From: an uncultured Oscillospiraceae bacterium
GTDB lineage: Bacteria > Bacillota > Clostridia > Oscillospirales > Oscillospiraceae
Direction of reading: 5' to 3'
Assembly (NCBI GenBank): GCA_944385365.1
Contig: CALWWW010000019.1
Location: 1 to 43,386 of the forward strand
Length of the DNA: 43,386 nucleotides
Of this stretch, positions 1 to 43,386 are shown piece by piece. Numbering within the stretch: the stretch's first letter is position 1; the number at the start of each line of letters is the position of its first letter. Both the position numbers and the translations under genes were made by a program. The notes beneath the pieces are model-generated. The model had not been told where the DNA came from. It made no database searches and saw nothing but the letters and a program-made list of their open reading frames with translations.

Positions 1-558
1 GTCCCAAAGCGCCATCCGCAGATGGCGCAATCCCCGGCAAAGCCGAAGGCCGCCGTCCCCACCCCGTCAGCGGGTGGTGGACGGCGGCCTTATGACGTAC
101 CCGCCCCACAAACCACGCGGGGCAGTCCGTCCACGTTCGTAGGGCGGCACCTGTGTGTGCCGCCGCGCCGCACCGGGTGACGTTGACCGGCGCATGGGTG
201 CGAATGCGTAACCGTTTCGTAGGACGCGGCATCCTTGACGCGTCCATGGCGCATTCCGTCCGGGGCCGTCATGGATGCCGGCCCCTACGCTGGGCGAAAT
301 AAATGGCCCCTGCCGTCCACCCCCGCAGGGGGCGGCGACAGGGGCCATGGCCATTGGCCGGGGGTTGCGCCATCTGCGGATGGCGCTTTGGACGATTGGG
401 GATTTCGCGCCGTGCGCGGCGCGGGTGTTTCGCCCGTTGCGACGGGCGGGTGTTTCGCTGGCTGCGGCCAGCGGGAATTTCGCCCGCTGCGGCGGGCGAC
501 CAAAGGCGCTGCCTTTGGAAACCGCGATTTTTTGAAAAAAATCGAGTAAAACTTTTAT
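1..558. repeat. Palindromic mosaic element, copy A (left end outside window)
   Basis: The window opens inside the left arm, at a GCGCCATC/CGCA-loop hairpin (about 10-29). The core holds three REP-like palindromes with a GTAG foot: 139-164 (stem GGCGGCAC, loop CTGTGT), 219-245 (stem GGACGCG) and, inverted, 262-288 (stem GGGGCCG). The right arm has an inner GCGCCATC hairpin near 367, then 7-bp hairpins with a TGCG loop starting at 406, 431, 456 and 481, an exact 25-bp pitch, then CCAAAGGC/GCCTTTGG near 500. The end is the terminal motif GATTTTTTGAAAAAAATC followed by GAGTAAAACTTTTAT at 526-558. Long open frames across it result from stop-poor GC-rich palindromes; I see no gene. Confidence 0.85.
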
Positions 559-603
559 CTTTTTTGCGAAATTCGTGATACTGCAACAAACGGGCAGCTT
601 CCA

Positions 604-771
604 TCACGGATTCCGATACAGATAAACCACAACAGCCATGGCGATCAACAACAAAATCACCAATGCAAAGACCAATCGATTGCCGATTTTCGCGGCATGG
701 ACCATCTTTTCCATCCATTGGTCGTCGTTTTCGTCCTCCTCCCAGGGGTCCCGGTTGGGTTCCTGCTCCAT
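604..771 (-). CDS. Small single-pass membrane protein, 55 aa, unknown function
   Basis: The ATG follows directly after the TAA of the flavodoxin-fold gene upstream (TAAATG), so it is probably translationally coupled. The N-terminal 30 residues are highly acidic and Trp-rich (begins MEQEPNRDPWEEDEND). Residues about 32-51 form one hydrophobic segment (VFALVILLLIAMAVVVYLY), followed by RNP and stop. The predicted topology is a tail-anchored or single-span protein with an acidic cytoplasmic head. No family is recognised. The tight coupling to two flavin-reductase-like genes suggests a shared operon. Too short for most gene callers; the coding potential rests on the coupling and the clean amphipathic design. 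Confidence 0.6.
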   Translation of the reverse strand: MEQEPNRDPWEEDENDDQWMEKMVHAAKIGNRLVFALVILLLIAMAVVVYLYRNP

Positions 772-1380
772 TTACGTTCCCTCCTCGATCTCCATGGTAT
801 CCAGCTCCGCCGCCGTCCGGCCGAACCGCTGGCCGTAGCGGGTCCAATAGGTGGTGGAAGCCCGCAAAAACATTCCCTTGGAAATAGGCATCGTGCATTG
901 GAGCGACACCGCCCGTCCGTGGGCCATGGCCCCGGCCAGCTTCCGCAGCTTCCGCCTCACCAGGAAGCGGAACGGCGTATCGAGAATGGCCTCGCCGCTG
1001 CCGATGGCCAGCACGCTGCCGAAGGGGCAGCCGGTTTGTTTGCAGAACAGCCGCACCATCTCCACAGCCACCCGGTTTTGTTCCGGCTCGTAGAACCCGC
1101 AGTTGATGAGCACGGAGACCGTAGGCTTTTTCTCACCCATGGACCGCGTCCAATCTTTCAGGAACGACAGCAGCACCGTGGGCAGCCCGTCGGCATACAG
1201 GGGAAACACCAGCAAAACCTGGTCGGCCTCCCCGGCCTTGGCGCACAGGGCGTTGACGTCGCCCCGGAGCAGGTTTTCCGTTTCGACGGTACCACGCCAG
1301 TACCGGCAAAAGGCTTCGGCGTACCGTTTGGAGTTGGACCGGGGCGCGCGGGGGCTGCCGTTGAGAATCAACAGGCTCAT
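772..1380 (-). CDS. Flavodoxin-fold NAD(P)H/FMN reductase-like protein
   Basis: A 202-aa protein. It starts with MSLLILNGSPR, the beta1-phosphate-loop signature of the NADPH-dependent FMN reductase/flavodoxin-like superfamily, and has VLLVFPLYADGLPTVLLSFL at about 56-75, matching the second FMN-contact strand and loop of that fold. It probably binds FMN and reduces a quinone, iron or small-molecule substrate; the substrate cannot be named. The ATG overlaps the stop of the upstream gene by 4 nt (ATGA), and the stop abuts the start of the 55-aa membrane protein, so the three genes form one minus-strand operon. Confidence 0.75.
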   Translation of the reverse strand: MSLLILNGSPRAPRSNSKRYAEAFCRYWRGTVETENLLRGDVNALCAKAGEADQVLLVFPLYADGLPTVLLSFLKDWTRSMGEKKPTVSVLINCGFYEPEQNRVAVEMVRLFCKQTGCPFGSVLAIGSGEAILDTPFRFLVRRKLRKLAGAMAHGRAVSLQCTMPISKGMFLRASTTYWTRYGQRFGRTAAELDTMEIEEGT

Positions 1381-1874
1381 TGCGCCAGCACCTCCCCCAC
1401 GGTCTCGTCCAGTTGGTCCATAGTGGTATAGTGGACCCGGACGGCGGTAAAATTCATATTTTTGGCGTTGCGCTCCACCAGACGGCGGAACAGGTCCCGT
1501 TCCTCCTGGGTGTCGGCGCCGTAGGCCACAATGTCGGCATCCTTGGGGGCCACATCCCGCTGGACGTGATGGGTCTCCCCGTCCAACAGACGGATATAGG
1601 GTTTTTGAATGGGAATGGCCCGTTCCAGTATGGTTTTCATGGGCACGTCGTAGCCACCGAAGACCACGGCGCTGACGTAGAGAACCCGGCTGCTCTTGGC
1701 AATGCGGGGATAGATGGCCACAGCGTCATCCCGGAGCACACAGCGGCCCGGTGTTTTGGTCCAGCAGCCGAAGCAGCCGAGACAGGGGGCGATGGTCTGT
1801 TGGGACAGGTCCACCATCTCCCAGCCCTCCGGCAGAGAAACGGTCAGAGGGCGGTCAGTGAGCAATAAGTTCAT
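1377..1874 (-). CDS. Cys-motif flavodoxin-like protein (NADPH-dependent FMN reductase family)
   Basis: 165 aa. A cysteine cluster PCLGCFGCWTKTPGRC places Cys at 31, 34, 37 and 45. This C-x2-C-x2-CW segment is typical of the iron-sulfur-flavoprotein-like branch of NAD(P)H-dependent oxidoreductases, where it follows beta2. A variant SAVVFGGYDVPMKTILER segment follows, corresponding to the flavin loop. The protein is short for the family, and the usual N-terminal GSPR loop is missing and replaced by MNLLLTDRP. The downstream partner (772-1380) retains that loop, so the two may be a split or heteromeric flavoprotein (inference). First gene of the operon, with a strong promoter at 1905-1933 and an AAAGGA ribosome site. 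Confidence 0.7.
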   Translation of the reverse strand: MNLLLTDRPLTVSLPEGWEMVDLSQQTIAPCLGCFGCWTKTPGRCVLRDDAVAIYPRIAKSSRVLYVSAVVFGGYDVPMKTILERAIPIQKPYIRLLDGETHHVQRDVAPKDADIVAYGADTQEERDLFRRLVERNAKNMNFTAVRVHYTTMDQLDETVGEVLAQ

Positions 1875-1904
1875 AGGCGCGTCCTTTCCAAATCGTTTTT
1901 CTAT

Positions 1905-1933
1905 ATCATATTACGCAGATAGGATTTCGTCAA
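1905..1933 (-). promoter_or_regulatory. Sigma-A promoter of the flavodoxin-like operon
   Basis: Read on the minus strand: TTGACG, 17 bp, TATGAT, about 30 bp upstream of the ATG at 1874. It lies just outside the left end of repeat copy B. Confidence 0.75.
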
Positions 1934-1960
1934 GCCCATAATGAACGACAACGGAAAACA

Positions 1961-2372
1961 GATAAAAGTTTTACTCGATTTTTTTCAAAAAATCGCGGAG
2001 TCCAGAGGCAGCGCCTCTGGACTCCGCGCACGGGGCGAAATACCCGCCCGCCGCAGCGGGCGAAATTCCCGCTGGCCGCAGCCAGCGAAATCCCCAGTCG
2101 TTCAAAGCGCCATCCGCAGATGGCGCAACCCCCGGCCAACGGCCATGGCCCCCGCCGCCGCCCCTGTGGGGGTGGACGGTGGGGGCCATCTGATTCGCTT
2201 GGCGTAGGGGCCGGCATCCCTGACGGCCCCGGACGAAATGCGCCATGGACGCGTCAGGGATGCCGCGTCCTGCGAAACGGTGACGCATTCGCCCTCATGC
2301 GCCGGTCAACGTCACCCGGTACCGCCGGGCCGATGTGGGCATCGGCCCCTACGAGCATGGACGGACTGCCAC
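1961..2372. repeat. Palindromic mosaic element, copy B (right arm missing)
   Basis: Starts with the terminal motif ATAAAAGTTTTACTCG then ATTTTTTTCAAAAAAT. Next comes an extended hairpin GGAGTCCAGAGGC/AGC/mirror, then CGCA-loop hairpins with stems CGCCCGC and CGCTGGC, and GCGCCATC near 2109. The core carries REP-like palindromes at 2204-2230 (GTAG foot, stem GGGGCCG), 2247-2270 (stem GGACGCG, foot degenerate) and 2327-2352 (inverted, stem GGGCCGATG, loop TGGG, CTAC foot). It stops after the GGACGGACTGCC linker without a right arm or right terminal motif, directly before the terminator of the next minus-strand gene. Confidence 0.85.
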
Positions 2373-2382
2373 ACGATCAAAA

Positions 2383-2414
2383 GGGAGTGTCGTGCGCACG
2401 ACACTCCCTTTTTT
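2383..2414 (-). terminator. Rho-independent terminator, perfect 26-bp palindrome
   Basis: GGGAGTGTCGTGC followed by its exact reverse complement (2383-2408). It has AAAA on the left, giving T4 for minus-strand transcripts, and T6 on the right. It lies 9 bp beyond the stop of the DUF2085 gene and can act in both directions. Confidence 0.8.
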
Positions 2415-2423
2415 CATCGGATA

Positions 2424-2792
2424 TCACGCGCCGAGCAGCGCGAACCCTGCCCGCATTCCCAGGCGGTACGTCAGAACGAAGCTGCCGATCAGCAGCAGCA
2501 TGCCCCCATAGCCGCCGAGGAACCCCGTCCAGAGACGGCGGCGGTTGCGGCTTTCATAGGGGGTTTTCAGCTGGACCACCCCGTCAACCGTGGCGGGCAG
2601 CAGCAGGAGCAGCCCCCAGAGCAACGGCGGATGCCAGACGGCGTACAGCGCCGCCGACAGCACAAAGCCCAGGAGCATCCCCGTGCAGCGGGCGCAGACG
2701 GGAAACTGTCTGCCCCGGAAGAAGAAGGACCGGTCCGGCCTGCAATGGCAGCCGCAGAAAATGGGCAGCCAGCGGTAAAGCCACGATACCAT
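2424..2792 (-). CDS. DUF2085 family membrane protein
   Basis: 122 aa starting MVSWLYRWLP; the frame is open further upstream, but that part is only the shadow of the preceding gene. The DUF2085 signature is visible: CHCRPDRSF at 15-23 and PVCARCTGM at 31-39, with paired cysteines 15/17 and 33/36 that probably bind a metal. Three hydrophobic stretches follow (about 39-54, 58-70, 90-112). The family is a small conserved membrane protein of unknown function in Firmicutes. It starts 2 bp after the stop of the zinc-ribbon gene upstream, so it is co-transcribed, and ends at a strong terminator. Confidence 0.8.
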   Translation of the reverse strand: MVSWLYRWLPIFCGCHCRPDRSFFFRGRQFPVCARCTGMLLGFVLSAALYAVWHPPLLWGLLLLLPATVDGVVQLKTPYESRNRRRLWTGFLGGYGGMLLLIGSFVLTYRLGMRAGFALLGA

Positions 2793-2794
2793 CG

Positions 2795-3106
2795 TCACAT
2801 GGCCACGGAAACCGCCGCGGCGAAGGCCACAACATAGAGGACCATCGCGCCGATGGACAGCAGCACACTGACACCGGTACCAATCAGGGCGCCGATGCCG
2901 CTGACCCGTGCGGACTTGGGCTTTTCCTCCCGCCAGACCAGAAACAGAATCAGGCCCACAACGGGCAGGAAGAACGAGAGCACGCCCCAGCCCAGGCTGC
3001 CGTTGTCGGTCAGACTGCCGCCGGAACCGGACTGGGCCACGCCGCAGCGGGGACAGATCACCGCTTGATCGGCAATGGGTGCGCCGCAATTTCTGCAATA
3101 TGCCAT
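2795..3106 (-). CDS. Zinc-ribbon membrane protein (copy 1)
   Basis: 103 aa. The start MAYCRNCG was chosen because AGGAGAGGTGAGGG precedes it. A zinc ribbon occupies residues 4-21 (CRNC...CPRC, Cys 4, 7, 18, 21), followed by a Gly/Ser linker, a hydrophobic hairpin about 40-57 (FFLPVVGLILFLVW), a basic loop EEKPKSAR and a C-terminal span about 75-102. This is the common Firmicutes 'zinc-ribbon plus two helices' design. It is clearly paralogous to the next gene upstream, sharing GLILFLVW and the KPK(S/T)A loop. Function unknown; such proteins are usually membrane-associated. Confidence 0.8.
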   Translation of the reverse strand: MAYCRNCGAPIADQAVICPRCGVAQSGSGGSLTDNGSLGWGVLSFFLPVVGLILFLVWREEKPKSARVSGIGALIGTGVSVLLSIGAMVLYVVAFAAAVSVAM

Positions 3107-3159
3107 ACCCTCACCTCTCCTTTGGGATGGTTGCTGTGTGACCGCCGGAAGCGTTTCCA

Positions 3160-3465
3160 TCAATAGGTTCCGACAGAGATGGCCGCGCCGAGGCCCAGTG
3201 CGAAGAGCAGCACATACATCACAATCCAGACGATGACGCTGATCAGAGCGCCCTTACCGGCAGCCTTGGCGGTCTTGGGCTTGGTGTCCTTCCAGACCAG
3301 GAACAGAATCAGACCCACAATGGGAATGCAGAAGCCCAGCAGGCCCCAGCCGAAGCCGCCGTTGTCGGGCTGCTGTGCGCCGGTGTTGTTGACGGCCACG
3401 CCGCAGTGGACGCAAACCGCTGCCTTATCGTCGATCTGAGCGCCGCAGTTCTTGCAATATGCCAT
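3160..3465 (-). CDS. Zinc-ribbon membrane protein (copy 2)
   Basis: 101 aa, MAYCKNCGAQIDDKAAVC with Cys at 4, 7, 18 and 21. It has the same architecture as its downstream neighbour: ribbon, linker, GLILFLVW hairpin, KPKTA loop, C-terminal hydrophobic span. Identity between the two is high around the ribbon and first helix, so they arose by tandem duplication. AGGAG lies 6 nt before the ATG. First gene of the minus-strand zinc-ribbon/DUF2085 operon, divergent from the ethanolamine operon. Function unknown. Confidence 0.8.
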   Translation of the reverse strand: MAYCKNCGAQIDDKAAVCVHCGVAVNNTGAQQPDNGGFGWGLLGFCIPIVGLILFLVWKDTKPKTAKAAGKGALISVIVWIVMYVLLFALGLGAAISVGTY

Positions 3466-3550
3466 AGTAATCTCCTCCGTTTTTCAATGGTTTTCTTTCC
3501 TCATGTCAACACGATGCCACCCTGTACCGGCGGCAGGTTGTACCGAGGTC

Positions 3551-3579
3551 AGTGTATCATATCCTGTCGAATTTTGCAA
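3551..3579 (-). promoter_or_regulatory. Candidate promoter of the zinc-ribbon/DUF2085 operon
   Basis: Minus strand TTGCAA, 17 bp, TACACT. It gives a leader of roughly 80 nt before the ATG at 3465. A TTGACA closer to the gene (3504-3509) would leave almost no leader and has a poor -10. The 210-bp divergent region 3466-3677 also holds a direct repeat TGTACCG at 3523-3529 and 3539-3545. Confidence 0.45.
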
Positions 3580-3603
3580 TCTTTTCCTATCAACTTACTG
3601 TTC

Positions 3604-3632
3604 TTGAAAAACTCCGTGCATCGACTCATGTT
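3604..3632 (+). promoter_or_regulatory. Weak candidate promoter of the ethanolamine operon
   Basis: TTGAAA, 17 bp, CATGTT, with a leader of about 40 nt to the TTG start. The -35 is good and the -10 poor, as expected for an activator-dependent promoter. No B12 riboswitch or obvious dual-hairpin ANTAR target is visible between 3466 and 3677. Confidence 0.3.
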
Positions 3633-3677
3633 TTTTCCCGCCGCTGGCAATACTACGGGCAGAAAGGCGGTGAAATC

Positions 3678-4751
3678 TTGCAAACGTTTCATTGTAAACC
3701 CCGGATTTTTTACGGCGACGGCGCATTGGAGCAGCTGAGCCGCTGTCAGGGCCGTTCGGTGCTGGTGGTCACCGACCGGTATTTTGCCCAATCGGGGCTG
3801 GCCCAGGCCGTGGGCAGCCGGGTGCCGGGCGCATCGGTGACGGTGTTTTCTGAGGTGACGCCGGACCCGTCGGCGGAGCTGGCGGCCAGAGGCGCGGCCC
3901 TCTGCGCCCGCGACGGCCACGACGTGCTCATCGCCCTGGGCGGCGGCAGTCCCATGGACTGCGCCAAGGGCATCGTCTATGTGCAGGAGCGGCGGCCCCT
4001 GTTTATCGCCATCCCCACCACCTCCGGCACCGGCAGCGAGGTGACCAGTTTTTCGATTCTCTCCCACAACGGCGTCAAACACCCCATTGTGGATGACGCC
4101 CTTTTGCCCGACTGGGCCATTCTGGACCCGTCGCTCTTGCAGCAGCTGCCCCAGCCCCTCATTGCCGACGCGGGCATGGATGTGCTGGCCCACTGTCTGG
4201 AGGCCGTGGCATCGAAGAACGCCTCCCCGTTCTCCGACGGCTATGCATCCATGGCGTTTCGCTGGTGTTATCAGAATCTCCCCCGCTCCTACGACGGGGA
4301 CGCGTCGGTCCGCGGTACGGTCCACGCCGCCGCCACCATGGCGGGGCTGGCCTTTGACCATGCGGGATTGGGCATCAGTCACGCACTGGCCCACGCGCTG
4401 GGGGGCCGGTTCCATGTGGCCCATGGACGGCTCAACGGCATTTTGCTGCCCGCCGTTCTGGAGTACAACGGCGCGGCCTGTCTGGGCCAATATGCGGAAC
4501 TGGCACGGGTGGCGGGCATCGAGGGCGGCACGGACCGGCTGCTGCTGCGCAACCTGATCACCGCCCTCCGGCGGCTGCGCCGCCGCCTGCATCTGCCGGA
4601 GACGCTGACGGCGGCGGGCATCGCCCCGGCGGACCTGGACAGCGCGTTGGACGCTCTGGTAACAGCGGCTCTTTCGGACCCCTGCTGCCAGACCAACCCC
4701 CGGACCCCCACCCGGCAGGACCTGACGGACCTGCTGCGGCAGGTGCGCTAG
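3678..4751 (+). CDS. eutG: Iron-containing alcohol dehydrogenase (EutG-like)
   Basis: 357 aa from a TTG start preceded by AAAGGCGGTG; the frame is open to 3552, but upstream there is no ribosome site and family homology begins at FHCKPRIFYGDG. Type III alcohol dehydrogenase: NAD(P)-binding GGGSPMDCAKG, TTSGTGSEVT, and the metal-ligand region with DAGMDVLAHCLEA and the His pairs in GISHALAHALGG and HVAHG. It would reduce acetaldehyde to ethanol inside or near the microcompartment, regenerating NAD+ for EutE. It abuts eutA with no gap (TAGATG). As the first operon gene it overlaps a cre-like box. A substrate other than acetaldehyde cannot be excluded, but the context is clear. Confidence 0.85.
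   Translation: MQTFHCKPRIFYGDGALEQLSRCQGRSVLVVTDRYFAQSGLAQAVGSRVPGASVTVFSEVTPDPSAELAARGAALCARDGHDVLIALGGGSPMDCAKGIVYVQERRPLFIAIPTTSGTGSEVTSFSILSHNGVKHPIVDDALLPDWAILDPSLLQQLPQPLIADAGMDVLAHCLEAVASKNASPFSDGYASMAFRWCYQNLPRSYDGDASVRGTVHAAATMAGLAFDHAGLGISHALAHALGGRFHVAHGRLNGILLPAVLEYNGAACLGQYAELARVAGIEGGTDRLLLRNLITALRRLRRRLHLPETLTAAGIAPADLDSALDALVTAALSDPCCQTNPRTPTRQDLTDLLRQVR
3679..3691 (+). promoter_or_regulatory. cre-like box at the first start codon
   Basis: TGCAAACGTTTCA contains the perfect 8-bp palindrome AAACGTTT and fits most positions of the CcpA cre consensus TGWAARCGYTWNCW, with mismatches at position 3 and near the 3' end. It overlaps the TTG start of the first operon gene, a position where cre sites can block elongation. 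This would put ethanolamine use under catabolite control (inference). Confidence 0.3.
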
Positions 4752-6158
4752 ATGGAGCGGGCGCTGCTGTCGGTGGGGCTGGATATCGGCACCAGCACTA
4801 CCCAGATGGTGCTGTCCCGGCTGACGGTGGAGAACAAGGCGTCGGCCTTTGCCGTGCCGGATTTGGCCATCACGGACCGGGAAATCGTCTATCGTTCCGC
4901 CATCCACTTTACGCCCCTGCGGTCGGACACGGTCATCGACGCCGAAGCCATCCAGGCCATTGTGGACGAGGAATACCGCAAAGCGGGCATTGAAAAATCG
5001 GCCATTGAGACGGGGGCCGTCATCATCACCGGCGAGACGGCCCGCAAGGACAACGCCAGACAGGTGTTGTCGGCCCTGTCGGGCTACGCCGGGGAGTTCG
5101 TCGTGGCCACGGCGGGCCCGGACCTGGAGGGCATTCTGGCGGCCCGCGGGGCCGGGTGCGACGAGTATTCCAGGGAGCACGACACGGCGGTGCTTAATTT
5201 TGATATCGGCGGCGGCACCGCCAATGGTTGTCTCTTTGACCGGGGCCGCTGCGTGGACACGGGCTGTCTGAATGTGGGCGGGCGGCTCATCAAATTGGAT
5301 GAAAGCCACCGCATCACCTATATTTCCCCGGTGCTGGACGGTCTCACGACCCTGTCTGTGGGCCAGACCGTGACGGAAGCGGACTTGCAGCCCGTGGCGG
5401 ACCGGCTGACGGAAGCATTGGAGGAAGCCGCCGGACTGCGGCCCCGGACGGAGCTTTCCCGGAAGCTGACCACCAACCGGCTCCCCGCCGTCCCGGAAAC
5501 TGCTCCGGTGCTGTCCTTTTCCGGCGGCGTGGCGGATATGATCTACACGGAAGCGCCGCCCCCCTGGGATGCCTTTGGGGACATGGGTGTGATTCTGGGC
5601 CGGACCATCGCCCGCTCCCCCCTGCTCCAGGGGCCGCACATCCGGCCAAAAGAGACCATCCGGGCCACGGTGGTGGGAGCCGGAAGCCACGCCACGACGC
5701 TGTCGGGCAGTACCATCGCCTATGAGGGCGTGGACTTCCCCCTGAAAAATCTGCCGGTGCTGTCCCTGACCGCCGAGGAAACGGCGGGTACTCCACAGGC
5801 GGTTGCACAGACTGTGGAGAAAAAACTCCGCTGGTTCTGGGACGATGGCGAGCCGTCGCCGGTAGTCCTGGCCTTTCCGGGGCAGCACAGCCCCGATTTC
5901 CAGACCGTTGAGCGGCTGGCCGAGGGGTTACTTTCTGGCCTTGCCCCCTTGCAGCAGGCGGGTTTGCCCCTGCTGGTGGCGGTGACGGCGGACATGGCGA
6001 AAGCCCTGGGACAGGCCATGCTGTGCCGGATGGCCCAGCCCCGGCATCTTCTGTGCATGGACGGATTGACCATGGAAACGGGCATGTATCTCGATATCGG
6101 CTCCCCCGTGGGCAGCGCGCTGCCCGTGGTGGTGAAAACATTACTATTTGATCGGTGA
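4752..6158 (+). CDS. eutA: Ethanolamine ammonia-lyase reactivating factor EutA
   Basis: 468 aa. Actin/Hsp70-type ATPase fold: phosphate loop 1 GLDIGTSTTQ at 9-18 and phosphate loop 2 NFDIGGGTAN further on. The C-terminal half has the usual EutA segments (FSGGVADMIY, GAGSHATTLSGSTI, SPVVLAFPG). EutA exchanges damaged cobalamin on EutBC for fresh adenosylcobalamin at the cost of ATP, which restores activity. The length is that of the family. It starts immediately after the alcohol dehydrogenase stop and is followed 10 bp later by eutB. Confidence 0.93.
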   Translation: MERALLSVGLDIGTSTTQMVLSRLTVENKASAFAVPDLAITDREIVYRSAIHFTPLRSDTVIDAEAIQAIVDEEYRKAGIEKSAIETGAVIITGETARKDNARQVLSALSGYAGEFVVATAGPDLEGILAARGAGCDEYSREHDTAVLNFDIGGGTANGCLFDRGRCVDTGCLNVGGRLIKLDESHRITYISPVLDGLTTLSVGQTVTEADLQPVADRLTEALEEAAGLRPRTELSRKLTTNRLPAVPETAPVLSFSGGVADMIYTEAPPPWDAFGDMGVILGRTIARSPLLQGPHIRPKETIRATVVGAGSHATTLSGSTIAYEGVDFPLKNLPVLSLTAEETAGTPQAVAQTVEKKLRWFWDDGEPSPVVLAFPGQHSPDFQTVERLAEGLLSGLAPLQQAGLPLLVAVTADMAKALGQAMLCRMAQPRHLLCMDGLTMETGMYLDIGSPVGSALPVVVKTLLFDR

Positions 6159-6168
6159 GGTGTAGGAA

Positions 6169-7533
6169 TTGAAACTGCAAACGACGCTCTTTGGCAAGAC
6201 ATACCAGTTCCGTGATCTGCGGGACGTGATGGCCAAGGCCAACGAGGAAAAATCCGGCGACAAGCTGGCGGGCATCGCCGCCGAGGACGCCCAGGAGCGG
6301 GTGGCGGCCAAGGCGGTGCTGGCGGAAATCACCCTGCGGGACCTGTACGAAAACCCCGCCGTCCCCTATGAGCAGGACGAGGTGACGCGGCTCATCATCG
6401 ACGGCGTCAACCGGACCATCTACCAGGAGATTGCCGGATGGACCGTCTCCCAGCTGCGGGAATGGCTTCTGGATGAACGGACCACCGGCGACAAAATCCG
6501 GCGGATTTCCCGCGGTCTGACCGCGGAAATGATTGCCGCCGTGGCCAAACTCATGAGCAACATGGATTTGGTATACGCCGCCTCCAAAATCCGCGTCACG
6601 GCCCATTGCAATACCACCATCGGCCTGCCGGGAACCCTCTCCTGCCGTCTCCAGCCCAACCACACCACCGACGACCCCGACGGCATTATGGCGTCTCTGC
6701 TGGAGGGTCTCACCTACGGCGCAGGCGACGCGGTATTGGGGCTGAATCCGGTGGATGACAGTGTGGAGAGCGTGGAGCGGGTCCTGAAACGCTTTGACGA
6801 AATCCGCAACCGCTGGGAGATTCCCACCCAGATTTGTGTCCTGGCCCATGTGACCACCCAGATGGAGGCCGTCCGCAAGGGGGCCCCGTCGGATTTGATC
6901 TTCCAGTCCATTGCGGGCAGCCAGAAAGGCAACGAGGCATTTGGTTTCGCCGCCGCCCAGATCGAGGAGGCCCGCCAGCTGATGCTGGAGCAGGGCACCT
7001 GTGAGGGGCCCAACGTCCTGTACTTTGAGACGGGCCAGGGTTCGGAGCTGTCCAGTGAAGCCCACTATGATTGGGACCAGGTGACCATGGAAGCCCGGTG
7101 CTATGGCTTTGCCCGGCCCTTCCAGCCGTTCCTGGTCAATACGGTGGTGGGCTTCATCGGCCCCGAGTACCTCTATGACGCCCGGCAGGTCATCCGGGCC
7201 GGTCTCGAGGACCACTTCATGGGCAAGCTGACGGGCATTCCCATGGGCTGCGATGCCTGTTACACCAACCATATGAAAGCCGACCAGAACGACATTGAAA
7301 ATCTGGCTCTGCTGCTGACGTCCGCCGGATGCAATTACTTTATGGGCATCCCCCACGGCGACGATATCATGCTCAACTACCAGACCACGGGCTTCCATGA
7401 GACGGCGGCGCTGCGGGAGATTTTCGGCCTGACGGCCATCCCGCCGTTCCAGAAGTGGCTGGAGGACATGGGCTTTGTGGAAAACGGCAAGCTGACGGCC
7501 CGGGCCGGTGACGGCTCCATTCTTTTGGCATAG
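6169..7533 (+). CDS. eutB: Ethanolamine ammonia-lyase large subunit EutB
   Basis: 454 aa from a TTG start ([14 protein letters not shown] is the usual family N-terminus). TIM-barrel subunit that, with EutC and adenosylcobalamin, converts ethanolamine to acetaldehyde and ammonia. The residues known to bind ethanolamine in the E. coli enzyme are all present at the same numbers: Arg160 and Gln162 in SCRLQPNH, Asn193 in GLNPV, Glu287 in YFETGQG and Asp362 in GCDACYTN. Family-typical length and no damage. Ribosome site GGTGAGGTG. The retained active site argues for a functional lyase. Confidence 0.97.
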
Positions 7534-7544
7534 GAGGGGACGAG

Positions 7545-8414
7545 ATGAACAAGGAAGAACTGAAAGCCATGGTGGCCCAGATGCTGCGGGACATGGGCCA
7601 GCATTCCGGCAGCGCCGCGCCTGCCCAGTCCCACAGCGACGGGGCCGTGGACGACCTTTCCAAAATCGATCTGCGCAAGCAGTATCTGGTGGAGAACCCG
7701 GCCAACGGTCCGGCCTTTCTGGCCCTGAAAGCCAAAACCCCCGCCCGCATCGGCGTGGGACGGGCCGGTGCCCGGTATAAGACCGTCACCCTGCTGCGGT
7801 TCCGGGCCGACCACGCCGCCGCCCAGGACAGCGTCTTTTCTCAGGTGCCGGAATCCTTCTATAAAAGCAACGATCTGGTCTACGTCAAGACGAAGTGCGA
7901 GGACAAGGACGAGTATTTGACCCGTCCCGACCTGGGCCGCCGCTTTGACGAGAAGAATCAGGCCATCATCAAGGAAACCTGTGGGCAGCACCCGAAGGTC
8001 CTGCTGGTCATCGGCGACGGGCTCAGCTCTGCCGCCATCGAAGCCAACGCCATGGACTGCGCCCGTGCCATCCGCCAGGGCCTGAGCGCCTACGGCATCG
8101 AACTGGGCAAAACGCTGTTTATCCAGTATTGCCGGGTGGGCGCGTCGGACCACATCGGTTCCCTGACGGACGCGGAACTGGTCTGTATGCTGGTGGGCGA
8201 ACGGCCCGGTCTGGTGACCGCCGAATCCATGTCGGCCTATCTCACCTATAACCCCCGCATCGGCGTGCCGGAGTCGGCCCGGACCGTGGTTTCCAATATC
8301 CACCGCCAGGGTACCCCCGCCGTGGAAGCGGGCGCGCATATCGCGTCGCTGATTCGGCAGATGCTGGAAAAGAAATGTTCCGGCGTGGCCTTTCGCCAGG
8401 GGGTGGGCCAATGA
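7545..8414 (+). CDS. eutC: Ethanolamine ammonia-lyase small subunit EutC
   Basis: 289 aa. Cobalamin-binding partner of EutB; Rossmann-like core with [25 protein letters not shown] and [13 protein letters not shown], all family hallmarks. The N-terminal helix [17 protein letters not shown], joined to the core by a Ser/Ala/His linker, looks like the short amphipathic targeting peptide known to bring EutC into the microcompartment lumen. It is 11 bp after eutB and overlaps eutL by 4 nt (ATGA), so subunit synthesis is coupled. Confidence 0.96.
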
Positions 8415-9070
8415 CCGGCGACACCCTGCCCGTGGAGATTCTCACCTTGCAGCTGATTGCCAACGTCTCCCCGGACTTGGCCCGGCAGCTGGGTCTCGAT
8501 TCCCGCCACAAGTCCATCGGCCTCGTTTCCACCGACTGCGACGATGTGACGTATATGGCGCTGGACGAAGCGACGAAAAAGGCCGCCGTGGACGTGGTCT
8601 ACGCCCGCAGTCTCTACGCCGGGGCCGCCAACGCCTCCACCCGGCTGGCCGGTGAGGTCATCGGCATTCTGGCCGGACCCAGCCCGTCGGAGGTGACGGC
8701 GGGTTTGCAGAGCGCCGCCGATTTTCTCCGCTCCGGCGTGGGGTTCCGGACGGCCAACGATCAGGGGGATGTGGTGTATTTGGCCCACTGTGTCTCCCGG
8801 ACCGGCTCCTATCTGTCGAAGCTGGCGGAGATTCCCCAGGGCGAAGCCATCGCCTATCTGATTGCCCCGCCGGTGGAGGCCATGGTGGCGCTGGACGCGG
8901 CGCTGAAAGCGTCGGATGTCCGCATGACCGCCTTTTTCGCCCCGCCCAGCGAGACCAACTTCGCCGGTGGACTGCTCACCGGCACCCAGAGCGCGTGTAT
9001 CGCCGCCTGTGACGCCTTCGGGGAAGCCGTCCGGGCCGTGGCCGCCGCGCCGCAGAGCTATGGAGGATGA
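8411..9070 (+). CDS. eutL: Microcompartment shell protein EutL
   Basis: 219 aa starting [11 protein letters not shown] at the ATGA overlap with eutC; the open frame upstream is shadow. Tandem BMC-domain (circularly permuted) trimer-forming shell protein; EutL pores gate passage of larger molecules such as cofactors. Typical segments are [39 protein letters not shown] and [17 protein letters not shown]. The length matches the family. It ends in another ATGA overlap with eutE. Confidence 0.95.
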
Positions 9071-10539
9071 GTATGGAACTGGACAAGGATTTGCGCTCCC
9101 GGCAGGAAGCACGGGAGCTGATCAAAAAGGCCAAAGCCGCCGCCGATGTTCTGGCCGGATTCAATCAGTCCCAGGTGGACCGGATTGCCAAGGCCATCTG
9201 TGACGCCGGTATGGCTCACGCGCAGGAGTTGGCGGAGCTGGCCTGCCGGGAGACGGGCTTCGGCAACGTCCCCGACAAAACCATCAAGAACCAATTCGCC
9301 GCCCAGACGGTCTATGACGCCATCCGCGACGAAAAGACCATCGGCATCATCGCCGAGCACCCGGAGCAGAAGCTGCTGGATGTGGGCGTCCCCGTGGGCG
9401 TCATTGCGGGCATCGTCCCGTCCACCAACCCCACGTCCACGGTGATCTACAAATCCATGATTGCCCTGAAGGCGGGCAACGCCATTGTCTTCTCCCCCCA
9501 CCCCAACGCGGCCAAGTGTACGCTGCGGGCCGTGGAGATCGTGGCCGAAGCGGCCAGACAGGCCGGATGCCCCGATGGAGCCATTTCCGCATTGCCCACG
9601 CCCACCATGGCGGCGGTGGAGGAATTGATGCGCCATGATCTGGTCAAACTGATTCTGGCCACCGGCGGCCCCGGCATGGTCAAGGCCGCCTATTCCTCGG
9701 GCCGTCCGGCCATCGGCGTGGGCGCGGGCAACGGCCCGGCCTATATCCAGCGGACCGCCGACGTGCCCAAGGCCGTGGCCGCCATTGTGCAGTCCAAGAC
9801 CTTTGACAACGGCACCGTCTGCGCCTCGGAACAGAGCGTCATTGTGGAGCAGTCCATGGAACAGACGGTCCGGGCCGAGATGCAGCGCCAGGGCTGCCAC
9901 TTCCTGGATAAACAGCAGGCCGACCGGCTGGCCGGATTCCTGTTCCGGCCCAATGGGGCCATCAACGCGGCGGTGGTGGGCAAGACGGCGGCGGAAATCG
10001 CCCAGCTGGCGGGGCTCAGCGGCGTGCCGTCCACGGCAAAAATCCTGGTGGCCGGCGCCAAGGAAGCAGGCCACGATCAGCCCTATTCCAGAGAGAAGCT
10101 CTGCCCCATCCTGGGCTTTTTCGTGGAGCGGGACGAGGACGCGGTTCTGGAAAAATGCTGTCAGATTCTCCGCAACGAGGGCAGCGGCCACACCTTTTCC
10201 ATGCACACCAAGGATGAAGCCGTGGTGCGGCGGTTTGGCCAGAAGATTCCCGTCTCCCGCTTCCTGGTCAATACTCCGGCCACCTTCGGCGGCATCGGCG
10301 CGTCCACCAATCTGTTCCCGGCCCTGACGTTGGGATGTGGAGCCGTGGGCGGCAGCTCGTCCTCCAACAACATCGGTCCTCTGGACCTCATCAACATCCG
10401 CCGCATTGCCTGGGGCGTCTCCGACGGCGTCCCCCGCACCAGCGGCAGTACTGCCGCCGCCCCCGTGTCCTCTGCCGCTGCCGTCACTGACGATATGGTG
10501 GAAGCGCTGGTCAACAAGATTTTGGCAAAACTGCAATAA
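9067..10539 (+). CDS. eutE: CoA-acylating acetaldehyde dehydrogenase EutE
   Basis: 490 aa. Converts acetaldehyde, CoA and NAD+ to acetyl-CoA inside the compartment. NAD-fold region with GVIAGIVPSTNPTSTVIYKS, and catalytic Cys252 in NGTVCASEQS. The catalytic domain ends near residue 455. A Ser/Ala/Thr/Pro linker follows (SGSTAAAPVSSAAA), then the amphipathic helix VTDDMVEALVNKILAKLQ, the hallmark of a C-terminal encapsulation peptide. In many proteobacterial EutE proteins this peptide is N-terminal, so the location here is a variant. Start ATG overlaps the eutL stop; a second ATG lies two codons on. eutM follows after 19 bp. Confidence 0.95.
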   Translation: MSMELDKDLRSRQEARELIKKAKAAADVLAGFNQSQVDRIAKAICDAGMAHAQELAELACRETGFGNVPDKTIKNQFAAQTVYDAIRDEKTIGIIAEHPEQKLLDVGVPVGVIAGIVPSTNPTSTVIYKSMIALKAGNAIVFSPHPNAAKCTLRAVEIVAEAARQAGCPDGAISALPTPTMAAVEELMRHDLVKLILATGGPGMVKAAYSSGRPAIGVGAGNGPAYIQRTADVPKAVAAIVQSKTFDNGTVCASEQSVIVEQSMEQTVRAEMQRQGCHFLDKQQADRLAGFLFRPNGAINAAVVGKTAAEIAQLAGLSGVPSTAKILVAGAKEAGHDQPYSREKLCPILGFFVERDEDAVLEKCCQILRNEGSGHTFSMHTKDEAVVRRFGQKIPVSRFLVNTPATFGGIGASTNLFPALTLGCGAVGGSSSSNNIGPLDLINIRRIAWGVSDGVPRTSGSTAAAPVSSAAAVTDDMVEALVNKILAKLQ

Positions 10540-10558
10540 GTAAAGGAGCGTTTACAAC

Positions 10559-10855
10559 ATGGCTAACACAAATGCACTGGGTATGATCGAAACAAAGGGC
10601 CTCGTCGGGGCCATTGAAGCCGCCGACGCCATGGTGAAGTCCGCCAACGTCCAGCTGGTGGGCCGCGTCCAGGTGGGCGGCGGTCTGGTCACCGTCATGG
10701 TCCGCGGCGACGTGGGCGCGGTGAAGTCCGCCACCGAGGCCGGCGCCGCCGCAGCGGAAAAGGTGGGCGAAGTGGTGTCCGTCCATGTGATTCCCCGCCC
10801 CCATGCCGAGGTCAACGGCATTCTCCCCTCCGGCAGCGAAGGCGGCGAGGCGTAA
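10559..10855 (+). CDS. eutM: Microcompartment shell hexamer protein EutM
   Basis: 98 aa, single BMC domain: [21 protein letters not shown]..., [32 protein letters not shown]. These hexamers tile the main shell facets and their central pores pass small substrates. It has the strongest ribosome site in the operon (AAAGGAG) and its own 19-bp gap, consistent with the need for many copies. Family-typical length. Confidence 0.96.
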
Positions 10856-10858
10856 GCC

Positions 10859-11575
10859 GTGGCGCTCTTTACGGAGAGCAGCGTCCAGGCCTGTATCCGG
10901 GTGAAGGACGGCCGCCGGGTGTTCTATCTGGGCCCCGGCGACCGCCTGACCCCGTCGGCACGGGAGTGGCTGCGGCAGGAGCGCATTGAGATCGTCCAGG
11001 GGGAGCAGCCCAAGCCCAAAACGTATGAGACCCTCTTCGGCGGGACATTGACGGAAAAGCCCGAGCATATGACCCATCTGCGGGGCAACATTCTGGTGTT
11101 CAAGGACCATCCCCGCATTGAGTTTCGGGGGCAGATCGACCTGTTGGAAGCGGAGTTGCTCCTGGCTCAGCGAACGGCCATGGACGATGGCCGGGAGGAT
11201 ATGGCGGACCATCTCCAGGAGATTCTGGACTTTGTCCGCAGTCTCATCCGGGCCGACGTGCTGGACGAGCCGGTGCAGCCCCTGCACATTCTGGGCCTGA
11301 CGGTGGAGGAATTGCGGGAGCGGAGCCACGCACCACAAAAATACTACGGTCAGAGCCATTTTATGCCCTCCCGTCACGACGCCCCCACCCTGCTGGCCAT
11401 CAACAAGGTCCGTACCGTCATCCGGCAGGCGGAGCGGGCGGCCTACAAAGCCTTTCGGGATGAAAACGGGGCAGTCAGCCGGGACGACATCATTTTGGCC
11501 CTGAACCGGCTTTCCAGCCTGTGCTGGATTTTGGAGATTCAACTGAAAGCGGAACAAAAGGAGGTGGAGCCATGA
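10859..11575 (+). CDS. eutT: Ethanolamine-type cob(I)alamin adenosyltransferase EutT
   Basis: 238 aa from a GTG start 3 bp after the eutM stop. Makes adenosylcobalamin for EutBC from cob(I)alamin and ATP. Family segments: LTPSAREWL at 30-38, MTHLRGNILVFKDHPRIEFRG at 71-91, LHILGLTVEELRERSH, LLAINKVRTVIRQAE and ALNRLSS near the end. The Cys-rich metal motif (HX11CCXXC) described for Salmonella EutT is not visible after the MTHL histidine, so this belongs to the non-Cys, Firmicutes-type branch. It overlaps pduL by 4 nt. Confidence 0.88.
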   Translation: MALFTESSVQACIRVKDGRRVFYLGPGDRLTPSAREWLRQERIEIVQGEQPKPKTYETLFGGTLTEKPEHMTHLRGNILVFKDHPRIEFRGQIDLLEAELLLAQRTAMDDGREDMADHLQEILDFVRSLIRADVLDEPVQPLHILGLTVEELRERSHAPQKYYGQSHFMPSRHDAPTLLAINKVRTVIRQAERAAYKAFRDENGAVSRDDIILALNRLSSLCWILEIQLKAEQKEVEP

Positions 11576-12177
11576 ATCTGGTGGAGCGCGTCACGGACGA
11601 AGTCTGCCGCCGCCTCTTTCTGGAGGTGGAAGCGTCGGGCCGTCACGTCCATTTGACGGAGGAGCAGGCCCAAACCCTGTTCGGCCACGGCCTAACCAAC
11701 GTGCGGCCCCTGTCCCAGCCGGGCCAGTACGTCTGTGCCGAGCGGGTGACGCTTGTCGGCCCCAAGGGCAAGCTGGAGCGGGTGGCCGTTCTGGGACCGG
11801 CCCGGAAGGAGGCCCAGGTGGAGGTCTCCCGTACCGACTGCCACACCCTGGGCATCGACGCCCCGGTGCGGCTCAGCGGCCATGTGGAGGGCACGCCGGG
11901 CATCACGCTGCTGGGGGACCATGGACAGGTGCAGCTGAACCAGGGCGTCATGGTGGCCCAGCGTCACATCCATATGACGCCGGAGGACGCGGCCCTGCAC
12001 GGTCTGAAAAACGGCGATACCGTCTCTCTGCGGTGCCTGTCGTCCCGGCCGGTGATTCTGGAGGGGGTGTCAGTGCGGGTCAGTCCCCAGTTTGCCACCT
12101 TCGCCCACATCGATCTGGACGAGGCCAACGGCTGCGGCCACAAAAAGGGGGACCTGGGGATGATTGTCCATGGTTGA
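11572..12177 (+). CDS. pduL: Phosphotransacylase PduL (EutD replacement)
   Basis: 201 aa, starting MNLVERVTDEVC at the ATGA overlap with eutT. Two PduL repeats with zinc-binding histidines: SGRHVHLT (His25, His27) and QRHIHMTPEDA (His132, His134). It converts acetyl-CoA and phosphate to acetyl-phosphate and recycles CoA inside the shell; acetate kinase would then yield ATP. The unrelated EutD/Pta is absent here. The N-terminal helix NLVERVTDEVCRRLFLEV resembles a luminal targeting peptide. Confidence 0.92.
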   Translation: MNLVERVTDEVCRRLFLEVEASGRHVHLTEEQAQTLFGHGLTNVRPLSQPGQYVCAERVTLVGPKGKLERVAVLGPARKEAQVEVSRTDCHTLGIDAPVRLSGHVEGTPGITLLGDHGQVQLNQGVMVAQRHIHMTPEDAALHGLKNGDTVSLRCLSSRPVILEGVSVRVSPQFATFAHIDLDEANGCGHKKGDLGMIVHG

Positions 12178-12652
12178 AGAACAAATCATCGAAGAGGTCC
12201 TGCGGCGTCTGGAGGTGACCGGCCCCCGCGCGTTGCTGATTGGGCAGCGGCCCGCCGACAGTCTGGGCTATGGGTTCACCAGCCATGCCCCCTATGACGC
12301 AGTGCTCATCGGCTCCCTGACGGCGGAACAGCTGCTGCATTTTTCCGACAGCCGGGTGCTGGACGCCCTGCTCACGGGGATGCCGGTCTATCTCTACGAG
12401 GGCGGTCTCACCTACCGCCGCCACAGCGCCACGGCCAACCGGGCGTTGTGGGGACGGCTGGCGGCGGCGGAACGGACGCTGCGCCAGTGGGGCATCCGGT
12501 TTTACGGCGGGAAAACCGGCGGCAGCGGCGGCCATACGGTCATCACCGCCGCCCGGGCCCGGCAGCTGCTGGCCCAGAACCAGCGGCCCCCGGCGGGGGC
12601 GGTGCTGACGCCCATGGCGCGGGAGCTATTGGAGGGGGGCGGGCTGTCGTGA
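12170..12652 (+). CDS. Conserved unknown protein of Firmicutes eut operons, candidate compartment cargo
   Basis: 160 aa from ATG 12170, overlapping the pduL stop by 8 nt and the eutN start by 4 nt, so it is fully embedded in the operon. The N-terminus MVEEQIIEEVLRRLE is an amphipathic helix of the type that targets enzymes to microcompartments. A short alpha/beta region follows, with RALLIGQRPADSLGYGF, YDAVLIGSLTAEQLLHFSDS and ALLTGMPVYLYEGGL. This resembles a Rossmann-like or flavoprotein-like half domain, but I recognise no catalytic motif. It could correspond to the uncharacterised eut-locus protein family known from Firmicutes; the assignment to that family is inference. Confidence 0.7.
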   Translation: MVEEQIIEEVLRRLEVTGPRALLIGQRPADSLGYGFTSHAPYDAVLIGSLTAEQLLHFSDSRVLDALLTGMPVYLYEGGLTYRRHSATANRALWGRLAAAERTLRQWGIRFYGGKTGGSGGHTVITAARARQLLAQNQRPPAGAVLTPMARELLEGGGLS

Positions 12653-12906
12653 AGATCGCCACGGTGCTCTGCTCCGTCTGGGCCACTAAAAAGTCCCCCG
12701 GCCTGCTGGGCCACCCGCTCCAGCTGGTGTCCACGGAGAACGGACAGCTGGTGGCCGTGGACCTGGTGGGGGCCGGTGTGGGAGACAAGGTGCTGCTGAG
12801 CTTCGGCAGCGCGGCCCGTATGGAAAATCCCCACGCCCCCGCCGACGCGGCCATTGTGGGGATACTCGACCAGTTGGAGGAGTTGGAATCGTATGTCCAT
12901 CAATGA
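12649..12906 (+). CDS. eutN: Microcompartment vertex pentamer EutN (CcmL family)
   Basis: 85 aa from GTG 12649, which overlaps the previous stop (GTGA). Sequence MKIATVLCSVWATKKSPGL, then LVAVDLVGAGVGDKVLL and DAAIVGILDQLE, typical of the EutN/CcmL fold. Pentamers cap the twelve vertices of the polyhedral shell. The next start (eutH) lies 14 nt inside its 3' end. Confidence 0.94.
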   Translation: MKIATVLCSVWATKKSPGLLGHPLQLVSTENGQLVAVDLVGAGVGDKVLLSFGSAARMENPHAPADAAIVGILDQLEELESYVHQ

Positions 12907-13978
12907 ACTGATTGTTTACCTCATGGTAATTTTCATGGTGCTGGGCGCGCTGGACCGGATGTTCGGCAATCGGTTCGGCCTGGGGCCCCAGTTTGAAGAA
13001 GGCATTCTGGCCATGGGCTCCCTGGCCCTGGCCATGATCGGTATTATCTCTCTGGCCCCGGTGCTGGCCAATCTGCTGCGGCCAGTGCTGGGCCCGGTGT
13101 TCCGGGTCTTCGGCGCGGACCCGGCCATGTTTGCCGGTTCCCTGCTGGCCTGTGACATGGGCGGCGCGCCTTTGGCCATGGAGCTGACGGAAAACCGGGA
13201 CGCCGCCCTGTTCAGCGGCATCATCGTGGGCAGTATGCTGGGCCCCACCATTGTGTTCACCATTCCCGTGGCCCTGGGCATCCTCAAGCCCGAGGATACC
13301 ACCTATCTGGCGAAAGGCGTGCTGGCGGGCATCATCACCATCCCCCTGGGCAGCTTTGTGGGCGGTCTGGTTGCGGGTTTCCCCATCGGCATGGTGGCCG
13401 TCAATCTGATTCCCATTGTGATTTTCGCACTGCTCATCGTTCTGGGCCTGTGGAAATTTGAATCGGCCATGATTAAAGGCTTTTCGATTTTCGGCCGCAT
13501 TGTCCTGGCGGTCATCACCATCGGCCTGGCCGCCGCCATCATCGAAAAGCTGACGGGCCTGGTGGTCATCCCCGGTATGGCCCCCATCGAGGACGGCATC
13601 ACCGTGGTGGGCGATATCGCCATTGTCCTGGCCGGTGCGTTCCCCCTGGTGTACGTCATTACCAAGGTGTTCCGAAAGCCCCTGATGAAGCTGGGCAGCC
13701 TGCTGGGCATGAACGACGTGGCCGCCGCCGGACTGGTGGCCAGTCTGGCCAATTCCATTCCCATGTTCGGCATGGTGGAAAAGATGGACCGCCGGGGCAA
13801 GATTTTGAATATTGCCTTTGCCGTGTCGGCGTCCTTTGTCTTCGGTGACCATCTGGGCTTTACGGCGGGCTTTGCCCCGGAAATGCTCACATCGATGATC
13901 GTGGGCAAGCTGGTGGGCGGCGTGACGGCCATTGCTGTGGCCCTGTTTCTGACGAAAAAGGAGGCGGCCCATGGATAG
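12893..13978 (+). CDS. eutH: Ethanolamine transporter EutH
   Basis: 361 aa starting MSINELIVYLMVIFMVLG after GGAGGAG; the 13 codons upstream are shadow of eutN. Roughly ten hydrophobic spans. Family landmarks are ALDRMFGNRFGLGPQFEEG, AGSLLACDMGGAPLAMEL, GSMLGPTIVFTIPVALG, LANSIPMFGMVEKMD and FVFGDHLGF. Facilitates ethanolamine entry across the cytoplasmic membrane. Overlaps eutN by 14 nt and eutQ by 8 nt. Confidence 0.96.
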   Translation: MSINELIVYLMVIFMVLGALDRMFGNRFGLGPQFEEGILAMGSLALAMIGIISLAPVLANLLRPVLGPVFRVFGADPAMFAGSLLACDMGGAPLAMELTENRDAALFSGIIVGSMLGPTIVFTIPVALGILKPEDTTYLAKGVLAGIITIPLGSFVGGLVAGFPIGMVAVNLIPIVIFALLIVLGLWKFESAMIKGFSIFGRIVLAVITIGLAAAIIEKLTGLVVIPGMAPIEDGITVVGDIAIVLAGAFPLVYVITKVFRKPLMKLGSLLGMNDVAAAGLVASLANSIPMFGMVEKMDRRGKILNIAFAVSASFVFGDHLGFTAGFAPEMLTSMIVGKLVGGVTAIAVALFLTKKEAAHG

Positions 13979-14390
13979 GGAAACCATACGCAATCTGGTG
14001 CTGGAGGTCCTGCGGGAGCAGGACGATTCCCAGCGGGTCCGGTCCATTCCCCTGCCCGCCCTGTCGGTCCGGCCCCAGGACCGGCTGGACACGGGCAATT
14101 CGGGAGACCATGTCTATACACGGGACCTGTTCACCCTGAACCAGAGCCCCCGGCTGGGGGCCGGGCTTATGGAGATGAAACAGACCACCTTTGACTGGAC
14201 GCTGACCTATGACGAGATCGACTACGTCATCGAGGGGCGGCTGTCCATCCACTGTGACGGCCGGACGGAAACCGCCGGTCCCGGCGAAGTCCTGTTGATT
14301 CCCAAAGGGAGCAAGATTCAGTTTGCGGCCCCGGACTTCGCCCGTTTTCTCTATGTGACTTACCCGGCCGACTGGCAGAGTTCGAGCTAG
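13971..14390 (+). CDS. eutQ: EutQ, cupin-type acetate kinase-like protein (short form)
   Basis: 139 aa, compared with about 230 in Salmonella, so essentially the C-terminal cupin domain plus a short leader. The leader MDRETIRNLVLEVLREQ is an amphipathic helix of the encapsulation-peptide type. The cupin part shows LGAGLMEMKQTTFDWTLTYDE, VIEGRLSIHCDG and GPGEVLLIPKGSKIQF. EutQ has been reported to have acetate kinase activity in Salmonella; whether the short form keeps it is uncertain. Last gene of the operon. Confidence 0.9.
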   Translation: MDRETIRNLVLEVLREQDDSQRVRSIPLPALSVRPQDRLDTGNSGDHVYTRDLFTLNQSPRLGAGLMEMKQTTFDWTLTYDEIDYVIEGRLSIHCDGRTETAGPGEVLLIPKGSKIQFAAPDFARFLYVTYPADWQSSS

Positions 14391-14414
14391 TCAAAACGCG
14401 GTTTTGACCGGCTC
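14384..14414 (+). other. Palindrome spanning the eutQ stop codon
   Basis: GAGC (14384-14387) and GTCAAAAC (14390-14397), loop GCG, then GTTTTGAC and GCTC to 14414. The eutQ stop TAG lies inside the stem. No T tract follows, so it is not a classical terminator. It may protect the 3' end of the eut transcript. Confidence 0.5.
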
Positions 14415-14474
14415 GAGCGCGACCGAAACGGTACGCCGGAATCGTCGGTACTGGGTTTGTCTTCATATAGATCG

Positions 14475-14502
14475 GCCCCGGGCAATCGCCCGGGGCTCTG
14501 TC
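14475..14502 (+). terminator. Probable terminator of the eut operon
   Basis: Nine-bp GC stem GCCCCGGGC, loop AATC, GCCCGGGGC at 14475-14496, then TCTGTC. The T tract is poor. The 3' arm also starts an 8-bp inverted repeat GCTCTGTC (14495-14502) with GACAGAGC (14530-14537), so two alternative folds compete. The 250 bp between eutQ and the next gene hold nothing else but a promoter. Confidence 0.5.
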
Positions 14503-14553
14503 TGTCAAAAAAACGCAGGCACTGCCGCGACAGAGCAGCAGGGGGTGTAGGAC

Positions 14554-14582
14554 TAGGCAAATCCGCAAAAGTATGGTATACT
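14554..14582 (+). promoter_or_regulatory. Promoter of the GerMN lipoprotein
   Basis: TAGGCA, 17 bp, TATACT; the -10 is preceded by GG. The ATG lies about 58 bp downstream with AAGGAGGG before it. Confidence 0.6.
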
Positions 14583-14639
14583 GACGGTGCAACAGGAACT
14601 TTTTTCCCAGTTTTCGACAAAACACAAGGAGGGATTTCC

Positions 14640-15278
14640 ATGAAATCCATATGGTTGCGCCTATTTGCGCTGGTGCTGGCCCTGGGCCTGCTGACGGGCT
14701 GCGGCGCTTCGCCCACGGCGGAGCCGGACGACGCGCCCACCAAGGACAGCGCGGCGGAGAAAGTGCCCACCGAGACCACGGAGGACAGCGACGACGTGCA
14801 GCAGGAGCTGGCCGAGGACGAGATTCCCGACATTGCCGTGGTGGAGGAGACGGAGGTCACCCTGTATCTGCCCAACGACAACGCCGACGGCTTTGAAACG
14901 GTGACCGAGACGGTCCAGGCCAATCCCCAGGGCATTGTGGATGCCCTGATTGCCCATGACGCCCTGCCCGAGGGCGTGACGGTCAACGACTTCCGCATGG
15001 AGAACAACGGCACCGAGACCACCGAGGGCGAGGGCGACGACGCCACTGTCAGTTATACGCCCGGCGACAGCCAGATTTTCCTGGATGTGTCCCAGGCCTT
15101 TGGGGACGCGGCAGCCACCACCGGCACTGCCGGAGAGACCATGCTCCTGGGCAGTCTGGTCAATACCATGCTGACCTATTACAACGCCGAAACGCTGACG
15201 CTGACCGTGGACGGGGCCGTGCTGGAAACGGGCCACAACGTCTACGATACCCCCTTTACCATGATGGAGCTGGAATAA
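14640..15278 (+). CDS. GerMN-domain lipoprotein
   Basis: 212 aa. Signal peptide with lipobox LLTGC (Cys21), so anchored to the outer face of the membrane. Residues about 22-75 are an acidic, Thr/Glu-rich linker. Residues about 78-205 form a GerMN domain: VTLYLPNDNADGF, NPQGIVDALIAHDALPEGVTV, ILDVSQAFG-like strand, GETMLLGSLVNTML and TLTVDGAVLETG. GerMN domains occur in the sporulation/germination protein GerM and in other lipoproteins, so a spore link is likely but not proven. Start chosen by AAGGAGGG spacing and the signal peptide. Monocistronic, bounded by its own promoter and terminator. Confidence 0.82.
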   Translation: MKSIWLRLFALVLALGLLTGCGASPTAEPDDAPTKDSAAEKVPTETTEDSDDVQQELAEDEIPDIAVVEETEVTLYLPNDNADGFETVTETVQANPQGIVDALIAHDALPEGVTVNDFRMENNGTETTEGEGDDATVSYTPGDSQIFLDVSQAFGDAAATTGTAGETMLLGSLVNTMLTYYNAETLTLTVDGAVLETGHNVYDTPFTMMELE

Positions 15279-15288
15279 CGTTTTTTTT

Positions 15289-15318
15289 GGGGCTCTCAGG
15301 AGCCCCAAAAATTTTTTT
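15289..15318 (+). terminator. Rho-independent terminator of the GerMN gene
   Basis: GGGGCTC, loop TCAG, GAGCCCC (15289-15306), then AAAAATTTTTTT. It is flanked on the left by T8, so it can work in both directions. Confidence 0.85.
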
Positions 15319-15328
15319 AAAAAACCTC

Positions 15329-15356
15329 TTGCATTTTCTGAAATTCGTGCTATAAT
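15329..15356 (+). promoter_or_regulatory. tRNA promoter
   Basis: TTGCAT, 16 bp, TATAAT, with a perfect -10, ending 19 bp before the tRNA. This is a strong constitutive-type promoter. Confidence 0.85.
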
Positions 15357-15375
15357 ATCAAAGCAGTCAAGCGAC

Positions 15376-15452
15376 GGAGGCTTAGCTCAGCTGGTTAGAG
15401 CGCCTGCTTCACACGCAGGAGGTCGATGGTTCGAGTCCATTAGTCTCCACCA
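15376..15452 (+). tRNA. tRNA-Val, anticodon CAC
   Basis: 77 nt with encoded CCA. Acceptor GGAGGCT pairs with AGTCTCC (one G-T wobble), D arm GCTC...GAGC, anticodon stem CCTGC/GCAGG with loop TTCACAC, so anticodon CAC decodes GUG. T arm has GGTTCGAGTCC. It is transcribed alone, with its own promoter and terminator. Confidence 0.97.
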
Positions 15453-15460
15453 AATAAAAA

Positions 15461-15488
15461 GACACACCGTATGGTGTGTCTTTTTTTT
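15461..15488 (+). terminator. Terminator after tRNA-Val (also serves the opposing gene)
   Basis: GACACACC, loop GTAT, GGTGTGTC (15461-15480), then T8; A5 on the left. The minus-strand minigene ends at 15491, so the hairpin sits at a convergent junction. A decayed copy lies near 16044-16061. Confidence 0.9.
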
Positions 15489-15490
15489 GT

Positions 15491-15730
15491 CTATTCCATT
15501 TTGGAGCCGCAATATGGGCAGTATTCGCCGGTGCTGCGGCCCAGGTGCTTTTCGCAGTAAGGACAGCGGTAAAACAGCAGATTAAATATGGAACCCCCGC
15601 ATAACACAACAAACCCCAGCACAATAAGCGGCGTACAGTTGAGCCACATCCCCAACAGCAGTATCATACAGCCGGTCACGGCAATTCCAGCAATCACTTT
15701 CCGGATCGTACGCGGCGATTCATACCACAT
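15491..15730 (-). CDS. Zinc-ribbon minigene 3 of 3 (membrane protein, 79 aa)
   Basis: N-terminus MWYESPRTIRK (basic, cytoplasmic), two hydrophobic segments about 12-30 and 34-52, then a C-terminal zinc ribbon with Cys 56, 59, 71 and 74 (RCPYCEKHLGR...YCPYCGSKME). GGAGGTGGCATT precedes the ATG. It has exactly the length and cysteine positions of its two upstream neighbours, so it arose by tandem duplication. Unlike the pair near 2800-3465, the ribbon is at the C-terminus. Function unknown. Confidence 0.75.
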   Translation of the reverse strand: MWYESPRTIRKVIAGIAVTGCMILLLGMWLNCTPLIVLGFVVLCGGSIFNLLFYRCPYCEKHLGRSTGEYCPYCGSKME

Positions 15731-15764
15731 AATGCCACCTCCTGTTGCAAGTCGAAGCGACGGT

Positions 15765-16004
15765 TTATTCCATTTTTTTGCCGCAATGGGGACAGTATGC
15801 GCCGGTGCTGCGGTCCAGAAATTCTCCGCAATGAGGACAACGATAGAACATAAAATGGATAACTACCGCAACGATCACCAGCAGTACCCCTATCACGGTC
15901 AATGCAGTCACTTCCATCATAGCGCCCGCCAGAGCCGGTACCGCTCCGACTGCAAACGTTCCAAATACGATTTTTCGGACGGTACGCGGTGAATCTTTCC
16001 ACAT
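15765..16004 (-). CDS. Zinc-ribbon minigene 2 of 3 (membrane protein, 79 aa)
   Basis: Starts MWKDSPRTVRK after AGGAGGTGGGACC; the open frame upstream is not coding. Two hydrophobic segments (about 13-29, 34-53), then a ribbon with Cys 56, 59, 71 and 74 in RCPHCG and CPHCGKKME. Alignment with the flanking copies is gap-free. Roughly half the residues match copy 3. Function unknown. Confidence 0.75.
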   Translation of the reverse strand: MWKDSPRTVRKIVFGTFAVGAVPALAGAMMEVTALTVIGVLLVIVAVVIHFMFYRCPHCGEFLDRSTGAYCPHCGKKME

Positions 16005-16068
16005 GGTCCCACCTCCTGACACAAATTGAAACAACGGGAGCAACACACCGCATGGTGTGTTCTGTCTT

Positions 16069-16308
16069 TCATCGGATTTTGGAGCCGCAATGGGGACAGT
16101 GTGCCACAGCGTCACGGCCCAGAAATTTCCCGCAGGCGGGACAGCGGTAGTACCGCAGATGAATGACCAAACCCACCAGCAGAATCACCACGCCCACGGC
16201 CCAGAGCAGCAGGCTTTTGAAGCACACCCCCAGCAGCAGCACGCAGCCGCCGGCCAGATACAATCGTGCTACAACGCTTCGGACTGTGTGCAGAGAATCT
16301 TTCCACAT
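16069..16308 (-). CDS. Zinc-ribbon minigene 1 of 3 (membrane protein, 79 aa)
   Basis: [11 protein letters not shown] start after GGAGGTGGGACC, the same leader as copy 2. Hydrophobic segments about 15-30 and 34-50, ribbon Cys 56, 59, 71 and 74 ([20 protein letters not shown]). It is the most diverged copy, lacking the SPRTVRK proline. First gene of the three-gene minus-strand unit; the promoter is at 16333-16361. Downstream (16044-16061) a hairpin ACACACC/GGTGTGT without T tract is a relic of the terminator found after copy 3. Confidence 0.75.
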
Positions 16309-16332
16309 GGTCCCACCTCCCGGTGTTTTTTC

Positions 16333-16361
16333 AGTATACCATGGTTTTCTCCGCCCTGCAA
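16333..16361 (-). promoter_or_regulatory. Promoter of the three zinc-ribbon minigenes
   Basis: Minus strand TTGCAG, 17 bp, TATACT, with GG before the -10. The leader to the ATG at 16308 is about 18 nt and includes the ribosome site. Confidence 0.7.
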
Positions 16362-16438
16362 TGGGAGAGCCCCTGTCACCATCTCCCCTGCCGCCGCCTA
16401 TACTATATTGGAACGAGCGAATTTTTGAGAAAGCAGGG

Positions 16439-17449
16439 ATGCGTATGATCGTCTATGAGGATTGCAGCCGGTGCCGCTGCCCCTGTCCATGCCGCTGCTG
16501 CCCCGGCGGGACCGGGCCGACGGGACCCACTGGCCCGACGGGAGCAACGGGGCCGACCGGCGCGACAGGCCCGACCGGCGCGACAGGCCCCGCCGGACCC
16601 ATGGGGCCGACCGGACCAACGGGCCCCGCCGGGGGCGGCGGCATCACCGGGCCAACCGGTCCCACCGGTCCCCAGGGGATTCCCGGCCCAACAGGCCCAA
16701 CCGGACCGCAAGGCATCCCCGGCCCAACCGGCCCAACCGGTCCCCAAGGTATCGCCGGTCCCACAGGCCCCCAGGGCATTGCTGGACCCCAAGGCGTTCC
16801 CGGTCCCACAGGACCCACAGGACCCCAGGGCATTGCCGGTCCCACAGGACCCACGGGACCCCAGGGCATTGCCGGACCCACAGGCCCAACCGGCCCCCAA
16901 GGCGTCCCCGGCCCCACCGGCCCCACCGGACCCCAAGGCATCACTGGTCCCACCGGTCCAACGGGACCCACCGGCCCCCAGGGGGCAACCGGACCAGCAG
17001 GGCCCCAGGGCGTCACGGGGCCAACCGGACCGACGGGAGCAGCGCCGGAGGATGTGTTTGCATCCTATTTCAATTTTCAGTATCCCATGGTCCGCAATAC
17101 CCTGCTGGACCTGCTGCCCGATATCACGGACCCCACGGGGCAGATCACCCAGGCTGATTCCCAGCGTATTGCGTTGCAGCCGGGGTATTATCTGGTGTCT
17201 TATAAGGTTTCGGCCATATTTACGTCCCCCAATTATTTGCAGGTGACGCCGTCATATAACGGGGCGTCGCGGCTGGAGTACGGCGTCTATTTTGCCGCCA
17301 ATTCCGCCGGGTTCAGCGCCTGCGGCTCGGGACTTTTCATTATTCGTGCGCCCGCGGCCACGGTGTTGACCTTTACTTATAGCGGCTCCGCCGATGCACG
17401 GGACGGAGAAACCAATGTGACCATTCTCAAGTTGAATCGACCCCTGTGA
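16439..17449 (+). CDS. Collagen-like protein with BclA-type C-terminal domain
   Basis: 336 aa, start ATG 16439 after GAAAGCAGGG. The N-terminus is short and Cys-rich ([15 protein letters not shown]). Residues about 23-200 are Gly-X-Y triplets, mostly [12 protein letters not shown] and GVP, with a single break GGGGI near residue 62. The C-terminal ~135 residues begin [15 protein letters not shown] and have a beta-rich TNF/C1q-like pattern ([29 protein letters not shown]). This is the layout of exosporium filament proteins of the BclA type, and Thr-rich triplets are typical O-glycosylation sites. A spore-surface role is inferred. A CTATACTATATT box at 16398-16409 may be its -10 region. Confidence 0.85.
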
Positions 17450-17452
17450 TAA

Positions 17453-18313
17453 GCACCCAAACTATAAAAGTTTTACTCGATTTTTTTCAAAAAATCGCGA
17501 AGTCCAGAGGCAGGGCCTCTGGTCGCCCCGCGCACGGGGCGAAATACCCGCCCGTCGCAACGGGCGAAACACCCGCGCCGCGCACGGCGCGAAACTCCCG
17601 CCCGCCGCAGCGGGCGAAATCCCCAATCGTCCAAAGCGCCATCCGCAGATGGCGCAATCCCCGGCCAAAGGCCATGGCCCCCGCCGCCACCCCCTGTGGG
17701 GGTGGACGGTGGGGGCCATCTTTTCCGCTGGGCGTAGGGGCCGGCATCCCTGACGGCCCCGGATGGAATGCACCATGGACGCGTCAAGAATGCCGCGTCC
17801 CACGAAACGGTTACACATTCGCCCCCGTGCGACGGTCAACGTTGCCCGGTACGGCACGGCGGCACACACAGGTGCCGCCCTACGAACGTGGACGGACTGC
17901 CCCGCTTCGTTGGGGGCGGGTACGTTATCAGACGCGGTACGACATAAGGCCGCCGTCCACCACCCGCGATGGGGTGGGGACGGCGGCCTTCGGCTTCGCC
18001 GGGGGTTCCGCCATCTGCGGATGGCGGTTTAGGACGCTTAGGGTGTTTCACGCCGTGCGCGGCGCGGGAATTTCGCCCGCTGCGGCGGGCGACCAAAGGC
18101 TCTGCCTTTGGAAACCGCGATTTGGGCAACGCGCCGCCGGTTGGCAAGAGGTGTCGGCGAGGAATTTTGTGTCAGAGCAAGGCCCAGTTTCGCCGCCATA
18201 CTGGATGTATGGCAAGAAGCTGGGCCGCAGCTATGGCGCAAAAGGCCCGGCGACACCCGCAGACACACCGGCGGTAAGTTGCCCCACAGAAAAAAATCGA
18301 GTAAAACTTTTAT
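17453..18313. repeat. Palindromic mosaic element, copy C (both ends present, carries nested insert)
   Basis: Left end GCACCCAAA then AAAAGTTTTACTCG and ATTTTTTTCAAAAAAT; CCAGAGGC/GCCTCTGG near 17514. Left-arm hairpins with CGCA loop start at 17524 (CGCCCCG), 17549 (CGCCCGT), 17574 (CGCGCCG) and 17599 (CGCCCGC), an exact 25-bp pitch, then GCGCCATC. Core REP-like palindromes: 17734-17760 (GTAG foot, GGGGCCG), 17777-17800 (GGACGCG) and 17858-17883 (GGCGGCAC, inverted). The right arm has CCGCCATC/GATGGCGG, a double compensatory variant of GCGCCATC, then CGCGCCG, CGCCCGC and CCAAAGGC. The right terminal motif is split by a 161-nt insert. It lies between convergent genes. Confidence 0.88.
18124..18284. 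other. Nested 161-nt end-to-end foldable element inside repeat C
   Basis: It interrupts the right terminal motif between GCGATTT and GAAAAAAATCG. Nested helices: GGGCAAC/GTTGCCC (18124-18130/18278-18284); CCGCCGGT/ACCGGCGG (18134-18141/18267-18274) after a symmetric 3x3 loop; GGTGTCG/CGACACC (18150-18156/18251-18257); TTTTGTGTC with GGCGCAAAA (18165-18173/18235-18243, two G-U pairs); GGCCCAG/CTGGGCC (18181-18187/18220-18226); GCCATAC, loop TGGAT, GTATGGC (18195-18213). The G-U pairs exist only on the plus strand. It could be a small structured RNA or a hairpin-type MITE; no open frame is meaningful. No target duplication is visible. Confidence 0.7.
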
Positions 18314-18325
18314 CTCTCTTTCTTC

Positions 18326-19069
18326 TTATGGGTTTTGCAGCTGCTCCTGAATCTGCCGCTTATACTGCAAAAACTCCGGAGACAAATTGAAATCCTGCCG
18401 CCGGGGCCGTGGCTCCTCCACGACAATCTCCGACGTAATCCGGCCCGGCTGGCCCGTCAGCAGATAGATCCGGTCCGACAGCAGCACCGCCTCGTCCATA
18501 TCGTGGGTGATAAACAGCGTGGAAAGGTGAATCCGTTCCATGACGTCCAGGTACCACCGGTGAATGGCGCTTTTTGTCAGCGTATCCAACGCCGAAAACG
18601 GCTCGTCCAGCAGCGCCACATCCTGGGAAAACAGGTATGTCCGCAGCAGGGCCGCCCGCTGGCGCATACCGCCGGACAGCTGGGAGGGCCACAGCTTTTC
18701 CGTCCCTCCCAGGCCGAACTCCTCAAAGAGCGCCGACGCCTGTTTCCGGGCCTCCCGCTTTTTCACCCCCCGCAGCAGCAGGGGCAGCGCCACATTATCC
18801 TCGATGGTCCGGTACGGCAGCAGCAAATCCTTTTGCAGCATGTAGCTGATATGGCCCGGTTTGCCGGTGATGTCCTCCCCGTCCAGCAGCACCTGCCCGG
18901 CGTCGGGCTTCAGCAGACCGGAAATAACGTTGAACAGCGTCGTTTTGCCGCCGCCGCTGACGCCCAGCAGGCACACCAGTTCCCCTTTCCGCAGGGTGAC
19001 AGACACATCCTCCAGCACCTTCCGGCCGTCAAAGGACACCGAAACGCCGCGTACTTCCAGCGTCTCCAT
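18326..19069 (-). CDS. thiZ: Thiamine/pyrimidine-precursor ABC transporter ATPase (ThiZ-like)
   Basis: 247 aa. Walker A GVSGGGKT at 36-43, LSGGMRQR signature, Walker B VALLDEP, and the switch His in LFITHDMDEAV, the nitrate/taurine/thiamine subclass of importers. Partner of the lipoprotein and permease encoded just upstream; 1-bp gap to the binding-protein stop. It energises uptake of the substrate bound by the NMT1-type lipoprotein. Last gene of a TPP-riboswitch operon, ending just before repeat C. Confidence 0.88.
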   Translation of the reverse strand: METLEVRGVSVSFDGRKVLEDVSVTLRKGELVCLLGVSGGGKTTLFNVISGLLKPDAGQVLLDGEDITGKPGHISYMLQKDLLLPYRTIEDNVALPLLLRGVKKREARKQASALFEEFGLGGTEKLWPSQLSGGMRQRAALLRTYLFSQDVALLDEPFSALDTLTKSAIHRWYLDVMERIHLSTLFITHDMDEAVLLSDRIYLLTGQPGRITSEIVVEEPRPRRQDFNLSPEFLQYKRQIQEQLQNP

Positions 19070-19070
19070 C

Positions 19071-20180
19071 TCAGGCTTCCGGCAGATAGTCGTTGGTAAA
19101 TCCGGCGTCCACGGTCACCTGGCCGTCCAGCAGCTGGTTGTCGTTGAGCCACTGGAAGAACCCGCTCCACCGCTCGGCGTCAAACTCGCCCCAGCGGGCG
19201 GCGTCGGCCTGGTACTCCCCGGCCAGGAACTCCTGGCTGGCGTAGATCAGACCGGCGCTGTCTGCCAGCTCCGGCACGGCCTCCATCAGAATGTCGGCGG
19301 CCTCCTTGGGGTTCTCAATGCAGTATTCATAACCGCGGGTCACGGCCTCCAGGAATGCCTTGGCCTCGTCGGGATGCTCGGTGAGATAGTCGTTGTTGGC
19401 GATGATGACGGGGGTGTAGAAGTCGAACACCGGGTCAATATCGGCAAAGGCGAAGTAATCGGTCTCCAGACCGGCCACGTCGCAGGCCACACCGGCCCAG
19501 CCCTCATAGACCCAAATGGCGTCCACGGACTTGGTCTCCAGCGCCGTCACCTCGTCGGTGACCGTGGAGGGAATCAGCTCCACCTTGGAGAAATCGCCGC
19601 CGTCGGCCTCCATGACCTGCTGGATGGTGGCCTTTTCCACCGGCAGGTCCCAGGTGGCGTACTTGTGGCCCTCCAGGCCCTTGGGGGTGTCCATGCCCTC
19701 GCCCTTGCGGGAGATGATGCCGGAGGTGTTGTGCTGAATCATGGCCGCCACCGCCGTAATGGGCAGCTGGCCGTCACCGATGAGGGCCGGGGCAATGTAA
19801 TCCTGGAAGGACACGCCGAACTGAGCGCCGCCGCTGCCCACCAGCATTTCCGCGCCGCCGTCGGGCGGCTGCACCACGTTGACCGTCAGACCGGCCTCTT
19901 CAAAATAGCCCAGCTTCTGGGCCACATACACGCCGGTGTGGTTGGTGTTGGGGGTCCAGTCCAGGACGAAGGTGATCTCCGTCAGCTCCGCCGGTTCCTG
20001 GTCCTCCGTAGCCTCCGGCTCGCCGGTAGTCTCGGTTCCGGCATCGCTGGCGGCGGGTTCGTCAGTGGTAGCGGCAGGCTCGTCGGTAGTGGTATCCTGG
20101 GCCTTCTGGCCGCAGGCTCCCAGGCCCAGCACCAGCGTCAGGGCCAACAGCAGCGCCAACAGGCGTTTGGTCAGATTCAT
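19071..20180 (-). CDS. thiY: NMT1/THI5-type substrate-binding lipoprotein (ThiY-like)
   Basis: 369 aa, start MNLTKRLLAL; the 15 codons upstream are shadow. Signal peptide with lipobox LGAC (Cys23), then an acidic Thr/Glu-rich linker to about residue 68. The NMT1 domain has ITFVLDWTPNTNHTGVYVAQ, LGYFEEAGLTV, FGVSFQDYIAPAL and YEGWAGV. The family binds thiamine precursors such as formylaminopyrimidine; the exact ligand is not deducible. The riboswitch upstream supports a thiamine link. Start overlaps the permease stop by 4 nt. Confidence 0.9.
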   Translation of the reverse strand: MNLTKRLLALLLALTLVLGLGACGQKAQDTTTDEPAATTDEPAASDAGTETTGEPEATEDQEPAELTEITFVLDWTPNTNHTGVYVAQKLGYFEEAGLTVNVVQPPDGGAEMLVGSGGAQFGVSFQDYIAPALIGDGQLPITAVAAMIQHNTSGIISRKGEGMDTPKGLEGHKYATWDLPVEKATIQQVMEADGGDFSKVELIPSTVTDEVTALETKSVDAIWVYEGWAGVACDVAGLETDYFAFADIDPVFDFYTPVIIANNDYLTEHPDEAKAFLEAVTRGYEYCIENPKEAADILMEAVPELADSAGLIYASQEFLAGEYQADAARWGEFDAERWSGFFQWLNDNQLLDGQVTVDAGFTNDYLPEA

Positions 20181-20941
20181 TTGGGTTCTTCCTTTCTGTC
20201 TTTCAGGTAACGGTACGGCATACACTTTCTCTCCAGCAGGCTCACGGCGGCCATGAGGGCCAGGGAGACGGCGGAAATGAGAAAGATCACCGCAAACATT
20301 TTGTCAAAGGCAAAGGCGCTTTTGACGCGGGTCATATAGACGCCCAGACCGGCGAAGCCGCCCAGCCATTCGCTGATGACGGCGCCCACCACCGAATAGG
20401 CGGCGGCAATGCGCAGTCCCGAAAAGAACTGGGGCATGGCCGACGGGCATTTGAGATAGCGGAAAATCCGGACGCGCCCGGCCCCCATGGACCGCAGCAG
20501 CCCCACGGCGTCCCGGTCCACGGACCGGAAGCCGTCCAGCAGTCCCACGGTGACGGGGAAAAAGGTCACCAGAATAATCAGAATGACCTTGGGCAGCATC
20601 TCGTATCCAAACCACAGCACCAGCAGCGGCGCAATGGCCACGGTGGGGATGGTCTGGGACAAAATCAGAATGGGATAGACGGCCCGGTACAGGACCTCGA
20701 AGGCGTCCATGAGCACGGCGAAGAGAAAGCCAATGGCCACGCCCAGGACCAGACCATAGAGGGCTTCCTGCAACGTCACCAGCGCGTGTTCCGCCAGCAG
20801 CGCCCGGTCATTGTACAGCGCCTGGAACACCTTCACCGGCGACGGCAGCAGGTAGGCCGGAATCAAACCGCTGACGGAGGCCAGCTGCCAGAGGACCAGC
20901 AGCACGGCCACGGCCACCACGGCGGGCAGTTTACTGCGCAT
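20177..20941 (-). CDS. thiX: Thiamine-precursor ABC transporter permease (ThiX-like)
   Basis: 254 aa from MRSKLPAVVAV. Six or so hydrophobic spans and the BPD-transporter EAA loop region around DGFRSVDRDAVGLLRSMGAGR, where the ATPase docks. Belongs to the SsuC/TauC/ThiX permease type (LPSPVKVFQAL, SQTIPTVAIAPLLVLWFG). Overlaps the upstream thiamine-binding gene by 11 nt and the downstream lipoprotein by 4 nt, so the operon is tightly coupled. Confidence 0.9.
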   Translation of the reverse strand: MRSKLPAVVAVAVLLVLWQLASVSGLIPAYLLPSPVKVFQALYNDRALLAEHALVTLQEALYGLVLGVAIGFLFAVLMDAFEVLYRAVYPILILSQTIPTVAIAPLLVLWFGYEMLPKVILIILVTFFPVTVGLLDGFRSVDRDAVGLLRSMGAGRVRIFRYLKCPSAMPQFFSGLRIAAAYSVVGAVISEWLGGFAGLGVYMTRVKSAFAFDKMFAVIFLISAVSLALMAAVSLLERKCMPYRYLKDRKEEPK

Positions 20942-21233
20942 GGTGCTTGGTGACCTTTTTATCGATGGTGAGGATCTCCCCTTCCGGCTCATAGACCACC
21001 TTGATGTAGGCCGAGACCTTGGGGGCACCGGCGCGGATGGCCACATGCTGGCATTCCTTGACGATGTCCATCAGCTGGTCGTAGTCGTCGCCCTCGACGG
21101 TGGTTTCAAAGGGACCGACGTAATAGTTCAGGCCCTGGGCCTTGATGTAGTCGATGACCTCGTCGACGATGCGCACCAGCTCTTCGTCGTTGTCCGCCTT
21201 CGGCAGCGTCTGGATCGCAACACTTGCTTTCAT
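20931..21233 (-). CDS. Thiamine-binding protein, MTH1187/YkoF-like (UPF0045)
   Basis: 100 aa, start MKASVAIQTLP with AGGAGGAAC before it. MTH1187 family: VDEVIDYIKAQGLNYYVGPFETTVEGDDYDQLMDIVKECQ, a ferredoxin-like fold that binds thiamine or hydroxymethylpyrimidine in related proteins. First gene after the TPP riboswitch, next to the ThiXYZ genes, so it probably senses or buffers the transported pyrimidine in the cytoplasm (inference). Family-typical length. Confidence 0.85.
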   Translation of the reverse strand: MKASVAIQTLPKADNDEELVRIVDEVIDYIKAQGLNYYVGPFETTVEGDDYDQLMDIVKECQHVAIRAGAPKVSAYIKVVYEPEGEILTIDKKVTKHHAQ

Positions 21234-21254
21234 TTTTCTGTTCCTCCTAAACGT

Positions 21255-21290
21255 AAAAAAACTGCCTACGCCGGGTACAGCGCGGGCAGT
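21255..21290 (-). terminator. Expression-platform terminator of the TPP riboswitch
   Basis: Minus strand: ACTGCC, inner CGC/GCG pairs, GGCAGT, then T7, between the aptamer and the AGGAGG of the first gene. Its 3' arm contains CCGGCGTAGG, a direct copy of the aptamer's own conserved 3' sequence (21317-21326 and 21265-21274 on the plus strand). Confidence 0.75.
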
Positions 21291-21311
21291 AATAGCCAAA
21301 AAAAGCCGTTA

Positions 21312-21402
21312 TGATTCCTACGCCGGCATGACCCGGATCAGGTATATGGGTCACGGCGATTCAGCCGTCTCTCAGCCCGTTCGCGGGCTCCCCGTTGTCA
21401 GG
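21312..21402 (-). ncRNA. TPP (THI-box) riboswitch aptamer
   Basis: Minus strand: ACAACGGGGAGCCC..., CTGAGA (plus 21370-21375), a stem ACGGC/GCCGT, GACCC, ACCTGATC (plus 21336-21343), CCGGGTCATGCCGGCGTAGGAA. These are the invariant thi-box blocks in order. Binding of thiamine pyrophosphate should favour the terminator at 21255-21290 and shut the transporter operon. Confidence 0.95.
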
Positions 21403-21475
21403 CAAGGGCGATTTTTTGCGGATGGAACACGGTGCACCGCGTCCAGCTGCCAAATTCTGCGCTCTTGCATTCGAT

Positions 21476-21504
21476 AGTGTACCGCAGCCGGCGCGGTTTG
21501 TCAA
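21476..21504 (-). promoter_or_regulatory. Promoter of the thiamine transport operon
   Basis: Minus strand TTGACA, 17 bp, TACACT. The -35 overlaps the stop codon of the asparaginase gene, which is transcribed in the same direction, and no terminator separates them. Confidence 0.85.
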
Positions 21505-22505
21505 GTCTTAATGCAATTCAGCAAATCCTGGGCCACCGGCGTGTTGAACTGCCGCCGCAGTTCCTCGTAGGGCAGGTCCTGGCCCAGCAGCCACATGAGC
21601 TTGGTCACCGCCGCTTCAATGGTCATGTCGTGGGCCTGGAGTACGTCATAGGCGGCCATGGCCTTGCGGCCCACCTCGTAGACCCCCAGATCGCTGCCCT
21701 CCAGCATGGCCTGGGTGGCCACCACCACATGGCAGCCCCGCTCCTTGAAGGTCTGGAGCCGGTCGAGGAAATTTCTCTGATGGGCAAAGGGCAGTCCGCC
21801 CGCGCCGTAGCTTTCAATGACCAGGGCCCGGTAGTGCTCCCCGATATAGTCGAGGATTGCCGGGTCCATGCCGGGAATCAGTTTGAGCAGAAACACCTCC
21901 GGCAGCAGCTTGTGGTAAAACCGCACCGGTTCCGTATGGTGGAAGGTCACATACTGGAAAATGCGGCCCTGATCGATGAGTGCCACCTCGGGATAGTTGA
22001 TGCTGGAAAAGGCCGCATAGCTTTTGGTTTTCAGCTTTTTGGCACGGGTGCCCAGGATGGCCCGGCCGGAGAAGACGACGAACACGCCGCCGCACCGCTC
22101 CTGGCAGGCAAAGCACAGACTGTCCAGCAGATTTTTCTTGGCGTCGGTGATGGGGTCCATCAGGGGCTTCTGGGCTCCCGTGAGGACAATGGGCTTGTTG
22201 GAATGCTGAATCAGATACGACAACGCCGCCGACGTATAGGCCATGGTGTCGGTGCCGTGGGTAATGACAAAACCGTCGTAGTCGTCGTAGTGTTCTTCGA
22301 TGGTGGCGGCCATGAGCAGCCATTGTTCCGGCTGGACGTTGGTGCTGTCGATGTTGAGCAGCTGCACCGTGTCGATGGTACAGAAGTTCTGGGCCTCCGG
22401 AACACTTTCGTACAGCTCCCGGGAGGTGATGCCGGGGGCCAGACCGTGCTCCGTGGGGGTGGAGGCGATGGTTCCGCCGGTGGCGATGAGAAGAACGCGC
22501 TTCAA
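21501..22505 (-). CDS. ansA: Type I L-asparaginase
   Basis: 334 aa from TTG 22505 with AAAGGAG 9 nt upstream; the 30 codons before it run into the promoter. First catalytic loop LLIATGGTIAST with the nucleophile Thr12, second loop THGTDTMAYTSAAL with the Thr-Asp pair, GAQKPLMDPITDAKKNL and IESYGAGGLPF. Hydrolyses asparagine to aspartate and ammonia. No signal peptide, so cytoplasmic, consistent with the low-affinity AnsA branch. Its own promoter lies at 22545-22573. Monocistronic. Confidence 0.93.
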   Translation of the reverse strand: MKRVLLIATGGTIASTPTEHGLAPGITSRELYESVPEAQNFCTIDTVQLLNIDSTNVQPEQWLLMAATIEEHYDDYDGFVITHGTDTMAYTSAALSYLIQHSNKPIVLTGAQKPLMDPITDAKKNLLDSLCFACQERCGGVFVVFSGRAILGTRAKKLKTKSYAAFSSINYPEVALIDQGRIFQYVTFHHTEPVRFYHKLLPEVFLLKLIPGMDPAILDYIGEHYRALVIESYGAGGLPFAHQRNFLDRLQTFKERGCHVVVATQAMLEGSDLGVYEVGRKAMAAYDVLQAHDMTIEAAVTKLMWLLGQDLPYEELRRQFNTPVAQDLLNCIKT

Positions 22506-22544
22506 GGCCGGTTGCTCCTTTCCTGCAAATGGGAATTGTTTTTT

Positions 22545-22573
22545 ATTATACCCAACTCCCCGTGGTTCGTAAA
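22545..22573 (-). promoter_or_regulatory. Promoter of ansA
   Basis: Minus strand TTTACG, 17 bp, TATAAT (perfect -10). The leader to the TTG is about 32 nt. Confidence 0.75.
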
Positions 22574-22604
22574 GAAGAAATTGGACCGGCCCCATTAAAG
22601 GGGA

Positions 22605-22632
22605 TTGCGAATCCCGGAGAAAAGGCTATACT
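22605..22632 (+). promoter_or_regulatory. Promoter of the ABC/FtsX exporter pair
   Basis: TTGCGA, 16 bp, TATACT, 32 bp before the ATG, with GGGAGGG as ribosome site. Back to back with the ansA promoter. Confidence 0.7.
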
Positions 22633-22664
22633 AAGATTAGAACAACCCGACGGGAGGGACGCAT

Positions 22665-23359
<695 letters not shown>

Positions 23360-23366
<7 letters not shown>

Positions 23367-26300
23367 TGCGACCCAACCGGCTGCGCACCGACGCGTGGCG
23401 GGAGATTCGTCATACCTTCTCCCGCTTTCTGTCGCTGGTGATACTGTCGGCCCTGGCCGTGGCCTTTCTGGTGGGTCTGCGGGCCGCGGCCCCCCATATG
23501 GAATACACCGCAGACCAATATTACGACGAGACCCGCCTGATGGACGGCTATGTGCTCTCCACCATGGGTCTGACCGACGAGGATTTGGAAGCCCTTGCCG
23601 CCGCTCCCGGCGTGGCCCAGGTGGAGGGGGGCTGGAATCTGGACGCCATCGCCATTGACAGCGTGGTGACGGTCCGTTCCCTGCCGGAACCGCTGAACCA
23701 GCTGACGGTGAAGGAGGGTCGGCTGCCCCGGTCTGAGGACGAGTGCGTCACGGAGACGCTGCTGCTGGAAAGCCTGGGCCTTTCCGTGGGGGACACATTG
23801 GAGCTGACCGCCGCCGAGGACGAGGAGGAAGATTTGTCCTGCTGGACCTATACGGTGGTGGGAACCGTCACCTCTCCCCTGTACGTGGGCACCGACCGGG
23901 GCACCAGCCGTTTGGGCAACGGCGCGGTGGACGGCTTTGTGTACGTCCCGGCGGACAATTTCCAGCTGGATGTCTATACGGTGGCCTATTTTACCGGCCA
24001 GGGGCTTGCGGAGCTGGAAAGCTATTCCGACGAGTACGACGACCGGGCGGAAGCGCTGCTGGACAGTCTGGAACCTCTTTCCGAGGAACGGGCGGCCCTG
24101 CGGGACGATGTGGTCCGGCAGGAGGCCCAGGAGGAACTGGACGACGCCCAGCGGGACATTGACGAGGCCCAGGAGGAATTGGACGATGCCAAGGCGAAAC
24201 TGGAGCAGGCACGGGCGGAGCTGGACGCGGGCTGGCAGCAGTATTATGACGGCCTTTCCCAGCTGACCACATCCATCACCGACGGGCGGGCCCAGCTGGA
24301 GGAAACGGCCGCCACCCTGGTAACCGGCTGGCAGGACTATTACGATGGACAGGCCCAATATGAAGCGGCCCTGGCGGACTATGCAGCCCAGGCCGCCCAG
24401 CTGGCGGCGGCGGAACAGGAATTGGAACAGGGACAGGCCCAGTATGAAGCGGCCCTGGCCCCCTACGCGGGAACGCCCCAATACGCCCTGGTGGAACAGC
24501 AGCTGGCCCCCCAAAAGGCCCAGCTGGAGGAAACCGCCGCCACCCTGGCGGAAGCCCGCCAGCAGTTGGACGCGGGCAAGGCCCAGCTGGACGAGACCGC
24601 CGCCACCCTGACGGAAACCCACGACCATCTGACGGCGGGACAGGCCCAGTACGATGAAGCGTTGGCGGAACTGAACCGGCAGCAGTTGGCGGGACAAGCC
24701 CAGCTGTCCGGCTCTCTGGCCCAGCTGGACGAGGGAGAAACGGCCTATGCCCGTTCCCTGGGGCAGTATGCTGCCGCCGTGGCCGAAGCGGAACCGGAGT
24801 TAGAAGACGCCCGGCAGGAGCTGGCCGACGGCCAGCAGGAGTTGGACGAGATGGAGCCGTGCGAATGGTACGTCCTGGGCCGGGACGGTAACGCGGGCAT
24901 TGTGGGCTATTCCCAGGACGCCCAGCGGGTGGCCAATCTGGCGGCGGTGTTCCCGGTGATCTTCTTTGTGGTGGCGGCCCTGGCCTGTCTCACCACCATG
25001 ACCCGCATGGTGGAGGAACAGCGGTCGCAGATCGGCGCGCTGAAAGCGTTGGGCTTTACCCGCATGGCCATTTCCTGGAAGTATTTAGGGTATGCGGCGG
25101 CGGCCAGCTGTACCGGCGGTCTGGCGGGTCTGGCCCTGGGGGCCACGCTGATTCCGGCGGTCATCGCCAACGCTTTCGCCATTATGTATACCATGCCGTC
25201 CTTGCAGTACAAATCCCTGCCGGTTCTCTATACCCTGTCGGTGCTGCTGGCGGTGGTGTGTACCACCGGCGCGTCCCTGTGGGCCTGCTTTGCGACGCTG
25301 ATAGACGCCCCGGCCAATCTGATGCGGCCAAGGGCCCCCAAACCGGGGCGGCGGGTGTTCCTGGAATACTGCACGCCCATTTGGCGGCGGCTCAGCTTCA
25401 CCTGGAAGGTGACTATGCGGAACCTGTTCCGGTATCAGCGGCGGTTCTGGATGACGGTCCTGGGCATTGGCGGCTGTACGGCGCTGATCGTCACGGGTTT
25501 TGGTCTCCACGACTCCATCTTTGCCATTCTGGACAACCAGTATGATGAGATTTGTGTCTATGATACGTTGGTGGGCATCGATTCCGACTTGTCCCAGGGC
25601 CAGCGAAAAAAGATCACAACGTATCTGGACAGCAGCGACGCGGTGACGGACTACCTGTTCACGTACCAGGAATCGCTGGACGTGTCGGCGGGCGGGGTTT
25701 CTTATGGGGCCACCCTGTTCGCCGTGTCGGACGGCGACGCCTTTTCCCGGTTTATCCGGCTGCGGGACCGGCAGACCGGCGAAGCCCTTTCGTTGTCGGA
25801 CCGGGGCGTGGTGCTGTCGGAGAAGACGGCGGAGCTGCTGGAAGTGGAGCCGGGGGACCATATCATTCTGGACGGAGAAAAACGGGTGGAGGCCACGGTG
25901 GCGGCCCTGACGGAAAACTATGTGCAGTATTACGTCTATCTGACGGCAGACCTGTACGAGCAGCTGTTCGGGCAGCCGCCGGAGGAAAACACCATTCTCC
26001 TGACCTACGGGCCCCAGGTGGATGACGTGGCCTCGGACGATACCACCACGGAATTGATGACCATGGACGGCGTCACATCGTGTTCGTATATCGCCACCAT
26101 ACGGGATTTGTTTACCGATAGCATGTCGGCGGTCAATTATGCGGTGGTGATTATCATTGTGGCGGCGGCGGCGCTGGCCTTTGTGGTGCTGTATAATTTG
26201 ACAAATATCAATATCACGGAGCGCGTCCGGGAGCTGGCGACGTTGAAGGTGCTGGGGTTCTATGACCGGGAAGTGACGGCGTATGTGTACCGGGAAAACG

Positions 26301-26533
26301 TGTTTTTGACGCTGTTCGGCATCGGGCTGGGGCTGGTGATGGGCCGATGGCTCCATAGTTGGATGGTGCTGACGGTGGAGGTGGACCTGGTGATGTTTGG
26401 ACGGACCGCGCCGCCATATGCCTATGGTCTGGCGGCGGCCATGACGGTGGTGTTCTCTCTGGTGGTCAATCTGGCGGCCCATTATAAGCTGAAGACGGTG
26501 GATATGGTGGAAAGCCTGAAATCCGTGGAATAA
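23360..26533 (+). CDS. FtsX-like ABC permease with a large coiled-coil ectodomain
   Basis: 1057 aa. One N-terminal span (about 22-42) is followed by a ~480-residue external region. Of this, about 254-500 is a long coiled coil rich in Gln, Glu and Ala, with recurring modules AQLEETAATL and QAQYEAAL. Spans then lie at about 524-546, 574-600 and 619-645 (FtsX domain 1). A second unit starts with a span at 695-715, an external MacB_PCD-like domain 720-920, and spans 925-947, 980-1000 and 1019-1045. So it is a duplicated FtsX permease of the Firmicutes type in which the coiled coil probably reaches through the cell wall. Pairs with the ATPase upstream. Confidence 0.87.
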
Positions 26534-26545
26534 CGCCCCCAATTA

Positions 26546-27364
26546 CGCACCCAAATATAAAAGTTTTACTCGATTTTTTTCAAAAAATCGCGGAGTCCAG
26601 AGGCAGCGCCTCTGGTCGCCCGCCGCAGCGGGCGAAACTCCCGCTGGCCGCAGCCAGCGAAACACCCGCGCCGCGCACGGCGCGAAATCCCCCATCGTCT
26701 CAAAGCGCCATCCGCAGATGGCGCAATCTCCGGGGCCGTCTCCGACGGCCCCGGAGCCGCCGTCCCCACCCCTCACGGGGTGGTGGGCGGCGGCCTTATG
26801 TCGTACCGTGTCCGATAACGTACCTGCCCCACAAACCATGCGGGGCAGTCCGTCCTTGTTCGTAGGGGACGATGCCCACATCGTCCCGGCGGTACCGGGT
26901 GGCATTGACCGGCGCATGGAGGCGAAATCGATGGGGTGTGCACCGGCATGGTGTGCGATGGTGGATGGTGCGGCGTGCGGGCCGATGTGGGCATCGGCCC
27001 CTACAGGATGCATACGATGATACGAACACCGAATGAAATGGGGTACCGGGCGGGGGAAACGGAAAAGCCGCCGCCCACCACCCCGCGAGGGGTGGGGACG
27101 GCGGCTTTGGGGCCGTCGGAGACGGCCCCGGGGATTGCGCCATCTGCGGATGGCGCTATGGACGACTGGGGATTTCGCCCGCTGCGGCGGGCGGGTGTTT
27201 CGCCCGTTGCGACGGGCGTGTATTTCGTGCCGTGCGCGGCGCGGGTGTTTCGCTGGCTGCGGCCAGCGGGAATTTCGCCCCGTGCGCGGGGCGACCAAAG
27301 GCTCTGCCTTTGGAAACCGCGATTTTTTGAAAAAAATCGAGTAAAACTTTCAATTTTGGGTGCG
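26546..27364. repeat. Palindromic mosaic element, copy D (complete, 819 bp)
   Basis: Both ends are intact: CGCACCCAAA at 26546-26555 and TTTGGGTGCG at 27355-27364, then AAAAGTTTTACTCG-type motifs on each side. Left arm: CCAGAGGC, then CGCA-loop hairpins with stems CGCCCGC, CGCTGGC, CGCGCCG and GCGCCATC. Right arm: GCGCCATC 27137-27156, then TGCG-loop hairpins starting at 27176 (CGCCCGC), 27201 (CGCCCGT), 27226 (CGTGCCG, one wobble), 27251 (CGCTGGC) and 27276 (CGCCCCG), and CCAAAGGC 27295-27313. Core: 26862-26887 (GTAG foot, GGGACGATG, loop CCCA) and 26979-27004 (inverted, GGGCCGATG). GGGGCCGTC/GACGGCCCC and GC-rich mirror segments extend the arms. Lies between convergent genes. Confidence 0.9.
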
Positions 27365-27371
27365 TCGGGTG

Positions 27372-27836
27372 TTACTGCTTACTGCGCAGGTACTCCAAAA
27401 TCTCCGCCGCGTTGGTATCGGGCTTCACCTTGGGCATGACCTTCTCAATCACACCGTTCCCGTCGATGACAAAGGTCGACCGGACCACGCCCATGGACAC
27501 CTTTCCATAATTCTTCTTCTCCTGCCACACGCCGAACCCCTCAATGGCCTGCCGCTCCGGGTCCGACAGCAGAATAAACGGCAGGTTATATTTCTCGGCA
27601 AATTTCACATGGGATGCCACCGAATCTTTACTGATTCCGATCACCACCACGTCCAGCGCCTTGAACTCCTCGTAAGCCCCTGCAAAGGCGCAGGCCTGCC
27701 GGGTGCAGCCGGGGGTATTATCCCTGGGATAGAAATAGAGCACCACCGTTTTTCCCGCATAATCCGACAGAGACACGCTGTTTCCGTCCTTATCGCTGAG
27801 GGTAAAGTTCGGGGCTTTCATACCGACTTCCAGCAT
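27372..27836 (-). CDS. bcp: Thiol peroxidase Bcp (PrxQ-type peroxiredoxin)
   Basis: 154 aa. Reduces hydrogen and organic peroxides. Peroxidatic Cys44 in PRDNTPGCTRQAC and resolving Cys49 five residues on, the PrxQ pattern. Also the family segment VVIGISKDSVASHVKFAEKY. Usual length. Starts 3 bp after yaaA, another peroxide-defence gene, so the pair makes functional sense. Last gene of the minus-strand recD2 operon; only repeat D lies beyond the stop and no classical terminator is seen. Confidence 0.95.
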   Translation of the reverse strand: MLEVGMKAPNFTLSDKDGNSVSLSDYAGKTVVLYFYPRDNTPGCTRQACAFAGAYEEFKALDVVVIGISKDSVASHVKFAEKYNLPFILLSDPERQAIEGFGVWQEKKNYGKVSMGVVRSTFVIDGNGVIEKVMPKVKPDTNAAEILEYLRSKQ

Positions 27837-27839
27837 CGT

Positions 27840-28589
27840 TTATGTTCCTCCTTGCAGAAATACATCGTTGTTTTGGGTCGAGCGGTCCGGGTCATAGGCA
27901 AAGCCCAGCCCGTCAAACCGCCGCAGCTGTTCCACCGCCGTCACCCGGTTTTGGGCCATCCAACGGACCATCTCGCCCCTGGCCATTTTGCACAGTGTCC
28001 CCTGCTCCACGGCCTTGCCGTTTTTCAGCACGGCAAAGGTGCAGCGGTGGACCGTCACTTCCGGCGGCAGATGGGGCGTCACCGCCCGGCTGTACTCCTT
28101 GGACGCCAAATCCACCACCGTATCCGTCTCCCCGGCCACGGTCCGGGCCAGGGTATCGCCCCAGAAGGTGTACAGGTCCTTTGCGCCGTCCACCGGCAGC
28201 ACCGCCTGCATCTCCAGCCGGTAGGGCGTCACGCCGTCAAAGGGCCGCACCATCCCGTAAAAGCCCGACAGAATCCGCAGATGTTCCTGTAAATAGTCCA
28301 GTTTCGCGTCTTCCAGCACACCGGGGGCCAGATATCGATAGGCGATGCCCTCATAGGACAGCACCGCCGGGGTCAGTCCCCGCCGCAGGTCCATATGGGC
28401 CAGCCGTTCCACATTCTGGGCGGCGATGGCCTCGTTGCACTTCCACAGCGCCCGCAGCTCCTCCGGCGTTCTGGACCGCAGCGCTTCCAGCAGCCGTTCC
28501 GTCCGGTCCAGAAAGTCCGGCAGCCCCAGAGGGGCCAGGGTGTCCGTGTCCACCCGCATTTTCTTGGCCGGGGCCAGTAAAATCCGCAT
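27840..28589 (-). CDS. yaaA: Peroxide stress protein YaaA (DUF328)
   Basis: 249 aa. Starts MRILLAPAKKMR, the family signature, with LSYEGIAYRYLAP, ILSGFYGMVRPFDGVTPYRLEM, FWGDTLA and VDLASKEYSRAV. In E. coli YaaA limits free iron and oxidative DNA damage; related DUF328 proteins bind DNA. Gap of 21 bp from mreB and 3 bp to bcp. Confidence 0.93.
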   Translation of the reverse strand: MRILLAPAKKMRVDTDTLAPLGLPDFLDRTERLLEALRSRTPEELRALWKCNEAIAAQNVERLAHMDLRRGLTPAVLSYEGIAYRYLAPGVLEDAKLDYLQEHLRILSGFYGMVRPFDGVTPYRLEMQAVLPVDGAKDLYTFWGDTLARTVAGETDTVVDLASKEYSRAVTPHLPPEVTVHRCTFAVLKNGKAVEQGTLCKMARGEMVRWMAQNRVTAVEQLRRFDGLGFAYDPDRSTQNNDVFLQGGT

Positions 28590-28610
28590 AGCCGTCTCCT
28601 GTCCCCGCCG

Positions 28611-29642
28611 TTATTCCTGCAGCAGCTTTTTGCGGGCCAGATTGATGGTGCCCTCCTGCATCTGCTTGATCCACCGCAGACTCTTGCCGCAGCCCAGGGC
28701 CACACAGGAATCGGCGTCGTCGGCCTGGGAACAGGGAATGCCGGTCCGCTCCATAATCAGCTGGGCAAAGCCCCACAGCTGACTGCCGCCGCCGGTGAGG
28801 GTGATACCGTTCTGGGAGATATCGGCCACCAGCTCCGGCGAGGTCTGCTCCATCACCGCCAGAATTTCATCGACGATCTGCCGGGCCGGACGCTTGAAGA
28901 CCTCGTACAGCTCGGCGGAGCTGACCTCCACCTCCTTGGGCAGTCCCGTTTTCAGGTCCCGGCCCTTGGAACGCATACTGACGTTCTGCCCCCGCTCGTA
29001 GACGCAGCCGATGGCGATTTTCAATTCCTCGGCGGCGTTGGGGCCCAGCAGCACATTGAACCGGCGGCGGACGTACCGGATCACCTGTTCGTCAAAGGCC
29101 TGTCCCGCCACCTTCAGCGACGAGGACACGGCCACATTGTTCATGGTCACCACGGCCACATCGGTGGTGCCGCCGCCGATGTCCACCACCAGGTGTCCGC
29201 CGGGGTCGTCCAGATTCATCTGCGCGCCCAGGGCGGCGGCGAAGGGCTCTTCGATCAGGTAGACGCGGCGGGCGCCGGCCTCCATGGTGGCCTGGATGAC
29301 AGCCCGTTCCTCCACCTCGCTGATGCCGCTGGGGACCGTGACCACCACACGGGGCTTGACAAAGGCAAACCGCGTCACCTTTTTGATCATCTGTGTCAGC
29401 ATCTTTTCCGTCATCTCATAGTCGGAGATGACGCCCTCCCGCAGGGGCCGCAGGGCCACCACATTGCCGGGAGTACGGCCCAGCATGTTATTGGCGGCGG
29501 CACCCACCTGTAACACCTTGCCGGTGTTCTTGTCCACGGCAACCACCGACGGCTCCCGGAGGACGATGCCCTTTCCGGCCTCATAGATCAGCACGTTGGC
29601 CGTGCCCAGATCGATTCCCAGATCGTGTGATAACTTTAACAT
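28611..29642 (-). CDS. mreB: Rod-shape determining protein MreB/Mbl
   Basis: 343 aa actin-like ATPase: GIDLGTANVLIY phosphate loop 1, VVDIGGGTTDVAVV phosphate loop 2, GGGSQLWGFAQLI adenosine loop. Membrane-associated filaments guide lateral wall synthesis. mreC and mreD are not adjacent, so it may be a second paralogue (Mbl-like). Overlaps the comF stop by 7 nt. Confidence 0.92.
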   Translation of the reverse strand: MLKLSHDLGIDLGTANVLIYEAGKGIVLREPSVVAVDKNTGKVLQVGAAANNMLGRTPGNVVALRPLREGVISDYEMTEKMLTQMIKKVTRFAFVKPRVVVTVPSGISEVEERAVIQATMEAGARRVYLIEEPFAAALGAQMNLDDPGGHLVVDIGGGTTDVAVVTMNNVAVSSSLKVAGQAFDEQVIRYVRRRFNVLLGPNAAEELKIAIGCVYERGQNVSMRSKGRDLKTGLPKEVEVSSAELYEVFKRPARQIVDEILAVMEQTSPELVADISQNGITLTGGGSQLWGFAQLIMERTGIPCSQADDADSCVALGCGKSLRWIKQMQEGTINLARKKLLQE

Positions 29643-30319
29643 GGCTTCACCTGTTCATTTTCCTTAAATTCTCGGCTTCTGGCCAGTGCGGCCATCCAGA
29701 TGGTGTCGGCCCCTGCCAGCAGCAGCGTCCGGCCCGCCTCCGTGGCCGTGGCCCCGGTGGTCCAGACGTCGTCCACCAGCAGCAGCCGCTTCCCCGCCGC
29801 CGCGTGGGCCACGGCGGCATAGACGCCCAGCACATTGGCCCGCCGTTCCTCCGGCGTGGTCAGGGTGGATTGGGGCGGATTGTGTTTGATCTTGCGGAGG
29901 GTGGATACCAGGGGCTTGTCCAGCGCCTTGGCCAAAGATGCCGCCAGCAGCTTCGACTGATCGTACCCCCGCCGCCAGCGGCGGCGGCGGCTCACCGGTA
30001 TCCAGGTGACGGCGTCCACGTCCTCCAGGGGCAGCCGGACACAGGCCGCGGCCAGCAGACGGCCATAACAGCGGCTGTAATGGCTCCGGCCGAAAAACTT
30101 GTACCGGAGAATGGACCCACGGACCGCACCCTGATACCACAGGGCCGCCGTGACGCCGTCAAAAACCTCGGTACGCTGGAGCTTTTCATCACAAACCGGC
30201 AGGGTTTTGCGGCAGCTGTCGCAGAAATCGTGCTGATGGTGCGTCAGCAGCGTACCGCACAGGACGCACTTGGGCGGATAGATCAGGTCCAGCAGGACCG
30301 TTACCGGATGGAACTTCAT
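29636..30319 (-). CDS. comF: ComF family phosphoribosyltransferase-like protein
   Basis: 227 aa. N-terminal zinc finger Cys 18, 21, 33 and 36 (PPKCVLCG, FCDSC), then a type I PRTase fold with VTWIPVSRRRRWRRGYDQSKLLA and the PRPP loop LLLVDDVWTTGATATEAG. ComF proteins take part in DNA uptake during transformation. Overlaps recD2 by 4 nt and mreB by 7 nt. No other competence gene is in view. Confidence 0.92.
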   Translation of the reverse strand: MKFHPVTVLLDLIYPPKCVLCGTLLTHHQHDFCDSCRKTLPVCDEKLQRTEVFDGVTAALWYQGAVRGSILRYKFFGRSHYSRCYGRLLAAACVRLPLEDVDAVTWIPVSRRRRWRRGYDQSKLLAASLAKALDKPLVSTLRKIKHNPPQSTLTTPEERRANVLGVYAAVAHAAAGKRLLLVDDVWTTGATATEAGRTLLLAGADTIWMAALARSREFKENEQVKPC

Positions 30320-32541
30320 GCCTCCGGCTCCTGCTGCTGCAAGCGCAGCTTCAATCCGCTGTACCGGCGCTGCTGGCGGTCGTTGGCCGTCATCTGAGCA
30401 ATGACCGATTCATCGCCCACGATAATCAGCATCTGTCTGGCACGGGTGATGGCCGTATAGAGGATGCTGCGGCTCAGCAGGTACGGCGAACCGCTCCAGG
30501 CCGTCAGAATCACGGCCCGGTATTCGCTGCCCTGGCTCTTGTGCACGGTCATGGCATAGGCCAGCTCCAGTTCCGACAGCATATCAAACTCATAGCTGGC
30601 GGTCCGGTCGTCATCGAAGACCACCGTCAGCGTCTCGGTGCTGTGGTTGATGGTGGTGATGACGCCCATATCGCCGTTGAAGACGCCGACGCCGCTGCCC
30701 AGGCCGTCGGTGCGCTTCCAGACAATGTCGTAATTGTTGCGAATCTGCATGACCCGGTCCCCCTCCCGGAAGACGGTTTCGCCCCGCTGGCGCTCGGCCT
30801 TGGTGGGGGTGGGGGGATTGAGGACGGCCTGGAGCCGCTTGTTCAGGTTGACGGTGCCCGTCTCCTGCTTGCGGGTGGGCGACAGGACCTGAATTTCCGC
30901 CGGCGGGATGCCCATATTTTCCGGCAGCCGCCGGTCGCAGAGGTCACAGATGGTATCCACCACCGATTCCGCCGTCCGCCGCTTGAGAAAGAAGAAATCC
31001 CGGTCCTTGACGGTCAGCTGGGGCAGATGGCCCTGGTTGACGGCGTGGGCGTTCATGACAATCAAGCTCTCCCGCGCCTGCCGGAAAATCTCCGTCAGCC
31101 GCACCATGGGCAGGACGCCGCTGCGAATGAGATCGGAAAAGACGTTGCCCGGTCCCACCGACGGCAGCTGATCCGGGTCGCCCACCAGCACCAGACGGCA
31201 CCGGGGCGGCAGCGCCCGCAGCAGGGACTGCATCAGCTGCAAATCCACCATGGAGGTCTCGTCCACCACCACGGCTTCCACATCCAGGGGGTCGTCCTCA
31301 TTGTGGGTAAAGACCATTGCCCCGCTCTCCGGGTCAAACTGGGCTTCCAGGAGCCGATGGATGGTGGAGGCTTCCCGCCCCGTCAAATCGCTGAGCCGTT
31401 TGGCGGCCCGGCCCGTGGGAGCGGCCAGCAGGGATTTCAATTTCATTCGGTCGAAGAGATCGAGGATGCCGTCCAGCGTCGTGGTTTTGCCGGTACCGGG
31501 GCCGCCGGTGACCAGCACCACCCGGTGCTCGGCGGCGGCGGTGATGGCTTCCAGCTGCTGGCGGGCATAGGCAATTTTCCGGTTGGCCTGGACCTCCCTT
31601 AGGAGCCGGGCCAAATCCACCGGCAGTTTGGGCGCGTCGTCCACCATCTCCCGCAGCCGATGGGCCACATAGACCTCGGCCTCGTACAACTCCGGTAGGT
31701 AACAGATGTCCATATCGGCCAGCCGGTCCAATGCGATTCTCCCCTGCTCCTGAAGCCGCAGAAAGCCCTCGTCGATGGTGGCCCGGTCCAGACCCAGCAG
31801 CCCCTCCGTGGCGGCGGCCAGCTTGTGGCGCGGGAGAAATACATGGCCGTTATTGAGATTGTGGCTCAGTTCAAAGCAGATGCCCGCTTCCACCCGCCGC
31901 TCGTCGGCGCCGTCCACCCCCAGGGAGATGGCGAAGTGGTCCACCTGTCCGAAGGTGGCGCCGAAAAAGCTGTCGGTCAGCAGATAGGGGTCGTCCCGGA
32001 TGGCGTCCACGGCCATTTCCCCGTAGACCCGGTAGAGCCGCAGCGCCAGTTCCGTGGGCAGATTGTGGGCAGACAGAAATTCGATCAGCCGCCGGATGCC
32101 CACCTGACGGCGGAAGGACCGGCTCATCTCCTGGGCCTTTTTCTCGGAAATACCGGGCAGTGTGGCCAGCCGTTCCGGGTCGTTTTCAATGACGTCCAGG
32201 GCATGGACGCCGAAGGCCTCCACAATGCGCTTGGCCATGACGGCGCCGATGCCCTTGACGGCACGGGAGGACAGAAACGCCTGGATACCCGACGCCGATT
32301 CCGGCATGAGCCGTTCCAGGAACTCCGCCTCAAACTGACGGCCATAGGAGGGATGGCGGCTCCATTTGCCCGCCACCACCAGCCGTTCCCCCACGTTGGT
32401 CATGGGGATGGTGCCCACCACGGTGATGGTCTCGCCGCCCTCGGTGTCGAACCGCAGCACGGCATAGCCGTTTTCCTCATTCTGATAGACGATGGCCGAC
32501 ACGCTCCCGCGTATCATCTCCTGCTGTACTTCCACCTTCAC
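30316..32541 (-). CDS. recD2: RecD2-type 5'-3' DNA helicase
   Basis: 741 aa. N-terminal OB-like region, then helix-hairpin-helix motifs (AVKGIGAVMAKRIVEAF, TLPGISEKKAQEM), then the SF1B motor: Walker A GGPGTGKTTT at 346-355, VVVDETSM, LVLVGDPDQLPSVGPGN, AMTVHKSQGSEY and YTAITRAR near the C-terminus. RecD2 unwinds DNA in repair and protects forks; it is not part of RecBCD. A GTG start is preceded by AGGTGAGGT; an alternative ATG at 32517 has AGGAG adjacent. The 5' end overlaps the previous gene by 65 bp. Confidence 0.93.
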   Translation of the reverse strand: MKVEVQQEMIRGSVSAIVYQNEENGYAVLRFDTEGGETITVVGTIPMTNVGERLVVAGKWSRHPSYGRQFEAEFLERLMPESASGIQAFLSSRAVKGIGAVMAKRIVEAFGVHALDVIENDPERLATLPGISEKKAQEMSRSFRRQVGIRRLIEFLSAHNLPTELALRLYRVYGEMAVDAIRDDPYLLTDSFFGATFGQVDHFAISLGVDGADERRVEAGICFELSHNLNNGHVFLPRHKLAAATEGLLGLDRATIDEGFLRLQEQGRIALDRLADMDICYLPELYEAEVYVAHRLREMVDDAPKLPVDLARLLREVQANRKIAYARQQLEAITAAAEHRVVLVTGGPGTGKTTTLDGILDLFDRMKLKSLLAAPTGRAAKRLSDLTGREASTIHRLLEAQFDPESGAMVFTHNEDDPLDVEAVVVDETSMVDLQLMQSLLRALPPRCRLVLVGDPDQLPSVGPGNVFSDLIRSGVLPMVRLTEIFRQARESLIVMNAHAVNQGHLPQLTVKDRDFFFLKRRTAESVVDTICDLCDRRLPENMGIPPAEIQVLSPTRKQETGTVNLNKRLQAVLNPPTPTKAERQRGETVFREGDRVMQIRNNYDIVWKRTDGLGSGVGVFNGDMGVITTINHSTETLTVVFDDDRTASYEFDMLSELELAYAMTVHKSQGSEYRAVILTAWSGSPYLLSRSILYTAITRARQMLIIVGDESVIAQMTANDRQQRRYSGLKLRLQQQEPEA

Positions 32542-32857
32542 ACCTCACCTGTTCTGTCTGCGTGGGTCCCAACCACCGGATGTACGCCTGCTGCCGGGCC
32601 AGGGTTTCCGCCCGGCGGCGGGCCGCCGGGGCCATGCCGTGGTCTTCGATGACCAGTTCCGTCCGGACCAGTCCCGTGTCGTGGAGCCACTGGAAACTGT
32701 GAACCGTCTGCTCCAGATCGGGGGCGTCGCCGCGGCCCCGGTAGACCACCGAAACCGCGTCCCCGGCCAGGGGCAGCAGCAGCCGCCCCATCCAGAGCCA
32801 AAGGGCCAGCAGCAGCCCCGCCGTGGCCAGAATGGCCACCGCCATCTGTCCCATCAT
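32477..32857 (-). CDS. Unknown membrane-anchored protein upstream of recD2
   Basis: 126 aa from ATG 32857, after AGGGGAGGGG. A single N-terminal span (about 4-30, MAVAILATAGLLLALWLWMG), then a cytoplasmic or external domain with AVSVVYRGRGDAPDLEQTV, TGLVRTELVIEDHG and RRRAETLARQQAYIRWLG. No recognised motif. The C-terminal 21 codons overlap the start of recD2 in another frame, unusually long for this operon. Either the true recD2 start is downstream (32517) or the overlap is real. First gene of the operon. Confidence 0.65.
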   Translation of the reverse strand: MMGQMAVAILATAGLLLALWLWMGRLLLPLAGDAVSVVYRGRGDAPDLEQTVHSFQWLHDTGLVRTELVIEDHGMAPAARRRAETLARQQAYIRWLGPTQTEQVRCEGGSTAGDDTRERVGHRLSE

Positions 32858-32957
32858 ACGTACCCCTCCCCTTACAATGTCGGGCACAGTGCGTGCCAGA
32901 TCATTCTATGCCGGAAGGGGTCCAGCGGTGCAGACGCACCGCGTCCATATCTAAGTT

Positions 32958-32986
32958 ATTTTACACGATATTGCCATCAAATACAA
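32958..32986 (-). promoter_or_regulatory. Candidate promoter of the recD2 operon
   Basis: Minus strand TTGTAT, 17 bp, TAAAAT. It sits between the tuf terminator and the first gene; leader about 95 nt, with a GGTGCGTCTGCACC hairpin near 32929-32942. Confidence 0.5.
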
Positions 32987-32994
32987 TCGTCTAG

Positions 32995-33033
32995 CAAAAA
33001 GAAAACGGGCCGGAAGCGAATGCTTCCGGCCCG
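32995..33033 (-). terminator. Terminator of tuf
   Basis: Minus strand CGGGCCGGAAGC, loop ATTC, GCTTCCGGCCCG, then TTTTCTTTTT; a 12-bp perfect stem 12 bp after the tuf stop. Confidence 0.95.
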
Positions 33034-33045
33034 CAGGGCTACAAA

Positions 33046-34251
33046 TTAGTCCTCGATGATGTCGATAACGACACCGGAACCAACGGTACGGCCGCCCTCG
33101 CGGATAGCGAAGCGGAGGCCCTTCTCGATGGCGATGGGGGTGATCAGCTCAACGTTCATGTCGACGTTATCGCCGGGCATGCACATCTCAACGCCCTCGG
33201 GCAGGGAGATGATGCCGGTCACGTCGGTGGTACGGAAGTAGAACTGAGGACGATAGTTGTTGAAGAAGGGGGTATGACGGCCGCCTTCTTCCTTGGACAG
33301 GACGTAAACCTGGCCAACGAACTTGGTGTGGGGCTTGATGGAGCCGGGCTTGGCCAGAACCTGACCACGCTCGATGCTCTTCTTGTCAATACCACGCAGC
33401 AGGGCGCCGATGTTGTCGCCGGCCTCAGCGTAGTCCAGCAGCTTGTGGAACATCTCGATGTCGGTGACAACGGTGGACTTGGACTCGTCGGCCAGACCAA
33501 CGATCTCGACGGTCTCGTTCTTCTTGATGACGCCGCGCTCCACACGACCGGTAGCAACGGTGCCACGGCCGGAGATGGTGAAGACGTCCTCGACGGGCAT
33601 CAGGAAGGGCATGTCGGCCTTACGGTCGGGAGTGGGGATATAGTTGTCGACAGCGTCCATGAGCTCCTTGATGCAGGCGAACTCGGGGGCGTTGGGATCG
33701 CTGGACTCGGAGATCAGAGCGTTCAGAGCGGAACCCTTGATGATCGGGATGTCGTCGCCGGGGAACTCGTAGGAGGACAGGGTCTCGCGGACTTCCATCT
33801 CAACCAGCTCCAGCAGCTCCTCGTCGTCGACCTGATCGCACTTGTTCAGGAAGACAACAATGGCGGGCACGCCGACCTGACGGGCCAGCAGGATGTGCTC
33901 CTTGGTCTGAGCCATGGGGCCGTCGGTGGCGGCGATAACCAGGATAGCGCCGTCCATCTGAGCAGCGCCGGTGATCATGTTCTTGATATAGTCGGCGTGG
34001 CCCGGGCAGTCCACGTGGGCATAGTGACGGGCGTCGGTCTCGTACTCCACGTGAGCGGTGTTGATGGTGATGCCGCGCTCCTTCTCCTCGGGAGCCTTAT
34101 CGATGCTGGCGTAGTCCTCGAACTGAGCCTTGCCCTGCATGGACAGCCACTTGGTGATAGCAGCGGTCAGAGTGGTCTTGCCGTGGTCAACGTGGCCGAT
34201 GGTGCCAATGTTGACGTGAGGCTTGGTTCTTTCAAATTTCTGCTTAGCCAT
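33046..34251 (-). CDS. tuf: Elongation factor Tu
   Basis: 401 aa. GTPase that delivers aminoacyl-tRNA to the ribosome. G1 GHVDHGKT at 19-26, G2 [13 protein letters not shown]3 DCPGHADY, G4 NKCDQVDD, then domains 2 and 3 through [17 protein letters not shown] lies 7 nt before the ATG. Strong codon bias. It has its own promoter and terminator, although it follows fusA in the str cluster. Confidence 0.99.
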
Positions 34252-34317
34252 TGAAAAAATCCTCCTTGTGTTTCGGGTGAATTCTCATAAGAGTATGGGA
34301 ATAGCATGCATATCTGT

Positions 34318-34346
34318 ATCATACACCATTTTGCGGCGTATGACAA
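34318..34346 (-). promoter_or_regulatory. tuf promoter
   Basis: Minus strand TTGTCA, 17 bp, TATGAT, within the 102-bp fusA-tuf gap; leader about 60 nt. It lets tuf exceed the rest of the str operon. Confidence 0.85.
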
Positions 34347-34353
34347 GTACCAT

Positions 34354-36432
34354 TTAAGCCTTGGCGCGCTTGGCAATGAGCTCGTCCTGCAGGGACTTGG
34401 GCAGCTCAATGTAGTGGCTGGGCTCCATGGCGTACTGTCCACGGCCCTGGGTACGGCTGCGGAGGTCCGTAGCGTAACCGAACATGTTGGACAGGGGGAT
34501 GTTGGCATCGATCTGCTGGGCGTTGCCGCGGGGCAGCATACCCAGAACGTTGCCGCGGCGAGCGGAAACGTCGCCGATAACGTCGCCCATGTAATCGTCG
34601 GGGACGATGATGGAGACCTTCATGATGGGCTCCAGGATCACGGGCTGAGCCTTGCGCATGGCCTCCTTGAAGGCCATGGAACCGGCGATCTTAAAGGCCA
34701 TTTCGGAGGAGTCGACCTCGTGGTAGGAGCCGTCGTACAGGGTGACCTTGACGTCGACCACAGGATAGCCGGCCAGAACACCGGCAGCCATGGCGCCCTG
34801 AATACCGGCGTCGACCGCGGGGATATACTCCTTGGGAATGGCGCCGCCGACGACGGCGTTGACAAACTCGTAGCCCTTGCCGGACTCGTTGGGCTCCACA
34901 CGGATCTTGACGTGACCGTACTGGCCCTTACCGCCGGACTGACGGGCGTACTTGGTATCCTGCTCGACGCTCTTGCGGATGGTCTCCTTATAGGCGACCT
35001 GGGGAGCGCCGACGTTGGCCTCGACCTTGAACTCACGGAGCAGACGGTCGACGATGATCTCCAGATGGAGCTCGCCCATACCGGCGATGATGGTCTGACC
35101 GGTCTCCTCGTCGGTGTAGGTGCGGAAGGTGGGGTCCTCTTCAGCCAGCTTGGCCAGAGCGATGCCCATCTTCTCCTGACCGGCCTTGGTCTTGGGCTCG
35201 ATGGCGACGCGGATAACAGGCTCGGGGAACTCCATGGACTCCAGGATGATGGGATGGGACTCATCACACAGGCTGTCGCCGGTGGTGGTGTTCTTCAGGC
35301 CAACGGCGGCGGCGATGTCGCCGGAGTACACCATATCGATGTCCTCGCGGTGGTTGGCGTGCATCCGCAGGATACGGCCAATGCGCTCCTTGTTGCCCTT
35401 GGTGGAGTTGAGAACGGTGCTGCCGGCCTTGAGGGTACCGGAGTACACGCGGAAGAAGCACAGCTTACCGACATAGGGGTCGGTGGCGATCTTGAAGGCC
35501 AGAGCGGCGAAGGGAGCCTTGTCGTCGGAAGGACGGTTGTCCTCCTCGCCGGTGTCGGGGTTCACGCCTTCGATGGGCTTCTTGTCCAGGGGAGAGGGCA
35601 TGAAATCGACGATGGCGTCGAGGAGCTCCTGCACGCCCTTGTTGCGGTAGGAAGTACCGCAGCACACGGGGACCATCTGCACGCCGATGGTGGCCTTGCG
35701 GATGGCGGCCTTGATCATGTCCTCGGGGACCTCTTCGCCCTCCAGGAACATCTCCATGATCTTCTCGTCCTGATCGGACACGGCCTCCAGCAGCTTCTCA
35801 CGATACTCGTTGGCCAGGTCGGTCATGTCCTCGGGAATCTCTTCCTCGCGGACGTCCTTGCCCAGCTCGTCGTAGAAGACGTAGGCCTTCATCTTGATCA
35901 GGTCCACAACGCCCTTGAAGAACTGCTCGGAACCGATGGGCAGCTGGATGGGCACAGCGTTGCACTTCAGACGCTCGTCCATCATCTTCAGAACGTTGTA
36001 GAAGTCGGCGCCCAGGATGTCCATCTTGTTGACGTACACCATACGGGGGACGTGGTACTTGTCGGCCTGTCTCCAGACGGTTTCGGTCTGGGGCTCGACG
36101 CCGCCCTTGGCGCACAGGACGGTCACAGAGCCGTCCAGCACACGCAGGGAACGCTCGACCTCAACGGTGAAGTCCACGTGGCCCGGGGTGTCGATGATGT
36201 TGATACGGTTGCCCTTCCAGAAACAGGTGGTAGCGGCGGAGGTGATGGTAATACCACGCTCCTGCTCCTGCTCCATCCAGTCCATGGTGGCGGTGCCGTC
36301 ATGGGTCTCGCCGATCTTGTAGTTGACGCCGGTGTAGTACAGAATACGCTCGGTCGTCGTGGTCTTACCGGCATCGATGTGGGCCATGATGCCGATATTT
36401 CTCGTTTTTTCCAGGGAGTACTCTCTAGCCAT
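34354..36432 (-). CDS. fusA: Elongation factor G
   Basis: 692 aa translocase. G1 [18 protein letters not shown], switch [20 protein letters not shown]4 [11 protein letters not shown], then domains III-V ending with [14 protein letters not shown]. Family-typical length. Twelve bp separate it from rpsG, so it is translated from the str transcript. No sign that it is the FusA2 variant. Confidence 0.98.
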
Positions 36433-36444
36433 GAACTAGCTCCT

Positions 36445-36915
36445 TTACCAACGGAAATGGGAGAAGGCCTTGTTGGCCTCGGCCATCTTGTGGGTATCCT
36501 CACGCTTCTTCACGGATGCGCCGGTGTTGTTGCTGGCGTCCATGATCTCGGCAGCCAGACGCTCCTTCATGGTCTTTTCGCTGCGGGCGCGGCTGTAGGT
36601 AGTCAGCCAGCGCAGACCCAGGGTCTGACGTCTCTCAGGCCGCACCTCGATGGGGACCTGATAGGTGGCGCCGCCGACGCGGCGGGACTTGACTTCCAGG
36701 GTGGGCATGATATTTTCCATGGCTTCCTGGAACACTTCCAGACCACTCTTGCCACTCTTCTCCTCGATGATGCCGAAGGCGCCGTAAACAACCTTCTGGG
36801 CAACACCCTTCTTGCCGTCCAGCATGATGCTGTTGACGAGCTTGGTCACCAGGACAGAGTTGTACATGGGATCCGGAAGAACTTCTCTCTTGGGAACATT
36901 ACCTCTTCTGGGCAC
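36445..36915 (-). CDS. rpsG: 30S ribosomal protein S7
   Basis: 156 aa from GTG 36915 with GGAGGGAAGCGAC before it; this gives the standard length, whereas an upstream ATG adds six residues that include the ribosome site. [36 protein letters not shown] and the C-terminal SHFRW are diagnostic. Binds the 3' major domain of 16S rRNA and represses its operon in E. coli. Confidence 0.97.
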
Positions 36916-36933
36916 GTCGCTTCCCTCCTTCAT

Positions 36934-37080
36934 AGAATGATTTCATAGGTACTCCGAAAGGGCTTTCCCCTTCCGTAGGTGCCTGCCGAGAGGTTTTTTA
37001 TATGAATAAAAAACGACTGGCAAGGCATTGCCTCGCGACAAGGCGTTTGGGAATTGCAAATTCAGTGGGCGGAAAAAGAA
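36934..37080 (-). other. rpsL-rpsG spacer with two hairpins
   Basis: Unusually long (165 bp) for this operon. On the minus strand a GGCAA/TTGCC hairpin is followed by AGTCG and T6, then a 9-bp A/T stem GTTTTTTAT, loop TCAT, ATAAAAAAC (around 36993-37014). Further down, GGAAGGGGAAAGCCCTTTC lies before the S7 ribosome site. It could be an attenuator or an S7 translational control site (inference). Confidence 0.4.
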
Positions 37081-37506
37081 TTACTTCTTCTTGCCGGCCT
37101 TGGGCTTCTTGGCGCCGTACTTGGAACGGGCCTGCATACGGTTCTGCACACCCTGAGTATCCAGAGTGCCGCGGATGATGTGGTAACGAACGCCGGGCAG
37201 GTCCTTGACACGGCCGCCGCGAATCAGGACGACGGAGTGCTCCTGCAGGTTGTGGCCGACGCCGGGGATATAAGCGGAAACCTCATATCCATTGGTGAGC
37301 TTCACACGGGCGATCTTACGCAGAGCGGAGTTCGGCTTCTTGGGGGTCGTGGTACGGACGGCGGTGCAGACGCCTCTCTTCTGAGGAGCGGACAGGTCGG
37401 TGGACTTGTTCTTCAGGGTGTTCAGACCCTTCTGCAGTGCGGGGGCCGTGGACTTGTAGGAAACTTGCTCTCTGCCCTTGCGGACCAACTGGTTGAACGT
37501 AGGCAT
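37081..37506 (-). CDS. rpsL: 30S ribosomal protein S12
   Basis: 141 aa; longer than the E. coli protein by an insertion after residue 15, as in Clostridia. Decoding-site loops [14 protein letters not shown] (Lys56/Lys57, equivalent to E. coli Lys42/43) and [13 protein letters not shown] carry the sensitive, wild-type residues for streptomycin. Strong AAAGGAGG before the ATG. Second gene of the str operon. The 98-bp leader behind the L7Ae gene has two small hairpins (GGAATAT/ATATTCC; GCCGG/CCGGC). Confidence 0.98.
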
Positions 37507-37604
37507 GATTTTCCTCCTTTCTGAGCTTGCTGGCCGGGGGTTCCGGCTAGTATTTTATCCCGGAATATCCTAGAATATTCCGTTGGGACCAAAAATTTGA
37601 CGGC

Positions 37605-37844
37605 TCACAGCAGTGCCGCGGCCGCGGCGCCCACATCGATACCGCAGGCGGTACCCAACTGGGCCATGGTGTCCACCCAGATGCACGGGACATCTTTTTC
37701 CCGGCAGAGGGCTTCGATGGGTTCGACCAGACGCGGATCGGCGTTTCTGGCCAGGAACACCTTTTGCACGGTGCCGTCCTTGAGGACCTTGCGCAGTTGC
37801 TTGAGGCCCACGACGGTCGAGCCCGTTTTCAGTTCTTCGAGCAC
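37605..37844 (-). CDS. L7Ae-family ribosomal-type protein (YbxF-like)
   Basis: 79 aa from GTG 37844, with GGAGGTG upstream. A longer ATG form would begin inside the -35 box, so it is impossible. L7Ae/L30e RNA-binding fold: TVVGLKQLRKVL, VQKVFLARNADPRLVEPI, TMAQLGTACGIDVGAAAAALL. Binds kink-turn RNA; YbxF is the counterpart in Bacillus, in the same place before rpsL. First gene of the str operon. Confidence 0.9.
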   Translation of the reverse strand: MLEELKTGSTVVGLKQLRKVLKDGTVQKVFLARNADPRLVEPIEALCREKDVPCIWVDTMAQLGTACGIDVGAAAAALL

Positions 37845-37896
37845 TCTCGACACCTCCAAAAACGGCGTGTGGCGCTCATAGACCACACTGTCTGCG

Positions 37897-37925
37897 ATTA
37901 TAACAGAATCCGAGAAATTCGTCAA
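37897..37925 (-). promoter_or_regulatory. str operon promoter
   Basis: Minus strand TTGACG, 17 bp, TATAAT, near consensus. It reads L7Ae-like gene, rpsL, rpsG and fusA. It also decides the GTG start of the first gene. Confidence 0.92.
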
Positions 37926-37937
37926 TGATAATTTTTG

Positions 37938-37977
37938 AAAAAATCAGAACTTTTTTCCCTGTTTTCAGGGCAAGTTC
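37938..37977 (-). terminator. Terminator of the patatin gene
   Basis: Minus strand GAACTT, CCCTG, loop AAAA, CAGGG, AAGTTC, then TGATTTTTT. Two stacked stems with an internal loop; lies between the patatin stop and the str promoter. Confidence 0.7.
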
Positions 37978-38008
37978 CCCAATTCGTCTCCGGGGACCGG
38001 TCCGGGGC

Positions 38009-38917
38009 CTATGCCAGATAGGCCCGGAGGGCGTCCAGCTGGCGGCGGGCGTCATTGTAACCCAGATAATAGAGATTCCCCAGCTTTTCCATATCCTTTT
38101 CCAACCGGCTGATGGTCACCGGCTCCGATGGACTGATGACAAAGACTCTCCCCTGCCGTTTCAGCCGTTCCAGGGTGTCGCACTGGCGGTTGTAGTTCCG
38201 GTCGCACTCCCCCAGGGCCTTGGCAAAGGCCGGATATTCCCGATAGACCCGCTGGGCCCAGCGGGCCGACCGCTCCCGGACCGTCTTTCGGTAGTCGTCG
38301 GGCCGGGTCCGCACCACCACCACCTTTTGGTAGCCGCTGCGCAGCGCCCAGCCAAAGGGGAGTTTGTCGGTGCAGCCGCCGTCGAGGCAGGGCACGCCGT
38401 CCACCAGCACCGGCCGGGACACATAGGGCATGGACGCCGACGCCTGGATGGCCTTTCGCATATCGGTGCAGTTGTCCCGCTCGAAATACTCCGTCTGTCC
38501 CGTGCAGCAGTTGGCCGCCACGGCCACAAACCGGCGGCCATTGCGGGCCAGGGCGCCCCGGTCCAGGGGGTCCAGCTTGTCATAGTCGCCGAACAGGAAA
38601 TCAAAACCGATGATGCCCCGATTGCCCCGGTAGGCGTGAAGACCCACATACCGCGGGTCCCGGCGGTACCGGAGATTGATCCGGGCGCTGCGGCCGATCT
38701 GCCCCGACACGTAGTTGATACCGTTCATGGCCCCGGCGGAAACGCCGATGGTGCATTGGAGATTGATCCCCGCTTCCATGAGGGCGTCGAGGACGCCGGA
38801 GGTGTAGACGCCCCGGAACGCGCCGCCCTCCAACACCATACATCCTTCGGTGATGCCGCCGGCGGCCCGTCCCGACGGAAGCCGGTCCACCCCCGAATAT
38901 ACAACCATCTTTTTCAC
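38009..38917 (-). CDS. Patatin-like phospholipase
   Basis: 302 aa from GTG 38917, with AAGGGAG 7 nt upstream; an ATG at 38941 in the same frame lacks a good ribosome site. Catalytic dyad Ser60 in GVSAG (58-62) and Asp179 in DGG, with the oxyanion loop EGGAFRG at 30-36. Single-domain bacterial patatin of the YjjU-type length, probably a cytoplasmic lipid acyl hydrolase. Substrate unknown. It interrupts the rpoC-to-str interval with its own promoter and terminator. Confidence 0.88.
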   Translation of the reverse strand: MKKMVVYSGVDRLPSGRAAGGITEGCMVLEGGAFRGVYTSGVLDALMEAGINLQCTIGVSAGAMNGINYVSGQIGRSARINLRYRRDPRYVGLHAYRGNRGIIGFDFLFGDYDKLDPLDRGALARNGRRFVAVAANCCTGQTEYFERDNCTDMRKAIQASASMPYVSRPVLVDGVPCLDGGCTDKLPFGWALRSGYQKVVVVRTRPDDYRKTVRERSARWAQRVYREYPAFAKALGECDRNYNRQCDTLERLKRQGRVFVISPSEPVTISRLEKDMEKLGNLYYLGYNDARRQLDALRAYLA

Positions 38918-38967
38918 AGGCTGCACTCCCTTCGTTTCCATTCCGGACAAGTGTCCATTTTTGAACC

Positions 38968-38996
38968 ATTGTACCATCCCCGCCCGGCGGATGCAA
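38968..38996 (-). promoter_or_regulatory. Promoter of the patatin gene
   Basis: Minus strand TTGCAT, 17 bp, TACAAT. Transcript start near 38961, so the leader to the GTG is about 44 nt. Confidence 0.8.
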
Positions 38997-39055
38997 CCAA
39001 TACAAACGCAATGGGGCGTTGCAGAATCTTGGTTCGACACAGTGCGTCGAAGAAT

Positions 39056-39263
39056 GTAGGGCGGGACCTGCGTGTCCCGCCGTGCGGCAACCCCCGGCGG
39101 TTACTGGACAGCACTGGGGCGAATCCGCATCCACATTCGTAGGGCGCGGCATCCCTGACGCGCCCATGGCACAATTTGTCCGGGGCCGTCAAGGATGCCG
39201 GCCCCTACGTTGTTGTTGGTCGATGGTGCATACCAGCGGCGGGACACGCAGGTCCCGCCCTAC
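39056..39263. repeat. REP/BIME-like cluster, copy E (core only, no hairpin arms)
   Basis: Four palindromes in mirror order. 39056-39081: GTAG foot, stem GGCGGGAC, loop CTGCGT. 39139-39165: GTAG, stem GGGCGCG, loop GCATCCCTGA. 39182-39208: inverted, stem GGGGCCG, loop TCAAGGATGC, CTAC foot. 39238-39263: inverted copy of the first. The inner pair has the same spacing and linker as the pairs in copies A, B and C. Terminal motifs and TGCG-loop arms are absent. Located between the patatin promoter and the rpoC terminator. Confidence 0.85.
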
Positions 39264-39301
39264 AAACATAATACGAAGCCCATACCGCATTTCGACAACA
39301 A

Positions 39302-39333
39302 GGGCGTGCTGCAAAATTCATTGCAGCACGCCC
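39302..39333 (-). terminator. Terminator of the rpoBC operon
   Basis: GGGCGTGCTGCAA, loop AATTCA, TTGCAGCACGCCC: a 13-bp perfect stem 20 bp after the rpoC stop. On the minus strand it is followed by TTGTTGTC, a modest T tract. Confidence 0.8.
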
Positions 39334-39353
39334 ATTGTCATAGAAAACTCGTA

Positions 39354-42300
39354 TTACAGCGCCTCGTTGTCGATCATTTCATCGGTGACCTCGGACTCGG
39401 GATGGATACCCGGCTGGAAATCCCGGTAGGCGGCCAGACCGGCGCCGGCGGGAATCAGCTTACCGATGATAACGTTCTCCTTGAGGCCCACCAGATGGTC
39501 CACCTTGCCCTTGATAGCGGCTTCGGTGAGGACCTTGGTGGTCTCCTGGAAGGAGGCGGCGGACAGGAAGGATTCCGTGGCCAGAGAGGCCTTGGTGATA
39601 CCCATGAGGATCAGTTCCTTCTTGGCCAGCTTCAGGTCCGTCTCACCGGCGTCAATGCGGGCCTGGATTTTGGCGTTGGCGTCGTCAAACTCCATGACGT
39701 CCACCACAGTGCCGGTGAGCATGTCGGTGTCGCCGGGGTCCTCCACGCGGACCTTGCGGAGCATCTGACGGATGATAACTTCGATGTGCTTATCGTTGAT
39801 GTCAACGCCCTGCTGACGGTACACGGCCTGGACTTCCTGGGTCAGATAGTCCTGAACGGCTTCCAGACCGGAGATGCGCAGCACGTCGTGGGGGCTGAGG
39901 GCACCGTCGGTGATGCGGTCGCCCTTGTTGACATGCTGGCCGTTCTGGACCCGCAGGCCCACGGAATAGGGCACCTGGTACTCCTTGACCTCGCCGGTCT
40001 CCTCGCTGGTGACGGTGATGCCGCGGAGGGCGGTACGGTGGCTCTCGTCGATGTCCACACGGCCGGAGATTTCGGAGATGGTGGCCATCTTCTTGGGCTT
40101 TCTGGCCTCGAACAGTTCTTCGACGCGGGGAAGACCCTGGGTGATATCGTCACCGGCAACGCCGCCGGTGTGGAACGTACGCATGGTCAGCTGGGTACCG
40201 GGCTCACCGATGGACTGGGCGGCGATGATGCCGACGGCTTCGCCCAGGTTGACTTCCTCGGAGGTGGCCAGGTTCATGCCGTAGCAGGCGGCGCAGACGC
40301 CGCTGCGGGCCTTGCAGCCCAGGACGGTGCGGATATAGATTTTGTCGATGCCGTGCTTCGTAAAGAGGTCGGCGTCCTCGGGCTGCATCAGCTTGTTCTT
40401 GGGATGGAGCAGCTCGCCGGTGACCGGGTCCACCACGTCGTGGACCGGGTAGCGGCCGCGGATCCGGTTGCCGAAGGTGTCGATGACCTGGCCCTTCTCC
40501 ACCACTTCGCCCACCCAGATGCCGTCGGTGGTGCCGCAGTCCTTCTGACGGATGATGACATCCTGGGACACGTCGACGAGACGGCGGGTCAGGTAACCGG
40601 AGTCGGCGGTACGCAGAGCCGTATCGGTCATGCCCTTACGGGCGCCTCTGGAAGAGATGAAGTACTCCAGCACGCTCAGACCTTCACGGAAGTTTGCCTT
40701 GATGGGGATTTCGATGGTACGGCCCGTGGTGTCGGCCATCAGGCCGCGCATACCGGCCAGCTGACGAATCTGGTTCATACTACCACGAGCACCGGAATCG
40801 GCCATCATGAAGATGGGGTTGTACCGGTCCAGACCTTCCTGCAGGGCGTCGGTCACGTCCTTGATGGTCTGCTCCCACTGGGAGACCACGAGGCGGTAGC
40901 GCTCCTCATTGGTGATAAAGCCGCGCTTGTACTGGCGGTCGATCTTGACGGCCTTTTCCTCGGCCTCGGCAATGAGGGTGTACTTCTTCCCGGGAATGGT
41001 CATATCGGCGATGGAAACGGTGATGGCGCCGCGGGTGGAGTATTTGTAACCCAGCGCTTTCAGGTTGTCCAGCGTCTCCGTGGCGATGGTGAAGCCGTGG
41101 ACACGGATACACTTGTCGATGATCTGGCCCAGCTGCTTCTTGCCGGTGGTGAAGCCGACTTCCAGGTCGAAGAGCTTGTCGGGGTCCGTGCGGTCCACAA
41201 AGCCCAGGTCCTGGGGCAGGGGCTCGTTGAAGATCAGACGGCCCACGGTGGCGTCGATGATCTTGTGCTGCTTGACGCCGTCGATCTCCTTCTCCACCCG
41301 GACCTTGATGGGGGCGTGGATGCCCACGACCTTCTCATTGTAGGCCAGCATGGCCTCGTCGGGCGAGGAGAACACCTTGCCCGCGCCGGGCTCGTCTTCC
41401 TTGACGTAGGTCAGGTAGTAGGTACCCAGAATCATATCCTGTGTGGGCACGGTGACGGGCTTGCCGTCCTGGGGACGCAGCAGGTTGTTGGCCGACAGCA
41501 TCAGCATCCGGGCCTCGGCCTGGGCCTCGGCGGACAGGGGGACGTGGACGGCCATCTGGTCGCCGTCGAAGTCGGCATTAAAAGCGGTGCAGCACAGGGG
41601 GTGCAGCTTGATGGCGCGGCCCTCCACCAGCACCGGCTCGAAAGCCTGGATGCCCAGACGGTGCAGGGTAGGCGCACGGTTCAGCATGACGGGGCGGTCC
41701 TTGATGATTTCGGCCAGGGCGTCCCAGACCTCGGTCTGGCCCTTGTCGATCATCTTCTTGGCGGACTTGATGTTGGTGGCGGGACCGTCCTCCACCAGCT
41801 TCTTCATCACGAAGGGGCGGAACAGCTCAATGGCCATTTCCTTGGGCAGACCGCACTGGTATAGCTTCAGCTCAGGGCCGACGACGATAACGGAACGGCC
41901 GGAATAGTCGACGCGCTTACCCAGCAGGTTCTGACGGAAGCGGCCCTGCTTGCCTTTCAGCATATCGGACAGGGACTTCAAAGCGCGGTTGTTGGCGCCG
42001 GTGACGGCACGGCCGCGGCGACCGTTGTCGATGAGGGCGTCCACGGCCTCCTGGAGCATCCGCTTTTCGTTGCGGATGATGATATCGGGGGCGTTGAGCT
42101 GAATCAGCCGTCTCAGACGGTTGTTGCGGTTGATGACCCGGCGGTACAGGTCGTTGAGGTCGGAGGTGGCGAAGCGGCCGCCGTCCAGCTGCACCATGGG
42201 GCGCAGCTCCGGCGGAATGACCGGCAGCACGTCCATAATCATCCAGGACGGCTTGTTGTCGGACATGCGGAAGGATTCCACCACTTCCAGACGCTTGATG

Positions 42301-42914
42301 ATTTTCAGCTTCTTCTGACCGGCGGCGTTTTTCAGTTCACCCCGCAGCTGTTCGGACAGCTGATCCAGGTCCATTTCCTCCAGCAGTTCCTTGATGGCTT
42401 CGGCGCCCATGGCGGCCTTGAAGTCATCCTCGTACTTTTCCCGCATGTCGCGGTACTCTTTTTCGCTGAGAATCTGATACTTGGTCAGGGGGCAGTCGCC
42501 GGGATCGGTGACAATATAGGAGGCAAAGTACAGGACCTTCTCCAGAATCCGGGGGCTGATATCCAGCAGCAGACCCATGCGGGAGGGAATGCCCTTGAAA
42601 TACCAGATGTGGGAGCAGGGGGCGGCCAGCTCGATGTGGCCCATGCGCTCACGGCGCACCTTGCTCTTGGTGACCTCGACGCCGCAGCGGTCGCAGATCT
42701 TGCCCTTGTAGCGGATTTTCTTGTACTTGCCGCAGTGGCACTCCCAGTCCTTGGTGGGGCCAAAGATCTTTTCACAGAACAGGCCGTCCCGCTCGGGCTT
42801 GAGGGTCCGGTAGTTGATGGTCTCCGGCTTTCTCACCTCGCCGAAGGACCACTGACGGATCTGTTCCGGCGAAGCAATACCGATTTTAATGGCGTCAAAG
42901 GTTGCGTAGCTCAT
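39354..42914 (-). CDS. rpoC: RNA polymerase beta' subunit
   Basis: 1186 aa. N-terminal zinc site Cys 59, 61, 74 and 77 ([14 protein letters not shown]). Catalytic NADFDGDQ at 446-453, with Asp448, 450 and 452 binding Mg2+. Bridge and trigger regions follow, and the second zinc cluster lies around [14 protein letters not shown]. No large lineage insertion, as in Clostridia. AGGAGG precedes the ATG; 14 bp from rpoB, so one operon. Confidence 0.98.
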
Positions 42915-42928
42915 CGTATCACTCCTCC

Positions 42929-43386
<458 letters not shown>

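Follow-up and report, generated by a model that had tools for sequence, protein, structure and literature searches.

The window analysed here, a stretch of 43,386 nucleotides from an uncultured Oscillospiraceae bacterium, contains short palindromes with 7-bp stems around a TGCG loop (CGCA on the opposite strand) that follow each other at regular spacing, which raises the question of what these arrays are, whether their structure is maintained and whether it would act as RNA or as DNA. The unit starts listed in a preliminary description of the locus all proved correct, namely 27176, 27201, 27226, 27251 and 27276 for the right arm of copy D, 406, 431, 456 and 481 for copy A, and 17524, 17549, 17574 and 17599 for copy C. 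Hairpins of the form stem7-TGCG/CGCA-stem7 (G-T pairs allowed) occur 26 times in the window, compared to 0 to 2 times in 20 dinucleotide shuffles, and the pattern TTTCG-N5-TGCG-N5-CG has 412 matches in the genome that contains the window (own genome; 64 contigs, 2.58 Mb), while its reversed form, used as a control, has 2. The proposed pitch was also borne out: in the fetched stretches 142 of 164 inter-unit steps are 25 bp, with the remainder at 24 bp (n = 7), 50 bp (n = 6) and 38–39 bp (n = 9). The main array stem types are A (CGCCCGC), B (CGCGCCG), C (CGCTGGC), D (CGCCCGT), E (CGCCCCG) and F (CGCGCCT); the own stretches hold these six and an inner type I (CGCCATC), with few intermediates. With no more than one mismatch admitted, 313 of 326 units in the window and the 58 fetched stretches are perfect, and with a looser filter 309 of 332 are. 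The statement that each stem is always accompanied by its matching partner applies to four units of the copy D right arm; a perfect partner is not universal among the copy D stems because the third unit (CGTGCCG/CGGCGCG) contains one T.G pair. The CGCCATC hairpin at 27138, which had been included in the range of the array, is real but is a separate inner hairpin and not an array unit: hairpin I is normally present once per arm, with the next unit 38–40 bp away in 71 of 73 steps. The bases in front of an array unit are mostly ATTT (133) or GTTT (106), those behind it mostly GGTG, GGTA, GGAA, GGAG or ACC, and the types show position preferences, with F found only in last place and C rarely there. 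The hairpins, their 25-bp pitch and the shuffling of stem types are thus all confirmed.

The arrays form part of a larger element that, read from its outer end in the CGCA sense, consists of H1 (an AT-rich hairpin), H2 (a GC hairpin), an array of 1–6 units, a linker, I, a small hairpin and H4 (a large GC hairpin). In copies A, C and D two such halves lie back to back in inverted orientation, whilst copy B and many others are one-armed (Table 1); an inverted partner within 900 bp was found for 32 of 74 perfect I hairpins. Any left array of copy A would fall past the contig end. The left core module of copy D (H1-H2-first unit) lies 3' of a gene ending at 26533 and its right counterpart 3' of a 154-aa ORF (27372–27836), with the minus strand being the element sense (CGCA) of the right array. 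The right half of copy C, in which the inner hairpin has C-G as its outer pair, gave a weaker R1 match (18071–18142, 51.6 bits). A second repeat of about 170–195 bp (S-rep; GGGCAAC...GTTGCCCCACAG) sits inside the H1 hairpin of this and some other copies (own L038 and L039, the L052 site in the own genome and G006, and the BRZ_KB bin69 ortholog of L025), as if hairpin loops were favoured for insertion. The centre of copy A (216–292) shares a 77-nt repeat with 39136–39212 (88% identical).

Table 1. Positions of the element copies and their parts in the window.
Feature	Position	Strand	Remarks
Copy A, left inner hairpin (10–27) to right inner hairpin (368–385)	10..385		
Copy A right array, 4 units	406..498	-	
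Copy A right core module	478..555	-	R1 match, 101 bits
Copy B, one-armed: module 1965–2040, array, inner hairpin 2108–2125	1965..2125	+	R1 match
Copy C left half: module 17467–17544, 4-unit array 17524–17616, inner hairpin 17637–17654	17467..17654	+	R1 match
Copy C right half: inner hairpin 18009–18026, two units (one imperfect), H2, split H1	18009..18142	-	
S-rep inside H1 hairpin of copy C right	18124..18289		Bounds approximate, by eye
Copy D left core module H1-H2-first unit, outer end	26560..26637	+	R1 match, 105.1 bits, E 6.3e-25
Copy D left array, 3 units (A, C, B from outer end, CGCA sense)	26617..26684	+	
Copy D left inner hairpin I (CGCCATC)	26706..26723	+	
Copy D left H4, large GC hairpin	26753..26800	+	Repeat family D11; folding
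Copy D right H4, large GC hairpin	27064..27111	-	Repeat family D11; folding
Copy D right inner hairpin I	27138..27155	-	
Copy D right array, 5 units	27176..27293	-	A, D, B (one T.G), C, E from inner side
Copy D right core module H1-H2-first unit	27273..27350	-	R1 match, 100 bits

A covariance-model search of related genomes, as suggested in the preliminary description, was run with the H1-H2-unit module and returned matches across the family and the order: 19 of 250 family genomes in 12 of 106 genera (E up to 1e-4) and 37 of 295 order genomes in 26 of 149 genera (E up to 1e-5), the own genome included in each case. Exact tandem 25-bp units were detected in 3 of 400 sampled family genomes, all from one genus (232 matches in G000, 87 in G006 and 80 in G001; none with the reversed control), and this genus is apparently that of Candidatus Avoscillospira avistercoris: the tandem scan of named genomes returned, among the matches listed, this species and the uncultured Oscillospiraceae bacterium BRZ_KB bin69, which judging by their unit coordinates seem to correspond to G001 and G006, respectively. 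Unit-pattern matches above background were also present in G110, G176 and G037: the loci read for G110 displayed nothing clear, the few read for G037 displayed hairpins in another context, and G176 had core modules in 19 of 19 candidates scored, yet no tandem units; module copy numbers such as this are lower bounds due to strict filters and the 16 to 19 candidates scored per genome. At L079, L089, L096 and L087 (G037, G176 and G005) we noted hairpins of the form TTTCG-stem-TGCG-stem whose surroundings differ, with AACTCT..GAGG coming after them. A known RNA family as the identity of the element was rejected: Rfam 15 at gathering score returned only a tRNA and a TPP riboswitch over the window, and a search up to E 5 over copies C and D gave weak matches, the best sub-threshold one scoring 26.6 bits against a cut-off of 56. 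No prior description of such a repeat was found in the open-access literature searched, which included the available text of PMC8040213, a paper with 3161 candidate structured RNAs. The core module hence seems to represent a repeat family not described so far, whose range extends across an order with gut species among its members.

The claim that structure is kept rather than sequence was analysed using two alignments. In the first (A1; 44 modules picked for diversity out of 95 distinct H1-H2-unit modules, mostly from three close species with two modules from G005 and one from G176), 96.8% of cells are paired and 125 are changed on both sides, compared to a shuffle mean of 35.0 and 6–27 in slid controls, where cells are counts of sequences and not of events; further pair types did not exceed the shuffles (20 against a mean of 21.2). 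In the second (A2; 34 matches, 33 of them distinct, aligned from 30 searched loci across genera), 98.0% of cells are paired and 135 are changed on both sides (shuffle mean 35.9), with further pair types weakly above the shuffles (36 against a mean of 32.7, with 27 of 500 shuffles as high), figures that are biased towards the model because this alignment was fitted to it. Two rows of A2, the weakest (26.7 and 24.2 bits), look spurious, and three have partial structure (L220 and L221 without a unit, L223 without H1). The paired change noted for copy C was also recovered, as the outer pair of the inner hairpin switches from GC to CG as a pair: we counted 64 GC, 9 CG and one unpaired GA in own stretches, 18 GC and 3 CG at A. 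avistercoris loci, and 30 GC, 2 CG and one GG in G006. Conservation of the core module structure while its sequence changes is therefore supported by both alignments. What is not supported is that the array stem types usually arose through compensatory changes made step by step: intermediates are few, and orthologous sites mostly differ by whole units.

This turnover is apparent from comparison with two relatives. Both sides carry units in 23 arm comparisons, which involve 19 own arms, and the unit string is the same in 2 of these; in a further 18 comparisons the relative has no unit at all. These numbers are not rates, because the stretches were chosen for their arrays and several of those from the relatives stop before the region is complete (for example L055 against A. 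avistercoris, 207 bases). In most cases whole units have been gained, lost or swapped, in agreement with the earlier suggestion that stem types are shuffled like cassettes: for the right arm of copy D the string is E-C-b-D-A here but E-C-A in Candidatus A. avistercoris, where 50 bp corresponding to two units are absent and the remainder is closely similar up to H4; copy C left reads E-D-B-A here and E-D-B in its G006 ortholog; and at L025 one slot is occupied by a different type (A against B). Turnover of array units as whole units is supported by these comparisons. Entire elements also vary, with 31 own unit-bearing gene ends having an ortholog in the G006 stretches (three elements, L009, L039 and L049, counting twice), of which 15 have units there and 16 have none. 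An H1-like motif is present at 4 of these 16 unit-less ends, as a short palindrome at L038 and L049 and as rearranged remnants at L052 and L063, whilst both L039 ends in G006 show a diverged palindrome. At L039 both flanking genes match and a short palindrome occupies the place of the whole element; it may be a vacant target or a scar left by deletion. A pattern with exact flanks, which overlooks diverged palindromes like the ones at L039 and L049, located the intact short palindrome at 0 places in G000, 5 in G006, 2 in G001 and none in G002 to G005; since intact palindromes are few, the empty sites may be deletion scars. A role of the H0 palindrome as a common insertion target was set aside, intact copies being few under the exact pattern.

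Whole-unit swaps, together with the small number of stem types and their few intermediates, are what would be expected if template switching or gene conversion kept the arms of neutral palindromes matched, with units as recent copies of few sources and no selection for structure. Hybrid units, in which arms of two types are joined at the loop, fit such a process too and were seen in G001 among the matches listed (C9:8253, C40:54461 and C65:8509). Hybrids look rare among the units listed, however, and the covariation extends to H1 and H2 and across genera; furthermore, the bias in gene context described below requires at least purifying selection, and we thus regard a purely neutral origin as improbable.

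The elements favour gene 3' ends and avoid divergent gaps. Of the 69 outer ends in own stretches, 60 have the 3' end of a gene next to them, at a median of 23 bp from the stop codon, and 9 a 5' end, with gene ends taken from our own codon-usage caller and therefore approximate. Gene calls based on the longest ORF (34 3' ends, 30 5' ends and 5 without a neighbour) were discarded and replaced because antisense ORFs in the window had been taken as genes. By type of gap, the I hairpins of own stretches are distributed as 42 convergent, 22 codirectional, 1 divergent and 9 at stretch edges, and in G006 (781,531 bp on six contigs picked as unit-bearing, 51 modules) a module is present in 19 of 74 convergent, 26 of 279 codirectional and 1 of 79 divergent gaps.

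Such a position would suit an RNA element, in which each half forms the 3' UTR of the upstream gene (CGCA sense), terminates transcription at H4 and protects the mRNA, with co-transcriptional folding needing separate hairpins. The halves of copy D have RNA fold z-scores of -12.49 (left) and -10.30 (right), some copies have a T run after H4, and some of the other unit-less G006 ends show, by eye, hairpins followed by T runs that resemble ordinary intrinsic terminators. Nevertheless, the 3'-end bias stems to a large extent from convergent gaps, a point that counts against a strict role as 3' UTR, and in codirectional gaps of G006 the module orientation is 18 sense to 10 antisense. Many H4 hairpins have no T run, and a terminator scan of copy D found 2 against 1.4 expected in shuffles, neither of them at H4. 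Wobble pairs in the imperfect array units number 14 on the TGCG strand and 18 on the CGCA strand, and A1 and A2 lean towards the CGCA sense with 5 and 9 wobbles compared to 2 and 5 on the other strand (14 against 7, one misaligned H2 column pair of A1 being excluded from the other-strand count). Overall the strand bias is not clear, which leaves pairing as RNA on one particular strand unsupported. In another genus, two core modules in opposite orientation flank one ORF (L229, 403–478 and 1501–1576). By eye this ORF resembles argB, presumably within an arg operon, and modules in both orientations in such a seeming operon also speak against an RNA element.

The arrangement of units within arrays follows a rule that bears on the same question. 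Identical types are never neighbours (0 of 231 pairs against 43.5 expected; own genome, the 781,531 bp of G006 and Candidatus A. avistercoris among the matches listed), neighbours that differ by one base pair (A/D, B/F) are depleted (8 against 19.5), those two base pairs apart (A/E, D/E) occur about as expected (15 against 13.5) and other types exceed expectation (185 against 131.9), with 23 pairs including an imperfect unit. The expectation comes from shuffling units among arrays of unchanged lengths, which disregards position preferences, and arms shared by descent are non-independent. At a distance of 50 bp identity goes both ways: identical units are depleted in the own genome (2 of 71 against 14.3 expected), at 1 of 16 against 2.8 in A. 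avistercoris among the matches listed, show no depletion in G006 (4 of 16 against 3.0) and are in excess in BRZ_KB bin69 among the matches listed (8 of 19 against 3.3). At 75 bp the numbers are 6 of 25 against 5.4 in the own genome, 0 of 1 against 0.2 in A. avistercoris among the matches listed and 0 of 7 against 1.3 in G006.

We then modelled the folding of arrays with one linker as RNA and as DNA in the TGCG and CGCA senses. Identical neighbours are predicted to form one long hairpin. The joint fold is complete as RNA and as TGCG-sense DNA, whilst for CGCA-sense DNA it takes up a little over half of the molecules, the chance of separate folding being 0.415. For A/D and B/F neighbours this predicted chance is 0.18 (CGCA) and 0.00 (TGCG) as RNA but 0.99 (CGCA) and 0.80 (TGCG) as DNA, while types further apart should fold separately except as RNA in the TGCG sense, where linkers also pair; for X-Y-X arrangements it is 0.74 with CGCA-sense DNA and 0.33 with each of the other settings. 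Predicted folding thus ranks the neighbour classes similarly to the observed depletion. The 37 real own arrays with at least three perfect units reach a mean separate folding of 0.984 (DNA, CGCA), 0.867 (DNA, TGCG), 0.740 (RNA, CGCA) and 0.558 (RNA, TGCG), exceeding in each of the four settings all 40 unit shuffles (0.750 with an sd of 0.028, 0.548, 0.488 and 0.374, respectively), a gain that largely re-expresses the neighbour rule.

The order in which the four settings come out points to DNA. As RNA, just 16 of the 37 real arrays fold separately with P > 0.9, and the D and A units of copy D right are predicted to form one joint RNA hairpin. On the other hand, the depletion of A/D neighbours fits RNA folding no worse: the observed ratio for A/D and B/F together is 0.41, a stronger depletion than DNA folding predicts (0.80–0.99) and nearer to the value for RNA (0.18) than for DNA (0.99) in the CGCA sense. 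Taking these points together with those from gene context, we consider an RNA element in the CGCA sense possible but unlikely. The more specific proposal of the preliminary description, that transcripts would carry UNCG-type tetraloops, is not supported: the transcript of the adjoining gene would read CGCA at the 60 of 69 outer ends located at a gene 3' end, the C-G loop-closing pair in the TGCG sense is present in 123 of 237 perfect units of the six array types (types A and C), and it is as RNA in the TGCG sense that real arrays fold separately worst. UNCG-type RNA was therefore rejected on the grounds of strand, closing pairs and folding.

Our preferred explanation is that the arrays form the tandem portion, variable in unit number, of an interspersed mosaic element that is non-coding and probably mobile but not autonomous, a reading to which we attach in full a probability of roughly 0.55. 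The element would be a hairpin chain, H1-H2-[25-bp unit]n-I-small-H4, often doubled as inverted halves, that is presumably mobilised in trans, is gained and lost between species and may persist where insertion harms least, beside gene 3' ends. Its 25-bp units would be replaced as whole cassettes via slippage or recombination between sister units and copies, acting at the shared loop and linkers, with the two-type hybrids of G001 as expected leftovers. Arrays would endure when adjacent units fold separately, most likely in single-stranded DNA, whilst identical neighbours, being perfect direct repeats able to form one long hairpin, would collapse or be removed. Slippage alone could be enough to generate the neighbour rule, which nonetheless hints at a constraint on strand folding: hybrids and identical neighbours would be lost either because they are unstable, which would be ordinary, or because separate hairpins matter, which would be new. 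A stronger version holds that arrays are selected as sets of mutually orthogonal hairpins, with neighbour identity forbidden, order largely free and several hairpins present simultaneously on one strand, perhaps as a platform or barrier of single-stranded DNA at gene ends; this we regard as speculative and doubtful. Far less credible is a binding array, in which hairpins or duplex units serve as sites for a nucleoid, gyrase-like or transposase protein: the recurrent TTTCG, the TGCG loop and the 25-bp pitch could be read in this manner, but the number of units varies from 1 to 6, the search, made for Y1_Tnp alone, yielded no candidate protein, and a pitch of 25 bp does not correspond to complete helical turns (a DNA turn being about 10.5 bp).

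If the element is a mobile mosaic, its closest counterparts would be found among interspersed mosaic repeats (BOX, BIME and REPIN-like), where we have provisionally filed it. BOX of Streptococcus pneumoniae consists, in the available text, of end modules and tandem inner modules whose number varies between genomes, with the inner module predicted to interact little with the ends and the repeat over-represented between convergent genes (PMC3049150). The present element shares with it variable tandem inner modules (1–6) between fixed ends, differences between species and the preference for convergent gaps (PMC3049150, available text), a likeness that concerns layout and not the boxA, boxB and boxC modules as sequences; unlike in BOX, the inner modules are short hairpins of several stem types among which identical neighbours were not seen, often in two inverted halves. 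REPs adjoin gene 3' ends between convergent and codirectional genes (PMC3733652), and REPINs are inverted doublets with compensatory changes (PMC3116915), again according to the text available. Short high-copy palindromes, inverted pairs, location at gene 3' ends and compensatory changes are common to the element and the REP/BIME/REPIN group as described there (PMC3733652, PMC3116915), and the copy number and context are of REP/REPIN type (412 units, intergenic, in convergent and codirectional gaps). The element differs from REP and REPIN in its regular 25-bp head-to-tail arrays, in the absence of a GTAG or CGTC tag from the 4-base flanks of array units, and in that Y1 hits do not follow the arrays. 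In seven genomes searched for Y1_Tnp (PF01797), the sole transposase family searched, G000 has three hits, of which two are weak and the strong one contains an internal TAG, G006 has one weak hit, G001 has arrays and no hit, and G003 has two strong hits and no arrays; this lack of correlation speaks against mobilisation by a RAYT. The BrickBuilt MITE of Porphyromonas gingivalis, as far as its description was available, is a small intergenic mobile element, found in some strains and missing from others, holding a 23-nt minisatellite, with IS5-like terminal repeats, 4-nt duplications at the sites shown and one imperfect repeat as its unit (PMC4596501). It resembles the present element in being an intergenic element with a minisatellite that varies in unit number and in presence or absence (PMC4596501, same text), and differs from it in its IS5-like ends and 4-nt duplications and in that the units here are a set of different hairpins and not one imperfect repeat. 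No clear target-site duplication was seen at the element and empty sites that we compared, which, like the failure of the Y1_Tnp search to tie a transposase to the arrays, counts against the mobile reading. A CRISPR-like array was set aside, as the units are palindromes without unique spacers. The neighbour rule was not encountered in the available text of PMC3049150, PMC3733652, PMC3116915 and PMC4596501.

The form of the arrays amounts to a natural experiment on which hairpins tolerate adjacency in a chromosome, because every site is a small trial, and the neighbour rule makes slippage, hairpin processing and structural selection directly testable. Unit strings could in addition be used as fast typing markers. 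Elsewhere in the window, the TPP riboswitch lies at 21298–21404 on the minus strand (61.3 bits), three diverged 88-nt repeats with spacings of 274 and 304 bp lie within 15489–16154, and the ORF at 16163–17449 encodes a collagen-like Gly-X-Y tract with a repeat period of 36 nt.
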